Shown: in pieces, positions 1 to 64,000 of the stretch
Layout: each line of letters opens with the position of its first letter
Position numbering within the stretch: the stretch's first letter is position 1
Assembly: GCA_030681645.1 (NCBI GenBank)
Contig: JAUXRX010000007.1
Coordinates: 248,001-312,000, forward strand
Direction of reading: 5' to 3'
Source: Archangium sp.
GTDB taxonomy: Bacteria > Myxococcota > Myxococcia > Myxococcales > Myxococcaceae
Length of the DNA stretch: 64,000 nt
The notes under the pieces: generated by a model
What the model saw: the letters and a program-made list of their open reading frames with translations, nothing else
What the model was told of the DNA's origin: nothing
Database searches by the model: none
Position numbers and translations under genes: made by a program

Positions 1-1
1 C

Positions 2-1060
2 TCGCTCGAGCCGGGCGGCCAGTTCGAGCTCTCCGGCTCGCCCTTCCAGACGGCGCGCGAGGCGCACGACGAGAACCTGCGCCACGTTCGCGAGCTCAAG
101 CAGGTCGCGGGCGGGTTGGGGCTGCGCGCGGTGGCCCTGGGTTACCGGCCCTTCTTCGAGCTGGCCCAGATGCCGTGGATGCCGAAGACCCGGTACAAGG
201 TGATGCGCGAGACGCTCGGCACGCGCGGCAGCCACGCCTTCGACATGATGCTCATGACCGCCACGGGGCAGGTGAGCCTCGACTGGCGCGACGAAGCCGA
301 CTGCGTGCGCAAGGTGACCGCGTCGGTGCGCATCTCGCCGCTGCTGGTGGCGCTCTTCGCCAACAGCCCGGTGGCCCAGGGGAAGAACACCGGGTTCCTC
401 TCGTACCGCAGCCGGGTGTGGAACGACGTCGACCCGGCGCGCTGCGGCTACCCCGAGGCGATGCTCGATGGCTCGTTCTCGTACAGCGCGTACGTGGAAT
501 GGGCGCTCGACGCGCCGCTGCTCTTCCTGCGCCGCGAGGGCCAGTACCTGGCGCCGAAGCTGAACTTCCGCCAGTTCCTGGCACAGGGCTTCGAGGGCAA
601 GCCGGCGGTGCACAGCGACTGGGTCGATCACCTGTCCACGCTCTTCCCCGAGGTGCGGCTCAAGAAGATCGTCGAGATCCGCGCGGCCGACGCGAACGAC
701 GCGGCGATGACCGGCGCGCTGGCGGCGTTGATGCGCGGCGTGCTCTACGACGGGCGCTCGCTCGACGACGCCACGCGGCTGCTGCCCGATCTGACGCCGC
801 AGGAGCACCGCGAGCTCCATTACGCCGCGCAGCGCGAGGGCCTCTCCGCGAAGATCGGTGGGGGCACGCTGGCGGATTACGCGGTCGAGCTGGTGCGGCT
901 GGCCAGCCGTGGGCTCAAGCGCCTGAGCGGTGACGACGCGCCGCTGCTCGATCCGCTCGAGGAGATCGCCGCCAGCCGCCGCTCGCCTGCGCTCGACGTG
1001 CTGGCGCACTTCGAAAAAGAAAAGCGCCCCGAGGCGTTCCTGGGGCGCTTCGAGCTCTAG
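2..1060 (+). CDS. gshA: Glutamate-cysteine ligase, GCS2 (plant/proteobacterial) type; 5' end outside window
   Basis: This enzyme joins L-glutamate and L-cysteine with ATP, the first step of glutathione synthesis in the cytoplasm. The reading frame is open from base 2, so the N-terminus lies outside the window; 352 residues are visible of a family that is usually about 450 long. Near the visible start is the substrate-binding signature EPGGQFELSG, followed by ELKQVAGGLGL and the GYRPFFELAQMPWMPKTRY stretch characteristic of the GCS2 family. A TTG further in (base 116) is only an internal codon, because the family-specific sequence starts before it. The gene ends at a stop followed by a strong hairpin and converges on the gene at 1110. 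The family assignment is secure; the exact start cannot be seen. Confidence 0.9.
   Translation, partial: SLEPGGQFELSGSPFQTAREAHDENLRHVRELKQVAGGLGLRAVALGYRPFFELAQMPWMPKTRYKVMRETLGTRGSHAFDMMLMTATGQVSLDWRDEADCVRKVTASVRISPLLVALFANSPVAQGKNTGFLSYRSRVWNDVDPARCGYPEAMLDGSFSYSAYVEWALDAPLLFLRREGQYLAPKLNFRQFLAQGFEGKPAVHSDWVDHLSTLFPEVRLKKIVEIRAADANDAAMTGALAALMRGVLYDGRSLDDATRLLPDLTPQEHRELHYAAQREGLSAKIGGGTLADYAVELVRLASRGLKRLSGDDAPLLDPLEEIAASRRSPALDVLAHFEKEKRPEAFLGRFEL
1022..1050. other. Perfect 9-bp inverted repeat inside the 3' end of gshA
   Basis: AAGCGCCCC at 1022-1030 is the exact reverse complement of GGGGCGCTT at 1042-1050, with an 11-nt loop. It lies in the last dozen codons of gshA, just before a second hairpin after the stop. 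It may contribute to transcript 3'-end formation, but no U-tract follows it. Confidence 0.45.
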
Positions 1061-1063
1061 CCT

Positions 1064-1090
1064 CCCTCTCCCTGCGGAGCGGGGAGAGGG
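1064..1090. terminator. Hairpin between convergent genes, likely bidirectional terminator / REP-like repeat
   Basis: CCCTCTCCC (1064-1072) pairs perfectly with GGGAGAGGG (1082-1090) around a 9-nt loop, directly after the gshA stop and before the end of the convergent gene at 1110. The C/T-rich arm followed by a G-rich tail (GTCGGGGTGAGGGG) is a type of intergenic repeat seen in many high-GC proteobacteria. It could end transcription in both directions. There is no long T-run, so termination is inferred from position and stem strength. Confidence 0.5.
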
Positions 1091-1109
1091 TCGGGGTGAG
1101 GGGCCAACT

Positions 1110-1469
1110 TCACCGCTTTCCAGCGAGAGCCTTCTCAATCCGCTCGAAGCTGTACGAGTCCGGCCCGTAGCGACCCAGGATCGTCTTGGTCGCATCGATC
1201 AGGAACGGGCCGTGGTTGCCGGGCTTGAGGGCGTACTGGGCCTCGGGCTTCTCCACGACGAGCTCGGCGACCTTCTCGCCGTGCAGCACGCGCTTCACCT
1301 TGAGCTTCACCGTCTGTGACGCGGTCTTCTGGCCGGTGCTGGTGGCGCCGGGCTTCGCGTCGACCTTCGGCGGCTGCGGGCCGGTGGCGAGGACCTCGGT
1401 CACCTCGGCATCCACGACCCAGGTCGCGCTGGGGATCACGTCTTCGATGGGTTCAGGAGGCTTGGCCAT
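1110..1469 (-). CDS. Hypothetical protein downstream of calpain-like protease
   Basis: This is a 119-residue protein with no recognisable family. It has no signal peptide or membrane segment. The sequence alternates short beta-like strands (for example TVKLKVKRVLHGEKVAELVV) with a Pro/Ala/Thr-rich stretch at residues 30-50, and it ends in a basic helix. The ATG start is 18 nt after the stop of the calpain-like protease gene on the same strand, so the two are probably co-transcribed. A partner, regulator or inhibitor of that protease is possible, but nothing in the sequence proves it. Confidence 0.65.
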   Translation of the reverse strand: MAKPPEPIEDVIPSATWVVDAEVTEVLATGPQPPKVDAKPGATSTGQKTASQTVKLKVKRVLHGEKVAELVVEKPEAQYALKPGNHGPFLIDATKTILGRYGPDSYSFERIEKALAGKR

Positions 1470-1487
1470 GGTGCGTTCCTTGTCCGT

Positions 1488-3236
1488 TCAGTTCTGGAAG
1501 TACAGCGACTGGTAGAGCTTGGTGAAGTCCTCGAGCTTGAGCTTGAAGATGCCGTCGTTGGTGCCGTTGCCCGCCGGCTCCGATTCGCCCCAGGGGTTGC
1601 GGACGATCACGAAGCGCTCGGTGCCGGTCTTCTCGTAGCCCAGCACCGAGTAGGCGTGGTTCGCGTAGACCCCGGTGTTCGTGTACTTCGCCTCTTGATC
1701 CTCGCCGTAGGTGCCAGCGCCGATGGGCTTCTTCGCGTCGACGTTCTTGACCACCTGGTCCCAGACGCGATCGGCGCCGGTGTAGTTGATGCTCAAGGAC
1801 GAGGCCTCGACGCCCAGGCAGTCCTCGAACACGTCGCTCACGTGCCCGCCGCCGCCGATGGTGTCGTAGCTGCCCTTCCACTGGGCGTAGGCCTTCTCGA
1901 CCAGCGGGAACCACAGCTCCATCTTCTTCGGATCTGAGCTGTTGGCCGAGCGCCCGTAGAGCGCACCGCCGTACGAGCGGGCGTAGAGATCGCCGTCGAC
2001 CTTGACCTGCACGTCCTTGAAGCGCCCGGTGGCCCAGTCCTTCTCCTTGAAAGTGACCGTGTACGTGCCGTCGCCGTTGTCCTTGATCAGGTTGGTGATG
2101 GCGTCGGGGTTGTGCTTCGCGATCGCGGCCATGGCGGCGGGGAAGTAGCAGTCGCCGATCTGACCCTGCTGCACGTCGTCGGCCTTCGGGCCGTCGATGA
2201 AGAGCGGGCCGGTGAAGTTGACCTTGTTGAACTTCGGCTTGCCCGCCGAGTCGAGCTCGTCCTTGTGCAGCGCGGGATCGGGGATGAGGTCGGTGGTGCC
2301 GGCGGCCCCGCCCGGCACGGTGACGTTGCCCACGGGGGTGGTGAAGGCGGTGTTGTTCACCCCGTCGCTGGCCGCGATGGAGAACGAGTCGCCGGCCTTG
2401 CCGTCGAGCTTGAAGCCCGCGGGGAAGCCGCCGATGTCGGTGACGGTGACCTGCGTCTTCTGGCCGGTGCGGTTGTTGGTGAACTGCAGCTTCGCGCCGG
2501 GCTCGGACACCTGGCGGCTGGCGTTGATGTTCTCGACCGACACCTTGCCGCCGCCCACGTCAGTCATGCCGATGCGGAAGAGCGCGACCACCGCGTTGCG
2601 CGAGTCCTTCGCCTCGATGCCGCTCGCCTTGATGGTGACCCAGTCGGACGTGGTGCCGTCGGCGTAGCGCGCGCGCATGCGAACGAGGTCGCCTTCTTTC
2701 ATCACCTGCTCGCCGGTCAGCTTCGCCAGGCTGAACTGCCCGTTGGCGTCGGCCTTGCCGACCACCATCGTGTCGTCCATGTGCAGGCGGCCACCGGGGG
2801 CGGTGGTGATGTTGATGGCCTCGATGCTCGCGCCGGCCTTCGTGGTGCCCGAAAGACCGTTCGCCTGGTTGCCCGTGACGTTGAGCCCGTTCGTCGCCGG
2901 GGGAGGGTTCGGAGGCGGCGTCGGCCCGGTGCGGCCGATCACCTGCTCGAGGAACGCCTTCGCCGACGGCTCGAGCTGCACCTTGCCCTCGTCGAGGATG
3001 GTGGCGATGTCCTTCTTCTCTCCGGCCGACATGCCCGAGGTGGCGAGCGCGATCTGCTGCTCGGTGGTCATGCCCGGCTTCTTCAGCTCGGTGAGCAGCT
3101 TCGCGGCCGACCACTTCGAGCTGTCACCGACCTGCGCGAGGATCTCGAGCGCCTGGTCCTTGCCGAGCGGCTGCGGGTTGCGCTGCCAGGTCGAGTAGAG
3201 GTTCGAGAGACGACGATCGCTGATGGAATTGGGCAT
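1488..3236 (-). CDS. Calpain-family (C2) cysteine protease with Ig-like domains
   Basis: This 582-residue protein has a C-terminal calpain-type papain-fold protease. The catalytic triad is visible: Cys363 in GQIGDCYF, His527 in ANHAYSV and Asn547 in VRNPWGES. The calpain signature WFPLVEKAYAQWKGSY lies at about 442-457. Residues 1-105 form a helical N-terminal region, a Pro-rich hinge follows (107-114), and residues 115-310 look like two bacterial Ig-like beta domains. No Sec signal peptide is visible, so the protein is either cytoplasmic or exported by a non-Sec route. The ATG start lies 69 nt after the Hsp70-fusion gene, and a small unknown gene follows after 18 nt. All three catalytic residues are present, so an active thiol protease is expected; its substrate is unknown. 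Confidence 0.85.
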   Translation of the reverse strand: MPNSISDRRLSNLYSTWQRNPQPLGKDQALEILAQVGDSSKWSAAKLLTELKKPGMTTEQQIALATSGMSAGEKKDIATILDEGKVQLEPSAKAFLEQVIGRTGPTPPPNPPPATNGLNVTGNQANGLSGTTKAGASIEAINITTAPGGRLHMDDTMVVGKADANGQFSLAKLTGEQVMKEGDLVRMRARYADGTTSDWVTIKASGIEAKDSRNAVVALFRIGMTDVGGGKVSVENINASRQVSEPGAKLQFTNNRTGQKTQVTVTDIGGFPAGFKLDGKAGDSFSIAASDGVNNTAFTTPVGNVTVPGGAAGTTDLIPDPALHKDELDSAGKPKFNKVNFTGPLFIDGPKADDVQQGQIGDCYFPAAMAAIAKHNPDAITNLIKDNGDGTYTVTFKEKDWATGRFKDVQVKVDGDLYARSYGGALYGRSANSSDPKKMELWFPLVEKAYAQWKGSYDTIGGGGHVSDVFEDCLGVEASSLSINYTGADRVWDQVVKNVDAKKPIGAGTYGEDQEAKYTNTGVYANHAYSVLGYEKTGTERFVIVRNPWGESEPAGNGTNDGIFKLKLEDFTKLYQSLYFQN

Positions 3237-3305
3237 GAGACGGCACTCTCAGGACGGGGGGAACGGCATTGTGGGACAAGGTCGCACCTGGATGCAACCC
3301 CGCGA

Positions 3306-5381
3306 CTACTTTGAGCCAAACAGGCGCTTGAGGCCTCCGAAGAGGCCCGACTTGCTGCTCCGGGTGGCGTCGTCTTCACCGGGCAGCGGGGACTCCAGCA
3401 GCAGCGCTTCCTGGGCGGCCTCGCTCGCCTCCGAGGTGGCGAACTGGATCTCGGCGCGCTTGCCGGTGGGCGTGGTGGCCGAGAGGTGCAGCCGCCCATC
3501 GGCGCTCACCGCGAAGCGAACGTTCATCTCGCCGGCGCGCTCCGACTGCAGCGAGAGCGCCCCCAGGTATTCGTTCTCTTCGGCGCGCACCGACGTGCCC
3601 TGCATCACGGCGAACTTGAGGGTCTGCTGCGCCAGCACGGGCAGGGTGAGTGACTTCTCGGCTGGCAGGCGGGTGTTGCGCTCGAGAATTCGCCTGAAGC
3701 CGCCGCCCTTCACCGCCACGCCGATGGGCGAGCTGAGCACCTCGGCCAGCGAGAGCCCGCGCTTGCCGCGTTCCTTCTGCACCAGCGAATGACCCAGCAG
3801 CGCGGCGCCGAGCGCAACCGCCCCGGCGGGATCGACGTCAGTGCGGCCAGCGCGGCCCAGCACCCGCTCGAGGTGTTGGCGCACGGCCGGAGCGCGCGAT
3901 TGGCCACCGACCAGCAGCACCTCGTCGAGGCTCTGGGGCGTCAGCTTCGCGGCGTCGAGCACGGCCTGCGTCACCTGGCCGGTGCGCTCGACGAGGTCCT
4001 GCGTGGCCGACTCGAGGAAGCCGCGCTCGACCTCGACCTTGAGATCGACGGGGTTGCCGTTGCCGTCGGTGGTGGCGAAGGGCACGTGCACGGGCGCGAG
4101 CACCTTGTCGGACAGCGAGATCTTCGCCACCTCGGCTGCGTCGCGCACGCGCTCGATGGTCATGCGCGATTGGAGCAACTGGCTCTTGGGCCCCTCGTCC
4201 ATGGTGCCGATCAGCGCGTCGGCGAGGCGGGCATCGAAGTCCATGCCGCCCAGGAAGTTGTCGCCGCCGGTGCTCACGGCCTCGAGATCGTCACCGGTGA
4301 TCTCGACCACCGACGCGTCGAAGGTGCCGCCGCCCAGGTCGTAGACGAGCACGCGCTTGCGGGCGAGGCCCCGACCGAAGCCGAACGCGAGCGCCACGGC
4401 CGAGGGCTCGTTCAAGATGCTCACCACGTCGAGCCCGGCGAGCTGGCCCGAGGTGAGCACCGCGGCGCGCTGGTGATCGGTGTACCAGGCGGGCACGCAG
4501 AGCACGGCGCGGGTGAGCTCGCGGCCCAGGAAGTCCTGCGCGGCGTTCTTGAGCTCCTTGAGCAGGTGCGAGGCGAACTCGGCGATCGAGAAGACGCGGC
4601 CGGCCAGCTCGATGCCCACGTCACCTTCGGGGTCCGACGCGAAGGTGTAGGGCGAGACCTTCGCCAGCTCGCGCACCTTCTTTGACTGCGCGCGGCGGCC
4701 CATGAGGCGCTTGAAGCCGATCACCGCCTGCTCCGGGTGATCGACGCGGTGCTTGCGGGCGGCGCTGCCGATGAGCAGGCGGTCTTTCGCCAGGTCGTAC
4801 GCGACGATGGCGGGCAGGGCGAAGGCGCCGCGCTCGGAGGCGATGGGCACCAGCCTCGGCGTGCCGTCGATCACCACGGCGGCGCGGCAGGTGGTGGTGC
4901 CCAGGTCGATGCCCAGCACCACGTCGTCGCCCAGCGCGATCGGGCCCTTCTTCTGGGGCACCGGCACCGGCACGGGCGTCAGGCGCGACGCCGGCGCTTG
5001 CGGCGGGGGAGGCTGCGAGGCCGCGCTCACCGGCGGCTCGGGGTTCTTCACGCCCTCGCGGCGCTCGAGGATCAGGTCGATCAGGCCCTTGGTCCGCGTG
5101 TCGATGCGGGTGAAGCGCACCAGCATGCCCGACTTGCCCAGCTGCTCGTCGACCAGCAGCTTCTGCACCACGCCTTCGCCGCGCATGAGCCGCACGCCGT
5201 CCTGCAGGACCAGCTCGATCGACAGCTGGGTGCCCTCGGGCTTGCCGTGCTTGGTGGCGATGAAGATGCCACCGCGGGTGACGTTGACGCCGTAGCGCTC
5301 GATGAACTCGTCTTCGGTCGCGAACGGCAGACGGATCCGCAGGGGGACCTTTCTGGGTTCGTTCGACGACTCAGACGTCAT
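3306..5381 (-). CDS. PilZ-like domain fused to Hsp70 (DnaK-type) chaperone ATPase
   Basis: This 691-residue protein has two parts. Residues 10-112 are an atypical PilZ-like domain of the myxobacterial type: the second motif is present as NVTRGGIF (33-40), but the RxxxR motif that binds c-di-GMP is not. A Pro-rich linker (113-145) leads to an Hsp70 ATPase: phosphate-1 loop GIDLGTTT (157-164), phosphate-2 loop DLGGGTFD (348-355) and adenosine motif LVGGQSRAP (490-498). A beta substrate-binding part of about 150 residues follows, and the helical lid of DnaK appears to be missing. Its ATG overlaps the stop of the upstream lipoprotein by 4 nt, indicating translational coupling. The protein is cytoplasmic. 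Its clients are unknown; a role in assembling a surface or motility machine is only an inference. Confidence 0.85.
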   Translation of the reverse strand: MTSESSNEPRKVPLRIRLPFATEDEFIERYGVNVTRGGIFIATKHGKPEGTQLSIELVLQDGVRLMRGEGVVQKLLVDEQLGKSGMLVRFTRIDTRTKGLIDLILERREGVKNPEPPVSAASQPPPPQAPASRLTPVPVPVPQKKGPIALGDDVVLGIDLGTTTCRAAVVIDGTPRLVPIASERGAFALPAIVAYDLAKDRLLIGSAARKHRVDHPEQAVIGFKRLMGRRAQSKKVRELAKVSPYTFASDPEGDVGIELAGRVFSIAEFASHLLKELKNAAQDFLGRELTRAVLCVPAWYTDHQRAAVLTSGQLAGLDVVSILNEPSAVALAFGFGRGLARKRVLVYDLGGGTFDASVVEITGDDLEAVSTGGDNFLGGMDFDARLADALIGTMDEGPKSQLLQSRMTIERVRDAAEVAKISLSDKVLAPVHVPFATTDGNGNPVDLKVEVERGFLESATQDLVERTGQVTQAVLDAAKLTPQSLDEVLLVGGQSRAPAVRQHLERVLGRAGRTDVDPAGAVALGAALLGHSLVQKERGKRGLSLAEVLSSPIGVAVKGGGFRRILERNTRLPAEKSLTLPVLAQQTLKFAVMQGTSVRAEENEYLGALSLQSERAGEMNVRFAVSADGRLHLSATTPTGKRAEIQFATSEASEAAQEALLLESPLPGEDDATRSSKSGLFGGLKRLFGSK

Positions 5382-6043
5382 TGCAGAGCGAGTTCTACCC
5401 TGCTCTCGGGGGTCGTCAGAATGATCTTCAGCCCCTTTCTGATCATTTCGTCGGGGGCCTCGAAGAAGAGCACCAGCTTCGAACGGCTGCCGGCGTCGAG
5501 CTTCGTCATGAGTGGCGAGCCTTTGGCGGCTCGCTGGGCGTCTCGCGCGATGGGCACGGAGCGATCTTCGAAGCTGAGGGTGGCGCCGCTCAGGTCCAGG
5601 TCCACGTCCTTCGTGGACACCGCGTCGAGCGTCACCTTGAGGAAGCGCTCGGTGGTGGACAGCGACACCTTGCCCCCGCCGACGGTCTGCGCCTGCTCCA
5701 CTTCGACGAGGGTGAGGGAGACGGGGCCGAGATCGGCCGAGACGCCCGCGGGGATGCCGAGAGCCTCAGGCTTCGAGGGGCGCGCCACGATCTCCGCGAG
5801 CGGATCGGGCTCGGGCTGCTTCGGGGGCGCCTTCGCCAGGCGCTCCTGTTCCGCCCTCATCTTCTGCAGGAGCCGATCGTTGGGGTCGAACTCCGGCTCG
5901 TCCTTCTTCGGGCAGCCGCACAGCAGCAGCACGCCGAGGGCGAGCAGGGCTCTGAGTTGCTGGTCGCGCCGCCCTGGCCAGTTCTCCGCTGCGCTCCGAG
6001 CCTGGCTGGTGCAGCGTTCCGCTGCACCAGCGTCGCTCCTCAA
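5378..6043 (-). CDS. Putative lipoprotein, start uncertain
   Basis: The core of this product is a secreted lipoprotein: a hydrophobic stretch (LRALLALGVLLLCGCPKK) ends in a lipobox-like Cys, followed by a charged, Pro-rich spacer and a beta-rich domain of about 120 residues (TVGGGKVSLSTTERFLKVTL and onward) resembling telomeric-repeat-factor-2-like or DUF4352-like folds. The start is a problem. The only in-frame start upstream is a TTG overlapping the alaS stop (6043), which gives a 30-residue leader containing a perfect hairpin sequence. A CTG nearer the hydrophobic stretch is also possible. The stop overlaps the start of the PilZ-Hsp70 gene by 4 nt, so the two are translationally coupled. 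Function unknown. Confidence 0.6.
   Translation of the reverse strand: MRSDAGAAERCTSQARSAAENWPGRRDQQLRALLALGVLLLCGCPKKDEPEFDPNDRLLQKMRAEQERLAKAPPKQPEPDPLAEIVARPSKPEALGIPAGVSADLGPVSLTLVEVEQAQTVGGGKVSLSTTERFLKVTLDAVSTKDVDLDLSGATLSFEDRSVPIARDAQRAAKGSPLMTKLDAGSRSKLVLFFEAPDEMIRKGLKIILTTPESRVELALQ
6006..6030. terminator. Perfect 11-bp hairpin just after alaS
   Basis: CTGGTGCAGCG (6006-6016) and CGCTGCACCAG (6020-6030) form a perfect 11-bp stem with a TTC loop, 10 nt beyond the alaS stop on the minus strand. No T-run follows, so it may attenuate, protect the transcript end, or be a REP-type insertion. It lies inside the apparent leader of the next reading frame, which casts doubt on that frame's start. 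Confidence 0.5.
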
Positions 6044-8694
6044 GTGGCCTTCACCATCGCGAGCAGCTTCTCGAAGGCCTGGGGGATCTTCGACGGGTCC
6101 GTGCCGCCGGCCTGGGCCATCTCGGGCTTGCCGCCGCCCTTGCCCCCGACCTCCGCGGCCATGAGGCGCACGGCGTCACCGGCCTTGAAGCCCCGGGCGA
6201 TGATGTCCTTCGTCACGCCGACCAGCAGCAGCGCCTTGCCGTCGCTCGTCTCGCCGCCGAGGCCGACGATGAAGCCGGTCTTGTCCTTGTAGCGATCCCA
6301 CAGCTGCTTGAAGACGTTCGGATCGGCCGGGTCGACGCGCTGGGTGACGACCTTGATGCCGTTGATCTCCTCGATCTTCTCCGCGGCGCCGCCAGAGCTG
6401 GCCTTGACCTGCGCTTCCTCGAGCTTGCGCTCGAGCTCCTTGAGCCGCTTCTGGTTCGCCTCGATGCGCTTCGGGAGATCGACCGGCGACGACTTGAACA
6501 GGTCCGCCGCCTGGCTCAGCAGCTTCTCCTGCTCGCGGCCGTGCGCGATGGCTGCAGCGCCCGTGAGCGCGACGATGCGCCGCACGCCGCTGGCCACCGA
6601 CGACTCCTTCTCGACCTTGAACAGGCCGATGTCGCCCGAGCGCTTCACGTGCGTGCCGCCGCACAATTCGGTCGACTCAGGGTGCACGGTCACCACGCGC
6701 ACGTTGTCGCCGTACTTCTCACCGAAGAGCGCGACCGCGCCGGCCGCCTTCGCCGCGGCGAGGGCCATCACCCTCGTCTCCGAGTCGCGATTGTCGCGGA
6801 CCCAGCCGTTGACGAGATCCTCGACGCGCTCGAGCTCTTCGGTGGTCACCGGGCTGAAGTGCGAGAAGTCGAAGCGCAGCGACTCGGGGTACACCACCGA
6901 GCCCTTCTGGTTGACCGAGTCACCCAGCACCACCTTGAGCGCCTTGTGCAGCAGGTGCGTGGCCGAGTGGTTCGCGCGGATCTTCTGACGCCGCTCGGCG
7001 TCGACGGTGAGCGCGAGCTTGTCGTGCACCGAGATGGCGCCTGACACCACCTTCGCCTTGTGGACGATCAGGCTGCCCACCGGCTTCTGCGTGTCGGTGA
7101 TCTCGAGCTGAACGCCGCCGCCCTTCATCGAGCCGGTGTCGCCGACCTGGCCGCCTGACTCGCCGTAGAACGGGGTCTGATCGAGCACCACCTCGACCTC
7201 TTCCCCGGCCTTCGCGGTCTGTACCTGCTGGCCGCGCTGCACCAGCGCCACCACCTTGCCCTCGCCCGCCACCCCGTCGTACCCGAGGAACTTCGTCTCG
7301 GGCAGCGTGCCCACCAGCCGCATGTAGATGTCGGCGATGCCCTTCTCCGAGCCCAGCCCGCCGGCCGCCGCGCGCTCGCGTTCGGCGTCGAGCAGGGTGT
7401 CGAAGCCCTTCTTGTCGATGGTGAAGTGTTCTTCGCGGGCGATGATCTCGGTGAGATCCCACGGGAAGCCGTAGGTCTGGTGCAGGTCCCACACCATCTC
7501 TCCGCTGAGCTGCTTGCCGTTCGCCTTGCGCAGCCGCTCGAACTCCTGCGCGATGAGGCCCAGGCCCCGCTTCAAGGTGCGGCGGAACGACTCTTCCTCG
7601 TGCTTCGCCACCTCGAGGATGAAGCCGCGCTTCTCCTGCAGCTCGGGGTAGGCGGCCTTCATGGTGTCGATCACGGTCTCGACCACCTTGCCGAAGAAGA
7701 GCTGGTCGAGGTCGAGGTGCTGGTCACCGTGGCGGATCGCGCGGCGCATGATCCGCCGCAGCACGTAGCCTCGCCCCTCGTTCGAAGGCTGAACACCGTC
7801 TGCCACCAGGAACGCGGTGGCGCGGGCGTGATCGGCGATCACCCGCATCGCCGCGTCGTTCACGTTGTCCCACTTCGCGCCGTAGGTCTTGCCCGAGAGC
7901 TGCTCGATGGTGGCGAAGAGCGGGGTGAAGAGATCGGTGTCGTAGTTCGACTTCTTCCCCTGCACGTAGGCCGCGGTGCGCTCGAGCCCTGCGCCCGTGT
8001 CGATCGACGGCTTGGGCAGCGGCAGCAGCGAGCCGTCGGCCTTGCGCTCGAACTGCATGAACACGAGGTTCCAGATCTCGAGCCACGCGTCTGATTCGCC
8101 CGGCTTGAGCGCCTCATCGACCTTGCCCTCGGGCAGGTAGACGTAGATCTCCGAGCAGGGTCCACAGGCACCCGTGTCGCCCATCGACCAGAAGTTGTCG
8201 GCCTTGCCCAGGCGGTGAATGCGGTTTCGCGGCACGCCGGCCTGCGCCCACAGCTCGGCGGCCTCGTCGTCGGCGGGAATGCCGTCTTCACCCTTGAACA
8301 CGGTGACCGAGAGCCGCTCGACGGGGATGTTGATGATCGTGGTCACGAATTCCCACGCCCACTTCACCGCGTCGGCCTTGAAGTAGTCGCCGAAGCTGAA
8401 GTTCCCCAGCATCTCGAAGAAGGTGTGGTGGCGGGCCGTGAAGCCCACGTTGTCGAGGTCGTTGTGCTTGCCACCTGCGCGCACACACTTCTGCGTACTG
8501 GTGGCTCGCACGTACTCGCGCTTCTCGCGGCCGGTGAAGACGTCCTTGAACTGCACCATGCCGGCGTTGGTGAAGAGCAGGGTCGGATCGTTGGCGGGCA
8601 CCAGACTCGACGAACCCACACGTCGGTGCTGCTGCTTTTCGAAGAAGGAGAGAAAGGCCTCCCGGATCTGCGGAGCGGTCATGTGGGATGGCAT
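6040..8694 (-). CDS. alaS: Alanyl-tRNA synthetase
   Basis: Alanine-tRNA ligase charges tRNA-Ala with alanine and edits mischarged Ser/Gly. The N-terminal class II catalytic core starts at TAPQIREAFLSFFEKQQHRR and includes FTNAGMVQFKDVF. The editing domain has the zinc-site motifs HSATHLLH and CGGTH, and the C-Ala region ends in GGKGGGKPEMAQAGG, typical of the family. Taking the ATG at 8694 gives 884 residues, the usual length; an ATG four codons later (8682) is equally possible, and neither has a clear ribosome-binding site. The frame stays open upstream to 8826, but that part lacks family similarity and overlaps the divergent gene. Assignment is secure. Confidence 0.96.
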   Translation of the reverse strand: MPSHMTAPQIREAFLSFFEKQQHRRVGSSSLVPANDPTLLFTNAGMVQFKDVFTGREKREYVRATSTQKCVRAGGKHNDLDNVGFTARHHTFFEMLGNFSFGDYFKADAVKWAWEFVTTIINIPVERLSVTVFKGEDGIPADDEAAELWAQAGVPRNRIHRLGKADNFWSMGDTGACGPCSEIYVYLPEGKVDEALKPGESDAWLEIWNLVFMQFERKADGSLLPLPKPSIDTGAGLERTAAYVQGKKSNYDTDLFTPLFATIEQLSGKTYGAKWDNVNDAAMRVIADHARATAFLVADGVQPSNEGRGYVLRRIMRRAIRHGDQHLDLDQLFFGKVVETVIDTMKAAYPELQEKRGFILEVAKHEEESFRRTLKRGLGLIAQEFERLRKANGKQLSGEMVWDLHQTYGFPWDLTEIIAREEHFTIDKKGFDTLLDAERERAAAGGLGSEKGIADIYMRLVGTLPETKFLGYDGVAGEGKVVALVQRGQQVQTAKAGEEVEVVLDQTPFYGESGGQVGDTGSMKGGGVQLEITDTQKPVGSLIVHKAKVVSGAISVHDKLALTVDAERRQKIRANHSATHLLHKALKVVLGDSVNQKGSVVYPESLRFDFSHFSPVTTEELERVEDLVNGWVRDNRDSETRVMALAAAKAAGAVALFGEKYGDNVRVVTVHPESTELCGGTHVKRSGDIGLFKVEKESSVASGVRRIVALTGAAAIAHGREQEKLLSQAADLFKSSPVDLPKRIEANQKRLKELERKLEEAQVKASSGGAAEKIEEINGIKVVTQRVDPADPNVFKQLWDRYKDKTGFIVGLGGETSDGKALLLVGVTKDIIARGFKAGDAVRLMAAEVGGKGGGKPEMAQAGGTDPSKIPQAFEKLLAMVKAT

Positions 8695-8759
8695 GCGCAG
8701 AGGGTTATTCCACGAAGTCCTCGATTTCAACGACGCACCTCCCTGTAGGATGCGAGTGC

Positions 8760-9491
8760 GTGCGGCCGGGCCTCTGTTTGTTGGTGTTGTTGTCTTCAGT
8801 CGCGGCCTTCGCCGAGGAAGACGCACGCGTCACCTACCTGGTGAAGCAGCTCGCCGGCGCGAAGGACGCTCGTGTTCGCGCGCAGACGGTGCTCGTGCTC
8901 GGGCAGACCGGGAGTGACTCCGCGGTCGCGCCGGTGTGCGGCGTGCTCAAGGACCCGGAGTCGATCGTTCGTTCAGCCGCCGCCTCGGCGCTCGGCGAGA
9001 TCAGATCGGAAGCGGCGATCGCCTGCCTCAAGGCCGCGATGGGTGAATCAGACCCGGGCGTGCGCGCGGCGATGGCCAAGGCGATGGCCCAGGGCGCGCT
9101 CGCTTCTGGTGGTCTCTACCTCCAGGTCGAGCCCGTTCAAGACAAGGTGGGCGACCTGTCGAGCGATCTGATGGCGCTCGCCGACAAGCTGATGCGCGAG
9201 AAGCTCTCGTCGATGGGGGCCAGCATCGCCCCCCAGAATGAAGACAAGAAATCGGCAACGAACCTGATCCGTGCGAGGAAGCTCAAGGGGTTCCAGCTTC
9301 GAATGCAGCTCCTCCCCGGTTCTTCCGAAAAAGGCCTCAAGGTCGAAATGTTGATCATGTCGTACCCAGAGCAAGCCTTGAAGGGCAGCTGGAGCGTCAA
9401 GGGCGCGGGCGGGAAGCAGGAGAGCTTGATCAAGGCGATGGTTCCTCGGGTGCTTGAAGACGCGGCCAAGGAACTGGAGTGGAAGAACTGA
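8760..9491 (+). CDS. Exported HEAT-repeat protein
   Basis: This 243-residue protein begins with a Sec signal peptide (hydrophobic LCLLVLLSSVAAFA, cleavage likely after AFA). HEAT/PBS-lyase-type repeats then span about residues 25-110, with units such as VRAQTVLVLGQTGSDSAVAP, VRSAAASALGEIRSEAAIAC and VRAAMAKAMAQG. A C-terminal domain of about 120 residues is unassigned. The GTG at 8760 was chosen because AGGA sits 9 nt upstream and the signal peptide starts there; upstream in-frame codons overlap alaS antisense. The gene is divergent from alaS (65-nt gap) and is followed after 21 nt by a HAMP protein. Probably periplasmic, acting in protein-protein contacts; function unknown. Confidence 0.75.
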   Translation: MRPGLCLLVLLSSVAAFAEEDARVTYLVKQLAGAKDARVRAQTVLVLGQTGSDSAVAPVCGVLKDPESIVRSAAASALGEIRSEAAIACLKAAMGESDPGVRAAMAKAMAQGALASGGLYLQVEPVQDKVGDLSSDLMALADKLMREKLSSMGASIAPQNEDKKSATNLIRARKLKGFQLRMQLLPGSSEKGLKVEMLIMSYPEQALKGSWSVKGAGGKQESLIKAMVPRVLEDAAKELEWKN

Positions 9492-9512
9492 AGACGTCAG
9501 GGGACCGAACTC

Positions 9513-10223
9513 ATGTCTGAAGGCAAGCCAGCGCAGCCGCCCGGAGGAGCGAAAGACCGCAAGTTGCGGAACTTCCTTCTCGACGCACGCTTCCAGTTGA
9601 AGTTCGCCAGCTACTTCGTGGTGCTCACGCTGGTGATCACCGGCCTCCTCGGCGCGTTCCTCGTTCGCACCACCACGTCGTTGTTCTCTCAGATCTCCGC
9701 TTCCGTCGAGTCACGCAAGAAGGCCGCCGACACCAGCCGTGAGCTGGGCACCTGCACGCTCAACAACGAGCTGACCGCCAACATGGAAGACCCCGACTTC
9801 CTCGCCAAGCTGGGCGAGCGGAGCAAGGCCATCGACGCCAAGTTCGAGGCCGAGCGCGCGGCGGCGCAGGAACAGAGCATGGAAGTGCAGCGCCAGCAGC
9901 AGTGGACGCTCTACGCGCTGCTGGGGGTGCTGGTCGCCTTCATCGCGCTGATCGCCCTCACCGCGATCGTGATCACCCACCGCATCGTCGGCCCGCTCTT
10001 CCGCATCAAGCGCATGGCCCGCGAGGTGGCAGGCGGCGCGGTGCGGCCGCCGACCTACGGCCTGCGCCCCAGCGACGAGCTGCAGGACGTGTTCGAGGTG
10101 TTCGCCGACATGGTGACGCAGCTGCGCGCGCGCACCGAGGCGGATCTCGCGGCCGTGAAGGCGGGCGATCCCGAGACGCTCAAGAAGCTGCAGGCCACGC
10201 TCGAGGACCGGCTCAGCAAGTAG
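9513..10223 (+). CDS. HAMP-domain membrane protein without output domain
   Basis: This 236-residue inner-membrane protein has one membrane segment at about 31-52, a short periplasmic helical region (55-125), a second segment at about 131-153 and a HAMP domain at about 154-210 (THRIVGPLFRIKRMAREVAG...DELQDVFEVF). After the HAMP there is only a short coiled tail, with no kinase, methyl-acceptor or cyclase domain. It resembles stand-alone HAMP/sensor proteins common in myxobacteria, which must work through a partner. It follows the HEAT-repeat gene by 21 nt and its end overlaps the convergent exonuclease gene by 11 nt. Confidence 0.75.
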   Translation: MSEGKPAQPPGGAKDRKLRNFLLDARFQLKFASYFVVLTLVITGLLGAFLVRTTTSLFSQISASVESRKKAADTSRELGTCTLNNELTANMEDPDFLAKLGERSKAIDAKFEAERAAAQEQSMEVQRQQQWTLYALLGVLVAFIALIALTAIVITHRIVGPLFRIKRMAREVAGGAVRPPTYGLRPSDELQDVFEVFADMVTQLRARTEADLAAVKAGDPETLKKLQATLEDRLSK

Positions 10224-12192
10224 TGAAGGGCCGCGGGTCGAGCCCCTGGAGCGCGCGGCTGATCGGCTCCTGCGAGAGCCCCGTCGGCGAGACCAGCATC
10301 ACCCGCGGGGCGTTGCTCGAGAGCACGGCGCGCCGCCATTCCCTCACCCCGTAGAAGACGCAGGTCTGCCCCGCGGGCATGGCGCGATCGCGTCGCCACT
10401 CGCACAGCTGCACCGCTGACGCCCGCCCCGCGTCGAGTGAGACGGTGAGCCCCTGCCGCTGACATGCCTCGGCGATCGGCCCGAGGGGGGAGGGCGCCAC
10501 CAGCACCACCGGGCCTGCCCGTGACACCAGCTCTGCGAGGCGCTCGAGCGACGTCGGCTCGGCCAGCCACTCCAGCAGCGCGCCTGGCCGCTCGGTCGGC
10601 ATGCCCACGGGGGCTGCCTTCGTCCACGAGAGGCCCCCGTGGAAGCTCGAGATGAGCACGTGACCGCGCGTGAGGCGGCGGCGCACCCGATCGCCGGGCG
10701 CGATGGGCGTGCGCACCAGGCCCTTCGGGCTCACCTGCACCTCGTGGCCCGGTGGTGGAGGCTCGAGCACCTCGACGATGCGCCCCAGCAGCTTCGTGCG
10801 CTCGTCGCCCAGCGGGGCGGCGCGCAGCGTGTGCGAGAGGTGGGTCATCGCCTCGCGGATGGCGTGCCACTCGGGGCTCACCCGCGCGCGCATCATCACC
10901 GTGCCCGGCGGAAACGCGGCCAGCGCAGCGCCGAGCTCGGTCACGTGCGCCTCGAGGCCGCCGAAGCGCTCGAGCTGCCAGAGCTCGAGGGCGCGCTGGG
11001 TGCGGCGTCGCTCGACCTCGGGCAGGCGGTCGGCCTCGAGGAAGAGCAGTGGAACGGGCGCCCCCCGCTCGAGCCAGTCGAGCGCGTGCTCGTGGGTGAT
11101 CAGCACGCAGGGCTCTTCGCCGAGGCTGCGGCGGGCCAGGCAGCCGGGCTGGTCGCACCGGCAGGCCGCGGCGGAATCGAGCAGCGGCATCACCTCGGGG
11201 CACTTCGAGCGCACGAAGCCGCTGATGCCGTCGAGATCGCCGGTGCGGGTGCGGGTGAGCCACGACGTGAGGTACGCGCGGGCGAAGCGTGAACGCTCGT
11301 CGATGCCCCGATCGTCCAGGGCGGCCCAGAGCGCGGTCGAACACACCGCGTGGCGCGCCAGCGCGGGCGCTTCATCGGTCAGCTCGCGGAAGGTGCCGCC
11401 GGAGACGGCGACCGCCACCGGTTCACCCCGGGCCCCCGCCGCACGGCGACCTGCCTCACAGCCGATGCGCAGCAGGTCGCCCCGCTCGAGCTCGGCGGCG
11501 ACGAACGCGGGCGCCTCGAGCCACCGGGCGAGGTGGGCCGCGAGCCGCCTCCCGTCCGGGGAGAGCTCGGGTGCGGCCGCGGGCTCCGCGGGGCGGGAAG
11601 GCGCTGTGCGCAGGGCCTCGAAGAGCGAGCACATCGCGGTGTCGCCGCCATCGAGGTGGAAGATCAGGCGCTCGAGGCGCTCGCGCCCCTTCTCCTGCAG
11701 CACGCGGTCGCAGAGGGCGGCCAGCACCAGGAACGTATCTTCGGCGTCGTCGAGGGCGCGGTGCCGGGCGGCGCGGCCGATGTTCAGCCACCGCACCAAC
11801 GCGTCGAGCGAATGGCTGGCGCGCTCGGGGAAGAGCAGCTGCGCCACCTCGCACGAGTCGAGCATCACGTTCTGGGCGATGCGCTCACCGAGAAAGGAGC
11901 GCTCGAAGCTGGCGTTGTGGGCGACGAGCGTCCACCCCCCGAGCGCGGCGCGCAGCTCTGCGTCGATGGACTCGAGCGGTGGCGCGGACGCGACCTCCTC
12001 GTCGGTCAGCCCGGTGAGGGCGGTGATCAGCGCGGGAATGGGGCGGGTCGGGTGCACCAGCCAGCGGCGCCGCTCCGTCACGATCCCCCGCTCGACGAAG
12101 ACCGCGCCGATCTCGATGATCTCCTCGCTCGTGGGATCGAGGCCCGTGGTCTCGATGTCCACGAAGCACAGCCGCCGGAGGATTGAGGCCAT
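10213..12192 (-). CDS. DnaQ-type 3'-5' exonuclease fused to a degenerate DinG-like helicase
   Basis: Residues 7-175 are a DEDDh exonuclease: motif I VDIETTG (D12, E14), motif II AHNASFERSFL (with Glu where Asp is usual) and motif III HRALDDAED (H144, D149). The remaining 480 residues follow the layout of the DinG/XPD helicase: LLRIGCEAG where the Walker A strand should begin, a Cys-rich patch SKCPE...CRCDQPGC like the iron-sulphur region, then VLITHEHALDWL and LLFLEADRL where the DEAH box should be. The GxGKT and DEAH residues are missing, so helicase activity is unlikely. The ATG at 12192 (GGAAG just upstream, 659 residues) starts directly before the exonuclease; an alternative ATG is at 12231. 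Confidence 0.8.
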   Translation of the reverse strand: MASILRRLCFVDIETTGLDPTSEEIIEIGAVFVERGIVTERRRWLVHPTRPIPALITALTGLTDEEVASAPPLESIDAELRAALGGWTLVAHNASFERSFLGERIAQNVMLDSCEVAQLLFPERASHSLDALVRWLNIGRAARHRALDDAEDTFLVLAALCDRVLQEKGRERLERLIFHLDGGDTAMCSLFEALRTAPSRPAEPAAAPELSPDGRRLAAHLARWLEAPAFVAAELERGDLLRIGCEAGRRAAGARGEPVAVAVSGGTFRELTDEAPALARHAVCSTALWAALDDRGIDERSRFARAYLTSWLTRTRTGDLDGISGFVRSKCPEVMPLLDSAAACRCDQPGCLARRSLGEEPCVLITHEHALDWLERGAPVPLLFLEADRLPEVERRRTQRALELWQLERFGGLEAHVTELGAALAAFPPGTVMMRARVSPEWHAIREAMTHLSHTLRAAPLGDERTKLLGRIVEVLEPPPPGHEVQVSPKGLVRTPIAPGDRVRRRLTRGHVLISSFHGGLSWTKAAPVGMPTERPGALLEWLAEPTSLERLAELVSRAGPVVLVAPSPLGPIAEACQRQGLTVSLDAGRASAVQLCEWRRDRAMPAGQTCVFYGVREWRRAVLSSNAPRVMLVSPTGLSQEPISRALQGLDPRPFTTC

Positions 12193-12221
12193 CGCTTCCA
12201 CGCCGCGCACCCTACCTTGCT

Positions 12222-12237
12222 GCACCGACATCGGTGC
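12222..12237. promoter_or_regulatory. 16-bp dyad upstream of the exonuclease gene
   Basis: GCACCGA and TCGGTGC form a perfect 7-bp inverted repeat separated by 2 nt, 30 nt upstream of the chosen exonuclease start. It could be an operator for a dimeric regulator. If translation really starts at the ATG at 12231 it would overlap the start codon. Evidence is symmetry and position only. Confidence 0.3.
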
Positions 12238-12398
12238 GCTGGTGCGGGGGGCGCGTAGGTGCCCGGTCCTTGTGGCGGGAGATGTCGGAGTGGCGAGTAG
12301 AGGATGAGAGGTGGACGGGGCGGGCGGCGGGGCTTCGACGAGGAGGAGCCGAAGAAGAAGGCGAGCTGGTTGGCGGTGGTCATGGGCTTCTCGCTGCA

Positions 12399-12437
12399 CG
12401 CGGACACCGAGCGGGTTGCGAAGGTCAGGGCGAAGCT
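12399..12437 (+). repeat. 39-bp direct repeat, copy A
   Basis: This copy matches 15310-15348 at 38 of 39 positions (core GACACCGAGCGGGT then GCGAAGGTCAGGGCGAAGCT). Both copies encode the same residues (ADTERVAKVRAKL) on the plus strand. The two copies bracket the 2.9-kb segment holding the repeat lipoprotein and the flagellar-regulator remnants. Confidence 0.85.
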
Positions 12438-12600
12438 GGCGCACGAGCTCAAGCGTGACCCCGAGTCTCACGAGCTGGCGGCGGCTCTGGGCCTCGACGC
12501 GGCCGAGCCGAGCGACGACCTCGCCGACGTGAGGGTCGATCGCCAGCTCCTCTCGCGGCGCCTGGCCGCGGCCATCGCGCAGCTGCCCGACCTACTCCGT
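12399..12600 (+). pseudogene. Remnant of a FliA/WhiG-type sigma factor
   Basis: The plus strand encodes a short stretch resembling the region-3 to region-4 part of flagellar sigma-28: ELKRDPESHELAAALGL matches the usual pattern ELgR.Pt..ELA..lGl, and LSRRLAAAIAQLPDLLR matches the linker before region 4. The match then stops abruptly where the convergent lipoprotein gene ends, and the part before it is only the 39-bp repeat. Neither region 2 nor the final HTH is present, so this is a fragment, not a gene. The assignment rests on short motifs. Confidence 0.5.
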
Positions 12601-12609
12601 TTCCGGAAA

Positions 12610-14865
12610 TCACTCCTGCAGCACGACGAGATGAGCGTGTCTGCGATTGTCCGAGGACAGGCTGATGGGGCCCAGGCGCACGTTGACGCCCGTGACCAGG
12701 ACCACGATCTTGTCGCCGACTCGGTGGAACCGGGTGCTCCTGATGGTCTCCTGCGGAACGCGGATACTGTCGGAGAACTCCCAATGTCGGACGGGTGAGC
12801 GCAGATCGGCTGCGTCCAAGAATGAGAGCACCACGGTGGGAACCGTGTAATCCCGACCGTAGATGGTTGTGACTCCGCCGGACGCGGTGATGACGAATTG
12901 CAGAACAACAGATTCAGAGCCGCGCTCGACTTGAACCAGGCTGAGGCCCCCACCGCCGCCAACCGCCGGAGCGTGCCCTGCGCGCGTGACGACACTGCCG
13001 ACCCACTCCGCTACCCACGTTCCGGCTTGAGGTGTGGTAACGCCATTGCCGAAATCAGCAGGCCCGGCCAGTCCAACGACCAGGACTCCCCCGTCGTTGT
13101 CCGGCTTCGAGAGGCCAGCGATTTGACCACCGGCTCCATACGCACGAAGCCCCCTCCGGCACCTCAGGGAGGAGTCGAACTCAAGGAAGACTGGGTCGTC
13201 TCCAAGAGCCCCTCCCGCCGGCAGCATGCAATCGTCGAGCATGAGTGCGGCCCGGTAATTGAACACACACTTGAGGGTGTCGCCCGAACCGACGCACCTG
13301 TGTGGTATCGGAATACCGACGTGAGGAACTCTTGGCAGCGAGAAGGCGGGGGTGAAGCCACCATCCCGGTCGAGAAATCCGAGCCCTCCGCTGACCTGGC
13401 CACCGAAAGCCCCGACGCCGCGAAAAGCAACCATGCGTCCACGAAAGTTCGTCAAGTCGATGATGGTGGCATCGGTGTCGAAGCCGGTGGTGCTCGTTCC
13501 AAACGAGGGGTCGGTGGCGAGCGCTCCGAGAGTTCCGACGCTGATTCGAGCCGTCAGCGGAGTCGGGCGGCCGTTGCATTGAACGGCGCCGTTGACGGTA
13601 CCTTGGTAGCAATTGCCTCCAAGATAGAGGTCGCCGTCATCGGCGCGCGCGATGCTCTCGAAGAAGGGCAATGGGTTGAAGTCGGTGCTCTCGTGTTCAT
13701 TCAGTGGAAGGACCCACTCGGTGCCTCCGTCCCACTGCGTCTCGAGCAGCACGGCGAAGGTGGGCGCCGCGGCGGGCCGTGTGGCGTACGGCACGCCATC
13801 GATGGTGATGGTCTGCTCGGCGGACAGGGCGAGCGCGATGCCTGTTTCATCGGCCCAAAGGGCCTGCGCGCGAGCGTCGAAAGTCCGCGCCATGACGACG
13901 ACGGACTCGAAGCGCGCTTCGAGACGCAGGGGCGTCGCGCCAGCCGGAATGAGACAAGGTTGCACCCCTTGGCACCCGCCTCCGTCGAAGCCACGAAAGG
14001 AGACGTAGTCATCGGCGCGCGTGGCGGTGAAGGCGAGCGAAGTCCCCGATGGCACGACCGAAGTGCAAGTGCCGGCGTCGCAGAATGGGCTGTCATTGAG
14101 CTTCACCTGGCCCGAGGCGCCTCCCGTCATGGCGACCTCTATTCTGCGGCCCGCTTCAAAGTCCACCGTGACGACGGCGGGAGCAGAAACCGTGCAAGGG
14201 TTCGCCGCGCAAGCTCCGCCCAGCACTGCCGGCAGCGAGGTGTCGTCAGGCGTCGCGATGAGGCGGAGAGAGGCTCCGCGCGGAGGGAAGACCATGCAGG
14301 AACTCGTACACACCTGAGGCCCGGCGCTGACTTGTCCTCCTCCGTCTCCGATGAAGTCCACCCTGACACTCTCAGGTGTCCCGAACACGGCAGTGACGCT
14401 GCCTTCCGTGAGTTGGCAGAGGGCGGTCCCCTGGCACGCGCCGATGAAGCCCAGGAAGGAGCTCCCATCGAGGGCACGAGGTGCGAGGGTGAGAGGCGCG
14501 TCCGTGGGCCAGGCGCACTCGCTCGAGCAGGCTCTCCCATCGGAAGCCTCGACGAGGCCAGGACCCTCGACGCGGACGGTAATGACAGGGAGCGGCTCGA
14601 AGATCGCTTCGACGCGCTCCCCGCCGCGCACGGTGCATTGCGTCCTTCCGGTGCAGTCGCCGCCCCAGCGCGAGAAGCGCCAACCGTCGTCCGGCGTCAC
14701 GGCGAGCGTGGTGCTCATTCCATTGAGCCATATCGTGCAGACACCTGTGCACTCGCGAGCCCCCGCGCTGACGGTGCCCTTTCCCGTGACAGACAGTCGC
14801 AATTCGGGGTTACCGCAAGCTGATAGGCAGATAATCCCCAAGAGGGGAGCAGCTCTCACGGCCAC
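12610..14865 (-). CDS. Large surface lipoprotein with Cys-containing repeats
   Basis: This 751-residue protein starts with a lipoprotein signal (LLGIICLSAC, Cys at about 17). Residues 20-325 hold about four units of the divergent InlB-B/Flg_new-like repeat, each of the form GxGxVSAG...C...C...LxAxPD...GxC...CTV...VTVxFE, with paired Cys likely forming disulphides. The remaining 420 residues look like a beta-propeller-type domain with many Gly/Asp loops. A GTG at 14859 overlaps the stop of the preceding truncated frame (GTGA) and may be the true start; 14865 is also GTG. The gene seems less GC-rich than its neighbours and lies between remnants of flagellar regulators, suggesting acquisition by transfer. 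Probably outer-membrane or cell-surface; function unknown. Confidence 0.75.
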   Translation of the reverse strand: MAVRAAPLLGIICLSACGNPELRLSVTGKGTVSAGARECTGVCTIWLNGMSTTLAVTPDDGWRFSRWGGDCTGRTQCTVRGGERVEAIFEPLPVITVRVEGPGLVEASDGRACSSECAWPTDAPLTLAPRALDGSSFLGFIGACQGTALCQLTEGSVTAVFGTPESVRVDFIGDGGGQVSAGPQVCTSSCMVFPPRGASLRLIATPDDTSLPAVLGGACAANPCTVSAPAVVTVDFEAGRRIEVAMTGGASGQVKLNDSPFCDAGTCTSVVPSGTSLAFTATRADDYVSFRGFDGGGCQGVQPCLIPAGATPLRLEARFESVVVMARTFDARAQALWADETGIALALSAEQTITIDGVPYATRPAAAPTFAVLLETQWDGGTEWVLPLNEHESTDFNPLPFFESIARADDGDLYLGGNCYQGTVNGAVQCNGRPTPLTARISVGTLGALATDPSFGTSTTGFDTDATIIDLTNFRGRMVAFRGVGAFGGQVSGGLGFLDRDGGFTPAFSLPRVPHVGIPIPHRCVGSGDTLKCVFNYRAALMLDDCMLPAGGALGDDPVFLEFDSSLRCRRGLRAYGAGGQIAGLSKPDNDGGVLVVGLAGPADFGNGVTTPQAGTWVAEWVGSVVTRAGHAPAVGGGGGLSLVQVERGSESVVLQFVITASGGVTTIYGRDYTVPTVVLSFLDAADLRSPVRHWEFSDSIRVPQETIRSTRFHRVGDKIVVLVTGVNVRLGPISLSSDNRRHAHLVVLQE

Positions 14866-14999
14866 ACCAGTTGGGCACCATTCAATCTGAACTCACTGGC
14901 ATAGTTCTGAGAGGTGTGAACTCCGCTCAGGTCTGCTTCGACCGACTGGATATCGTTGGGCACAAATGAACCGTCCGGCAGAAGGCTATCAGTCAGCGA
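14856..14999 (-). pseudogene. Truncated 3' end of an unknown gene, coupled to the repeat lipoprotein
   Basis: About 47 codons of protein-like sequence (LLPDGSFVPNDIQSVEADL to FRLNGAQLVWP) read on the minus strand and end in a TGA that overlaps the GTG at 14859 by 4 nt, the pattern of translational coupling. No convincing start exists: further upstream the frame becomes the antisense of the FlhG-like remnant. It is probably the tail of a gene cut at a rearrangement junction near 15000-15090. The base composition is visibly poorer in GC than the flanks. Confidence 0.4.
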
Positions 15000-15096
15000 A
15001 ATCCCGAACAATATGAGACAAGGGATTACCTGTGACCGCGAGCCGCGTCTCTTGCAGGTAGGCGACAGCTCGAGCGCGTCGAAGTCGTAGGGCCAG

Positions 15097-15390
15097 ATGC
15101 GGGTGATGTCGGCGCTCGACGAGATCGAAGACGAGTTCGACATGGTTTTGATCGGCACCGGCGCGGGCATCGGAGACAACTGCTCTTTTCGTCGGCGGCG
15201 AGCAGGAAGCGCTGCTGGTAGTCACCCCCGAACCCACCTCGCTCACCGACGCCCACGCCGCGGTGAAGGCGCTCTCGCTGGAAGCGGGCGTCGAGCCCTT
15301 CCATGTGCGCGCGGACACCGAGCGGGTCGCGAAGGTCAGGGCGAAGCTTGACGTGGTGCTGCTCAATCTCGGCCTGCCCGACAACTGCGG
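15097..15390 (+). pseudogene. Remnant of FlhG-type MinD/ParA ATPase, frameshifted
   Basis: The first part reads FDMVLIGTGAGIGDN, the Walker-B region of FlhG/FleN ATPases (usual form VLIDTGAGIG, so the Asp is lost). After a frameshift near 15175, the next frame reads LFVGGEQEALLVVTPEPTSL followed by TDAHAAVKALSLEAGV, the TPEPTS-TDAYA signature of the same family. It continues through VRADTERVAKVRAKL to LNLGLPDN, matching the region before the C-terminus. The P-loop half is missing. The frameshift, lost catalytic Asp and truncation show that it is dead. Confidence 0.65.
15310..15348 (+). repeat. 39-bp direct repeat, copy B
   Basis: This is the partner of 12399-12437, with one mismatch (C for T at 15328). 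In this copy the sequence fits naturally inside the FlhG-like remnant, so it is probably the original context. Confidence 0.85.
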
Positions 15391-15425
15391 CCCTCCACCG
15401 ACGTCACTCCCGGGTTTCACCGGAG

Positions 15426-15851
15426 CTACTCGACCAGCAACACGCCGCCGATCATCATGTCCATCGCGCAGCCGAACTTCACCTTGCCGGCCTTCGTGGG
15501 CGTCCACGCCACCTCGACCGGCTTGTTGAGCGGCAGCGCCACCTTGATGTCCGTGCCGTCGATGAGGATGTCGGTCGCGCACGTCTCGTCGGTCTTGCGG
15601 GTGATCACGAGCGTGACCGGCGTGCCCGCCTTCACCGTCACGTTGGCCGGCACGAAGCCGTCGCCGGTGACCTCCATGGAAATCCGGTTGCCTGCGGCAG
15701 CAGCCGGGGCGGGCGCGGCCTCGGGCTTCGCAGGCTCGGCGGCGACGACGGCCTTCGGGGCCTCGGCGACGGGCGGCTTCGGAAGGGCCTCGTCTTTCTT
15801 GCAGGCTGCGAGGGTCAGGGTGAGCAGGGTCAAGGCGAGTGGTGTGCGCAT
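15426..15851 (-). CDS. Lipoprotein with cupredoxin-like domain
   Basis: This 141-residue lipoprotein has the signal MRTPLALTLLTLTLAAC with the lipid-carrying Cys at 17, then a Pro/Ala-rich spacer to about residue 57. The C-terminal 85 residues have the strand pattern of the EfeO/plastocyanin-like cupredoxin fold (ISMEVTGDGFVPANVTVKAG...VTLVITRK...GKVKFGCAMDMMIGGVLLV). The usual copper-binding His residues are absent; Cys (ETCATD and FGCAMDMM) and Met occupy the ligand positions. The ATG at 15851 is set by AGGAG 7 nt upstream. It may bind a thiophilic metal in the periplasm or be a purely structural domain. Confidence 0.75.
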   Translation of the reverse strand: MRTPLALTLLTLTLAACKKDEALPKPPVAEAPKAVVAAEPAKPEAAPAPAAAAGNRISMEVTGDGFVPANVTVKAGTPVTLVITRKTDETCATDILIDGTDIKVALPLNKPVEVAWTPTKAGKVKFGCAMDMMIGGVLLVE

Positions 15852-15983
15852 GTATGTCTCCTGAGTGGCCTGTCTAGCGCGACGGCCGTCGCCTCGCACG
15901 GTTACGCTTGGCTCGTCGGCGGTGAGACAGATTCGCCGACGCTGCCGTCTGGTTGATTGAAGGCAGCGACGAAGGAGCCGCAC

Positions 15984-17216
15984 ATGCAATGGACAGCCTG
16001 GAGCGTCGAGACCCCCCGCGGCGATCACAAGGAAGCCCACGTCCTCGTGACGGGGGAAGCGATGGCCGACGAAGCGCGCAGCCCGGTGATGGTGAACCTG
16101 GTGCTCGACCGCAGCGGCTCGATGAAGGGTGCCCCCTTGTCGGCGGCCCTCGAGGCGGCTCAGCAGCTGGTCGAGCTGAGCCAGCCCGAAGACTTCATCG
16201 GCCTGGTGCTCTTCGACGGCGTGGCCGAGCAGCGCGTGCCGCTCACCATGATGGACGCGCGCGGCAAGCGGCAGATGGTCGAGGCGCTGCAGGGCGTGCA
16301 GACCGGCCGCGGCACCGCGCTGCACGCCGCCCTCGAGATGGCGCTGAAGGGCCTCAAGCGCACGCTGGTGCCCGGGCGCAAGCCGCGCATGCTGCTTTTG
16401 ACCGACGGCGAACCTTCCGTCGGCCCCGATTCGCAGGAAGCCTTCGACGAGCTGGGCGAGCGCCTCGCGCACGAGAAGATCTCGGTGCACGCGCTCGGCC
16501 TGGCCAAGCACTACGTCGCCGAGGTGCTGCAGGCGCTGACCCAGCCCAGCGGCAACGCCTTCGAGCACGTCGATGGGCCCGAAGGCCTCGGCGAGGCGAT
16601 GGGCGGGTTGATGGCCCACCTCTACGGCCAGGTCGCCACCGAGGCGAGCGTGCGGGTGCAGCCGTCGGGCTTCGTCGCGCTCACCTGCCGGCACTCGTTC
16701 CCCACCAGCCTCGACGCCGAGGCGCTGACCGTGGCGCTGGGCGACGTGTCCCGCGGGTACGCGCGGCGGGTGCTGCTCACCGGCTCGGTGGCCTCGCCCG
16801 ACTGGACGGTGATGCTCCACGCCACGGCGCGCGAGCGCAACGACATCCGCCACTGGAAGATCGATCTCGAGCGCGTCACGCCCGAGTCGGCGCGGGGCAA
16901 GCTCGTCGTGGGCATCTCGCACGAGCTCGAGCTGGTGAGCGAAGAGACCGCCGCCTGGCTGTCCCTGGCGCGGAAGGATCTCGAGCGCGCCGAGCAGCAG
17001 CTCGAGGCCGCCGAGAGCCACCTGCGCAGCGTGGTCACGCTCTCCCCCGAGGGCATCCCCGTGCGGCGGCACCTCGAGCGCCTCGGCGATCTGCGCCTCG
17101 CGGTCGAGCGGGGCGAGGGCGACATTCCGCTGCTGATTCGCCGGGCGCAGTCGGCGCGCGCGGGCACGCACGTGAGCCAGGTGATTCCGATTCAGGCGTA
17201 CCGCCAGCGCCGGTGA
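15984..17216 (+). CDS. von Willebrand factor A (VWA) domain protein
   Basis: This 410-residue cytoplasmic protein has a VWA domain at about 34-210 with an intact metal-ion site: DRSGSM (42-47), the conserved Thr in GRGTALHAAL, and the Asp in LLTDGEPSVG. A beta-rich middle domain follows and then a helical tail rich in Glu/Ala (DLERAEQQLEAAESHLRSV). The layout resembles stand-alone VWA proteins that carry a C-terminal Vault-inter-alpha-trypsin-like beta domain. The ATG at 15984 was chosen for the AAGGAG 6 nt upstream; earlier in-frame codons lack this. The HTH protein begins 6 nt after the stop, so the pair forms an operon. No signal peptide. Confidence 0.85.
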   Translation: MQWTAWSVETPRGDHKEAHVLVTGEAMADEARSPVMVNLVLDRSGSMKGAPLSAALEAAQQLVELSQPEDFIGLVLFDGVAEQRVPLTMMDARGKRQMVEALQGVQTGRGTALHAALEMALKGLKRTLVPGRKPRMLLLTDGEPSVGPDSQEAFDELGERLAHEKISVHALGLAKHYVAEVLQALTQPSGNAFEHVDGPEGLGEAMGGLMAHLYGQVATEASVRVQPSGFVALTCRHSFPTSLDAEALTVALGDVSRGYARRVLLTGSVASPDWTVMLHATARERNDIRHWKIDLERVTPESARGKLVVGISHELELVSEETAAWLSLARKDLERAEQQLEAAESHLRSVVTLSPEGIPVRRHLERLGDLRLAVERGEGDIPLLIRRAQSARAGTHVSQVIPIQAYRQRR

Positions 17217-17222
17217 GCTCGC

Positions 17223-18011
17223 ATGGGTGACGTCGCGCGAGTTCACGACGCGCTCCGCAGCTATGACGCGGACGGGACGTTCGGCGAAGAGGACTACCTG
17301 GCGCTGCGCCGCATGGTGCAGGGCGTGGGCAGGGTCGATTCCGCCCTGCTCGACGGCTTCATCGGCCTCTTCTTCGAGCGCCACGTTCACGACGACGTGC
17401 GGCGCAACGAGCTGCTCGGGCTCAGCCACGCCGAGCTCGAGAAGGCCGTGCGCCACCGCTTCAAGCAGGTGGTCGCCGGCGGGCAGGACTCGCACCAGGC
17501 GTGGCACGCGCTCTCGGCCCACGTGCGCGACGCGCTCGAGGCGCTCGCCGGCCCCGGAGCGTCGGGCTACCCCTCGAGCCTCACCACGCGCCAGGGCTTC
17601 TCGGCGATCGCGGTCGAGGCCGCCGTGGCCGCGGTGTGGAGCGACCTTCGGCGCAAGCCCTCGGCGAAGGAAGCCACCCAGGAGCTCTTCGCCCGCTACG
17701 TCGCGGGCGAGCTCCCCGCCGAGACCAGCCAGTCCTCGAGCCGCGAGTTCCCCGCGGTGATCGGCGCGCGCCTCGACGCCCAGCGGCTCGCCCGCGGCAT
17801 CATCCAGGTGCTCAGCGACGACGAGAAGGACCTGATGCGCGCGCAGCTCGACGGCCAGCCCATCGACCTCTGGGCGACCGGCCGCGGCGTGTCACGCGCC
17901 ACCGCGTACCGCATGCTCTCGCGCATCAAGTCGTTGTGCCGGGTGGAGTTCGACGAGCGCAGCAACCGCACCCGCCTCGAGGTGCTCGACGCGCTCCGCC
18001 TTCAGCTCTGA
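17223..18011 (+). CDS. Sigma-70-region-4-like HTH protein paired with VWA protein
   Basis: This 262-residue protein has an all-helical N-terminal part and a C-terminal helix-turn-helix at about 210-238 (DGQPIDLWATGRGVSRATAY then RMLSRIKSL), preceded by a short helix resembling sigma region 4.1. A helical segment at 60-85 could correspond to region 2, but the core-binding and -10 recognition residues are not evident. It may be a divergent sigma-like factor or a transcription regulator. It begins 6 nt after the VWA gene and probably works with it. The exact role cannot be read from the sequence. Confidence 0.65.
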   Translation: MGDVARVHDALRSYDADGTFGEEDYLALRRMVQGVGRVDSALLDGFIGLFFERHVHDDVRRNELLGLSHAELEKAVRHRFKQVVAGGQDSHQAWHALSAHVRDALEALAGPGASGYPSSLTTRQGFSAIAVEAAVAAVWSDLRRKPSAKEATQELFARYVAGELPAETSQSSSREFPAVIGARLDAQRLARGIIQVLSDDEKDLMRAQLDGQPIDLWATGRGVSRATAYRMLSRIKSLCRVEFDERSNRTRLEVLDALRLQL

Positions 18012-18048
18012 GGTCCCTCGACTCCGCTCGGGATGAACGGGCGGCTCT

Positions 18049-19020
18049 TCAGGGCGACGGCGCCCACGAGAGCATCGCGTGCAGCGGCACGAAGAGCTCG
18101 TCACCCTCGGCGCCGAGGAGCACGTCGAACGGCCCCACCGCCAGCAGGGGCTGCTCGAGCTTCACGCCGTTGCGCAGCTGAATGGTGACCTGCTTGCCCA
18201 GGTGAGGGAGGAAGCCGCGCGGATCGCTCACGGGCCGGCGCGCAGGCTGCCGCGCGACCGAGGCGGGCTTCTGAGACAGCTTCGGCTCACGCTCGAGCTT
18301 CGGCAGCAGGGCGTCCCAGGTGGTCTTGCGGGTCAACACCACCACGTGGAGCTTCTCGTGCTGGCCGGTGCGCTCGCCCGTGAAGGACACCGGCGCCACC
18401 GCGGTGAGCACGTCGAGCACGGTGCGCTCGCCCATCACCAGCGCCAGCTCGCTCTTGTCGGCGATGCGCGCGTCGACGAAGGCGTCGATGGTCTCGGCGG
18501 CGACGGTCGAGCGCGCTTCCTTGATCGCCTCGCGGCGCTTGGCCCGCGCGCGGCGCGCCTTGAACTCGTCGACCGACATGCCGCTCTGCACGATGCCGAA
18601 CGCGTCCGCGAGATCCAGCCCGGGGGTGGCCTCGAGCAGCGTCCACGCCTGGTCGAAGCGCTTCGCCTCTTCGGCGTGCAGCTTCTTCCAGATGCGGCAC
18701 TTCATCTTCCCTTCGAGCTCGCCCTTGGCGATGCGGTTGGGCACCCGCTCCTTCCTGGCGAGGATCGCGATCGCTTCGGCGGTGGGAGGCGGGCGCGGCG
18801 TGCTGGGCCGGGGCGGGCCCCGGAAGGGGGGGCGCGCGCCGCCGGGGCGGGGACCGCTCGAGGGCGGGCGGGGCGACGACGGCTTGGCCGTGAGCGAGGG
18901 CGCGGCGAGCGCCGAGGTCGAAGGGCGCACGGCGACCGGCGTCGGACTGACGGGCCCTCCAGCAGGCTTGCGGATCACCTGCACCTGGGGCGGGGGCGGC
19001 TTCTTGTTTCGATCAGTCAC
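18049..19020 (-). CDS. Protein with basic Pro-rich N-terminus and Hfq/LSm-like C-terminal domain
   Basis: This 323-residue protein has three parts. Residues 8-80 are Pro/Arg/Gly-rich and basic (GPRPGGARPPFRGPPRPSTP). Residues 85-245 are a helical, charged domain of unknown family. Residues 272-319 read LGKQVTIQLRNGVKLEQPLL, then AVGPFDVLLG, then LFVPLHAMLSW, which follows the strand pattern of the Sm fold of Hfq (LvNGvkLqG...FDnFvvLL...lvyKHAIst). A basic tail plus an Sm-like fold suggests RNA binding. Its ATG overlaps the upstream lipoprotein stop by 4 nt. The Sm-fold proposal is an inference from pattern; the other domains are not recognised. Confidence 0.7.
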   Translation of the reverse strand: MTDRNKKPPPPQVQVIRKPAGGPVSPTPVAVRPSTSALAAPSLTAKPSSPRPPSSGPRPGGARPPFRGPPRPSTPRPPPTAEAIAILARKERVPNRIAKGELEGKMKCRIWKKLHAEEAKRFDQAWTLLEATPGLDLADAFGIVQSGMSVDEFKARRARAKRREAIKEARSTVAAETIDAFVDARIADKSELALVMGERTVLDVLTAVAPVSFTGERTGQHEKLHVVVLTRKTTWDALLPKLEREPKLSQKPASVARQPARRPVSDPRGFLPHLGKQVTIQLRNGVKLEQPLLAVGPFDVLLGAEGDELFVPLHAMLSWAPSP

Positions 19021-19448
19021 GGCGCGTCACGTCGTTCGAGTGTGTCAGAGAGATCGATGAGCCACTTCCCTGAGTCCTTCACCAACTTCACTTCACGCGG
19101 GCCCGAGCTGCTCGCAACCTGCAAGAGCGCGGAGGTCTCGTCGACCTTGACCTGGGTGACCTCACCGAGCGGGCCGGGGCGGGTGCCCTGAAAGAGCAGG
19201 AGCTCGGGCTCGTCACGGACCACGCCCTTCGAGGCCTCGGCGATCGCCTTGCTCCGTTCTTCCACCTTCTGGCGGGTGGCGGACGACAGCGAGCCCCACG
19301 CCTTGCGGGTGTTTCCCTTCTGGAGGGCCTCGATGAACCCGCGGTAGGCGGCCTCGGGCGAGTTGGCAGGCTCGCGGCGACAACCGGCCGCCACAGCCAC
19401 CAGGACCCCCAGACCTGCAAACCACGCGAAGCGCATCGGCATCTTCAT
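19017..19448 (-). CDS. Small lipoprotein with DUF4878/lumazine-binding-like domain
   Basis: This 143-residue lipoprotein has a signal peptide (FAWFAGLGVLVAVAAGC) with the lipid Cys at 23. The mature part has the pattern of small NTF2-like export proteins: SPEAAYRGFIEALQKGNTRK, a helix AWGSLSSATRQKVEERSKAI, then strands VTQVKVDETSALLQVAS and REVKLVKDSGKWLIDLS. ATG at 19448 is the natural start for the signal. It lies 8 nt after the diguanylate cyclase stop and overlaps the next gene by 4 nt. Probably anchored in a membrane facing the periplasm; function unknown. Confidence 0.8.
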   Translation of the reverse strand: MKMPMRFAWFAGLGVLVAVAAGCRREPANSPEAAYRGFIEALQKGNTRKAWGSLSSATRQKVEERSKAIAEASKGVVRDEPELLLFQGTRPGPLGEVTQVKVDETSALLQVASSSGPREVKLVKDSGKWLIDLSDTLERRDAP

Positions 19449-19456
19449 AGCGGGAT

Positions 19457-20485
19457 TCAGCTCGCCTGGCGCACCTGATTGCGTCCGTTTTCTTTCGCCA
19501 GGTACAGACACTGGTCGGCGGCCTGCACCAGGCTCTCGGCGGAGCCAGCCGAGTCGCTCGGAAAGGTCGCCACGCCGATCGACGCGGTGCACTTCACGGT
19601 CTCGGGGCCGCGGTCGGTCTGGGCGGTCAGGCGCATCGCCTCGACCCCCATGCGCACCCGCTCGGCTGCCCGCCACGCCTCTTCCGGCGAGGTCTCCGGG
19701 AGCAGGGCCACCAGCTCTTCGCCGCCGTAGCGGGCCAGCACGTCGACGTCACGCAGGGCGCGGCGGGCCACGCCAGCCACTTCCTTGAGCACCACGTCGC
19801 CGAAGGGGTGGCCCCAGGTGTCGTTGACGCGCTTGAAGTGATCGATGTCGAGCAGGAAACACGAGAGCGGCGACCGGTAGCGCTCGCTGCGGGTGAACTC
19901 GCTGACGAGGCGCTCCTCGAAGTGGCGCCGGTTGATGAGGCCGGTGAGCCCGTCGGTGCGCGAGAGCTGGAGCAGCTCGAGCCGCTTCTCCTCGAGCTCC
20001 TTGTTGGCCTTGTCCAGCTCGCGGTTCTTCTCCACCAGCGCGTCCTGCAGGGCCTTGAGGCGCAGCATCGACTTCACCCGGGCCGACAGCTCGAGCATGT
20101 CGAACGGCTTGATCAGGTAGTCGTCGGCGCCGAGCTCGAGCCCTTCGACCTTGCCGGTGCGGCGCGCGGTCATGAGGATCACCGGAATGAAGCCGAAGCC
20201 GCTCGCCCCCTGGTTCGCCTTGACGATGCGGCACACCTCGACGCCGCCGAGCCCCGGCATCTCGACGTCCATCAGCAGCAGATCGGGCTGGTGCGCGCGG
20301 ATGGCCGAGAGCACCTGGGTGCCGTCCTGGCATTCCACGAAGCCGTAGCCCGAGTCGCCCAGGCCGGCCCGCACCAGCGAGACGATGGCCCGGTCGTCGT
20401 CAGCGACGAGAATGGTGCGCGCCTTGAGCGACCTCACCCCATCTTCGCGACGGGTCGCTTCGAGCGTCTTGCGGCGGGCGGCCAT
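19457..20485 (-). CDS. PleD-like response regulator diguanylate cyclase (REC-GGDEF)
   Basis: This 342-residue protein makes the second messenger c-di-GMP. A receiver domain (about 22-142) has the phospho-acceptor Asp73 in LLLMDVEMPG and the switch Lys in LIKPFDM. A coiled coil (147-175) links it to a GGDEF domain (176-340) with an intact active site GGEEL (254-258) and the inhibitory I-site RDVD (245-248) at the correct distance, so both synthesis and product feedback are expected. The layout matches M. xanthus REC-GGDEF enzymes such as DmxB, but orthology cannot be claimed. It is the third gene of a tight minus-strand operon (15 nt after trmB, 8 nt before the lipoprotein). Confidence 0.92.
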   Translation of the reverse strand: MAARRKTLEATRREDGVRSLKARTILVADDDRAIVSLVRAGLGDSGYGFVECQDGTQVLSAIRAHQPDLLLMDVEMPGLGGVEVCRIVKANQGASGFGFIPVILMTARRTGKVEGLELGADDYLIKPFDMLELSARVKSMLRLKALQDALVEKNRELDKANKELEEKRLELLQLSRTDGLTGLINRRHFEERLVSEFTRSERYRSPLSCFLLDIDHFKRVNDTWGHPFGDVVLKEVAGVARRALRDVDVLARYGGEELVALLPETSPEEAWRAAERVRMGVEAMRLTAQTDRGPETVKCTASIGVATFPSDSAGSAESLVQAADQCLYLAKENGRNQVRQAS

Positions 20486-20500
20486 CCGCCCTGGAGGATG

Positions 20501-21118
20501 TCACGGCTTGACGAGGCGTGCGCGATAGACCGGCGCGCCCGACGCCAGATAGCGGCGCTCGCGGGTCGAAGGCGCCTCTTCGGCGTCGGCGGGGTGGAAG
20601 GCGCCCGGCCCCAGCGGGTTGAGGAAGCCCGCGGCCTCGAGCACCTTGAGCCCGCGCTCGCCCACGTCCTGCACGTCGGTGCGGAAGTCGAACCGGCCCG
20701 AGGGCCCCAGCAGCGTGAGCATGAAGCGGGTGAACTCGAGCTGGAGGATGGCGCGCTTCTGGTGCGCCCGCTTCCACCAGGGGTCGGGGAACTGGAGGTG
20801 GATCACCGCCAGGCTGCCCGGCGTGAAGAGCTTGGGCACCTCGAGGCGGGCGTCGCCTTCGATCACCTTGAGGTTCTGGAGCCCTGCCTTCTCGCCGCGG
20901 AAGGCGACCTCGCGCGCGTACTTCTTGCGCCACTCGAAGGCGACGAGGCGGATCTTCGGGTTGCGCCGCGCGTGCTCGAGCGCGAAGCCGCCCGCGCCGC
21001 AGCCGATCTCCAGCTCGAGCGGGCCGGTCATGCCGAACACCTTGTCCCAGTCGGGAGGGGTCTTCAGGCCGAGCAGCTCATTGCCGGCGGGTGTCGGGCG
21101 AAGCGGAATGCGACCCAT
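20501..21118 (-). CDS. trmB: tRNA (guanine-N7-)-methyltransferase
   Basis: TrmB methylates guanine 46 of tRNA using S-adenosylmethionine. The 205-residue product has the SAM-binding motif LELEIGCGAGGFALEHAR, the acidic motif VIEGDARLEVP and the family signature FPDPWWKRAHQKRAI. Length and order are normal for TrmB. The start is ATG at 21118, 15 nt after the stop of the subtilase-like gene and 15 nt before the cyclase gene, so it appears to be expressed from the same operon. Confidence 0.94.
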   Translation of the reverse strand: MGRIPLRPTPAGNELLGLKTPPDWDKVFGMTGPLELEIGCGAGGFALEHARRNPKIRLVAFEWRKKYAREVAFRGEKAGLQNLKVIEGDARLEVPKLFTPGSLAVIHLQFPDPWWKRAHQKRAILQLEFTRFMLTLLGPSGRFDFRTDVQDVGERGLKVLEAAGFLNPLGPGAFHPADAEEAPSTRERRYLASGAPVYRARLVKP

Positions 21119-21133
21119 GGGGCCGCGCGGCTA

Positions 21134-23713
21134 TCAGGTTCTTCGACGGCGCCGGAAGAGGAAAAGGAGGCCCAGCAGCGCGGCCGCACCCGGGCTCGAG
21201 CAGCTGCAGGGCCGGGGCTCGAGAATCGGAGGCTCGGTGATGCCCAGCCCGCCCAGGCGCCGGGGGGGCAGCTTGGTCTCGGCGTTCCACGTGTTCGCGC
21301 GATCGTGGCCGGCGCTCTCCCAGCTGATGTCTTCGACCGGGCCGCGCCCCAGCCACCGCACCAGGTCGCCGCGGGTGGTGCGCACCGCGAACTCGAGCTG
21401 ATCGCGCGCCACGCCCACCGCCGGCGACGAGAGCACCGTGCCGTGCGTGGGCAGCGGAGACTCGAAGGGGCTCAGGCCCTCGCCATCGATGATGAACAGC
21501 AACCCGTCTTCGGTGGGCAACAGCACGTCGGGGTTGCGATCTCCGGTGACGTCGGCGACGGCGAAGCCTCCGCGGGCAGGTGGGTTTCCCAGGGTGCGCA
21601 CCACCACCCGCGCGACGGCGAGGTCGCCTGCCCGCAGCGCGCGCTCGACGTCGTAGCGGGTGAGCTCGAACAGCCCATCGGGCCGCCGCTCGACCTGGAT
21701 CAGCGCGCGGTTCGAGCTGCGATCGAGGCGCGCGAGCGCGGGCGGCACGACCGGGGGCGTCCAGCCGTCGAGCTCGAGGATCGGCTGCCCGCGCGCGTCG
21801 AAGACCCGGTCCGTGACGATCTCCAGCTCGGCATCTCCGACGAGGTTGCCCAGCAGCGCCTGCGTCGCCCGTGTCGGCGCCGTCCAGCCAGCCGGGGTGG
21901 GCCCTCGGGTGTCGTTGATCAGCACGCGCAGCTCGAGGCCGTTGGCGATGGCGAGGTCAGCGTACGCGTCGCCGTCGATGAAGCCCGCGGCGGGCGCGCT
22001 CACCTGCGGCGCGCCGAGCTCGAAGCGCCACGCCGTCTCGCCCACCGTGTGCGTGACGCTTCCGTTCAGGTCGACGGTGACCAGCGCCGTGCCGTCGAAG
22101 GTGGGGATCAGCAGCGGGGGCCCCGCCAGCCCGGCGTCGAGCTGCACCGGGAAGCCCGCCACCGGCCGCGTGGAGAACGACTGCGCCTGAAGCAGGCCGT
22201 CGTCTCCGATGGTCACCACGTCGAGCACGCGATCGCCGTCGACGTCGCCGAACGCGGGGGCCGCGCGGCCCGCCGAGAGGGCAGGGGAGAGCACCTCGAT
22301 CGAGCTGGTGAAGCCCATCAACCCGCGGGGCGAGGCCGCGAGCACCGTGTCGGAATCGAGCCCGTCGAGATCGACGAAGCGCGGAGGGCCCGAGCCCGCG
22401 CCGAGCTCGCTGACCCCGAGCAGGCCGCGCAGCGAGTCGGGGTGAGGGGACGGCAGCGTGGTCGACCACTCGTAGGGCCTCTGCCGTTCCACGAAGCGGA
22501 CCCAGGGGACCGCGGGGTCTTCGCTCCGGGGCGCGCCGGCATCGCAGGCGGCCGGCTCGCACGCGTCGGCGTCGCTGTGGAATGGACCGAGCGCGACGGG
22601 CTTCAGCTTCGTGACCGGGTCGATCGCCGGAGGGAGCGCCGTCTCGGCGAGCAGCACCGCCCGCTCGGCGTCGACGCGCGCCCCGCCCAGCAGGCCGACC
22701 ACCTGCCGTGGCTCGAGCGATGGACGGACCGAGAAGATCAGCCCCGCGAGGCCCACCAGGCTCGCCGCCGCCTCGCGGGCGCAGCCCGTGGAAGAGACCG
22801 AGACGCTGCCCGCGAGCGCTGCGCCCCCGCAGCCACCCCGGTCGATCGCGGTGGTGAGGGTGGGCGGGGCGGTCAGCGTGCGCGGCGAGAGCACCGCTGG
22901 GTGGAGCGCGAGGGGGAAGGTGCTGGCGCCGCCGCTCCCTTCGGTGACGAGCACCATGGTCTGGCCCGCCCCGGTCAGCGCGAGGTCGAGCGCTGCGCTG
23001 AGCTCTGCTTCGGAGGCGGGCAGCAGCAGCGCGCGCACCCCGGCGTCGGCCGCGAAGCGCAGCGCGGCGGGCAACGAGGCGCCGCTCGCCGCGACAGGGA
23101 GCAGGGTGCAGCCAGGGCACACGCCGATTCCGGGAAGACCGTCACCCACCGGCGCGGCGAGCGCTCTCCAGGGGGCTGTGCCGTCCCTGGTGGTGGCGAG
23201 CGGCCGTTCGAGCGCGAAGTCCCACCCGCACAGGTCGTCGACGCGGCCGTTGCCGTCTTGATCGACGCCGTCGGCGAGACCGGCGAGCACGTCCTCGAGG
23301 TCGAGCGCGCCGTTCGCGTTGACGTCACTCACCCGCGGGTCGGCGGCGAAGTCGCCGACGTCGAGGCGCCCGTTGCCGTTGACGTCACCCGCGTCGGGCG
23401 CCTCGCCCGGGCTCAGCCGCCACGCGAGCGCGAGGGTTGGGTCGTTCAGCGCGTGCGAGCCCGAGACGATGCCCAGCACCACCCCGGGGCTGCCGCGCGT
23501 GACGCTCCAGGCGCGGTCGACCTTCATGCCGACGCCGGCGTCCTGCTCGGCGCCGCTCACCGCCCAGCCCGCCGGCGTGAACGAGTAGAGCGGCCAGGCG
23601 AGATTCCATTCTGGTTCCTGCGGCCAGTTCGCGGGCGCTGCGTACTCGGCGGCACCCGCATCGCGAGGCAGAGGCCACGCAGTCAGCGCCAGCGCCAGCA
23701 GGAGACTCGACAC
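21134..23713 (-). CDS. Catalytically dead subtilase-like surface protein with FG-GAP-like repeats and MYXO-CTERM tail
   Basis: This is an 859-residue exported protein. After the signal peptide, residues 66-330 follow the subtilase layout (RAWSVTRGSPGVVLGIVSGS, three Ca-loop-like DxNGNGxxD motifs at 109-160, then CGWDF), but the triad is lost: the VIDTG Asp is Val83, HGT is DGT (176-178), and the GTS serine region reads TGCAREAA (308-315). Residues 440-800 hold FG-GAP/VCBS-like repeats (FGDVDGDRVLDVV, VADVTGDRNPDVLL). The C-terminus is a MYXO-CTERM signal: PCSCSSPG, a hydrophobic helix and RRRRR, which directs sorting to the outer surface in myxobacteria. It is likely a surface-displayed non-enzymatic binding protein and the first gene of a five-gene operon. 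Confidence 0.85.
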   Translation of the reverse strand: MSSLLLALALTAWPLPRDAGAAEYAAPANWPQEPEWNLAWPLYSFTPAGWAVSGAEQDAGVGMKVDRAWSVTRGSPGVVLGIVSGSHALNDPTLALAWRLSPGEAPDAGDVNGNGRLDVGDFAADPRVSDVNANGALDLEDVLAGLADGVDQDGNGRVDDLCGWDFALERPLATTRDGTAPWRALAAPVGDGLPGIGVCPGCTLLPVAASGASLPAALRFAADAGVRALLLPASEAELSAALDLALTGAGQTMVLVTEGSGGASTFPLALHPAVLSPRTLTAPPTLTTAIDRGGCGGAALAGSVSVSSTGCAREAAASLVGLAGLIFSVRPSLEPRQVVGLLGGARVDAERAVLLAETALPPAIDPVTKLKPVALGPFHSDADACEPAACDAGAPRSEDPAVPWVRFVERQRPYEWSTTLPSPHPDSLRGLLGVSELGAGSGPPRFVDLDGLDSDTVLAASPRGLMGFTSSIEVLSPALSAGRAAPAFGDVDGDRVLDVVTIGDDGLLQAQSFSTRPVAGFPVQLDAGLAGPPLLIPTFDGTALVTVDLNGSVTHTVGETAWRFELGAPQVSAPAAGFIDGDAYADLAIANGLELRVLINDTRGPTPAGWTAPTRATQALLGNLVGDAELEIVTDRVFDARGQPILELDGWTPPVVPPALARLDRSSNRALIQVERRPDGLFELTRYDVERALRAGDLAVARVVVRTLGNPPARGGFAVADVTGDRNPDVLLPTEDGLLFIIDGEGLSPFESPLPTHGTVLSSPAVGVARDQLEFAVRTTRGDLVRWLGRGPVEDISWESAGHDRANTWNAETKLPPRRLGGLGITEPPILEPRPCSCSSPGAAALLGLLFLFRRRRRT

Positions 23714-23718
23714 CCGGC

Positions 23719-23968
23719 GACCCTATCTCTCAGGTCGGTTGCTGTGATCACCGTCGTGCTACCGAGCGCACGAAAAGCCGTGCCCCCGGTAAGCCCGACG
23801 GCATCACAGCAACCGACCCCATCTCTCAGGTCGGTTGCTGTGATCACCATCGTGCGACCGAGCGCACGAAAAGCCGTGCCCCCGGTAGCCCGACGGCATC
23901 ACAGCAACCGACCCCATCTCTCAGGTCGGTTGCTGTGATCACCGTCGTGCGACCGAGCGCACGAAAAG
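23719..23968. repeat. Tandem palindromic repeat, 2.5 copies of 95-96 bp
   Basis: Units start at 23725, 23821 and 23916; the third stops at 23968. Each full unit carries inverted 16-bp arms (GGTCGGTTGCTGTGAT and its complement ATCACAGCAACCGACC; 23733-23748 with 23803-23818, and 23829-23844 with 23898-23913) and a smaller inner hairpin, TCGTGC near CGCACGA. Copies differ at only a few positions. The array fills the space between the divergent subtilase-like gene and ribF, so it must lie in or beside both promoters. Confidence 0.92.
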
Positions 23969-24003
23969 ACCGGTGCGGGAACGCGTCGGCTATACCCCTG
24001 GGG

Positions 24004-24927
24004 GTGAAGCTCTGCTCGTCCATCCAGGAGGCGTCTGACGGATCCTTGAGGGGCTGCGCGATCTGCCTCGGCAACTTCGACGGCGTGCACCTCGGCCACC
24101 AGGCGCTCTTCGCCGAGGCCGCGAAGCACGGCCCCGTGGTGGCGCTCACCTTTCAGCCGCACCCGGGCAAGGTGCTGCAGCCGCAGCTCGCGCCCCGGTT
24201 GATCGTCAGCCAGGCCCGCAAGCTCGAGCTGCTCGAGGCGCACGGGGTCGGCGCGGCGATCGTTCAGCCGTTTTCCCTCGACTACGCGCGCACTTCGCCC
24301 GAGGCGTTCGAGGGCTCGCTCTTCGACGGCATCGGCGCCCGCACGGTGGTCGTCGGCTACGACTTCACCTACGGGGCGAAGCGCGCGGGCACCGTGCCCA
24401 CGCTGCAGGCCGCCGCGGCCACCCGGGGCGCGCAGGTGGTGACGGTGAGCGCGGTGAGCCTCGAGGGCGTGGTCGTCTCGTCGAGCAAGATCCGCGAGTA
24501 CGTGCTCGAGGGCCGTGCCGAAGCCGCGGCGCGCCTGCTGGGGCGCCCCTTCGATCTCGACGGCCTGGTCGTGCCGGGCGCGGGCCGCGGCCGCACCATC
24601 GGGTTCCCCACCGCGAACATCGACACCACCAACGAGCTGCGGCCAGCCGCCGGCGTCTACGCGGTGCGCGTCTGCATTCTCGGCCAACCGGAATGGCACG
24701 GCGGCGCAGCGAATATCGGTGTCAAACCTACATTCGGCGGCGGCGAGGTGACGATCGAAGCCCACCTCTTCGACTTCACCGGCGAGCTCTACGGCAAGCG
24801 GCTGCGGGTGGAGTTCCTCGAGCGCCTGCGCGCGGAGAAACGCTTTGCTTCTGCCAGCGAGCTGTCCTCCCAGATCGGCCGGGACCTCGAGGCGGCGCGC
24901 GCGGCCGTCGCACGCCGGCGTCCGTGA
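24004..24927 (+). CDS. ribF: Bifunctional riboflavin kinase / FAD synthetase
   Basis: RibF converts riboflavin to FMN and then to FAD. The N-terminal adenylyltransferase half has LGNFDGVHLGHQALF and, near residue 155, SSSKIREYVLEG; the C-terminal kinase half has GRGRTIGFPTANI, GVYAV and NIGVKPTF. All are standard for the family. The GTG at 24004 gives 307 residues and starts just before the first conserved strand; the frame continues upstream through the repeat array, which would give an unlikely leader. No FMN riboswitch pattern was seen in the short leader. Confidence 0.93.
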   Translation: MKLCSSIQEASDGSLRGCAICLGNFDGVHLGHQALFAEAAKHGPVVALTFQPHPGKVLQPQLAPRLIVSQARKLELLEAHGVGAAIVQPFSLDYARTSPEAFEGSLFDGIGARTVVVGYDFTYGAKRAGTVPTLQAAAATRGAQVVTVSAVSLEGVVVSSSKIREYVLEGRAEAAARLLGRPFDLDGLVVPGAGRGRTIGFPTANIDTTNELRPAAGVYAVRVCILGQPEWHGGAANIGVKPTFGGGEVTIEAHLFDFTGELYGKRLRVEFLERLRAEKRFASASELSSQIGRDLEAARAAVARRRP

Positions 24928-25011
24928 TTCCTTGCTTTGCCTGACTTGCGGGGTTTGAATTCCGCGCTCTTTTCCCGCTGCTGATTCATTTCGAATTGAG
25001 GGCCCAACTCC

Positions 25012-26718
25012 ATGTCAGGTCGTCTCGGCGAGCTGCTCGTTCGCGAAAATCTCATCTCCGTTCAGCAGCTGCGAAAAGCGCAGGAAGAACAGCAGAAGAC
25101 AGGCACCCGCATCGGCACCGCGCTCATCAAGGTGGGCGCGATCGAAGAATCGAAGCTCACTGACTTCCTCTCGAAGCAGTACGGCGTGCCGGCGATCAAC
25201 CTGAAGGAATTCGACGTCGAGCCCGACATCATCAAGCTCGTGCCCAAGGACGTCGCCGAGAAGCACCTGGTGGTGCCGGTCAACCGTGCGGGCAGCGCGC
25301 TGATCGTCGCGATGTGCGACCCGTCGAACATCTACGCGGTCGACGATCTCAAGTTCCTCACCGGGTACAACATCGAAGCCGTGGTCGCGTCGGAGCCCGC
25401 GATTCGTGAGGCCATCGAGCGCTACTACGCGGTGAAGGGCCCCAGCCTCGAAGACATCGTCAGCGACATGCAGGAAGACGACGTCGAGATCGCCGAGGGC
25501 GAGCAGGAGGCTGGCGTCGAGGAGGCCGCCAGGGCCGCCGACGACGCGCCGGTGATCAAGCTGGTGAACCTGATCCTGAAGGACGCGATCGGCAAGCGCG
25601 CCTCTGACATTCACATCGAGCCCTACGAGAAGGACTTCCGGGTTCGGTTCCGCATCGACGGCGTCATGTACGAGGTGATGAAGCCGCCCATCAAGCTCAA
25701 GAGCGCCATCATCTCGCGCGTGAAGATCATGGCGCAGCTCGACATCTCCGAGCGCCGCCTGCCGCAGGACGGGCGCATCAAGATCAAGCTGGGCGGCGGC
25801 AAGGAGATGGACTTCCGCGTCAGCGTCTGCCCCACGCTCTTCGGCGAGAAGATCGTCATGCGGTTGCTCGACAAGAGCAACCTCCAGCTCGACATGACGA
25901 AGCTCGGCTTCGACGCCGAGCCGCTCAAGTGGTTCAAGGAAGCGATCGATCGTCCGTACGGGATGGTGCTGGTCACCGGCCCCACCGGTTCTGGCAAGAC
26001 GACGACGCTCTACTCCGCGCTCGCCGCGCTCAACGACCCCACCACCAACGTCTGCACCGCCGAGGATCCCGTCGAGTTCAACTTCGCCGGCATCAACCAG
26101 GTGCAGATGCAGGACTCCATCGGCCTCAACTTCGCGGCCGCCCTGCGCTCGTTCCTGCGGCAAGACCCCGACACGATCATGATCGGCGAGATCCGCGACT
26201 TCGAGACCGCGGAGATCGGGGTGAAGGCCGCGCTCACGGGCCACCTCGTGCTCTCCACGCTGCACACCAACGACGCGCCAGGCACGGTCAGCCGCCTGCT
26301 GAACATGGGCATCGAGCCCTTCATGGTGACCGCGTCGCTCAACCTCATCCTCGCCCAGCGCCTCGCGCGGCGGCTCTGCCCGACCTGCAAGAAGGCGGTG
26401 CAGAACGTCGACGAGCAGGCGCTGATCGACGCCGGCATCCCCGCGGACAAGATCGGCTCGTTCACCCTGTACGAGAAGGCCGGCTGCAAGGAATGCAACG
26501 ACCGCGGCTACCGCGGCCGCGTCGCCGTCTACGAGGTCATGCCGTTCTGGGACGGCCTCAAGGAGATCGTCATCAACGGCGCGTCGGCCGCCGAGCTCAA
26601 GCAGGAAGCGATTCGCCTGGGCATGCAGACCCTGCGCATGGCCGCGCTCGCCAAGGTGATGGCCGGCGCGACCACCATCGAAGAAGCGGTGAGCAACACC
26701 GCCCCTGACCGTTTCTAA
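25012..26718 (+). CDS. pilB: Type IV pilus extension ATPase PilB
   Basis: PilB powers pilus assembly at the inner membrane. The 568-residue protein has Walker A GPTGSGKT (323-330), an Asp box, Walker B region MIGEIRDFETAEI, the His box STLHTND and a tetracysteine zinc site (C456, C459, C492, C495). Residues 3-60 carry two MshEN motifs (RLGELLVRENLISVQQL and IGTALIKVGAIEESKL), a type known to bind c-di-GMP in related ATPases. The ATG start is clear. It is the first gene of the pil cluster; pilT starts 11 nt later. The 84-nt region upstream shows no obvious promoter. Confidence 0.97.
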   Translation: MSGRLGELLVRENLISVQQLRKAQEEQQKTGTRIGTALIKVGAIEESKLTDFLSKQYGVPAINLKEFDVEPDIIKLVPKDVAEKHLVVPVNRAGSALIVAMCDPSNIYAVDDLKFLTGYNIEAVVASEPAIREAIERYYAVKGPSLEDIVSDMQEDDVEIAEGEQEAGVEEAARAADDAPVIKLVNLILKDAIGKRASDIHIEPYEKDFRVRFRIDGVMYEVMKPPIKLKSAIISRVKIMAQLDISERRLPQDGRIKIKLGGGKEMDFRVSVCPTLFGEKIVMRLLDKSNLQLDMTKLGFDAEPLKWFKEAIDRPYGMVLVTGPTGSGKTTTLYSALAALNDPTTNVCTAEDPVEFNFAGINQVQMQDSIGLNFAAALRSFLRQDPDTIMIGEIRDFETAEIGVKAALTGHLVLSTLHTNDAPGTVSRLLNMGIEPFMVTASLNLILAQRLARRLCPTCKKAVQNVDEQALIDAGIPADKIGSFTLYEKAGCKECNDRGYRGRVAVYEVMPFWDGLKEIVINGASAAELKQEAIRLGMQTLRMAALAKVMAGATTIEEAVSNTAPDRF

Positions 26719-26729
26719 GGAGAGTATTC

Positions 26730-27851
26730 GTGGCCAACCTGCATCAGCTGCTCAAGGCGATGGTCGATCGGGGCGCGTCAGACCTCCACATCACCACCGG
26801 CTCGCCGCCCCAGCTCCGCATCGACGGCGAGCTGGTGCCCCTGAAGATGAACGCGATGACGCCGGTCGAGACGAAGCAGCTCTGCTACTCGATCCTGACC
26901 GACGCCCAGAAGCACAAGTTCGAGGAAGAGAACGAGCTCGACCTCTCGTTCGGCGTGAAGGGGCTGTCGCGGTTCCGCTCGAACATCTTCATGCAGCGCG
27001 GCGCGGTGGCCGGCGCCTTCCGCACCATTCCGTTCAAGATCCTCACCTTCGCCGAGCTGGGTCTGCCGCCGATCGTGCAGGAGCTCAGCAAGCGCCCGCG
27101 TGGGCTGATGCTGGTCACGGGCCCCACGGGCTCGGGCAAGTCGACCACGCTGGCGTCCATCATCGACAAGGTGAACACCGATCGTCACGAGCACATCATG
27201 ACGATCGAGGATCCGATCGAGTACCTGCACCCGCACAAGAACTGCCTGGTGAACCAGCGCGAGGTGGGCGCCGACACCAAGTCGTTCAAGCTCGCCCTCA
27301 AGTACATCCTCCGGCAGGACCCCGACGTGGTGCTGGTCGGCGAGATGCGCGACCTCGAGACGATCGAGTCGGCCCTGGTGATCGCCGAGACCGGTCACAT
27401 CGCCTTCGCCACGCTCCACACCAACAGCGCGGTGCAGACGATCAACCGCATCCTCGACGTGTTCCCGCCGTACCAGCAGCCGCAGGTGCGCGCGCAGCTC
27501 TCGTTCGTGCTCGAAGGGATCATGTCGCAGTCGCTGCTGGCCAAGGCCAACGGCGGCGGGCGCGTGCTGGCGCTCGAGGTGATGATCCCCAACCCCGCAA
27601 TCAGAAACCTGATTCGCGAGGACAAGGTGCACCAGATCTACTCGCAGATGCAGGTCGGCCAGGCGAAGTTCGGCATGCAGACCTTCAACCAGGCCCTCGC
27701 TTCGCTGCTGCAGCGCAAGCAGATCAGCATGGACGAAGCCTTCGGCCGCACCAACGACCCCGACGAACTCAAGAACATGATCGCCAGCGGAGGCGGCGGC
27801 AACCTGCCCAGCCAGGGGGCGGGTGGCCAGGGCCGGCCCCCGGGTAGGTAA
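26730..27851 (+). CDS. pilT: Type IV pilus retraction ATPase PilT
   Basis: PilT depolymerises the pilus, giving twitching (S-) motility. The 373-residue protein has Walker A GPTGSGKS (131-138), Walker B VLVGEMRDLETIESAL, the His box ATLHTNSA and the PilT-typical AIRNLIRE motif needed for retraction. It lacks the tetracysteine site of PilB. The C-terminus is a Gly/Pro-rich tail (GGGGNLPSQGAGGQG). The start codon is GTG with a GGAG-type site upstream (AAGGAG), 11 nt after pilB. Confidence 0.96.
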   Translation: MANLHQLLKAMVDRGASDLHITTGSPPQLRIDGELVPLKMNAMTPVETKQLCYSILTDAQKHKFEEENELDLSFGVKGLSRFRSNIFMQRGAVAGAFRTIPFKILTFAELGLPPIVQELSKRPRGLMLVTGPTGSGKSTTLASIIDKVNTDRHEHIMTIEDPIEYLHPHKNCLVNQREVGADTKSFKLALKYILRQDPDVVLVGEMRDLETIESALVIAETGHIAFATLHTNSAVQTINRILDVFPPYQQPQVRAQLSFVLEGIMSQSLLAKANGGGRVLALEVMIPNPAIRNLIREDKVHQIYSQMQVGQAKFGMQTFNQALASLLQRKQISMDEAFGRTNDPDELKNMIASGGGGNLPSQGAGGQGRPPGR

Positions 27852-27886
27852 GGGTAGGAAACGGCACCGCATTTGGACTTTCGCCC

Positions 27887-27909
27887 AGCGGGGCTAACAT
27901 GGCCCCGCT
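27887..27909. other. 8-bp perfect hairpin between pilT and pilC
   Basis: AGCGGGGC (27887-27894) and GCCCCGCT (27902-27909) pair perfectly around a 7-nt loop, in the 81-nt gap between pilT and pilC. With no T-run it is more likely to attenuate or stabilise the message than to end transcription fully, so motor-gene and platform-gene expression may be set separately. Confidence 0.45.
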
Positions 27910-27932
27910 CCTTCAACTGAAAGCACACGCTC

Positions 27933-29189
27933 ATGGCCCAGGCAGCCACCGTCAAGACCGCGCCCCGACCCACCAAGAAGGCCGCCACCCCGATCTTCAT
28001 CTGGGAGGCGAAGACCAAGCAGGGCGAAGTGAAGAAGGGGGAAATGGAAGCGGGCGACCTCAAGGCCGTCGAGGCGCGCCTCGTCTCGCTGGGCATGACG
28101 CCCACCAAGGTCCGCAAGAAGGGCATCCTCGACGCGAACCTCTCGCTGCCGGGCGGCATCGCCAACAAAGACATCCTCATCTTCACGCGTCAGTTCGCCA
28201 CGATGATCGACGCAGGTCTGCCGCTGGTGCAGTGCCTCGACATTCTCGGCAGCCAGACGGAGAACCCGGCCTTCCGAAAAGTGATCTTTGCGATCAAGGG
28301 CCGCGTGGAAGGCGGCTCGACGTTTTCCGACGCGCTCAAGGATCACCCGAAGGCGTTCGACGAGCTCTACGTGCAGCTGTGCGCCGCCGGCGAGGTCGGC
28401 GGTATTCTCGACACCATCCTCAACCGCCTGGCGACCTACCGCGAGAAAGCCGAGAAGCTCGGTCGGAAGGTGAAGGGTGCGTTGACCTACCCCATCGCCG
28501 TCGTCAGCATCGGTGTCCTGGTCACCGGCGTGTTGCTCGTCAAGGTCACGCCGGTGTTCGAGGCGATGTTCCGTGACTTCGGTTCTGCGTTGCCTGCTCC
28601 GACCCAGGTCGTGGTCGATCTTTCCAACTGGCTGCAGTCCTACCTCATTCACCTGGTGGTGGGCATGGCCGCCGTCGTCGTCGCGTTTCGGGCCTTCCAC
28701 GCGAACCCCAGGGGGCGCGAGATCTTCGACCGCGCCATCCTCCATGCACCGTTGATTGGGGACCTGCTCCGCAAGGTGGCGGTCGCGCGGTTCACCCGCA
28801 CCCTCGGCACCATGATCAGCTCTGGCGTACCCATTCTCGACGCGCTCGACGTCACGGCGAAGACGGCCGGCAACCGGACGATCGAAAAGGGGATCCAGTA
28901 CGTCCGTGCGAAGATCAGCGAAGGGAAGAACATCGCCGGTCCGCTCGCCGAGACGAAGGTGTTTCCCTCGATGGTCGTGCAGATGATCGGTGTCGGCGAG
29001 GCCACTGGCGCCATGGACGCCATGCTGGGAAAGATCGCCGACTTCTACGACGACGAAGTCGATGCGGGGGTCGCCTCGCTCACGTCTCTGATCGAGCCCA
29101 TCATGATGGTCTTCCTCGGAGGCGGGGTCGGCGGCTTCCTCATCGCCATGTACCTGCCCATCTTCAGCATCGCCGGTGCAATCAAGTAG
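27933..29189 (+). CDS. pilC: Type IV pilus inner-membrane platform protein PilC
   Basis: PilC is the inner-membrane platform on which PilB and PilT act. The 418-residue protein has two T2SSF domains (about 78-205 and 280-405), each with the TRQFATMIDAGLPL / TRTLGTMISSGVPI start, and about three membrane helices (near 185-205, 235-255, 385-410). A basic N-terminal segment of 45 residues precedes the first domain. The start is ATG; the stop overlaps pilS. Confidence 0.96.
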   Translation: MAQAATVKTAPRPTKKAATPIFIWEAKTKQGEVKKGEMEAGDLKAVEARLVSLGMTPTKVRKKGILDANLSLPGGIANKDILIFTRQFATMIDAGLPLVQCLDILGSQTENPAFRKVIFAIKGRVEGGSTFSDALKDHPKAFDELYVQLCAAGEVGGILDTILNRLATYREKAEKLGRKVKGALTYPIAVVSIGVLVTGVLLVKVTPVFEAMFRDFGSALPAPTQVVVDLSNWLQSYLIHLVVGMAAVVVAFRAFHANPRGREIFDRAILHAPLIGDLLRKVAVARFTRTLGTMISSGVPILDALDVTAKTAGNRTIEKGIQYVRAKISEGKNIAGPLAETKVFPSMVVQMIGVGEATGAMDAMLGKIADFYDDEVDAGVASLTSLIEPIMMVFLGGGVGGFLIAMYLPIFSIAGAIK

Positions 29190-30768
29190 CAGCGGCGTGG
29201 TCGCAGCCGCGGCGGACCTCCGGGTTCGCCTGCTGTGGCTGACGCTCTTCCGTACGGTCGCCACCACGCTCATCCTGGGCGTGCTGGCGGCGCAGCTTTC
29301 GTCTGGGGCGCCGCGCAGTGAGCTCTCGACCGCGGATCTCACGTCGTTCGGCATCATCGCGTTCAGCTACGTCCTGACGCTGGTGACCGGCCTGCTCCTG
29401 CGCGCGGGGCGGGTGGGCCCGGGCGCCGCGTGGACGCAGATCGTCTTCGACGTTCTCCTCGCCTCGAGCGTGGTCTTCCTCACCGGGGGCGCGCGTTCGC
29501 CCTTCACCTTCCTCTTCCTGGTCAGCATCGTCGGCGCGGCGGTGCTGCTCGGCACGCGTGGCGCGATCGTGGGCTTCCTCGGGGCGGCGACCGCCTACCT
29601 GCTGGTGCTCGCCTCTCTGCTCGAGAGTCACCCCAGCGAGAGTCTCCCCAGGCTCGGGCTCGACGCGTTGATCCAGCTGGTGGCCCAGCTGCTGATCGCC
29701 GTGCTCAGCGGCTACGTGGGCGAGCAGCTCTCGCGCACCGGCGGCCGCCTGTCGGCCAGCGAGCGCGACCTGCGCGAGCTCATCGAGCTTCAAGACGAGA
29801 TCGTTCGTGCGATGCCCTCGGGGCTGGTCACCTGCGATCCCGATGGGGTGGTGACCTTCGTCAACCCCTCAGCCGAGGCGATCCTGGGCATCAGCACCGA
29901 AGAGGTGACGCGGCGGGCGCGCGTCGACGAGCTGTTGCCGGGCGCCAAGGCCCTCATTCCCGGGCGCCGCAGCGAGCTGCGGGTCGCGACGCCGCGCGGA
30001 GATCGGGTCCTCGGCCTTTCGGTGACGCCGCTGAGCAGCGCCGAGGGGCTCCTGATCGTCTTTCAGGATCTCACCGAGCTCCGGCGCATCGAGCGCGAGC
30101 TCGACAGCATCGACCACCTGGCCACGCTGGGCCGCCTCTCGGCGCAGCTGGCCCATGAGATCCGCAACCCGCTCGCGGCGATGCGCGGCTCGGCGCAGAT
30201 GCTGGTGGGCGACAGCGCAGGGAGCCCGGGTGAAGGCCTGGCCCGGCTGATCTTGCGCGAGTCTGATCGGCTGGCGGGCCTGGTCGAGGGCTACCTCAAG
30301 CTGGCGCGCCCACCGCCGCCCCAGCTCGCGCGCACGCGCGTCGACGTGGTGGTGCGCGAGACGCTCGAGCTGCTGCGTGCCGACCCGGCCTTCGCCGGTG
30401 TGCAGGTCGACGAGAGCCTCGAGTCGATCGAGGCGGTGTGTGACGCGGGGCAGGTCAAGCAGGTGCTGATCAACCTCCTGCGCAACGCCGCGGTGGCCAT
30501 TTCCGGGGCGCGAGGGCGGGGCCGCATTCGCATCAAGGTCGCCAACGGCGGCGACGGTGTTCGCCTCGACGTGTGGGACAGCGCCGGCGCGCTCGCCCCT
30601 GAAGATCGCCAGCGCATCTTCGAGCCCTTCTTCAGCCGCGCCCAGGGCGGCACCGGGCTGGGGCTCTCCACGGTCCACACCATCGTGCAGGCGCACGGCG
30701 GCACCATCTCGGTCGAGTCGAGCCCGGCGACGGGGACCACGTTCTCGGTCAAGCTCAGATCGGCGTAA
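29176..30768 (+). CDS. pilS: Sensor histidine kinase PilS
   Basis: PilS is the membrane kinase that phosphorylates PilR to control pilus genes. The 530-residue protein has about six membrane helices (18-185), a PAS domain (about 206-300), the phospho-acceptor His327 in AQLAHEIRNPLAAM, N-box INLLRNAAVAI and G2 box GGTGLGLS. The G1 box is unusual: DSAGAL at 468-473 instead of DxGxG, with Ala in place of both glycines. The GTG at 29176 overlaps pilC by 14 nt; a GTG at 29197 is another option. It is followed 9 nt later by pilR. Confidence 0.93.
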   Translation: MQSSSSGVVAAAADLRVRLLWLTLFRTVATTLILGVLAAQLSSGAPRSELSTADLTSFGIIAFSYVLTLVTGLLLRAGRVGPGAAWTQIVFDVLLASSVVFLTGGARSPFTFLFLVSIVGAAVLLGTRGAIVGFLGAATAYLLVLASLLESHPSESLPRLGLDALIQLVAQLLIAVLSGYVGEQLSRTGGRLSASERDLRELIELQDEIVRAMPSGLVTCDPDGVVTFVNPSAEAILGISTEEVTRRARVDELLPGAKALIPGRRSELRVATPRGDRVLGLSVTPLSSAEGLLIVFQDLTELRRIERELDSIDHLATLGRLSAQLAHEIRNPLAAMRGSAQMLVGDSAGSPGEGLARLILRESDRLAGLVEGYLKLARPPPPQLARTRVDVVVRETLELLRADPAFAGVQVDESLESIEAVCDAGQVKQVLINLLRNAAVAISGARGRGRIRIKVANGGDGVRLDVWDSAGALAPEDRQRIFEPFFSRAQGGTGLGLSTVHTIVQAHGGTISVESSPATGTTFSVKLRSA

Positions 30769-30777
30769 AGGAACCCC

Positions 30778-32148
30778 ATGGCGCGCATCCTGGTCGTTGA
30801 CGACGAGCTCTCCATTCGTGAGTACCTCGAGGTGCTCCTCACTCGTTCGGGTCACGTGGTCGAGCTGGCGGAATCGGTCGAGACCGCGCGCGGGCTGCTG
30901 GCCAGCCGCAGTTACGATCTCGCCATCAGCGACTTCCGCATCGGGCAGGACTCGGGCATCGAGGTGCTCAAGGTGGCGCGCGGGCTCTCTCCACCGCCCG
31001 AGGTGATCATCATCACCGCCTACGGCACGCCCGCCTCGGCGGTGCAGGCGATGCGGCAGGGCGCCTACGACTACATCAGCAAGCCGTTCGACAACGACGA
31101 GCTGGTGCTGCTGGTCGATCGCGCGCTCGAGAAGAGCCGGCTCACCGAGGAAAACCGGCAGCTGCGGGCCACCCTGTTGCCGCGCGCCGAGTACTACGTG
31201 GGCACCAGCCCCGCGATGCGGCAGGTGTGGACGCTCGTCGACAAGGTGGCGCAGGCCCGCTCGACGGTGCTGATCACCGGCGAGAGCGGCACGGGCAAGG
31301 AAGTGGTCGCCCGCGCGATTCACGCGCGCAGCCCCCGCGCCACCTCGCCCTTCGTGCCGGTCAACTGCGGCGCGCTGGCCGAGGGCGTGCTCGAGAGCGA
31401 GCTGTTCGGCCACGTGCGCGGCGCGTTCACCGGCGCGCAGTCCGAGCGCACCGGCATCCTCGTCTCGGCGGGCGACGGCACCGTGCTGCTCGACGAGGTG
31501 GGCGAGCTGCCCCCGGCCACGCAGGTGAAGCTCTTGCGCGTGCTGCAGGAGCGGCGGGTCAAGCCGGTGGGCTCGTCGCGCGAGGTGCCCTTCGAGGCGC
31601 GGGTGCTGGCCGCCACCAACCGGCGGCTCGACGAGGAGGTCAAGGCGGGCCGCTTCCGTGAAGACCTGCTGTTCCGGCTCAACGTGATCAACATCGAGCT
31701 GCCCCCGCTGCGCGCGCGCCGCGAAGACATTCGCATGCTCGCCGGCTACTTCCTGGGCCGGGTGGCCGAGGAACTGGGCCGCCCCGGGCTGCACTTCACC
31801 GAGGACACGCTCAAGCTCCTCGAGGCCTACTCGTTCACCGGCAACGTGCGGCAGCTGCAGAACATCGTCGAGCGCGCGGCCACGCTGTCCGACGGCGAGG
31901 AACTGGGCCCCGACAGTCTCCCGGCCGGCGTGCGCGGCACGACCGACCCGTTGGCCTCGGCCGACGTGAAGATCGGCGAGGGCTTCTCGCTCGAGCGGCA
32001 CCTCGACGAGCTCGAGCGCCGCTTCCTGCAGGAATCGTTGCGGCTCTCGGGCGGGGTGAAGATGCGCGCCGCGCAGCTGCTGGGGCTCACCTTCCGCTCG
32101 TTGAGGTACCGGCTCGCCAAGCACGGCCTGGGGGACCGCGAAGAATGA
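30778..32148 (+). CDS. pilR: Sigma-54-dependent response regulator PilR
   Basis: PilR is an NtrC-type activator that turns on sigma-54 promoters such as that of pilA. It has a receiver domain with Asp52, an AAA+ domain with Walker A GESGTGKE, an intact GAFTGA sigma-54 contact loop (HVRGAFTGAQ), Walker B LLDEVGELP and a C-terminal Fis-type HTH (MRAAQLLGLTFRSLRYRL). Length is 456 residues. It follows pilS by 9 nt, and its stop overlaps the start of the next kinase by 4 nt. In M. xanthus pilA follows pilR; here it does not. Confidence 0.95.
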   Translation: MARILVVDDELSIREYLEVLLTRSGHVVELAESVETARGLLASRSYDLAISDFRIGQDSGIEVLKVARGLSPPPEVIIITAYGTPASAVQAMRQGAYDYISKPFDNDELVLLVDRALEKSRLTEENRQLRATLLPRAEYYVGTSPAMRQVWTLVDKVAQARSTVLITGESGTGKEVVARAIHARSPRATSPFVPVNCGALAEGVLESELFGHVRGAFTGAQSERTGILVSAGDGTVLLDEVGELPPATQVKLLRVLQERRVKPVGSSREVPFEARVLAATNRRLDEEVKAGRFREDLLFRLNVINIELPPLRARREDIRMLAGYFLGRVAEELGRPGLHFTEDTLKLLEAYSFTGNVRQLQNIVERAATLSDGEELGPDSLPAGVRGTTDPLASADVKIGEGFSLERHLDELERRFLQESLRLSGGVKMRAAQLLGLTFRSLRYRLAKHGLGDREE

Positions 32149-33206
32149 GGCTTCGGTTGCTGGTGACGTCCCTGCTGATCGCCATGGTCACGGTGGCGCC
32201 CACCTGGTTGTCACTGCAGCCGCTGCTCAAGCGCGCCCTGCAGGCCGACGCGTGGCAGCGCGCCAGCACCCTGGTGCTCTCGCTCGACTTCGGGCTGGCT
32301 ACCCTGGTGGTGTACCTGGTGCTGCACTTCACCGTGGGGCGGCCGATCGAGCGCATCGAGACCACCGTGAAGGATCTCGCCCGCGACGACCAGGAGGGCG
32401 GCGGGCTGCTGCTGCGGCTCGATCGCGCCCTGCGCCGGCTGGCTCTCGACCTGCGCGAAGAGCGGCGGCTGACCAGGTCGCAGCTCGACGAGCTCTCGGC
32501 CTCGCACGGCGCGCTGGTGAAGCTGCAGGCCGAGCTGGTGGCCAACGATCGGCTCGCCACCGTGGGCAAGCTGGCCTCGGGTGTGGCGCACGAGGTGGGC
32601 AACCCGCTCTCGGGAATCCTCGGGTACCTCTCGGTGATCCGCATGCGGCAGCCCGAGAACGCCGAGCTGCTCGATCTCGTGGCGCGCATCGAGCTCGAGG
32701 TGCAGCGCATCGACCAGATCGTGCGCGGCCTGCTCGAGCTGGGGCGCCCCTCGCGGGGCAAGGCGCAGCCGATCGACGTGCGGCCGGTGATCGACTCGTG
32801 CGTGAAGCTGCTGGGCGCGAGCCGCGACTTCGAGGGCGTGCAGGTCGACGTCGAGGGGCCCAGCTCGTTGTGGCTGCTGGCCGAGACGGGGCCGCTCTCG
32901 CAGGTGCTGGTCAACCTGCTCCTCAACGCCGCGCAGGCGATGTCGGGCAAGGGGCGCATCGTGGTGCGCGCCGAGCAGTCGGACGGCGCGGGGCGGGTGG
33001 TGGTCGAGGACGAGGGGCCGGGCCTGAGCGCGCAGGTCAAGGCGCACCTCTTCGAGCCGTTCTTCACCACCAAGGCGGCGGGCAAGGGCACCGGGCTGGG
33101 GCTGGCGGTCTCGCGGCACCTGCTCTCGCAGTTCGAGGGGCAGCTCGAGGTCGGCGATCGCCCCGGTGGGGGGGCGCGCTTCACCATCGGCCTGCCTTTG
33201 CCGTGA
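32145..33206 (+). CDS. pilS2: Second pilus-cluster histidine kinase (PilS2-like)
   Basis: This 353-residue sensor kinase has two membrane helices (about 5-25 and 45-65), a HAMP-like linker, the phospho-acceptor His in SGVAHEVGNPLSGI and complete N, G1 (DEGPGL) and G2 (GTGLGLAVS) boxes. It overlaps pilR by 4 nt and precedes a second NtrC-type regulator by 23 nt. M. xanthus has a PilS2/PilR2 pair at the same place, just before pilM, so the symbol follows that position. The signal is unknown. Confidence 0.85.
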   Translation: MRLRLLVTSLLIAMVTVAPTWLSLQPLLKRALQADAWQRASTLVLSLDFGLATLVVYLVLHFTVGRPIERIETTVKDLARDDQEGGGLLLRLDRALRRLALDLREERRLTRSQLDELSASHGALVKLQAELVANDRLATVGKLASGVAHEVGNPLSGILGYLSVIRMRQPENAELLDLVARIELEVQRIDQIVRGLLELGRPSRGKAQPIDVRPVIDSCVKLLGASRDFEGVQVDVEGPSSLWLLAETGPLSQVLVNLLLNAAQAMSGKGRIVVRAEQSDGAGRVVVEDEGPGLSAQVKAHLFEPFFTTKAAGKGTGLGLAVSRHLLSQFEGQLEVGDRPGGGARFTIGLPLP

Positions 33207-33229
33207 GGGAGGCGTGGTAAGCCTGCCCC

Positions 33230-34654
<1,425 letters not shown>

Positions 34655-34655
34655 G

Positions 34656-34677
34656 GGTCGCGGCGTTCCGCCAGACC
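34656..34677. terminator. Hairpin after pilR2-like gene
   Basis: GGTC..GGCG (34656-34665) pairs with CGCC.GACC (34670-34677) around a TTC loop, starting two bases after the stop codon. A related GGCG-GAA-CGCC hairpin follows the FabH-like gene at 62496. No T-run follows; the position right after a stop favours a 3'-end role. Confidence 0.45.
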
Positions 34678-34692
34678 GCTCCGCCTGGGCGA

Positions 34693-34783
34693 CTTTGATC
34701 CACTACGGCTGGTGGTGTGAAATATCGCACCCACCTTTGACTGTATACCTACATATCTTTGACGTATAATTATGTTATCAAAG
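34693..34783 (+). promoter_or_regulatory. AT-rich promoter region with repeated CTTTGA sites
   Basis: CTTTGA occurs at 34693, 34735 and 34757 and inverted (TCAAAG) at 34778. The copies at 34735 and 34757 extend to CTTTGAC..GTATA and lie 22 bp apart, two helical turns. A perfect TATAAT is at 34765-34770, with TTGACT at 34737 as an imperfectly spaced -35. This AT-rich patch stands out from the GC-rich surroundings. It lies upstream of the XRE regulator and pilM, so an autoregulated promoter is plausible. Confidence 0.5.
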
Positions 34784-34835
34784 AGCGATCACATCCGTTG
34801 ACTTCACCGGTTCTGCGGGAGACGATGGTGATCCG

Positions 34836-35051
34836 ATGAGCGACGAGGAAGACAAGAAGACCAACCGGGTGCAGCAGCTTCGGGAAGACCGGCTGCTCTC
34901 GAAGGCAGAGCTCGCGCGGCGCGCGGGGGTTTCGGTGCTCACCATCGATCGCGTCGAGCGGGGGGCGCAGTGCCGGCTCGACACGAAGCGGAAGATCATT
35001 CTCGCGCTCGGCCTGAAGGTGACCGATCGCACGCAGGTGTTCGAGGACTGA
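34836..35051 (+). CDS. Small XRE-type helix-turn-helix regulator upstream of pilM
   Basis: This 71-residue protein is almost entirely a Cro/C1-type DNA-binding domain (residues 10-65), with the recognition region LSKAELARRAGVSVLTIDRV and a closing helix DTKRKIILALGL. There is no ligand or dimerisation domain. It is separated from pilM by 90 nt and is likely transcribed from the AT-rich promoter region just before it. It may regulate its own transcription or that of pilM-Q; no direct evidence shows which. Confidence 0.88.
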   Translation: MSDEEDKKTNRVQQLREDRLLSKAELARRAGVSVLTIDRVERGAQCRLDTKRKIILALGLKVTDRTQVFED

Positions 35052-35141
35052 CGACGATTCGGCTTTGAGCGGCCAATTTTTTTCAAGGTCTCTGAAACGA
35101 CCGTAGGCTTCACCGCAGCAGCACTTTTCGAAGGAGCCGGC

Positions 35142-36224
35142 ATGGCGAAGGGCAAACTGGCGCTTGGGCTCGACATCGGATCCTCCGGGGTCAAGCTCAT
35201 TCAGCTCAAAGAGCAGCGACGGCGGGGCGAGGTGACGTACGCCCTGCAGAGCTTCGGCATGAAGCCGCTGCCCCCCGAGGCGATCGTCGATGGCGCGTTG
35301 ATGAACTCGACGGCGATCGTGCAGGCGATCCAGGAGCTCCTGGGGGAGCTCAAGGTGAAGCAGAAGGAGGTCGCGATCGGCGTCAGCGGCCACTCGGTGA
35401 TCATCAAGAAGATCTCGATGCCCCGCATGTCGCAGGACGAGCTGGAGGAAGCGATCCAGTGGGAAGCCGAGCAGCACATTCCCTTCGACATCAAGGACGT
35501 CAACCTCGACACGCAGATCTTGAGGCCTGACGCGAACGACGCGACCGGCCAGATGGACGTGCTGCTGGTGGCCGCCAAGAAGGACATGATCAACGACTAC
35601 TCGTCGGTCGTGACCGAGGCGGGGCTGACGCCGGTGGTGGTCGACGTCGACGCCTTCGCGGTGCAGAACTGCTTCTCGGCCAACTACGAAGTGCCGATGA
35701 ACGAGACGGTGGTGCTGATCAACGCCGGCGCGGCGGTGGTCAACATCAACATCCTCTCGCAGGGTGTCACCACCTTCACCCGCGACGTCACCATCGGCGG
35801 CAACCAGTTCACCGAAGAGATCCAGAAGCAGCTCAACGTTTCCTACGAGGAAGCCGAGGCGCTCAAGGTCGGCGGCGGGCGCGGCGACGCAGACGCGGTC
35901 GTGCCCCAGGAAGTGGAGAAGGTGATGACGCAGGTCGCCGAGCAGGTGGCCGGCGAGATCCAGCGGTCGCTCGACTTCTACGCAGGCACGGCGGCCGACG
36001 CGAACTTCTCGAAGGTGTACCTGTCGGGCGGTACCGCGAAGGTGCCGGCGCTGTTCAAGACCATCGAGGCGCGCGTGGGCGTGCCGGTCGAGATCTTGAA
36101 CCCCTTCAAGCGCATCGAGATCGACAACAGGAAGTTCGACCCAGCGTTCATCATGGACGTGGCACCCCAGGCCGCGGTGGCCGTGGGCCTGGCGCTGCGC
36201 AAGCCCGGCGACAAACTCGGCTGA
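35142..36224 (+). CDS. pilM: Type IV pilus alignment protein PilM
   Basis: PilM is an actin-like cytoplasmic ATP-binding protein that links PilN to the motor. The 360-residue product has the phosphate-1 motif LGLDIGSSGVKLIQL, the conserved SRMSQDELEEAIQWEAEQ-like segment (here PRMSQDELEEAIQWEAEQ), phosphate-2 VLINAGAAVVNI and adenosine motif LSGGTAKVPAL. A ribosome-binding site AAGGAG lies 7 nt before the ATG. It starts the pilMNOPQ operon; pilN begins 17 nt after its stop. Confidence 0.96.
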   Translation: MAKGKLALGLDIGSSGVKLIQLKEQRRRGEVTYALQSFGMKPLPPEAIVDGALMNSTAIVQAIQELLGELKVKQKEVAIGVSGHSVIIKKISMPRMSQDELEEAIQWEAEQHIPFDIKDVNLDTQILRPDANDATGQMDVLLVAAKKDMINDYSSVVTEAGLTPVVVDVDAFAVQNCFSANYEVPMNETVVLINAGAAVVNINILSQGVTTFTRDVTIGGNQFTEEIQKQLNVSYEEAEALKVGGGRGDADAVVPQEVEKVMTQVAEQVAGEIQRSLDFYAGTAADANFSKVYLSGGTAKVPALFKTIEARVGVPVEILNPFKRIEIDNRKFDPAFIMDVAPQAAVAVGLALRKPGDKLG

Positions 36225-36241
36225 ACAAGGACTGACACGAG

Positions 36242-36922
36242 ATGATGATCCGCATCAACCTCCTGCCGGTTCGGCAGGTACAGAAACGCGAAGCCGGGCG
36301 CCAGTTCATCGTGCTGATGGTCGGGATGTTCATCATCTCGGCCGCAGCCAACGGCTACTGGTACGTCTGGATGGACGGCAAGCGCGAGGCGGCCCAGCGG
36401 CGCCTCGACGACACCAACGCGCGCATCGCGCAGCTCGAGAAGGTGATCGGTGAGGTCACCAACCTGCAGCGGCGCAAGAAGGAGGTCGAGGAGAAGCTCG
36501 CCGTCCTGGACAAGCTCACCAAGCAGCGCGCCGGCCCGGTGAAGCTGCTCGACGCGCTCGCCACCGCGATCCCCAAGAAGGTGTGGATCACCTCGTTCGA
36601 AGAGAAGGGCGGGGCGGCCGTGATGAACGGCGCGGCCGAGAGCTTCGACGACGTCTCGGAGTTCATGCGCGGGCTCAACAACATCGTGTGGTGTTCGAAG
36701 GGCATGGGCCGCGTGGTCGAGCGCAAGCGCGACGGCAACTTCCGCGTCGAGCTGCTGGGGAGCGAGGCGGAGATCCTCGAGAACACCCCGGCCGAGCTGG
36801 GCTTCTTCTTCTCGAACCTCGAGCTGAAGAACACCACGACCGACGCTGCCGGCGCCGGGTCCAAGGCCGGCGCAAAAATCGTCAAGTTCGACATGACGCT
36901 CACCGTGAATCTCGGGATCTGA
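36242..36922 (+). CDS. pilN: Type IV pilus alignment protein PilN
   Basis: PilN is an inner-membrane protein that binds PilM by its cytoplasmic tail and PilO in the periplasm. The 226-residue product starts with the PilM-binding motif MIRINLLPVRQ, has one membrane helix at about 22-45, a coiled coil to about 95 and a periplasmic ferredoxin-like domain. The next start is 7 nt after its stop. Confidence 0.95.
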   Translation: MMIRINLLPVRQVQKREAGRQFIVLMVGMFIISAAANGYWYVWMDGKREAAQRRLDDTNARIAQLEKVIGEVTNLQRRKKEVEEKLAVLDKLTKQRAGPVKLLDALATAIPKKVWITSFEEKGGAAVMNGAAESFDDVSEFMRGLNNIVWCSKGMGRVVERKRDGNFRVELLGSEAEILENTPAELGFFFSNLELKNTTTDAAGAGSKAGAKIVKFDMTLTVNLGI

Positions 36923-36929
36923 GGCCGAC

Positions 36930-37541
36930 GTGGAACAGCTCATCGAAAAGATCAACAAGCTCGCCACGCCGGTCAAAGCCGGGATCATCGCGGGCATCAT
37001 CCTGCTGCTCACGGCAGGCATGTACTTCCTCTTCATCACTGACCTCGACACCACCATCACGGGGCTCAAGGCCGACCAGACCGCCAAGGAAATCACGCTC
37101 GCCGAGAAGCAGGCGATCGCAGACAACCTGAACGAGCGGCGCAAGGAGATGGACGCCCTCGAGCAGAAGTTCCAGGAGGCGCTCACGCAGCTGCCCGAGA
37201 AGAAGGACATCGAAGAGCTGCTCTCGCAGCTGAGCGACGTGGGCAAGAAGTCGGGGCTGGAGATCAGCCGGGTGGTGCCGGGCCCCGAAGCAGCCGAGGG
37301 TTTCTATTCGCGCATTCCCATCAGCATGGCCGTGAGCGGCAACTACAACGAGGTGGCGATGTTCCTCCAGGAGATCGCCAACCTCCGCCGCATCGTGAAC
37401 GTGTCCAACCTGCGGCTCGCCTCGCCCGTGCTGAAGGGCGACAAGGTGACGCTCAATTCCGAGTTCATGGCGACCACCTTCCGGTTCAGCGAATCGGCTG
37501 TCACCAAGGGGAACTCTGCCACCAAGGGGAAGAAGCGATGA
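36930..37541 (+). CDS. pilO: Type IV pilus alignment protein PilO
   Basis: PilO pairs with PilN to form the periplasmic part of the alignment complex. It has a short cytoplasmic tail, one membrane helix (about 17-38), a coiled coil (45-85) and a ferredoxin-like periplasmic domain (about 90-190, including YYSRIPISMAV-like strands). The start codon is GTG, 7 nt after pilN; the stop overlaps pilP by 4 nt. Confidence 0.94.
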   Translation: MEQLIEKINKLATPVKAGIIAGIILLLTAGMYFLFITDLDTTITGLKADQTAKEITLAEKQAIADNLNERRKEMDALEQKFQEALTQLPEKKDIEELLSQLSDVGKKSGLEISRVVPGPEAAEGFYSRIPISMAVSGNYNEVAMFLQEIANLRRIVNVSNLRLASPVLKGDKVTLNSEFMATTFRFSESAVTKGNSATKGKKR

Positions 37542-38101
37542 CGCCCTTCAATTGCCGAGGTCCGCTGCTCGCCCTCGCCCTCGGTGCGATGGCAGGGTGT
37601 GGGGAAGATGCGCCGCCACCGACGGCCGCGCCGGTGACGCCGCGGAAGAAGGTCGAGGCCGCCGCGCCGGTGGCCGCGGCGGTGACGGTCGACTACGCCT
37701 ACAGCCCGATCAACAAGCGCGATCCATTCCGCTCGCTGCTGGTCGAGGGCCCCAAGGGCTCGCTCGAGGTGCCGGGTGAGACGGTGAGCTGCACCGAGCC
37801 GCTGTGTCTGGTCGATACCGACGAGCTCACGGTGGTCGCGGTGGTGAGCGGCGACGCGAACCCGCTGGCGATGGTGGAAGATCGGAGCGGGGTGGGCCAC
37901 ATCGTGCGCCGCAACACCCGCGTGGGAAAGCAGGGCGGAAAAGTGACACAGATCCTCCGCGACTGCATTGTTGTCACCTCGTTCATCAGCGGCGGGCCGG
38001 ACGGCAAGCCCCAGGCAAACAAACAGAACATGTGCGTCAAGACCGACACGCGGAGCATCGAGCCACTCGATCTGCTCAAGGGGAAAGAATTCACTCAATG
38101 A
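37538..38101 (+). CDS. pilP: Type IV pilus lipoprotein PilP
   Basis: PilP is a periplasmic lipoprotein bridging PilNO to the secretin PilQ. The 187-residue product has a lipoprotein signal (LLALALGAMAGC), a Pro/Ala-rich spacer to about residue 50, a flexible SPINKRDPFRSLL segment (typical of PilP) and a small beta-sandwich at about 85-185 (LTVVAVVSGDANPLAMVEDR). ATG overlaps pilO; the stop overlaps a possible early pilQ start (ATGA). Confidence 0.94.
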   Translation: MTPFNCRGPLLALALGAMAGCGEDAPPPTAAPVTPRKKVEAAAPVAAAVTVDYAYSPINKRDPFRSLLVEGPKGSLEVPGETVSCTEPLCLVDTDELTVVAVVSGDANPLAMVEDRSGVGHIVRRNTRVGKQGGKVTQILRDCIVVTSFISGGPDGKPQANKQNMCVKTDTRSIEPLDLLKGKEFTQ

Positions 38102-38142
38102 GCACCGAGAGCGGCAGAGCAATGAGCCAGGAGAAGACCATC

Positions 38143-40779
38143 ATGAAAAGTGCCCTGTTGTTCGCTGGGCTCCTCGCGTCGACGGCGTTCGGTGCGTCGG
38201 GCAATGCCCTCACGGGCGTGTCGGTCGCAACCACCCCGACGGGCGTCGAGGTCACGGTGCGGTGCAGCCAGGCCCCCGTCTTCAACGTCTTCAGGCTCAA
38301 GGAGCCCGATCGACTGGTGGTCGACGTCTCGGGCGCCTCGGTGGAGGCGATCAAGGGTCACCACGAGGGCGCAGGCCCGGTGACCGGCGTCGTCGCCTCG
38401 CAGTTCTCCGACGCGAAGGCCGAGGTGGGGCGCCTGCTGTTCGGGCTCTCGAACGCGCGGCGCTACGACGTCAAGGCCGTCGACTCCGCGCTGATCATCT
38501 CGATCGAGGGCGACGCGACGGAGGCGCCCCTGGCCGCCGCGCCGTCCAGGACACCGCCTGCGGCGGAAGCCGTGCCTGCGGCCGTCGCCGAGACGCCCAC
38601 GAAGGCGTCAGTGCCGGGCGAGACCATCATCGCCTCGCGCGTCGACGAGAAGAAGGTGAAGAGGGCGGCGACGCGCCTCAAGGGCATCACCGCTTCCTCT
38701 GCGGGGATCCAGCTGGTGACGGACGGTGAAGTGGCGAAGTTCGAGGTGATCGAGCTCGCCGACCCGTCGCGCCTGGCCATCGACCTCTTTGGCCTCAAGG
38801 GCTCGCCGCGCGCACCCCGCGCCTCGTTGGCCAACGTGCGCGACGTTCGCGTCGGCGCTCACGACGAGAAGGTGCGCGTGGTGATCGAGTTCGCGCAGCG
38901 CCCGACCTTCGACGTCCGCCGCCGCGCTGATGGCGTGTCGATCGGCCTCAAGGGGGTGTCGAAGGACAGGGTCGAGTCTGCTTCTGCCCCCGGCCCCGAC
39001 GGCGCCGAAGTCGAGATCGACGGCGCGCCGGTCGCGTTGGAGACGGGCTCTTCCGTGGCCGCCACGAGCGTGGACAGCCGTGTCGACGTCACCGACGTCA
39101 GCTTCAGGGAATCGGCGAGCGGCGGCGTGGTGCAGCTCAAGCTCAAGGGAAACCCGAAGTGGACGGTCGAGCGCCCTGACGGGAAGAGCGCGGTGCTCAA
39201 CCTCGAGGGCGCGCACATCGCCCGTCAACTCGAGCGCAGCCTCGACACCAGCGCCCTGGAGACGCCGGTGAAGATGGTCAGCGTGTTCGCGGTGCCCGGG
39301 AGCACCAACAAGGTGCGCGTGGTGGTGGCAGGCGGCCAGGTGCTCGATCAGCTCGTGAACGAGCGCCCGGGCGTCCTGCAGTGGCGCTTCAGCACCCGCG
39401 GCGGCTCGGAGCAGGTGATCTCGCAGGATCGTTCTGCGGGCTTCTCGACCGAGGCCAACGAGGTGACCGAGGAGGGCGCGCCGCAGCAGCGCCGCAACTA
39501 CGTGGGCAAGCGCGTGTCATTCGAGTTCAAGGACATCGACATCCACAACCTCCTGCGGATCATCGCGGAGATCTCGAAGAAGAACATCGTGGTGGCGGAC
39601 GACGTGAGCGGCAAGATCACCGTGCGCCTGCGCAACGTCCCGTGGGACCAGGCGCTCGACCTGGTGCTGCGCAGCAAGAGCCTGGGCAAGGAAGAGTTCG
39701 GCAACATCATTCGCGTGGCCCCGCTGGCGACGCTGGAATCGGAGGCGAAGAGCCGCGCGGAGCGCCTGAAGAGCTTGAGGGACTCGACGCCGCTGTCGGT
39801 GAGCCTCATTTCGATCAACTACGCGACCGCAACCGAGATGTCGGCCCGGGTGAAGGAAGTGCTGTCGGCACGAGGCAACGTGGCCGTAGACGCCCGCACC
39901 AACACGCTCATCGTGCGTGACCTGCCCGAGAACATGGGCAAGGTGCGGTCGCTGGTGGCGAGCCTGGATCTTCAGACCCCGCAGGTGCTGATTGAGAGCC
40001 GCATCGTCGAGGCGAGCACCTCGTTCCGGCGCGAAGTCGGCATTCAATGGGGCGGTCAGGGGCTCATGTCGGGCGTCAACGGCAACCCGACCGGCCTCGT
40101 CTTCCCCAGCTCGGTGGCTGTGACGGGCGCGGCGGTGCCCGGTGGCAGCCCCGGTAACCCGAGCACGTCCAACTACGCCGTGAGCCTCCCGGTCGGCGCG
40201 GGGCAGGGCGCGGGCGGCGCACTCGGCATGGCGTTCGGGTCGGCCGGAGGCGCGGTGGCGTTGAACCTGCGGCTCACCGCACTCGAAGCCCAGGGCGCGG
40301 TCAAGACCATCTCGGCGCCGAAGGTGACGACCCTGGACAACGCGACGGCGCGCATCAGCCAGGGCGTGTCGATTCCGTTCAGCCAGGTGTCGGCGGCAGG
40401 TGCGAACACGCAGTTCTTCGAAGCGCGCCTTTCGCTCGAGGTCACGCCGCACATCACCCAGGACGCGAGCGTGCTGATGTCCATTCGCGCAGAGAACAAC
40501 CAACCTGACCCGGCTGTGCGTGGGTCGAACGGTCAGCCCGGTATCGCGCGGAAGGAGGCCACGACCAACGTGCTGGTGAAGGACGGAGACACGACGGTGA
40601 TCGGCGGCATCTACGTGCGAGGCGGGTCGAACTCGCAGGCTGGTCTGCCGATTCTCAGCAAGATCCCCGTGCTCGGCTTCTTCTTCCGCAACTCGAGCGA
40701 GTTGGAGACCAAGAACGAGCTGCTCATCTTTGTCACCCCGCGCATCCTGAACCGCAGCGCGGTTGCGCAGAACCCGTGA
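38143..40779 (+). CDS. pilQ: Type IV pilus secretin PilQ
   Basis: PilQ forms the outer-membrane pore for the pilus. From the chosen ATG (AGGAG 9 nt upstream; clean signal peptide MKSALLFAGLLASTAFGA) the protein has 878 residues; ATGs at 38098 (overlapping the pilP stop) and 38122 are alternatives. Three AMIN-type peptidoglycan-binding domains occupy the N-terminal half, followed by a secretin/TonB short N-terminal domain (FEFKDIDIHNLLRIIAEIS), an N1 domain, and the secretin beta-barrel ending in VGFFFRNSSELETKNELLIF-like sequence and VTPRILN. It is the last core gene of the pilus operon. Confidence 0.96.
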   Translation: MKSALLFAGLLASTAFGASGNALTGVSVATTPTGVEVTVRCSQAPVFNVFRLKEPDRLVVDVSGASVEAIKGHHEGAGPVTGVVASQFSDAKAEVGRLLFGLSNARRYDVKAVDSALIISIEGDATEAPLAAAPSRTPPAAEAVPAAVAETPTKASVPGETIIASRVDEKKVKRAATRLKGITASSAGIQLVTDGEVAKFEVIELADPSRLAIDLFGLKGSPRAPRASLANVRDVRVGAHDEKVRVVIEFAQRPTFDVRRRADGVSIGLKGVSKDRVESASAPGPDGAEVEIDGAPVALETGSSVAATSVDSRVDVTDVSFRESASGGVVQLKLKGNPKWTVERPDGKSAVLNLEGAHIARQLERSLDTSALETPVKMVSVFAVPGSTNKVRVVVAGGQVLDQLVNERPGVLQWRFSTRGGSEQVISQDRSAGFSTEANEVTEEGAPQQRRNYVGKRVSFEFKDIDIHNLLRIIAEISKKNIVVADDVSGKITVRLRNVPWDQALDLVLRSKSLGKEEFGNIIRVAPLATLESEAKSRAERLKSLRDSTPLSVSLISINYATATEMSARVKEVLSARGNVAVDARTNTLIVRDLPENMGKVRSLVASLDLQTPQVLIESRIVEASTSFRREVGIQWGGQGLMSGVNGNPTGLVFPSSVAVTGAAVPGGSPGNPSTSNYAVSLPVGAGQGAGGALGMAFGSAGGAVALNLRLTALEAQGAVKTISAPKVTTLDNATARISQGVSIPFSQVSAAGANTQFFEARLSLEVTPHITQDASVLMSIRAENNQPDPAVRGSNGQPGIARKEATTNVLVKDGDTTVIGGIYVRGGSNSQAGLPILSKIPVLGFFFRNSSELETKNELLIFVTPRILNRSAVAQNP

Positions 40780-40789
40780 GGACCACATC

Positions 40790-41512
40790 ATGAGACTCAA
40801 GATACTGTTCGTCGCCGTTGCCGCGTCGTCCTGCGCAAACCAGGCCCAACCCATCTTCATCGAGAAGTTCTTCCCTCTGGGCGACAGCTGCGACGCGACG
40901 AAGACCTCGGAGAACCAGCCCAACGGCTATCTCGACGTGGCCGCGGGCAATCCCCAGTTCTTCGTGGGCGTCAGGGTCAGCGGCTCAGAGAACGTGGGCC
41001 AGGTGCCGGTCACGGTGGGCACCGTCCAGCTGGAGCGCGCGAACCGCGACCGGCCGATCATCAAGCAAATGGTGGTCACGTATCGGCTGAGCAAGCGGGT
41101 GGGGGGGACCCCCCGGCCGTACATTCAGAACATGAGCATTCCCCTCGAGGAGGGGGCCGCTCTGCAGCTCATCAGCCCCGAGCTGGGGACGGCGCTGTTC
41201 GACGGGCTCGTGCCTCCCCCCGGGCCCGCACCGTCGGCCGTGGTTGAGGACCACGTCGACATTTCTGCGGATGTCGAGTTCCGGGGGAATTATTCCAGCT
41301 CCGGAAACGCGTTCTCCACGGGCATTCTCACGTTCCCCATTCGCGCGTATCGCTCCCTTCCGGTCACCTGTCCCAACGGGTACGTGAGGTTCGCGAATGA
41401 CCCCACGGCCGGGTCGGTGGACTTCTGCAAGTACACTGGCCAGACGAGAGACCAGCTGGTCCCTGCCACGCCCCCCTCGTGCTGTCCCGCCGTTGGCACA
41501 CCGGGGTGCTGA
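40790..41512 (+). CDS. Putative lipoprotein downstream of pilQ
   Basis: This 240-residue protein has a lipoprotein signal (RLKILFVAVAASSC). The mature part is beta-rich, with strands such as QFFVGVRVSGSE and IKQMVVTYRLSKRV, and a Cys-rich C-terminus (CPNGYVRFAN ... DFCKYT ... SCCPAVGTPGC) likely to form disulphides. The ATG at 40790 is set by GAGGA 8 nt upstream. It lies 10 nt after pilQ and 3 nt before the Roadblock gene, and so is probably in the pil operon. No function is known; a surface role near the secretin is a guess from position. Confidence 0.75.
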   Translation: MRLKILFVAVAASSCANQAQPIFIEKFFPLGDSCDATKTSENQPNGYLDVAAGNPQFFVGVRVSGSENVGQVPVTVGTVQLERANRDRPIIKQMVVTYRLSKRVGGTPRPYIQNMSIPLEEGAALQLISPELGTALFDGLVPPPGPAPSAVVEDHVDISADVEFRGNYSSSGNAFSTGILTFPIRAYRSLPVTCPNGYVRFANDPTAGSVDFCKYTGQTRDQLVPATPPSCCPAVGTPGC

Positions 41513-41515
41513 CGA

Positions 41516-41893
41516 ATGGGCTTCCGTGAGCATCTCGAGGCCGTCGTCACGTCGGTGAGCGGTTCGGTCGCCTGCAGCCTGGTGGGCTTCGATGGCATCG
41601 CCGTCGACACCCACCAGCCCGAGGCGCGGGCCGCCGACGCGGCCGCGATGGAGCTGAGCGCCGCGCTCACCGAGTACGGCAACCTGCTCGGTCAGCTCAA
41701 GAGCACGGTGCAGACCCTGAAGACCGGGGCGGTGGGCGAGATGTCGGTCAACACCGAGAAGGTGATCACCATCATGCGCATGGTGAACCAGGACTATTAC
41801 GTGGTGCTCGCCCTGTTGCCCGACGGCAACTACGGCAAGGGCCGCTACGCGCTGCGCATGGCCGCGCCGAAGCTGGCCAAAGAGCTCCTCTAG
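41516..41893 (+). CDS. Roadblock/LC7-domain protein
   Basis: This 125-residue protein is one Roadblock/LC7 domain (five-strand sheet with two helices): VSGSVACSLVGFDGIAVDT, then ELSAALTEYGNLLGQLK, ending with YYVVLALLPDGNYGKGRYAL. The family includes MglB, the GAP for the polarity GTPase MglA in myxobacteria, but this protein is not MglB by any visible mark. It lies between the pilQ region and efp as in M. xanthus. It may act on a small GTPase or as a scaffold near the pilus. Confidence 0.85.
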   Translation: MGFREHLEAVVTSVSGSVACSLVGFDGIAVDTHQPEARAADAAAMELSAALTEYGNLLGQLKSTVQTLKTGAVGEMSVNTEKVITIMRMVNQDYYVVLALLPDGNYGKGRYALRMAAPKLAKELL

Positions 41894-41919
41894 CCCAGGC
41901 CCGCCTTTTCGTTTCAATG

Positions 41920-41955
41920 ACGCGCTGTGCCTGAGTTCTTCCAGGCACGGCGCGT
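41920..41955. terminator. 14-bp hairpin upstream of efp
   Basis: ACGCGCTGTGCCTG (41920-41933) pairs with CAGGCACGGCGCGT (41942-41955), 14 bp with one G-U pair, around an 8-nt loop. It lies 26 nt after the Roadblock gene stop and is followed by a T-containing stretch (TGTTGCTTG). A second weaker hairpin (GCGGGGGT/ACGCCCGC, 41979-41998) sits before the efp ribosome-binding site. Probable end of the pil operon. Confidence 0.6.
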
Positions 41956-42026
41956 TGTTGCTTGCGAGGTGCGTGGAGGCGGGGGTATGGACGCCCGCGT
42001 TCATTGCTTTCCCAAAGGAAACACCC

Positions 42027-42602
42027 ATGGCTGGTGTCATCGACACGTCCGAGTTCAAGAAGGGCATGAAGATCGAGATCGACGGCGAACCGTTCGAGAT
42101 CCTCGACTTTCAGCACGTCAAGCCGGGCAAGGGTTCCGCCTTCACGCGGACCACGATCCGCAGCATCTTGAGCGGCCGCAACCTGCAGCCGACGTTCAAG
42201 AGCGGCGACAAGGTCGAGCGCCCCGACATCGAAGAGAAGGACATGCAGTTTCTCTACGCCCAGGGCGACGAGTTCCACTTCATGGACCAGCGGTCGTTCG
42301 AGCAGACGTACCTGAACGCCAAGACGCTCGGGGAGTCGAAGAACTTCCTCAAGGAGAACATCAACGCCTCGGTGCTCTTCTGGAACGGCAAGGCGATCGG
42401 CGTGACGCTGCCGAACTCGGTCGACCTGAAGGTCGTCAAGTGCGACCCCGGCGTGCGCGGCGACACGGTGTCGGGCGCGCAGAAGCCGGCGATCCTCGAG
42501 ACGGGCTACCAGATCAACGTGCCGCTCTTCGTGAACGAGGGCGACGTGCTCAAGATCGACACGCGCTCGGGTGAGTACCTCACGCGCACCTCGACGGCCT
42601 GA
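42027..42602 (+). CDS. efp: Elongation factor P
   Basis: EF-P helps ribosomes through polyproline stretches. The 191-residue product has the KOW-like N-terminal domain with the modification-site loop VKPGKGSAF, the middle OB domain and the C-terminal OB domain ending GDVLKIDTRSGEYLTRT. The ATG at 42027 has AAAGGAA upstream. Polyproline-rich proteins are common in this window (SgmX, ExeA-type ATPase), so EF-P could matter for their translation. Confidence 0.97.
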   Translation: MAGVIDTSEFKKGMKIEIDGEPFEILDFQHVKPGKGSAFTRTTIRSILSGRNLQPTFKSGDKVERPDIEEKDMQFLYAQGDEFHFMDQRSFEQTYLNAKTLGESKNFLKENINASVLFWNGKAIGVTLPNSVDLKVVKCDPGVRGDTVSGAQKPAILETGYQINVPLFVNEGDVLKIDTRSGEYLTRTSTA

Positions 42603-42645
42603 AACACTTTTCCTCTCTCGACCCCCTACAGGAAACCAAAAAGAC

Positions 42646-43215
<570 letters not shown>

Positions 43216-43252
43216 CGTCTTCTCTCTCCGCCGCCTCAACCAGGGAGCTGCC

Positions 43253-44638
43253 GTGTTCAAGAAGGTCCTGATCGCGAACCGCGGAGAGATCGCGCTCCGC
43301 GTCATCCGGGCGTGCAAGGAGCTGGGCATCGCCACCGTGGCGGTGCACTCCACCGCCGACGCCAACGCGCTGCACGTGCGCTTCGCCGACGAGTCGGTGT
43401 GCATCGGCCCGCCGCCCTCGAAGGAGAGCTACCTCAACGTGCCGGCGCTGCTGTCGGCGGCTGAGATCACCCGGGCCGACGCGATTCACCCCGGCTACGG
43501 CTTCCTCTCGGAGAACGCCGAGTTCGCCGATGTCTGCCAGAAGTGCCAGATCACCTTCATCGGCCCGCGGCCCGAGCACATCAGGCTGATGGGGAACAAG
43601 GTGCGCGCGCGTGAGGCCGCCAAGGCCGCGGGGCTGCCGCTGCTGCCCGGCTCGCCCGGCGTGCTCAAGAGCGCCGAGGAAGCCGAGACGCTGGCGAAGG
43701 AGATCGGCTACCCGGTGATCCTCAAGGCGGCGGCCGGTGGTGGTGGCCGCGGCATGAAGATCGTCCGCGAGCCGCGCGCGATCGCGCAGGCCTTCGCCAC
43801 CGCGTCGGCCGAGGCGGTCAACGCGTTCTCCAACGGCGACATGTACCTCGAGCGTTACGTGGAAAAGCCGCGCCACATCGAGATCCAGATCGTCGGCGAC
43901 ACCTTCGGCAACGTGGTGCACCTCTTCGAGCGCGAGTGCTCGGTGCAGCGCCGTCACCAGAAGATGATCGAAGAGAGCCCCTCGATGGCCGTCAGCCCGG
44001 CGCTCCGCGAGGAGATGGGCCGGGTCTCGGTCGAGGCGATGAAGGCCATCGGCTATTCCAACCTCGGCACCATCGAGTACCTGATGGACGAGAAGGGCCG
44101 CTTCTATTTCATGGAGATGAACACCCGGGTGCAGGTCGAACACCCGGTGACCGAGCAGGTGACGGGCATCGACCTGCTGCGCACCCAGCTGCTGCTGGCG
44201 GCGGGCGAGAAGCTCTGGTTCAAGCAGGAAGATCTGACCCTCAAGGGCTCGTCGATCGAGTGCCGCATCAACGCGGAAGACCCGGTCACCTTCGCGCCCT
44301 GGCCGGGGAAGATCACGGCCTACAACCCGCCGGGCGGCCTCGGAGTTCGAGTCGATTCAGCCGCTTACGAGAACTACACCATTCCGTCCCACTACGACTC
44401 GCTGGTGGCGAAGCTGATCGTCACCGCCGACACGCGCGACCAGGCGATCAAGCGCATGCAGCGGGCGCTGTCGGAGTACGTGATTCAGGGCATCCGCACC
44501 AACATCCCCTTCCACCGGGCGGCGCTGCAGGAAGAGAGCTTCATCCGGGGCGAATACGACACCCGCTTCGTCGAGCGGATGCACGCTTCCGAGACGGGGA
44601 CGCAGCGGCTGCGAAAAGCCGTCGAAGAGACCCCCTGA
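43253..44638 (+). CDS. accC: Biotin carboxylase subunit of acetyl-CoA carboxylase
   Basis: AccC carboxylates the biotin on AccB using ATP and bicarbonate. The 461-residue product has [20 protein letters not shown], the ATP-grasp region with [33 protein letters not shown], and [20 protein letters not shown]. Length and motif order are normal. The start is GTG, in an operon with accB. Confidence 0.97.
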
Positions 44639-44748
44639 ACAGCTACCGCCGGCCGAAGATGGCTTCTTGGACCATGTGGTTGCGTCTGGTAGCGTTCGCG
44701 GGCACCTGCGGGTTTTCCCCAGGTCAAAACTTCAGTCGTTCCTGATCC

Positions 44749-47706
44749 TTGGACAAGAACAAGATCATCGAAGCCGCTGCCAAACTCGTCGCCAAAGGGG
44801 CGTACGACAAGGCGATCAAGGAGTACCAGAAGGTCCTCGATGCGGACCCGAAGGACGTGCGGATCCTCCAGAAGATGGGGGAGCTGTACCAGAAGAAGAA
44901 CGACAACTCGCAGGCGGCCCAGTACTTCACGCGCGTCGCCGAGAGCTACACCAACGACGGCTTCTTCCTCAAGGCCGTCGCCCTCTACAAGCAGGTGCTC
45001 AAGCTCGATCCCTCCCTGATGGAGGTGAACATCAAGCTGGCCGAGCTCCATCAGCAGTTGCAGTTGATGGGCGAGGCGATGGCGTATTTCCAGATCGTCG
45101 CCACGCACTGGGACAAGCAGGGCGACACGCGGCGCAGCCTCGAGGTGCTGCGCAAGATGGTCGACCTCGACCCCGACAACGTCGCCTCGCGGGTGAAGCT
45201 GGCTGACCTGTACGTGCGCGAAGGCCTCAACGGCGAGGCGGCGGCGGAGTTCACCAAGGCGGCCGAGCACCTCAAGCGCAACAGCCGCACCGACGACTAC
45301 CTGCGGGTGGCAGAGCGGCTCTCGGCGCTGCAGCCCGAGAACCTGCAGCTGGCCAAGGAACTGGCCGAGGCGTACCTCCAGAAGAACGATCAGAAGCGCG
45401 CGTTGGCGAAGCTGCAGATCTGCTTCAAGGCCGACAACCGCGACATCGACACGCTGCGCCTGCTGGCGGTGGCTTTCCAGGGCCTGGGGCAGATGTCGAA
45501 GACGATCTCGGTCTTCAAGGAGCTCGCGCGCGCCTACGAAGACAAGAACTTCCTCGACGAGGCCGAGCAGGTCTGGCGGCAGGTCGGCCAGCTCGACCCC
45601 GCAGACCCCGACGTGCAGGCGCGCGACGCGGCGAACGCGCCAGCCGCCCCGGTCTACGAAGCACCGGCGCCCGCGCGGCACCAGGCGCCGGCCGGGGCCA
45701 CTGCCGCGATGCCGGCGTACCCGCCCGCGGGCCAGGCGACCGCGGTGCAGCAGCCGTATCAGCCCGCGCAGCAGCAGCAGCAGCAGCAGCAGACGGCGAT
45801 GGCGCCCGCGGTGGCGGCCAGGCCCAGGCCGCCCGGTGCCGACAACCTGGGCAAGCTGCTCACGGAGACCGACGTCTACGTGAAGTACGGGCTGCACGAC
45901 AAAGCGCTCGAGCACCTCCGCAAGGTGTTCGCGATCGACCCCGAGAACATCGACGCGCACGAGAAGGCCTACGCCATCTACGTCGCGTCGAATCAGCACG
46001 CGCAGAGCTTCGAGCAGCTGCTCAACGTGCTGCGCCTGCACACGCGGTCCGGTGACGCCGCGCGCGCGCAGCCCTACCTCGCGACCATCCTCCAGACGCA
46101 GCCGGGCCACCCCGAGGTGCCGGTGTTCCTCTCGGCGCTGCGCATGGCCAACAGCGGCGCGACCGCGCACCAGGCCCAGCACTCGTCGGAGCCCGAGGCG
46201 GAAGACGCGATTCTCGTCGATTCGAGCGACGACGAGGTGATCGTCGCCGACGAACCCGAAGACGTGATCTCGGGCGAGGTCGCGGCCGACGAGGTGATGG
46301 AAGCGGCCGACGTGCTGGCCAGCGACGAGGTGATGCTCAGCGCCTCCGACGCCGACGCCGCCGCGCAGGTCGAGGTCGACCCGCCGCCGGTGCCCGACCT
46401 GTACGAGGCGACGGGCGATCAGCAGGTGGTCTCGGACGACTTCGAAGGCCAGCCCGCCGACGGCTACGACAACGCCACCTACGACGCGCCCGACGGCGAG
46501 CCCACCACCGGTGAGTTCTCGCTCGTCGACGAGCCCGCGGTCGACGAAGACACGGGCAACCTCGAGGTCCCCGTGAGGACCGAGCCTGCGCGCGCCAGCA
46601 TTCCCATGACCACGGTGCCCAGCGCGCCGCCGGTGGGGCTGGGCGACGACGAGCACGAGGCGCCCACGCGCATCTCGCCGCGCATCGACCCGTCGATGCT
46701 GCGCGCCGCGCGCCCGCCGCTCCCCGAGGAATCGTTCGCCGAGGAAGAGCCCGAGCCGCCCACCACCACCAGCGCGATGCCCGACGAGGAGCCGGCGTAC
46801 GCGGCCGAGGCGCCGGTCGAGGCGCCCCCCGAAGAAGAGCCGGCGGCCGAGGAATGCGACGAGGCGACCTTCTTCGTGGAGCAGGGCCTGTGGGACGAGG
46901 CGCGCGAGATTCTCGAGACGGTGATGATCGCGTACCCCGATCACCGCCGCGCGGCCGAGCTGATGGCGCGGGTGGAAGCCGAGCAGAACGGCGGCGGCGC
47001 CACCGCGCCCGGCGGCACCATGTCGGAAGCGTCGGAAGGCAACGGCGCCGAAGAGAGCCGCGACGCGTTCGATCTGGCGGCCGAGCTGGCCAACGAGCTG
47101 GGCGACTTCGGCGACGATCAGTCGGACACCGGCGAGGCTCCGGCCGGGGGCAACGACGAGTACCAGGTGTCGGTCGAAGAGGTCTTCGCCGAGTTCAAGA
47201 AGGGCCTGGAGAAGGTCGTCAAGCCGGAAGACGTCGACACGCACTACGACCTGGGCGTCGCCTACAAGGAAATGGGCCTCATCGACGACGCGGTGGGCGA
47301 GTTCACCATCGCCCGCAAGGGCTGCCTGGGGAAGCGCAAGGAAATCGACTGCCTCTCGATGATCGGCATGCTGCAGGTCGCCCGGGGCGAGGTCGCCGCG
47401 GCGATCGACGCGTACCAGCAGGGCCTCACCAGCGATCACGCGAAGGGCGACGTCGAGAAGTCGCTCCGCTACGAGCTGGCGGTCGCCTACGAGGCGGCGA
47501 ACCAGGCAGGGCGCGCGCTGGGCCAGTTCCTCAAGGTGCAGGCGCTGGACGGCAACTATCGCGAGGTGGCGTCGGCGGTCGAGCGGCTCTCGGCGATCAC
47601 CGTGCCCGAAGACGACGCACCGCCTCCGCCCCCCAAGCCGCCCACCGGTGGTGGCACGGGCGGGGCGCCGTCTCGCGGTGGGGCACGCAAAGTCGGGTAC
47701 GTCTGA
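44749..47706 (+). CDS. sgmX: Large TPR protein, SgmX-like (type IV pilus polarity)
   Basis: This 985-residue cytoplasmic protein has N-terminal TPRs (about 5-290), a Pro/Gln linker with a poly-Gln run (about 291-365), a second TPR block (about 366-470), a long acidic linker (480-700) and C-terminal TPRs (about 705-750 and 805-960). The N-terminus MDKNKIIEAAAKLVAKGAYD and the place after efp-accB-accC match SgmX of M. xanthus, which works with MglA to stimulate pilus formation at the leading pole. The start is TTG without a strong ribosome-binding site; there is no other start before the first TPR. Orthology is inferred from synteny and architecture. Confidence 0.82.
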   Translation: MDKNKIIEAAAKLVAKGAYDKAIKEYQKVLDADPKDVRILQKMGELYQKKNDNSQAAQYFTRVAESYTNDGFFLKAVALYKQVLKLDPSLMEVNIKLAELHQQLQLMGEAMAYFQIVATHWDKQGDTRRSLEVLRKMVDLDPDNVASRVKLADLYVREGLNGEAAAEFTKAAEHLKRNSRTDDYLRVAERLSALQPENLQLAKELAEAYLQKNDQKRALAKLQICFKADNRDIDTLRLLAVAFQGLGQMSKTISVFKELARAYEDKNFLDEAEQVWRQVGQLDPADPDVQARDAANAPAAPVYEAPAPARHQAPAGATAAMPAYPPAGQATAVQQPYQPAQQQQQQQQTAMAPAVAARPRPPGADNLGKLLTETDVYVKYGLHDKALEHLRKVFAIDPENIDAHEKAYAIYVASNQHAQSFEQLLNVLRLHTRSGDAARAQPYLATILQTQPGHPEVPVFLSALRMANSGATAHQAQHSSEPEAEDAILVDSSDDEVIVADEPEDVISGEVAADEVMEAADVLASDEVMLSASDADAAAQVEVDPPPVPDLYEATGDQQVVSDDFEGQPADGYDNATYDAPDGEPTTGEFSLVDEPAVDEDTGNLEVPVRTEPARASIPMTTVPSAPPVGLGDDEHEAPTRISPRIDPSMLRAARPPLPEESFAEEEPEPPTTTSAMPDEEPAYAAEAPVEAPPEEEPAAEECDEATFFVEQGLWDEAREILETVMIAYPDHRRAAELMARVEAEQNGGGATAPGGTMSEASEGNGAEESRDAFDLAAELANELGDFGDDQSDTGEAPAGGNDEYQVSVEEVFAEFKKGLEKVVKPEDVDTHYDLGVAYKEMGLIDDAVGEFTIARKGCLGKRKEIDCLSMIGMLQVARGEVAAAIDAYQQGLTSDHAKGDVEKSLRYELAVAYEAANQAGRALGQFLKVQALDGNYREVASAVERLSAITVPEDDAPPPPPKPPTGGGTGGAPSRGGARKVGYV
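45769..45792 (+). repeat. (CAG)8 microsatellite in the sgmX linker
   Basis: Eight uninterrupted CAG codons encode a poly-Gln run in the first linker of the TPR protein. Since the unit is three bases, slippage would change linker length without breaking the frame. Confidence 0.9.
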
Positions 47707-47712
47707 GGCGCC

Positions 47713-49104
47713 ATGAGCTACCTCGAGCACTTCGGTCTGAGCAGCGAGCCCTTCAGCAACGCCCCGGTCAGCCGGTTCTATTACAACGCGCCGCAGCACC
47801 AGCAGGCGCTGGCGCGGCTCCTCTACGCGGTCAACTCGATGAAGGGGCTGGCGGTGCTGGTGGGGGAGATCGGCGCGGGCAAGACCACGCTCGCCCGGCG
47901 CATGCTCGATTCGCTTCCCGAGGAGGAGTACGAGGCCGCGCTGCTCGTCATCATCCACTCGGGGATCACGGCGAGCTGGCTCTTGCGCCGCATCGCCCTG
48001 CAGATCGGCGTGGAAAACCCGGCGCAGGAGAAGCTCGCGCTGCTCAGCCAGCTCTACCAGCGCCTGCTGCAGATCTACGAGCAGGGCCGCAAGGCCGTGG
48101 TGCTGATCGACGAAGCGCAGATGCTCGAGACCCGCGAGCTGATGGAAGAGTTCCGTGGGTTGCTCAACCTCGAGGTGCCCGAGCGCAAGCTGATCAGCTT
48201 CGTGTTCTTCGGGCTGCCGGAGATCGAGAAGAACCTGAAGCTCGACCCGCCCCTCGCGCAGCGCGTGGCCATGCGCTACCGCCTCGAGCCCTTCACGTCC
48301 GACTCGACCGAGGCGTACGTCAAGCACCGGCTGCGGCTCGCCGGCAGCGCGCGCAACCCGTTCACCGGTGACGCGATCGAGGCGGTGCACCGGCGCGCAG
48401 GTGGCACGCCCCGGGTGATCAACACCATCTGCGACAACGCCCTCTTCGAGACCTTCCTGGGGCGGGGCAACGAGATCCGCGGCACGTTGATCGAGCAGAT
48501 CGCCGACAACCTGGGCCTGGAAACGGGCGCGCTCGCACCCGCCGCGGTGCCCAACGTCACCGCCGAGCCGCCGCCTGCGCCAGCCCCTGCGCCGCCTGCC
48601 GTGGCTCCCGTGCAGGCGCCTCCCCCTGCGGTGGCGCCCGTGCATGCGGCGGCGCCAGCCGTGCAGCCCGCCCCGGCCGTGGCTCCGCGCCCCCCGGCGT
48701 CGGCGCCCCCGCCGCCGCGGCCCGCGGTGCCCGGTGGCCCGGCCGTGACCGCCCCCACGCCGGTGTTCAACGTGCCGACGGCCCCTGCGCCGGCCCCGAT
48801 GGCCCGGCCTCCGGTGCCGCCTTCACCCGCCAGCGCGCCGGTGACGGCGACGGTGCGCCCTCCGGCGAAGCCGGCGCCCGTCGAGCCCGTCGCCCCGGTG
48901 ATCCCCAACGTGGTGGTTCGCGAGCCGACCCCTCGTCTCGAGGGGGGCTCCATGGCCTCGGCCGTCGCCGGCCTCACCGGAGATCAGCCTCCCCCTCCTC
49001 CGCCTTCGGTGCCGAATGCCGGGGTCGCGGCCACGTCCAAGCCGAAGGCGGGCGTCGACCTGGCGGAGATCGATCGCTACCTCGAGGGACTCGGGAAGCT
49101 GTAA
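47713..49104 (+). CDS. ExeA-type AAA ATPase with Pro/Ala-rich tail
   Basis: This 463-residue protein starts with the ExeA/GspA signature (YLEHFGLSSEPFSNAP) and has Walker A GEIGAGKT (51-58) and Walker B VLIDEAQM (130-137). The ATPase ends near residue 275. Residues 280-430 are a Pro/Ala-rich linker, and a conserved-looking tail (VDLAEIDRYLEGLGKL) closes the protein. In ExeA, an equivalent ATPase region is followed by a membrane helix and a peptidoglycan-binding domain; both are missing here. It lies 6 nt after sgmX and 31 nt before tamB. It may help assemble an envelope-spanning complex; which one is unknown. Confidence 0.88.
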   Translation: MSYLEHFGLSSEPFSNAPVSRFYYNAPQHQQALARLLYAVNSMKGLAVLVGEIGAGKTTLARRMLDSLPEEEYEAALLVIIHSGITASWLLRRIALQIGVENPAQEKLALLSQLYQRLLQIYEQGRKAVVLIDEAQMLETRELMEEFRGLLNLEVPERKLISFVFFGLPEIEKNLKLDPPLAQRVAMRYRLEPFTSDSTEAYVKHRLRLAGSARNPFTGDAIEAVHRRAGGTPRVINTICDNALFETFLGRGNEIRGTLIEQIADNLGLETGALAPAAVPNVTAEPPPAPAPAPPAVAPVQAPPPAVAPVHAAAPAVQPAPAVAPRPPASAPPPPRPAVPGGPAVTAPTPVFNVPTAPAPAPMARPPVPPSPASAPVTATVRPPAKPAPVEPVAPVIPNVVVREPTPRLEGGSMASAVAGLTGDQPPPPPPSVPNAGVAATSKPKAGVDLAEIDRYLEGLGKL

Positions 49105-49135
49105 CCCGTAGAGAGACGGCAGGAAGGAGTTCCAG

Positions 49136-52100
49136 GTGCAGCCGACCCGACGCCGCTGGCGACAAGTGCTCGGTGTCTTCGCCGCGCTCCTGCTCGCCCT
49201 CGTGCTCGTGCTGCGCACCGAGCGGGCGGGGGCTTTCGTATGCGAGCAGCTGCGGGAACGCCTGCCGGCCGCGATCGACGCCCAGGTCGAGCTGGGCCGC
49301 TGCGCCATCGACCCGCTGAACGGAAGCGTCGAGGTGAGCCGGATCGTGGTGACCGCCACCGGGGCGAGCGCGCCGTTCATCACCGCCGACAAGGCGGCCG
49401 TGTCGCTGCGAGGGCTCTTCTTCGGCGGGGTCTCGCTGCAAGACGTCGAGCTGATCCGCCCCTCCGTCGCGTTGACCCTGCCGCTGGCCGGCGGCGCCGG
49501 TGGGACCACCTGCCCGGTGCGCGAGCTGTCGCGGCTGCGGGTGAACCGGTTGCGCGTCGACGACGCGAGCGTGGCCCTGACGCTGCCGGAAGGGCGCCTG
49601 GTGCGGCTCGACGGGGTGATGATCGACGCGTCGATCGATCGCCGCGAGGCGGTGGTGACGGTCGACGGGCGTGGGGGCGCGGTGGTGGTGGGCGACCAGA
49701 CGCTGCGCCTGGGCAAGCTGGTGCTCGAGGCGACGCTCGATCTCGGCGCCGAGCAGCTCGACGTGCAGCGCGCCGAGGCCAACCTGGAAGGGGTGCGGGT
49801 GACGACCTCCGGCACGGTCGACGCGCTGTGTGGTGCGCCTTCGCTCGACCTCGCCGTGCAGGCCTGGCTGCCGCTCGAGGCCCTGCCCCGCCTCGGCGTG
49901 CCGCTGCCCACGCCCTCGGGCCAGGTGCTCGCGCGCGCGTCGGTGGGGGGAAAGCTCGATGCGCTCGCCGTGCACGGTGAGGTGCAGGGCTCACGGGTCA
50001 TCCTCGGGCCGTATGCGCCGGGTGACTTCTCCGCGCGGGCGTCGTGGACCGGCAAGGTGGTCAAGCTCGAGGAGTTCCTCACGCGCTCGGGTGACGGCGA
50101 AGTGCGGGTGTCGGGCGAGCTGTCGCTCGAGCAGGGCCTGCCGGTGACGGCGCGCATCGAGACGAAAGACGCGTCGTTCGCCCGCATCATGGCGCGCGCG
50201 GGCGTGCCGGGCGCCTGGGTGGAGTTCGCCGCCACGGTGAAGGGCACGGTGACCGGCAACCTGAGCCCCACGCCGGTGCTGGGCGGCGACATCGAGTTTC
50301 ACACCGGCCGCTTCGTGCTCGCCGCGCGCGCGTGGGACGGGCCTCCGACGGCGGGCATCGACATTCTCGGGTTCAAGCAGTCGTCGGGGCGGTTCCGCCT
50401 GGGCGTCACCTCGCAGGTGGTCAGCTTCGACGACGTGGCCATCCGCGTGGGCGCGGCCGAGGCGACCCGGGTCTCGGGCATGGTGAAGCTGTTCCCCCAG
50501 CGCAACGCGATCGACGCCGACGTCACCGCCGACGCGATCGATCTCTCGGACTTCGGATCGGCGAGCTCGCGCCTCGAGGGGGGATCGATCGCCGAGCTGC
50601 CGTGGGCCGGTTTCGGCCAGGCCCGGGTGGCGGTGAAGGGGCCCTTCGCCTCGGTGGTGGTGGAAGGCCAGACGACGCTGCGCGACTTCAAGCTGGCCGG
50701 CTACTCGCTGGGCGTGACCCAGAGCCCGCTGCGCTACCAGGGCGGCACCCTGGCCTTCCCCGCGATCGCCGCGCAGAAGGGGCAGACGCAGTACTTCGGC
50801 GACGTCGCGCTCAACTTCAACGAGCCGAAGCTGCACGCGCGCGCCACGGTGCAGCTCCCCGATGGCCGGGTGGAAGACGTGATCGACCTGCTCGCCGATC
50901 TCTCGCCGGCCATGCAGAACCTCCAGGACCGGGTGCTCACGGGGCGCATGAGCGCGCTCGCCGCGTTCGACTGCCCGGTGAGCGAGCTGACGGGGGTGAT
51001 CGCCGCCCGGGTGCGCGATGGGCGCTACCTCGAGCGGCGCCTGGGCGAAGCCAACCTGATCGCCCGCTTCGAGGCCGGCCAGACCATGGTGCTCGAGCCG
51101 ACCGTCTTCGACGGGCCGCTGGGCCGGTTCGCCGTCGACGGCACGTGGGACTTCGACGGCCCCCTCGACTACCGGCTCGCGCTCGAGGGCGGCTCGCTGG
51201 CCGAGCTGATCGACCCGGGCGGCGAGCAGAAGCTGCCGGTGTCCGGGGCCTTCGTCGCCAAGGGCAAGGTGTCGGGCACCACCGACGTGACGGTGATCGA
51301 CGGGTGGATGTCGTCGTCAGACGTGACGTGGAAGCAGCACGTGCTGGGCCCGATGCACCTCGAGGCGAAGGCCGTGGGGCGCGAGCTCGAGGCCTCGGGC
51401 ACGGTGTTCCCCGGGCTCGGGGCGACGCTGGGTCTGAGCATGCGCAACGACTGGCCCTTTCGTTCGCACCTCGACGTGCAGATCGCAGACCTGGCGCCCT
51501 TCCTCCCGGAGTCGGCGGCGTCGGTGGCGGTGCGGCTCAAGGGCACGGTCGACGCGCACGGGCCGATGCGTGACTTCCGCCAGGTCACCGCGCGGGCGAC
51601 GCTGAGCGAGCTGGGCATCGCGCGCGGGGAGGTCACGGCGGCCAACGTCGAGCCGGTCGAGCTGGCCTGGAACGCCGGGGCCATCGAGGTCGCCTCGCTC
51701 GAGCTGAAGGGGCCGACCACCGAGCTCACCGCCGCCGGCACCTGGGGGCCGGTCAACGTCGATCTCAAGACGCGCGGCTCGGTCGACCTGCGGCTGCTCT
51801 CGAGCCTCACCAACCAGCTCGAGCGCACCCAGGGCCGCCTCGACTTCACCGCCGCCTTCGCGGGCTCGGTGGCCGCGCCTTCGCTGGCGGGCAGGGCCTC
51901 GCTCACCGACGCGCGCTTCCAGGTGCGGGGGCAGGACCTCGCGGTGCGCGCGCTCTCGGGCCGGGCCGACTTCTCGGAATCGCGCATCCTCATTCAGGAC
52001 GTGCAGGGCTTCTTGAACGAAGGGCGGGTGCGCGCGCGCGGCGACGTGCGCCTCGAGCGGTTCTCGATCAAGACCCTCGAGCTGCAGACCGACCTGGAAG

Positions 52101-53050
52101 ACGTCTCGGTGCAGGTGAAGCCCGACGTGCCGGTGACGCTCACGGGCTCGCTGCTGCTGGCCTCGCGCAACGCCGAGCAGTTCCAGCTCTCGGGTGGCCT
52201 CGACGTGGTGAAGTTCCGCTACACGCAGCCGATGGCGCTCGAGTCGCTGGTGGCCACCGCGCGCGAGGTGCCGGTGCCGAACGACACGAAGCCCAACGAA
52301 TGGCTGCGCCTCGACGTCGATCTGCGCACCGCGGGTGACGTGCGCATCGAGAACAACCTGGCGCGCGCGCGGCTGGCGGGCCGGCTCAAGCTCTCGGGCA
52401 CCAACGTGAAGCCGGTGTTGATCGGCGTGGTGGAAACGCAGGAAGGGGCGCAGGCGTTCTTCCGCGGCAACACCTTCAACGTGCAGCGCGGGCAGCTGCA
52501 GTTCAACGGCCTGTGGCCCACCTTCGACCTCTCGGCCCAGAGCCAGGTGCGGGAATACCTGGTCACCGTGAAGGCCTTCGGCCGCTTCGAAGATCCGAAG
52601 CTCTCGCTGTCGTCGGAGCCGCCGCTGTCGGACGCCGACATTCTCTCGCTGCTGACCCTGGGGGTGACGTCCCGCGAGCAGCTCACCGGCACCTCGGCCG
52701 CGGGGCTCGGCGCCGAGGCGCTCCTGTCGGCCTCAGGGCTGGACCAGCAGGTGCAGAAGTTCCTGTCGCAGAGCGGCGGCCTGCTCAAGGATCCCCAGGT
52801 GCGGCTCACCACCAGCTTCAACGAGGCTTCGGGCACGGCTGAGCCGGCCGTGACCCTGGAGTCGAAGGTCTTGATCGAGAACCTGAAGGTGGGCGTCACC
52901 AAGCCGGTGGCGGGACGGGGCACCAAGGCGCACCTGGACTACCGCTTCAACCAGCACGTGTCCGCGCGCGCCCAGTGGGACGATCAGAACCAGAACACCA
53001 CGCTGGGGAACCCCGGCGTCGAGCTCAGATTCCGCTTCGAATGGGAGTGA
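49136..53050 (+). CDS. tamB: TamB-like inner-membrane translocation/lipid-transport protein
   Basis: This 1304-residue AsmA/TamB-family protein has an N-terminal signal anchor (VLGVFAALLLALVLVL, about 11-26) and a long periplasmic beta-repeat region of the bridge type. It ends with the TamB/DUF490 C-terminal domain (GNTFNVQRGQLQFNGLWPTF, LSDADILSLLTLGVTS). Such proteins span the periplasm and carry lipid or assist barrel insertion with TamA. The start is GTG, 31 nt after the ATPase gene; the stop overlaps the TamA start by 10 nt. Confidence 0.93.
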   Translation: MQPTRRRWRQVLGVFAALLLALVLVLRTERAGAFVCEQLRERLPAAIDAQVELGRCAIDPLNGSVEVSRIVVTATGASAPFITADKAAVSLRGLFFGGVSLQDVELIRPSVALTLPLAGGAGGTTCPVRELSRLRVNRLRVDDASVALTLPEGRLVRLDGVMIDASIDRREAVVTVDGRGGAVVVGDQTLRLGKLVLEATLDLGAEQLDVQRAEANLEGVRVTTSGTVDALCGAPSLDLAVQAWLPLEALPRLGVPLPTPSGQVLARASVGGKLDALAVHGEVQGSRVILGPYAPGDFSARASWTGKVVKLEEFLTRSGDGEVRVSGELSLEQGLPVTARIETKDASFARIMARAGVPGAWVEFAATVKGTVTGNLSPTPVLGGDIEFHTGRFVLAARAWDGPPTAGIDILGFKQSSGRFRLGVTSQVVSFDDVAIRVGAAEATRVSGMVKLFPQRNAIDADVTADAIDLSDFGSASSRLEGGSIAELPWAGFGQARVAVKGPFASVVVEGQTTLRDFKLAGYSLGVTQSPLRYQGGTLAFPAIAAQKGQTQYFGDVALNFNEPKLHARATVQLPDGRVEDVIDLLADLSPAMQNLQDRVLTGRMSALAAFDCPVSELTGVIAARVRDGRYLERRLGEANLIARFEAGQTMVLEPTVFDGPLGRFAVDGTWDFDGPLDYRLALEGGSLAELIDPGGEQKLPVSGAFVAKGKVSGTTDVTVIDGWMSSSDVTWKQHVLGPMHLEAKAVGRELEASGTVFPGLGATLGLSMRNDWPFRSHLDVQIADLAPFLPESAASVAVRLKGTVDAHGPMRDFRQVTARATLSELGIARGEVTAANVEPVELAWNAGAIEVASLELKGPTTELTAAGTWGPVNVDLKTRGSVDLRLLSSLTNQLERTQGRLDFTAAFAGSVAAPSLAGRASLTDARFQVRGQDLAVRALSGRADFSESRILIQDVQGFLNEGRVRARGDVRLERFSIKTLELQTDLEDVSVQVKPDVPVTLTGSLLLASRNAEQFQLSGGLDVVKFRYTQPMALESLVATAREVPVPNDTKPNEWLRLDVDLRTAGDVRIENNLARARLAGRLKLSGTNVKPVLIGVVETQEGAQAFFRGNTFNVQRGQLQFNGLWPTFDLSAQSQVREYLVTVKAFGRFEDPKLSLSSEPPLSDADILSLLTLGVTSREQLTGTSAAGLGAEALLSASGLDQQVQKFLSQSGGLLKDPQVRLTTSFNEASGTAEPAVTLESKVLIENLKVGVTKPVAGRGTKAHLDYRFNQHVSARAQWDDQNQNTTLGNPGVELRFRFEWE

Positions 53051-56000
53051 CCGGTCTTCTCCTCGTGGCGCTGCTCACGCAGGCGCCGGCCGCCGAGGCC
53101 CCCACCATCGTCGGGGTCGAGGTGCGCCTCCCGGCGGGTGCCGATCGCAAGCTGCTCGAGCGAGTGCCCCAGCTGGTGACGGTGCGCAAGGGCCAGGCGC
53201 TCTCGCGCCGCGCGGTGGAGCGGTCGATCGAGAGCCTGTTCGCGACCGACAAGTTCGCCGACATCGAGGTGCAGGGCCGCGACGTCGAGGGGGGGGTCGA
53301 GCTGATCTTCATCCTCGTGCCCCGGCAGAACATCGGCGCGGTCTTCGTCGAGGGCACCCACGAGCTCACCCGCGACGAGGTGCTGGGCGCCACCGGGCTC
53401 GAGGTGGGGTCCGAGTACTGGCCCGAGCGCATCGAGCACACCGCCGAGAACGTGCGCGCGCTCTACCAGCGCCGGGGTTTCCGCGCGGCCGTGGTGCGCA
53501 CCGAGGCCACCATGGTCGAGGGCGCGGTCTCCATCGGCTTCGTGGTGAAGGAAGGCGAGCCCAGCCTGGTGCGCGCCGTCTCGTTCTCGGGCGAGCCGGG
53601 GCTGCCGCTGCGCACCCTGCTGGAGAAGGTGGGGCTGCGGCCGGGTGAGCTGCTCGATCTCGTGCGCCTGGAGACGGGCCTCGAGGCGGTGCGGGCGCTC
53701 TACCGCCGCGAGCGCTACTTCCGCGCGCGGGTCGATCTGCCCGAGGTGGGCGACGACGGGCGGGTGGTGGTGCCGGTGGTGTCGGGGCCCCGGTACGACC
53801 TGGTCTTCAGCGGCAACCGCCTGGTGTCCGACAGCTCGCTGCAGGTGCTGCTCGGCTACGACGGTGAAGAGACGCTCGATCTCGCGCTCGGTGAGCGCCT
53901 GGCCCTGCGCCTCGCGCGCTTCTACCGGTTCCGCGGCTACCACGACGTGAAGGTGACCCCGTCGGAGGTGCTCAAGCCGCGCACCACCCACGCCGCGCTC
54001 GGCTTCGCCATCGAGGAAGGCGAGCCGCTGCGGGTCGTCGACATCGACTTCGCGGGGGCGGCCATCGTGCCGGCCGACGACCTGCGCTCGGTGCTGCGCC
54101 GGGTGATGGAGACCTCGGGGCCGGCGACGCCGTTCGAGGTGCACTCGACGGGAGACCCCACCGACACCGAGGGGCGCACCAGCCCGGCCTTCGCCGACGT
54201 GCTGCCGCAGCCGCGGATGGACACCGTGTTCGACGAGGAGACCTGGGGCGAAGCGGCGAAGGCGATGATGGCGCTCTACCGGGAGCGGGGGCACCTCAAG
54301 GCCTCGGTGGCGTTCGATGGGCTCGAGGTGCGGGGCAGGGTGGGCCGGGCGCGCTTCGTGATTCACGAGGGGCCGCAGGCGCACTTTCGCGTGGTGCAGG
54401 CAGTGGGGTTGCCGCCGGGCTTCACCTCGGAGGTCCTGGGCACGGTGCGGCTGGGCGCGCCGTTCAGCCCGGGCGAGCTGCAGCGGCTCGAGCAGACGGT
54501 CTCGCGCGAGCTGGGCCGCAACGGGTACCTCTTCTCGGGGGTGAGCGCGTCGTACACGCTCGACGAGACGGGGCAGCTCGCCGACGCGTTGATCACCGTC
54601 GTCTCGGGGCCACAGGTGAAGGTGCGGGCGGTGCTGCCGGTGGGCCAGGTGCGCACGGTGGAAGAGATCATCACGCTGCAGGCGACGATGAAGGAAGGCC
54701 AGCCGCTCGACTCGGAGTCGCTCTTCTCGACGCAGGCCAACCTGTCGAACCTGGGCATCTTCCGCAACGTGCAGGTCGAGATGCTCTCGCCCGATCGGCC
54801 CGAGGCGCTCAAGACGGTGCTGCTTCGGGTGCGCGAGCGGCCGCTGTTCTCGGGCGAGTTCTTCTTCGGCTACTTCTTCGCCGACGGCTTCCGCGGAGGG
54901 GTCGAGGGGTCGGTGAACAACATCGGCGGGCGGGGCATCACCTTGAGCGGCCGCGCCCAGGGCAACCTCTTCTTCACCTCGTACCCGGCGCTGCGGGGCG
55001 AGGTCGATCTCTCGGGCCTGGCGCTGTACCAGCAGATGGGAGGCCGGGTGAACATCTCGGTCGACGCGCGCAGCGTGCTCCCGGCGCACCTGGGCCTGCG
55101 GCTCGATCTCATCGGCGAGCGCGTCTTTCGCAGGCAGTTCCGCTTCTCGCGCTTCGCCGCGGTGCCCACGCTCGACTGGTCGACCACCTTCCGTTTTCCC
55201 GGGCTCGACTGGATGCGCCCGAAGATCTCGCTCGCGCTGCAGTACGAGATCGAGTGGAGCTTCGTCGAGCGCGTGGGCAGCGCGCTCACCTCGGTGCCGC
55301 CGACCAGCCTGGTGGACCAGGAGCGGCTGCGCTTCAACTTCGGCGAGTTCGCGCTGCACGGCGTGCGGCTCAACCCCACCATCGATCTCCGCGACAGCGC
55401 GCTGACCCCCACCAGGGGCCTCCTGCTGCAGGGCTCGGCCGAGGTGACGGGTGCGCTCTACGCCCAGGACGAAGAAGAGAAGCAGGTGGTGGTGAACTTC
55501 CTCAAGGTGAGCGGCCTGGCCACGGGCTACATTCCCCTGGCGAACCGCTTCGTGGTGGCGATCTCGGCGCGCGGCGGGCGCATCTTCCCCCTGGCGACGG
55601 GGTCGGCGACGCCCCCGGTGCGCCGCTTCTTCCTCGGCGGCGCGACGAGCGTGCGCGGCTTCAACGAAGACCAGCTCGTGGCCGAAGATCTGCGTGAGCA
55701 GTACCGCAAGGAGGTAGGCGACTGTCAGCGGCTCGCCGCGAAGGACGGCTGTTCCTCGGCGGCCAAGACCATCCTCGGGGGGCGGCAGGTGCCCTCGCAG
55801 GGCGGCGAGCTGTTCGCGGTGTTCAAGGCCGAGCTCCGCCTGCCCGCGTTCAGCGTGTTCGACCTGGGCCTGTTCTTCGAGGCGGGCAACCTGTGGCTGA
55901 CGTTGCCGAACAAGGTGGGCCCGTTTCGACCGGTGGTGGGGGCGGGGGTGCGCTACATGACGCCCATCGGCGCGCTGGCCCTCGACGTGGGGGTCAACCT

Positions 56001-56064
56001 CGCCGCGGATCTGGTGATCAACGAGCCCCAGGTCGTGGTCCACTTCAACATCGGTGTCTTCTAG
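53041..56064 (+). CDS. tamA: TamA/BamA-family outer-membrane barrel with about seven POTRA-like domains
   Basis: This is a 1007-residue Omp85 protein: signal peptide (GVTGLLLVALLTQAPA), then POTRA-like units starting near residues 22, 97, 178, 255, 330, 448 and 525 (for example VRAVSFSGEPGLPL and YDLVFSGNRLVSDSSL), and a 16-strand-type barrel from about 610 with the conserved loop-6 motif FLGGATSVRGF. A pair of Cys (DCQRLAAKDGC) lies in an insert after that motif. TamA has three POTRAs and BamA five, so this is enlarged. The ATG at 53041 overlaps the tamB stop, so a TamAB unit is likely. The symbol is by context. Confidence 0.86.
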   Translation: MGVTGLLLVALLTQAPAAEAPTIVGVEVRLPAGADRKLLERVPQLVTVRKGQALSRRAVERSIESLFATDKFADIEVQGRDVEGGVELIFILVPRQNIGAVFVEGTHELTRDEVLGATGLEVGSEYWPERIEHTAENVRALYQRRGFRAAVVRTEATMVEGAVSIGFVVKEGEPSLVRAVSFSGEPGLPLRTLLEKVGLRPGELLDLVRLETGLEAVRALYRRERYFRARVDLPEVGDDGRVVVPVVSGPRYDLVFSGNRLVSDSSLQVLLGYDGEETLDLALGERLALRLARFYRFRGYHDVKVTPSEVLKPRTTHAALGFAIEEGEPLRVVDIDFAGAAIVPADDLRSVLRRVMETSGPATPFEVHSTGDPTDTEGRTSPAFADVLPQPRMDTVFDEETWGEAAKAMMALYRERGHLKASVAFDGLEVRGRVGRARFVIHEGPQAHFRVVQAVGLPPGFTSEVLGTVRLGAPFSPGELQRLEQTVSRELGRNGYLFSGVSASYTLDETGQLADALITVVSGPQVKVRAVLPVGQVRTVEEIITLQATMKEGQPLDSESLFSTQANLSNLGIFRNVQVEMLSPDRPEALKTVLLRVRERPLFSGEFFFGYFFADGFRGGVEGSVNNIGGRGITLSGRAQGNLFFTSYPALRGEVDLSGLALYQQMGGRVNISVDARSVLPAHLGLRLDLIGERVFRRQFRFSRFAAVPTLDWSTTFRFPGLDWMRPKISLALQYEIEWSFVERVGSALTSVPPTSLVDQERLRFNFGEFALHGVRLNPTIDLRDSALTPTRGLLLQGSAEVTGALYAQDEEEKQVVVNFLKVSGLATGYIPLANRFVVAISARGGRIFPLATGSATPPVRRFFLGGATSVRGFNEDQLVAEDLREQYRKEVGDCQRLAAKDGCSSAAKTILGGRQVPSQGGELFAVFKAELRLPAFSVFDLGLFFEAGNLWLTLPNKVGPFRPVVGAGVRYMTPIGALALDVGVNLAADLVINEPQVVVHFNIGVF

Positions 56065-56076
56065 GGGGTCCTCGCG

Positions 56077-57411
56077 ATGTTCTACCGGCTGGTGCGGACG
56101 ATCGTCTCGATGGCGCTCGGGATGTTCTACCGGGTCGAGGTGATCCGTCGCGTCGACGACTTCGCCGGCCCGGTGATGTTCGTGGGCAACCACCCCAACA
56201 GCCTGATCGACCCGGCGATGGTGTTCATGCTCACCGATCGCCAGGTGACCTTCCTCGCGCGCGAGCCGCTCTTCCGGGTGCCGGTGCTGGGGTGGATCCT
56301 GCGGGGCGTGGGCGCGCTGCGCGTCTACCGCAAGCAGGATCACCCGGGCCTGATGGAGAAGAACGAAGGCACGCTGGACGCGGCGGCCGGCGCGTTGATC
56401 GCGCAGAAGGCGATCACCATCTTCCCCGAGGGAAAGTCGCATTCGGCCCCCCAGCTCTCGGACATCAAGACGGGCTGCGCGCGCATCGCGCTGAAGGCCG
56501 CGCGGGGCGGGCAGGCGCTGCGCATCATCCCCATCGGGCTCACCTACGCGCAGAAGCACCTGTTCCGCAGCAAGGTGCACGTCGAGGTGGGCGAGCCGAT
56601 CCTGGTGCAGGCGGTGGGGCCCGAGCTGGCCGGCGAGGCCGAGCAGGAATGGGTGCGCAGCCTCACCAACCGCGTGGGCGAGGCGATGCGCAACGTCACC
56701 ATCAACCTCGAGACCTGGGAAGATCTCGATCTCATTCACACCGCCGATCGCCTCTTCGCGCTGCGCAACGGCTACCGGGAAAAGGACTCCGAGCGGCTGC
56801 GGCTCTTCGCCCGGGGCGCCTCGTTCCTGCGCGCGGTCGACCCGGAGCGCTTCGACGATCTGAAGGAAGACGTGCTGTCGTTTCACTCGCGGCTCGAGGT
56901 GGTGAGCTCGAGCGCCGGCGACCTGGCGGTGAAGTTCGAGGGGCGGCAGGTGCGCACCTTCGTGCTGCGCAACCTCTCGTCGCTGCTCTTCGGCTTCCCT
57001 CTCTTCGCGCTGGGGATGGTGCTGTTCTTCCTGCCCTACTACTTCCTCAAGGGGCTCGCGCTCGCGGTGCCCGTCTCGAGAGATCGGGTGGGCACGCTCA
57101 AGTTCATCTCGGCGGTGATCATGGTGCCGCTGTGGTGGACGCTGCTCAGCGCGGCCGCCTGGTCGCTGTGGGGGATCCCGGGAATGGTGGTCTTCCTCAC
57201 CGGCACGATGCCGCTGGCGATCTTCACGCTCTATTTCCTCGAGCGCCGGCGCGCGGCCTTCAACGACGTGGTGGCGTTCTTCAAGCTGGGCAACCGCGCC
57301 GGGCTGCGCGCGCACCTGCTCACCGAGGGCGAGCGCCTGCAGGAAGAGATTCAGCGCATCGTCGAGGAGCTCAAGCCGAAGCTGGAGGCGGAGTCTCGAC
57401 AGCCGGGCTGA
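56077..57411 (+). CDS. Phosphate acyltransferase (PlsC/GPAT-like) with C-terminal membrane helices
   Basis: This 444-residue enzyme transfers acyl groups to a glycerol phosphate or similar acceptor. The active-site motif is NHPNSLIDP (His with five, not four, residues before Asp, as in the eukaryote-type GPAT/DHAPAT group), followed by FLAREPLFRVP and FPEGKSHSAP. The C-terminal part has about three to four membrane helices (near 310-385). It starts 12 nt after tamA and is probably co-transcribed. Lipid substrates are not certain. Its end overlaps the convergent MFS gene by 41 nt. Confidence 0.86.
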   Translation: MFYRLVRTIVSMALGMFYRVEVIRRVDDFAGPVMFVGNHPNSLIDPAMVFMLTDRQVTFLAREPLFRVPVLGWILRGVGALRVYRKQDHPGLMEKNEGTLDAAAGALIAQKAITIFPEGKSHSAPQLSDIKTGCARIALKAARGGQALRIIPIGLTYAQKHLFRSKVHVEVGEPILVQAVGPELAGEAEQEWVRSLTNRVGEAMRNVTINLETWEDLDLIHTADRLFALRNGYREKDSERLRLFARGASFLRAVDPERFDDLKEDVLSFHSRLEVVSSSAGDLAVKFEGRQVRTFVLRNLSSLLFGFPLFALGMVLFFLPYYFLKGLALAVPVSRDRVGTLKFISAVIMVPLWWTLLSAAAWSLWGIPGMVVFLTGTMPLAIFTLYFLERRRAAFNDVVAFFKLGNRAGLRAHLLTEGERLQEEIQRIVEELKPKLEAESRQPG

Positions 57412-58678
57412 GCCGATCGGCGGACTCGCGCCTCGAGGGAGGATCGTCGGGGAGGGTCCTCCAGCCGATGATCCAGATGAGCCCGCCCGCGGCGATGGCG
57501 ACGGGCACCATGATGAGCGCCTGCTCGAGGCTGCCGGTGGCATCGGACACCGCGCCGATCAGCGGAGGCGAGAGCACGTCACCGAAGAGGTGGATGCAGA
57601 GGATGGACAACCCGAAGGCCCGGGCCCGCAGGCCCGGCTCGACGCTGTTGACCAGCAGGGCGTTGACCGGCGAGTTGTAGGCCCAGAGGAAGAACTGGGC
57701 GAAGAGCACGCAGCCGACGATGAACGCGGGCTGGCGGACCACGAAGATCGCCAGCACGGTCAGGATCACCGCGGGGATCATCGCCACCCCGGAGATCGCC
57801 AGGTAGGGCTGGCGGGTCCTCCTGCCCAGCCGGTCTGCCAGGAAGCCACCCGCGGACGTGCCCAGCAACCCGCCCAGCACGGCCGAGGCGCCGATGGCGT
57901 AGTCGGCTTCGGACAGCGTCATGCCGCGCGATCGCGAGAGGAACTCCGCGAACCAGTCGGCGATGCCGCCCGTGGCGAAGGTCACCAGGGTGTAGCCGCC
58001 CACGGTGAAGAGGAAGACGCGGTTCTTCGCGAGGCTCCGCAGCGCCTGGGGCCACGAGATGACCTCGGCCGGCTTCTCGTCGAAGGCCCCGCGCACCGGG
58101 TCTTTCATCAGCAGGGCCAGCGCCGCCACCAGCAGGCCGGGGAGCCCCACGGCGAGGAAGGCGGTGCGCCAGCCGTAGTGTTCACCGAGCACGCCGCCCA
58201 GCGCGAAGCCGATCGCCGAGCCCACCGGGATGGCCACGTAGAAGAGGGTGAAGACGCGGTTGCGCCGCTCGGGCGGGTAGAAGTCGGCGAGCACGGACGG
58301 CGCCAGGGTGGCGTAGGCGGCCTCGCCGATGCCCACGGCGGCGCGGGCGAGCATGAAGGTGAAGAAGGTGTCGGCCAGGGCGGCGGCGGCGGTGGCCAGC
58401 GACCAGGCGGCCACGCCGAAGGCGATCAGCAGGCGCCGGTTGCCCCGCTCGGCGAGGGTGCCGAAGATCGGGCTGGCGATCATGTAGACGATGATGAACG
58501 CGGTGAGCGGGAGCGAGGTCTGGGTGTCGGTGAGGTCCAGGTCTTTCTTGAACAGGCCCTTCACCGCCGACGGCACGTAGCGATCGACGTAGTTGAGCAT
58601 GTTCATCAACGTGAGGATGAGCAGGGCAAACAGGGCCCCGGGCGCGGCGGCGCGGGGCTCAGCCGGAGCGGCCGTCAC
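57371..58678 (-). CDS. MFS transporter, Spinster-like
   Basis: This 435-residue inner-membrane protein has twelve predicted helices. It starts LILTLMNMLNYVDRYVPSAV (the Spinster-type MNYxDR motif), with the A-motif GTLAERGNRRLLIAFGVAAW and a second-half equivalent GGFLADRLGRRTRQ. The family moves sphingolipids or other amphipathic compounds; the substrate is unknown. It overlaps the Ppx/GppA gene by 4 nt at its start and converges on the acyltransferase gene. Confidence 0.88.
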   Translation of the reverse strand: MTAAPAEPRAAAPGALFALLILTLMNMLNYVDRYVPSAVKGLFKKDLDLTDTQTSLPLTAFIIVYMIASPIFGTLAERGNRRLLIAFGVAAWSLATAAAALADTFFTFMLARAAVGIGEAAYATLAPSVLADFYPPERRNRVFTLFYVAIPVGSAIGFALGGVLGEHYGWRTAFLAVGLPGLLVAALALLMKDPVRGAFDEKPAEVISWPQALRSLAKNRVFLFTVGGYTLVTFATGGIADWFAEFLSRSRGMTLSEADYAIGASAVLGGLLGTSAGGFLADRLGRRTRQPYLAISGVAMIPAVILTVLAIFVVRQPAFIVGCVLFAQFFLWAYNSPVNALLVNSVEPGLRARAFGLSILCIHLFGDVLSPPLIGAVSDATGSLEQALIMVPVAIAAGGLIWIIGWRTLPDDPPSRRESADRLSPAVETPPPASA

Positions 58679-59595
58679 TTCGCAGACCCGAACCGGTCCG
58701 CGAGCAGCCCCCAGCGCAGGCCGCGGTCACTCACGATCACCTCGGTCACCCCGAGCGAGCGCATCGCCGCGCGGAAGATGAGGCTGCCGGCGACGATCAC
58801 GTCGGCGCGCTTGGGCTGCAGCCCCGGCACCGTCTTGCGCAGCGAGGTGGGGAGCGAGGCGAGCCGCGTCAACGCCGCGTTGACCTCGTCGAGGCGCAGC
58901 ACCGCCCCGTGAATGAGGGTGGGATCGTACGGCTCGACCCGGCGGGCCACGGCGCACAGGGTGGTGACGGTGCCCGCGACGCCGACCATCTTGAAGCCGG
59001 CGGGAGGGGTGGGGATGGTCGAGAACGTCCTGGTGAGCATCGCGTCGATGCTCTCGAGCTCGGCGTGACTGGGGGGGGCGGTCTTCACGTGCCGCTCGGT
59101 GAGCCGCACCGAGCCGACGTCGAAGCTGTGCCGGAAGGTGACCTCTCCTTTGGGGCTGCCGTAGATGAACTCCGTCGAGCCGCCGCCGATGTCGAGCACC
59201 ACCAGCGGGTGTTGACCGCCGAAGTCCGAGAACGCAGACGCGAAGGAGAGCCGGGCCTCTTCAGCGCCCGAGATGATCTCGACCTCGAGGCCCGCGCGGC
59301 TCTTCGCGCCGTCGAGGAAAACCTTGCCGTTGCTCGCGTCGCGCGCGGCCGAGGTGGCCGAGGCGACGATGCCTTTGGCCCCGAGGTCACGGGCTTCCTG
59401 GGCGAAGCGCTCGAGCACCTTGAGGGTGGTCTCGATCGCGTCGGGGGCGAGCGCCTTGCTCTGGTCGACGCCCTTGCCGAGGCGGGTGATTTCCGAACGT
59501 TCCTCGACGGCGGTGAAGCGGCCGTCGGGCTGGCGCTCGGCCACGAGCAACAGCACCGAGTTGGTGCCCACGTCGATGGCTGCGTAGCGATTCAC
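58675..59595 (-). CDS. Ppx/GppA-family phosphatase
   Basis: This 306-residue enzyme belongs to the exopolyphosphatase/pppGpp phosphatase family. The ATPase fold motifs are AIDVGTNSVLLLVAE, ASATSAARDASNG, VLDIGGGSTEFIYG and GVAGTVTTLCAV. The length matches the short (single catalytic domain) group. Its stop overlaps the MFS start. It would hydrolyse polyphosphate or convert pppGpp to ppGpp; the sequence does not decide which. Confidence 0.93.
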   Translation of the reverse strand: MNRYAAIDVGTNSVLLLVAERQPDGRFTAVEERSEITRLGKGVDQSKALAPDAIETTLKVLERFAQEARDLGAKGIVASATSAARDASNGKVFLDGAKSRAGLEVEIISGAEEARLSFASAFSDFGGQHPLVVLDIGGGSTEFIYGSPKGEVTFRHSFDVGSVRLTERHVKTAPPSHAELESIDAMLTRTFSTIPTPPAGFKMVGVAGTVTTLCAVARRVEPYDPTLIHGAVLRLDEVNAALTRLASLPTSLRKTVPGLQPKRADVIVAGSLIFRAAMRSLGVTEVIVSDRGLRWGLLADRFGSAK

Positions 59596-59616
59596 GGGGG
59601 CGAGGCTAATACGCCC

Positions 59617-60789
59617 TCACGCGTTTACGAGCTTCCGGAGCGCGGCCGCGAGCGCCGGCACGTCACCCGGGCGCACGTGCCGCTGCAGCGAGATGCGCAC
59701 CAGGGTCTTTCCCGCGAAGGGGATCACCGGCACCTCGATCCTGAACTCGGTGAAGAGGCGCTCGTACAGGTCTCCCGGCGCGTTCGGGACCACGATGCTG
59801 GCCATGGCGCCGAGCAGCTCGGCGGGGCAGGGCAGGGGCTGCTCAACGGCCTGCAGCAGGGTGGCGCGGGCGGCCACCACCTCGGCGTGGTTGAGGGCCA
59901 TCAGCGCGGGAAAACCGCCGCCGGGCACGAGCGAGGCCATGAAGTCGAGCGCCGCGGGGACGCACAGGAACGCGGTCGGGTCCTGCGTGCCAACCCAGTC
60001 GAACTCGAGCTGGAAGCGGGACCGATCGGCGCGCTTCGAGTTCGCGCCGTGGCTGATCACCGTGGGGCGAATGCGGGGCTGCCAGTCACGGCGCACGTGC
60101 AGGAAGGCGACGCCCTTGGGCGCGCACACCCACTTGTGCAGGTTGCCGGTGGTGAAGCTGGCGCCGGTCGCGTCGAGCGAGAGCGGCACCTGACCCGGCG
60201 CGTGCGCGGCGTCGACGAGCACGGGCACGCCGCGGGCCTCGAGGTCCTTCACCAGGCGGTCGATGGGGAAGACGAGGGCGGTGGGGCTGGTGATCTGATC
60301 GAGCAGCACCAGCCGGGTGTGCGGGGTCACGGCCGCGAGCACGGCCCCGGCCAGCTGGTCTGCGCTGGCGACGGGGAAGGGCACGTCGGCGACCACCACC
60401 TTCGCGCCGGTTCGCTCGGCGACGTAGCGCAGGGTGTTGGTGCAGGCGTTGTAGCCGTGGTTGGTGGTGAGCAGCTCGTCGCCCGGTTGGAAGTCGAGCG
60501 AGCGCAGCACGGCGTTGACGCCGGTGGTGGCGTTGGTGACGAAGGCGAGATCGTCGCTCTTCGCGCCGAGGAAGTCAGCGAGGCGGCCGCGGGCGGCGTC
60601 GAGCAGCGGCTCGAGCTCGCGCACCATGAAGCGAACGGGTTCGGCCTCGAGCTGATCGCGCAGCTGCCGTTGCCGCTCGAGCACGGCGCGCGGGGTGGCG
60701 CCGAAGCTGCCGTGGTTCAGGAAGTGGATGGAGTCGTCGAGCTGCCACGCGTCGCGCATGAGGCGAGGAGCTGATCGCGAAACGTCCAC
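59617..60789 (-). CDS. Class V aminotransferase, isopenicillin-N-epimerase-like
   Basis: This 390-residue PLP enzyme has the group V fold: FLNHGSFGATP near the start, TNATTGVNAVLR, the PLP-ring Asp193 in VLVDAAHAPGQ and the Schiff-base Lys219 in GNLHKWVCAPKG. The HGSFGA and HKW patterns are typical of CefD-like proteins that act as epimerases, desulphurases or lyases. The start is GTG at 60789; an ATG at 60759 is possible. A Ppx/GppA gene follows after 21 nt. The substrate is unknown. Confidence 0.88.
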   Translation of the reverse strand: MDVSRSAPRLMRDAWQLDDSIHFLNHGSFGATPRAVLERQRQLRDQLEAEPVRFMVRELEPLLDAARGRLADFLGAKSDDLAFVTNATTGVNAVLRSLDFQPGDELLTTNHGYNACTNTLRYVAERTGAKVVVADVPFPVASADQLAGAVLAAVTPHTRLVLLDQITSPTALVFPIDRLVKDLEARGVPVLVDAAHAPGQVPLSLDATGASFTTGNLHKWVCAPKGVAFLHVRRDWQPRIRPTVISHGANSKRADRSRFQLEFDWVGTQDPTAFLCVPAALDFMASLVPGGGFPALMALNHAEVVAARATLLQAVEQPLPCPAELLGAMASIVVPNAPGDLYERLFTEFRIEVPVIPFAGKTLVRISLQRHVRPGDVPALAAALRKLVNA

Positions 60790-60843
60790 CGGGTCGAGGG
60801 CCTTGGAGAACGTGGTCGGCGAGGATCGACCGCGTGGTGCGCC

Positions 60844-61215
60844 TCACAACACCAGATCGAGCGCGACGTGCGTGTCGTCGAAGCCCAGCCCGCGGAAGAA
60901 CCCGAGCACGCCGTCATCAGTCCGCGAGATGCGAACGCGCAGCACCGTGCACTTCGCCAGCCGCGCGCGCCGGCTCATCTCGAGCACGAGCTGGCGGCCC
61001 ACGCCGCGATGCCGGTGGTTGGGGTCGGTCACCAGCGAGAGGATCTCCGCCTCGCCCGCGTGCAGGCGCAGCACCGCCACCCCGAGCAGCTCGTCACCTT
61101 CCTGCGCGATCAGCACCGTGCCTTCGCGCACCGTCCCGCCACACAGCGACAACAACGACTCGGCCTTCTCATTCACTGCTTCGCGCACCGAGGTGCGCTG
61201 CCCACGTCTGATCAT
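60844..61215 (-). CDS. GNAT-family N-acetyltransferase
   Basis: This 123-residue protein has the acetyl-CoA-binding motif A: ILSLVTDPNHRHRGVGRQLV (the R-x-x-G-x-G loop), then FFRGLGF near the end. The ATG at 61215 was chosen because the sequence upstream is hairpin-rich intergenic DNA with no similarity to the family. It lies 54 nt before the aminotransferase start. The substrate is unknown; small GNATs often act on antibiotics, peptides or ribosomal proteins. Confidence 0.85.
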   Translation of the reverse strand: MIRRGQRTSVREAVNEKAESLLSLCGGTVREGTVLIAQEGDELLGVAVLRLHAGEAEILSLVTDPNHRHRGVGRQLVLEMSRRARLAKCTVLRVRISRTDDGVLGFFRGLGFDDTHVALDLVL

Positions 61216-61288
61216 GACGAGGCGCTGCACTGCACGCGCACAGCCACCCCGGAGCGAAGCCGTCAGCGGCGGAGCGACCCGGCAAGCA

Positions 61289-61375
61289 CTGCGTAGCGGT
61301 CTACGCAGCTGTGACGCAACGTGTCGGTCGGCTTCGCTTGCCTCTGTCACGCAGCGGCCGATATTGGCCCGCTGC
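61289..61375. promoter_or_regulatory. Two hairpins in the divergent promoter region before the FabH-like gene
   Basis: CTGCGTAG (61289-61296) and CTACGCAG (61301-61308) form a perfect 8-bp stem with a CGGT loop. A second one pairs GCAGCGGCC (61351-61359) with GGCCCGCTGC (61366-61375), with one bulged base. Both lie in the 195-nt gap between the GNAT gene and the FabH-like gene and could control leader structure or bind a regulator. Confidence 0.4.
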
Positions 61376-61410
61376 CGTCTCCACCCCCTCTCCTGCAAGG
61401 CCGGTCACCC

Positions 61411-62481
61411 ATGGTTCAGGCGCATTCCCGCATCTACGGCTCGGGCTTCGTCACCGGCGAAGTGCTGGTGCCCAACGAGCGCTTGACGCTCATCTGCGAC
61501 ACCACCTCGGAGTGGATCAAGGAGCGCTCGGGCATCGAGCAGCGCTACTTCGTCAACGAGGGCACGGCGACCAGCGACCTCGCGGTGGGGGCCGCGAAGA
61601 AGGCGCTCGACGACGCGGGCTGGAAGGCGAGCGAGGTCGACTACATCGTGGTCGCCACCATGACGCCCGACTACTACTTCCCGGGCGTGGGCAGCCTGGT
61701 GCAGGCGAAGCTGGGCATCGGGAACATCCCCGCGCTCGACATTCGGCAGCAGTGCTCGGGCTTCATCTACGGCCTGCAGATCTGTGACGCGCTGGTGCGC
61801 GCGGGCGTGGCGAAGAAGATCCTCTTCATCGGCGCGGAGATTCACTCGGGCTTCATGCCCTGGAGCAAGCACGCCTGGGACGTGGTGATGGGCCGCTCGA
61901 CCGAGCCCGTGACCCAGCAGGAGCGCGACTGGAACTCGAAGTTCCGCCACCTCACCGTGCTCTTCGGCGACGCGGCCGGCGCGGTCTGCATCGCGCCCAC
62001 CGACAACCCCGATCGCGGCCTGCTCGGCTTCTCGCTGCACTCCGACGGCAAGGACGTCGAGAGCCTCTACGTGCCGTCAGCCGGCTTCGCCTACCGCCCG
62101 TACTTCAGCGCGGAGCACGTGGCCGAGGGCCGCTTCGTGCCGGTGATGGAAGGCCGCAACGTCTTCAAGATGGCCGTCACCAAGATGCCCGAGGTCGTGC
62201 ACGAGACGCTGGCGAAGTGCGAGCTCAAGCTCGACGACGTCAACCTGCTCATCCCCCACCAGGCGAACCTGCGCATCAGCGAGGGCGTGCAGAAGCAGCT
62301 CAAGCTGCCCGACGACCGCATGTACAACAACATCCAGCGCTACGGGAACACGACGGCCGCGACGATCCCCATCGCGTACCACGAGTGCCGCAAGAGCGGC
62401 CGCATCAAGCAGGGCGACCTGGTCGCGTTCTGCGGCCTGGGCGCCGGCTTCCACTGGGGCTCCGCGCTGATGCGCGAGTAG
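61411..62481 (+). CDS. fabH: 3-oxoacyl-ACP synthase III (FabH-like)
   Basis: FabH-type ketosynthases condense an acyl-CoA with malonyl-ACP to start fatty acids or related products. The 356-residue protein has a full triad: Cys115 in IRQQCSGFIYG, His283 in IPHQANLRIS and Asn313 in RYGNTTAAT. It is longer than classic FabH (about 317-330 residues) due to an insert at about 145-180 (SGFMPWSKHAWDVVMGRSTE). ATG at 61411 is the start with normal N-terminal similarity. It stands alone, convergent with tolB. It could be the house-keeping FabH or a specialised one for branched or secondary products. Confidence 0.85.
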   Translation: MVQAHSRIYGSGFVTGEVLVPNERLTLICDTTSEWIKERSGIEQRYFVNEGTATSDLAVGAAKKALDDAGWKASEVDYIVVATMTPDYYFPGVGSLVQAKLGIGNIPALDIRQQCSGFIYGLQICDALVRAGVAKKILFIGAEIHSGFMPWSKHAWDVVMGRSTEPVTQQERDWNSKFRHLTVLFGDAAGAVCIAPTDNPDRGLLGFSLHSDGKDVESLYVPSAGFAYRPYFSAEHVAEGRFVPVMEGRNVFKMAVTKMPEVVHETLAKCELKLDDVNLLIPHQANLRISEGVQKQLKLPDDRMYNNIQRYGNTTAATIPIAYHECRKSGRIKQGDLVAFCGLGAGFHWGSALMRE

Positions 62482-62495
62482 CACCGAGCGGAGCC

Positions 62496-62549
62496 GGTTC
62501 GGCGGAACGCCGGACCAGCCAGGACCGGAGCGAAGCGAGGACCTGGGCC
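62496..62549. terminator. Hairpins between convergent fabH and tolB
   Basis: GGTTCGGCG (62496-62504) pairs with CGCCGGACC (62508-62516), with one mismatch, around a GAA loop. A second, imperfect one follows (CCAGGACC.. to ..GGACCTGG, about 62519-62546). They are in the 88-nt gap between two convergent genes and likely end both transcripts. The core GGCG-GAA-CGCC matches the hairpin at 34656 in the reverse direction. Confidence 0.55.
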
Positions 62550-62569
62550 CAGGCGGAGCGACCAGAAAC

Positions 62570-63853
62570 TCAGTTCGCCCAGTCAGGCGTGGTGACGTCG
62601 CCCTTGTCCATCGGCAGGGCCATCTGGTTGTTCCCGTCGAAGGTCATCACGTACAGCCCTCGCCCGCCGCCGCGGGTCGAGGTGAACATGATCAGGCGGC
62701 CGTTGGGCGAGAAGACCGGTTCCTCGTTGCCCGAGGCGTCCTGCGTGAGGCGGGCGACCTTGCCGGTCTCGACGTTGACGGTGAAGAGGTCGAACGCGTT
62801 GCGCTCGTCGCGGGCGGTGAAGGCGATCAGATCGCCGCGCGGGCTCCAAGAAGGGGTGGTGTTGTAGTTGCCCTGGAAGGTGACCCGCTTCGGGCCCGAG
62901 CCGTCTGCGCCCATCGTGTAGATCTGGGGGTTGCCCGCGCGGTTCGAGACGAACGCGAGCTTCTTTCCATCGGGCGACCAGGTGGGGCTGGTGTTGAGGA
63001 AGAACTTCGTGTCGGTGATCTTCGTCAGGCCCGAGCCATCGGCGTTGGCCACGTAGATCTCGGCGTTCTCGCCTTCCGACACCGACACCGCCACCCGCTT
63101 GCCGTCGGGTGAGAAGGCCGCGCCGGTGACCATGCTGCCCCTGGCGATCAGCTGCGTGGGCTCCCCGCCCCTGGTCACGAAGAGGAACGGCTTCTTGCTG
63201 CGGTACGAGGTGAACGCGACGCCGGTGCCGGGCACCAGCACGGGCAACACGTTGACGTCGCCGTTGGTGATGCGCTGCGAGTTCTTCCCGTCCCAGTCGG
63301 AGACGTAGACGTCGCGGCCCGAGCCCGACTTGCGGGTGAAGGCCAGGCGCGTCTCGAACGGGCCGGTCTCGCGCGTGTAGTGCTTGTAGACCGCGTTCGC
63401 GAGCTTGTGCGCCAGGCGCCGCGGGTCCTTCGTGGGCACCGACTCGCTCACCTTGAGCTCTTCCCGGCCCGCCGCGACGGCGAAGAGGCGCAGGTCACCG
63501 CGCAGGGTCGCGCCATCAGACGAGAGCTGCGTCTTCACCAGCGACTCGGCGCCCACGTCGGTCCACCGGTTGAACTGAATGGTCGAGGCGGTCACGCCTT
63601 CCTTCGCGTCGGCGAGGAAGCCCTTCCGATCGAGGAGCTGGAAGAGGCCGCAGGCGGCGAAGTCGAAGCTGAGGGCGGCGTCGAACTCGGCAGCCGCGCT
63701 CTTTGCCCCGTCGTCCTGGGCCTGGGGCACCGCCACGGCCAGTGGCATGGGGCGGAAGTTCGCGCCGGAGATCTCGATGACGGGACGCTGCGCCAGGGCG
63801 AGCGAGGGGACCAACACCAGCAACGCGATGCGGGAGAGCATGCAGGACCTCAT
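62570..63853 (-). CDS. tolB: Tol-Pal system protein TolB
   Basis: TolB is the periplasmic beta-propeller of the Tol-Pal envelope system. The 427-residue product has a signal peptide (RIALLVLVPSLALAQ), an N-terminal D1 domain (about 20-160) and six-bladed propeller repeats of the type AFSPDGKRVAVSVSEGENAEIY, SPTWSPDGKKLAFVSN and PVFSPNGRLIMFTSTRGGGR, ending in TPDWAN. An ATG at 63853 or 63841 fits the signal; the first gives two extra charged residues. It lies 22 nt downstream of a TonB/TolA-like gene end. Confidence 0.95.
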   Translation of the reverse strand: MRSCMLSRIALLVLVPSLALAQRPVIEISGANFRPMPLAVAVPQAQDDGAKSAAAEFDAALSFDFAACGLFQLLDRKGFLADAKEGVTASTIQFNRWTDVGAESLVKTQLSSDGATLRGDLRLFAVAAGREELKVSESVPTKDPRRLAHKLANAVYKHYTRETGPFETRLAFTRKSGSGRDVYVSDWDGKNSQRITNGDVNVLPVLVPGTGVAFTSYRSKKPFLFVTRGGEPTQLIARGSMVTGAAFSPDGKRVAVSVSEGENAEIYVANADGSGLTKITDTKFFLNTSPTWSPDGKKLAFVSNRAGNPQIYTMGADGSGPKRVTFQGNYNTTPSWSPRGDLIAFTARDERNAFDLFTVNVETGKVARLTQDASGNEEPVFSPNGRLIMFTSTRGGGRGLYVMTFDGNNQMALPMDKGDVTTPDWAN

Positions 63854-63875
63854 AGTTCAAATCTCACGACGCGGA

Positions 63876-64000
63876 TCATGGCGTGAAGACGATGGCGACC
63901 CCGTCCTTCTTCAGGGAATCGCGCAGGTGCTCGGGGGGAGCAGTGAAGGGCGCCGTCTTCTTGACGGCCGAGATCACCGCCGAGTCGAACGTCTCGTTGC
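63876..64000 (-). CDS. C-terminus of a TonB/TolA-type protein; 5' end outside window
   Basis: Forty-one C-terminal residues are visible: GNETFDSAVISAVKKTAPF and then PPEHLRDSLKKDGVAIVFTP. This is the classic end of the TonB/TolA C-terminal domain (GN..FD.Sal.AVrkA.Pfp.PP..l...l...Gv.i.F.p). Its position right before tolB in the same direction suggests TolA, which spans the periplasm to link TolQR to TolB/Pal, but TonB cannot be excluded from the tail only. Confidence 0.85.
   Translation of the reverse strand, partial: NETFDSAVISAVKKTAPFTAPPEHLRDSLKKDGVAIVFTP

Follow-up and report, generated by a model that had tools for sequence, protein, structure and literature searches.

A surface-protein gene and circularly permuted flagellar-gene scraps in an intergenic gap of an Archangium genome

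An insert in the cupredoxin-exonuclease gap

The window (the whole stretch of 64,000 nucleotides that was analysed) contains about 3.2 kb of DNA, with one surface-protein gene, inserted between two myxobacterial genes that are normally adjacent (Table 1). This ~3.19-kb insert extends from about 12232 to 15425, between an exonuclease gene and a cupredoxin gene. The frame of the exonuclease ORF is open to 12471, and alignments to relatives begin only near 12195. Its orthologues adjoin the cupredoxin gene in G005, G003, G002, and G022, and in part in G018 (at a contig end), while a cupredoxin match is present in 49 of the 60 genomes searched, own genome included. The exonuclease leader, 24 bp of which are identical to G003, carries a TGTC-N12-TAGGGT element, which was retrieved by script in four of six empty gaps (G002, G003, G005, and G022, not G013 or G018), and also recognized by eye in the window and in G004.

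In a survey of 13 genomes, the gap was empty in six, with the two genes 45-97 bp apart (G002, G003, G005, G013, G018, and G022), occupied in four (the own genome G000, G004, G012, and G015), and not scorable in G001, G006, and G030; orthology is provisional in G012, G013, and G015, as the exonuclease match there is restricted to ~180 residues, with 43-46% identity. The cargo differs among the occupied gaps, consisting of an InlB-B-repeat lipoprotein (own genome), a Kelch protein (G004), a beta-helix protein (G015), or a DUF4153 protein (G012), a difference that is secure for G000 and G004, and provisional for the other two.

Table 1. Position and strand of the features in and around the insert (window coordinates).
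Feature	Position	Strand	Evidence or remark
DEDD-type exonuclease gene (RNase_T domain), resident flank	10213..12195	-	PF00929, E 2.2e-21
Exonuclease leader, last resident bases before the insert	12196..12231	-	TGTC-N12-TAGGGT element
Left end of insert	12232..12347	.	only short scattered matches, 36 genomes
Y2_Tnp (IS91-type) transposase scrap, ~65 bp	12348..12412	+	reads PKKKASWLAVVMGFSLHADT
Repeat copy 1, best read as fliA region 3	12399..12437	+	first 14 bases fit transposase too
fliA remnant (region 3 and part of the following)	12399..12600	+	tblastn to G023 and G022 fliA
751-aa lipoprotein-like open ORF, divergent InlB B-repeat domain	12610..14865	-	PF18998, E 6.8e-7
Candidate 3' end of a truncated upstream partner gene	14856..15080	-
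flhG remnant, frameshifted	15088..15309	+	blastn 15095-15308; outer bases by eye
Repeat copy 2, best read as fliA region 3 fused to flhG	15310..15348	+
Right end of insert	15349..15425	+	DVVLLNLGLPD motif
Cupredoxin-like lipoprotein gene, resident flank	15426..15854	-	PF13473, E 5.9e-12

The lipoprotein is the likely cargo of the insert. Matches occur in 10 of the 96 family genomes, counting the own one, with only those in G002 (37%) and G022 (32%) approaching full length. Within the assembly, the gene matches only itself, and no match was found in the plasmid or viral collections, the viral search reaching close relatives only. Its GC3 is 0.735, versus 0.92-0.95 in the four nearest genes measured (exonuclease, 0.918; cupredoxin, 0.930; VWA, 0.938; ORF 17223, 0.951), with 0.909 for ORF 6040 and 0.802 for a HEAT gene. 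The ORF end upstream of it is possibly, on weak grounds, what is left of a partner gene: its stop/start overlap of 10 bp is also seen for the 241-aa ORF preceding the G002 homologue, with which it shares 8 of 16 C-terminal residues (E 9e-4), but a search upstream of the G022 and G119 homologues found no partner-type ORF. The first-pass annotation had placed a repeat lipoprotein gene and a truncated gene, of lower GC, between the repeat copies; both ORFs are as described, and the lipoprotein GC3 is below that of all six other genes measured.

The transposase scrap, absent from that annotation, is 84% identical over 62 bp to G006 (E 9.1e-9). Its motif is common to seven distinct places in seven genomes, and absent from three of the 13 loci examined. 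One relative (L119) matches PF04986 (E 4.1e-16); this profile has no match in the own genome, but none in any of 14 control genomes either. The motif-sharing loci and the PF04986 relative led to the rejection of a TonB-like N-terminus as the identity of this left flank. At the other end of the insert, the DVVLLNLGLPD motif has 20 matches besides its own; among ten loci examined, seven are response-regulator-like, two protein-kinase-like, and one neither, and this end is possibly a response-regulator scrap.

Flagellar-gene remnants and the 39-bp direct repeat

The fliA remnant was recognized by its similarity to G023 fliA (tblastn E 1.5e-12), which spans about 67 codons, with ~21 codons missing inside. 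Its right edge is uncertain, a weak alignment continuing to 12654, into the end of the lipoprotein ORF. The profile scores are below threshold, both for Pfam Sigma70_r3 (PF04539, E 1.1e-4; 22.6 bits, gathering score 25.3) and NCBIfam FliA_WhiG (E 0.0043; 16.8 bits, cut-off 189.6). The flhG remnant, with about 71 codons of similarity and a frameshift, is 83% identical over 216 bp to G022 flhG (blastn E 2.2e-55) and 79% identical to the resident copy (C54). In a tree, it is nearest to G022/G023, and grouping with its own genus is disfavoured (AU p 0.034); by this phylogenetic criterion, the scrap is no recent copy of the resident gene. Neither remnant constitutes a complete FliA or FlhG reading frame, and both are likely passengers without probable function.

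The two copies of the direct repeat are identical at 38 of 39 positions and spaced by 2911 bp. With ungapped +1/-3 scoring and an 11-base seed, the pair scores 35, whereas in 20 dinucleotide shuffles of the entire window the top pair reached 16-20, so that the repeat, reported in the first-pass annotation, is real and far above chance. When its 28-base core was sought in the 96 family genomes (own included), allowing up to three mismatches, three matches were obtained: the own two copies, and one in G002 with three mismatches, within an unrelated gene. A 26-base pattern had no exact match in viral contigs. A multi-copy or phage element was rejected on these two results.

Both repeat copies are best read as fliA sequence, and copy 2 as an flhG/fliA fusion, in which flhG similarity ends at ~15308 and fliA similarity begins at 15306, the junction sharing TGC. 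The FlhG alignment places the repeat loosely, and tblastn to G023 flhG enters it by a few residues. An flhG origin was nevertheless rejected, as the DNA scores to flhG stay within those of shuffles, whereas G022 fliA exceeds them. In copy 1, the transposase-fliA junction falls at a short shared sequence of 11 bp, CGCGGACACCG; because 14 of its 39 bases also fit the transposase, the certain fliA redundancy amounts to only 25 bp. The FliA-like and FlhG-like remnants already reported are both genuine, but the repeat, assigned there to one gene at each end, reads as fliA in both copies.

Origin of the permuted layout

At a second locus of the own genome (L002), and in the relatives examined, flhG and fliA are neighbours in that order. 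Here, the order is circularly permuted about the 39-bp fliA segment present at both ends. A simple insertion into an flhG-fliA remnant with a 39-bp target duplication was rejected, since it would put flhG on the left and fliA on the right of the insert. On these points, the first-pass annotation stands: the two genes are neighbours, and the fliA-first order is incompatible with simple insertion. Its proposal of circle integration, or duplication then deletion, is still a reasonable reading, but its setting, a resident flagellar locus in a lineage without flagella, is not supported. The cupredoxin-exonuclease gap is the resident site, the flhG scrap falls outside the flhG group of its own genus, and the assembly encodes an intact flhF-flhG-fliA cluster (C54) and three flagellin-domain matches above cut-off. 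Flagellar-gene scraps can be passengers and are, alone, no evidence of flagellar loss.

In kind, the locus is ordinary debris of genome rearrangement, mildly unusual only in its circle-like layout. The genuine permutation is indicative of a head-to-tail intermediate, either circular or tandem, that underwent joining through illegitimate recombination. We favour, with middling confidence, the insertion of lipoprotein-gene DNA into the gap via a head-to-tail unit, the ends of which were joined illegitimately. A decayed flhG'-'fliA fusion and the lipoprotein gene would have formed a head-to-tail unit, as a ~2.9-kb circle or tandem array, which would then have been opened, or copied for one round and some tens of bases more. 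At its ends, illegitimate recombination at short shared sequences, namely CGCGGACACCG (transposase/fliA) and TGC (flhG/fliA), would have linked it to the chromosome and to small filler pieces. This reading is supported by the empty gap, the lipoprotein GC3, the affinity of the flhG scrap, the permuted order, and the two short-homology junctions. The genome also encodes Ku, which may act in such joining, so that an end-joining route is possible in principle. Against it, neither a circle nor a tandem array nor a donor could be traced in the assembly or in the plasmid and viral collections, the certain fliA redundancy is only 25 bp, and this reading too leaves unexplained the coincidence of two separate junctions within ~14 bp of the same fliA spot.

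The main rival, which we consider rather unlikely, is the capture of overlapping scraps: several unrelated short fragments, two of them overlapping stretches of a single flhG-fliA locus, would have been assembled with the lipoprotein gene in the course of break repair, with neither circle nor tandem. The several origins of the pieces (transposase, fliA, flhG, lipoprotein unit, outer ends) and the presence of Ku agree with such a patchwork, but with independent fragments, the near-coincident start of the two fliA pieces, only a few bases apart, has no explanation. In-place tandem duplication of a 2.9-kb flhG'-fliA'-lipoprotein unit, followed by deletions removing the outer parts of both copies, would likewise yield the observed order and its spacing of 2911 bp. 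This is improbable, as it requires an initial insertion into the gap and two independent deletions leaving only 39 bp of the 2911-bp unit duplicated, which we estimate at roughly 1 in 75 for random end points. A rolling-circle fossil is also improbable. In this scenario, copying of a ~2.9-kb circle with the lipoprotein gene and the decayed flhG-fliA fusion would have proceeded for a full turn and a further 25-39 bases, after a template switch from a Y2-type transposase within the 11-bp homology; the product would then have entered a gap that, in this myxobacterial family, would be a recurrent site for surface-protein genes. Recombination of a circle with a resident transposase by one crossover at CGCGGACACCG was rejected, copy 2 running 25 bases into fliA and not into the other half of the transposase.

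A circle integrated through a site-specific integrase, or through homologous crossover with a pre-existing 39-bp target sequence, would have a permuted insert between direct repeats as its textbook outcome. Nevertheless, such integration is very unlikely here, as the repeat reads as fliA coding sequence, the 39-mer is not found in the six empty gaps (best local score, 9 of 39, nothing resembling the repeat), its core occurs nowhere else in the 96 genomes except for the one unrelated match, and no integrase family was detected in the ORFs scanned between the copies, nor in any of the 15 ORFs of about 84 aa or more scanned with Pfam (five, and ten more of at least 100 aa). An assembly chimera is highly improbable: although contamination is estimated at 6.66%, and four near relatives are metagenome bins, a status that the own assembly may share, the insert lies between resident genes on a 592-kb contig, and its scraps bear signs of age, namely a frameshift, an internal deletion, and one mismatch. 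Almost no credence is given to the view that the remnants descend from a resident flhG-fliA locus after loss of flagella; they are truly flhG and fliA, but flhF-flhG-fliA at C54 is intact, three flagellin-domain matches exceed the cut-off, the gap is empty in relatives, and the scrap has its affinity outside the genus. If the head-to-tail reading is true, the locus is a small example of lineage-specific surface-protein gain in myxobacterial genomes via illegitimate joining of circular or tandem DNA.

Comparison with known systems

The permuted order between direct repeats is shared with excision-circle integration, from which the locus differs by a segment with no integrase found, no matching empty-site sequence, and a repeat made of fliA coding sequence. 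Elements of the IS91/ISCR group move by one-ended rolling-circle transposition, insert next to GTTC/CTTG-type targets, and have been described to form circular intermediates and to capture neighbouring DNA. The transposase scrap at one end is reminiscent of this group. Unlike these elements, the window segment contains no intact transposase and no recognized ori or ter end, the transposase is cut mid-gene at the shared 11-bp sequence, and no GTTC/CTTG-type target tetranucleotide is found at the insert edge; a CTTG occurs at 12216-12219, but is not the edge, because similarity to relatives continues to about 12231. Large bacterial genomes also receive accessory genes in variable intergenic gaps; with this kind of insertion, the locus shares its conserved neighbours, the empty gap in relatives, the different genes in the four occupied gaps, and the odd codon use of the cargo. 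It differs by ends bearing a permuted flhG-fliA scrap and a 39-bp redundancy. Both an empty site in relatives and a cargo differing by genome were found, as in an accessory-gene insertion gap.

Insertion between the cupredoxin and exonuclease genes

In several relatives, the genes of a cupredoxin-like lipoprotein and of an exonuclease lie side by side, spaced by 45 bp in G005, 51 bp in G003, 57 bp in G002, 87 bp in G022, 54 bp in G018 (stop codon counted for these five), and 97 bp in G013 (G numbers denote family genomes), vs 3.2 kb in the window. Among 13 genomes, which were our choice and no random sample, the two genes are adjacent in six, the gap is occupied by different genes in four (the window's own genome, G004, G012, and G015), and three (G001, G006, and G030) are not scorable, the exonuclease not being found beside the cupredoxin gene. 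The G012, G013, and G015 rows are provisional, because the exonuclease match is partial (about 180 residues, 43-46% identity) and, for G012 and G015, because the ORF is about 1000 aa long. A TGTC-N12-TAGGGT element precedes the exonuclease gene in four of the six empty gaps (G002, G003, G005, and G022) and, by eye, also in the window and in G004; it is absent from the other two (G013 and G018). It resembles a DNA-damage promoter type (PafBC-like), which would fit an exonuclease. As this element is retained, the resident sequence extends to about 12231, and the insert covers about 12232-15425.

Coordinates of the features at the insertion site, in relatives and in the window's own genome
Feature	Coordinates	Remarks
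Exonuclease gene	window 10213-12195 (-)	
TGTC-N12-TAGGGT element	window 12196-12231	before exonuclease gene; also in loci L076, L077, L078, L079, L082
Repeat copy 1	window 12399-12437	39 bp
Lipoprotein ORF	window 12610-14865 (-)	751 aa
Repeat copy 2	window 15310-15348	39 bp
Cupredoxin-like gene	window 15426-15854 (-)	
G004 gap gene	L078:5436-9320	1294-aa Kelch protein
G015 gap gene	L154:3295-5202	635-aa beta-helix protein; gap assignment provisional (partial exonuclease match)
G012 gap gene	L156:3808-5478	556-aa DUF4153 protein; gap assignment provisional (partial exonuclease match)
Second MinD/FlhG-like ATPase gene (L003)	G000:C1:310790-310908	own genome

The likely cargo is a 751-aa lipoprotein ORF. 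Pfam recognises InlB B-repeats in it (PF18998, E 6.8e-7), and its GC3 is 0.735, vs 0.92-0.95 for the four closest genes for which this was measured. It is matched in 10 of the 96 family genomes, own included; the match spans nearly the whole ORF only in G002 (37%) and in G022 (32%), and chiefly the repeat part in the others. Plasmid and viral collections gave no match. The G002 homologue is preceded by a 241-aa ORF, with stop and start overlapping by 10 bp just as in the window. Of 16 C-terminal residues, 8 are identical between this 241-aa ORF and the window ORF that ends at 14856 (E 9e-4, a single comparison). The window ORF could, as a possible but weak reading, be a truncated partner gene of the lipoprotein; no ORF of this kind was found ahead of the homologues in G022 and G119.

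Gene scraps at the two ends

The 39-bp direct repeat lies where the first-pass annotation had placed it, with 38/39 identity between the copies. Under ungapped +1/-3 scoring, the pair reaches 35, vs 16-20 for the best pair in each of 20 dinucleotide-shuffled versions of the full window. Its 28-base core, searched with up to three mismatches in the 96 family genomes, gave three matches: both copies and one in an unrelated G002 gene. Outside the insert locus, the window holds one stronger direct repeat (score 78), starting near 23859 and 23954 with a spacing of 95 bp.

At the left end, 12348-12412 aligns with part of a transposase in relatives, always at the same position within it. In the 13 loci read, the GFSL motif is found in 10 rows, which reduce to seven separate sites, each in a different genome (G003, G004, G005, G006, G009, G015, and G029), and not in L120, L121, or L122. 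The G004 locus L119 matches PF04986 Y2_Tnp (E 4.1e-16), an IS91-type family. PF04986 has no match in the own genome, but none in any of 14 control genomes either, so this negative does not establish absence. CGCGGACACCG is common to transposase and fliA at their junction, so that 12399-12412 may belong to either; 25 bases can be counted with certainty as fliA sequence present in both copies. The fliA gene of G023 reads LRADTERAQKTRASLARTLGREPEADEVASALG, vs LHADTERVAKVRAKLAHELKRDPESHELAAALG in the window.

The repeat was compared with fliA and flhG by local alignment of the DNA, with 100 shuffles for each comparison. For the repeat alone, G022 fliA gives 38 with either copy (maxima among the shuffles, 33 and 32), G023 fliA 30 and 34 (maxima 31 and 36, hence some shuffles score as high), and flhG 22-24 (maxima 27-29). 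Copy 1 extended to the right reaches 60 with G023 fliA (maximum 41) and 51 with G022 fliA (maximum 42). At copy 2, flhG similarity ends at about 15308 and fliA similarity begins at 15306. From these scores and edges, the best reading is that flhG is fused to fliA in copy 2 and the transposase to fliA in copy 1. Where the fliA scrap ends on the right is uncertain, as a weak protein alignment extends to 12654, by which point it has entered the terminal part of the lipoprotein ORF. Being nearly identical, the copies would fit a doubling later than the decay of the scraps, though 39 bases prove little.

Flagellar genes and origin of the flhG scrap

On contig C54 of the own assembly (L002), an SRP54-type flhF, a ParA/MinD-type flhG, and fliA are consecutive; flhG is named from its neighbourhood (the NCBIfam label is MinD-like), and FliA scores 185.2 bits, slightly below the 189.6 cut-off. 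Three flagellin-domain matches in this genome exceed their cut-off. The contamination estimate of the assembly is 6.66%; the C54 flhG nonetheless groups with the genus. Contig C1 carries a second MinD/FlhG-like ATPase gene, distant in sequence from flagellar flhG and beside a presumably HDOD-type gene.

Before the flhG tree was built, one row was dropped, that of the C1 gene, which is MinD-like and distant. The flhG scrap is closest to G022 and G023 (79.2% each, vs 72.4% for the C54 copy, over 221 trimmed columns), and falls in no starred branch. Forcing it to group with the four flhG sequences of the genus costs 26.9 log units, with a p-AU of 0.034; this p value is soft, as the groups were named with the identities already known and the tree used just 221 columns. 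The test does not reject a forced grouping with only G022 and G023 (p-AU 0.153).

Permutation of the insert

At C54 and in relatives, the gene order is flhG then fliA. In the window, both scraps are on the same strand, fliA on the left side of the segment and flhG on the right, and each end includes 25-39 bases of fliA. Relative to an flhG'-'fliA fusion linked to the lipoprotein unit, this layout is circularly permuted. Such an order would arise directly from a circle or tandem array, with its parts joined head to tail, that was opened at this spot in fliA. Ku is encoded in the own genome, so end joining would be possible in principle; a search for a donor, circle, or array for the insert found none. 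The permuted layout could also come from overlapping scraps that were captured independently, but this leaves the common start point of both fliA pieces unexplained. A crossover at a 39-mer already at the target is unlikely, because the six empty gaps hold nothing similar and no integrase was found among the 15 ORFs scanned. The data establish the insertion and the permutation; opening of a head-to-tail form is the mechanism we infer. Overall, the feature is real and of an ordinary kind: an accessory gene inserted together with rearranged scraps, in which the permutation is the sole unusual point.
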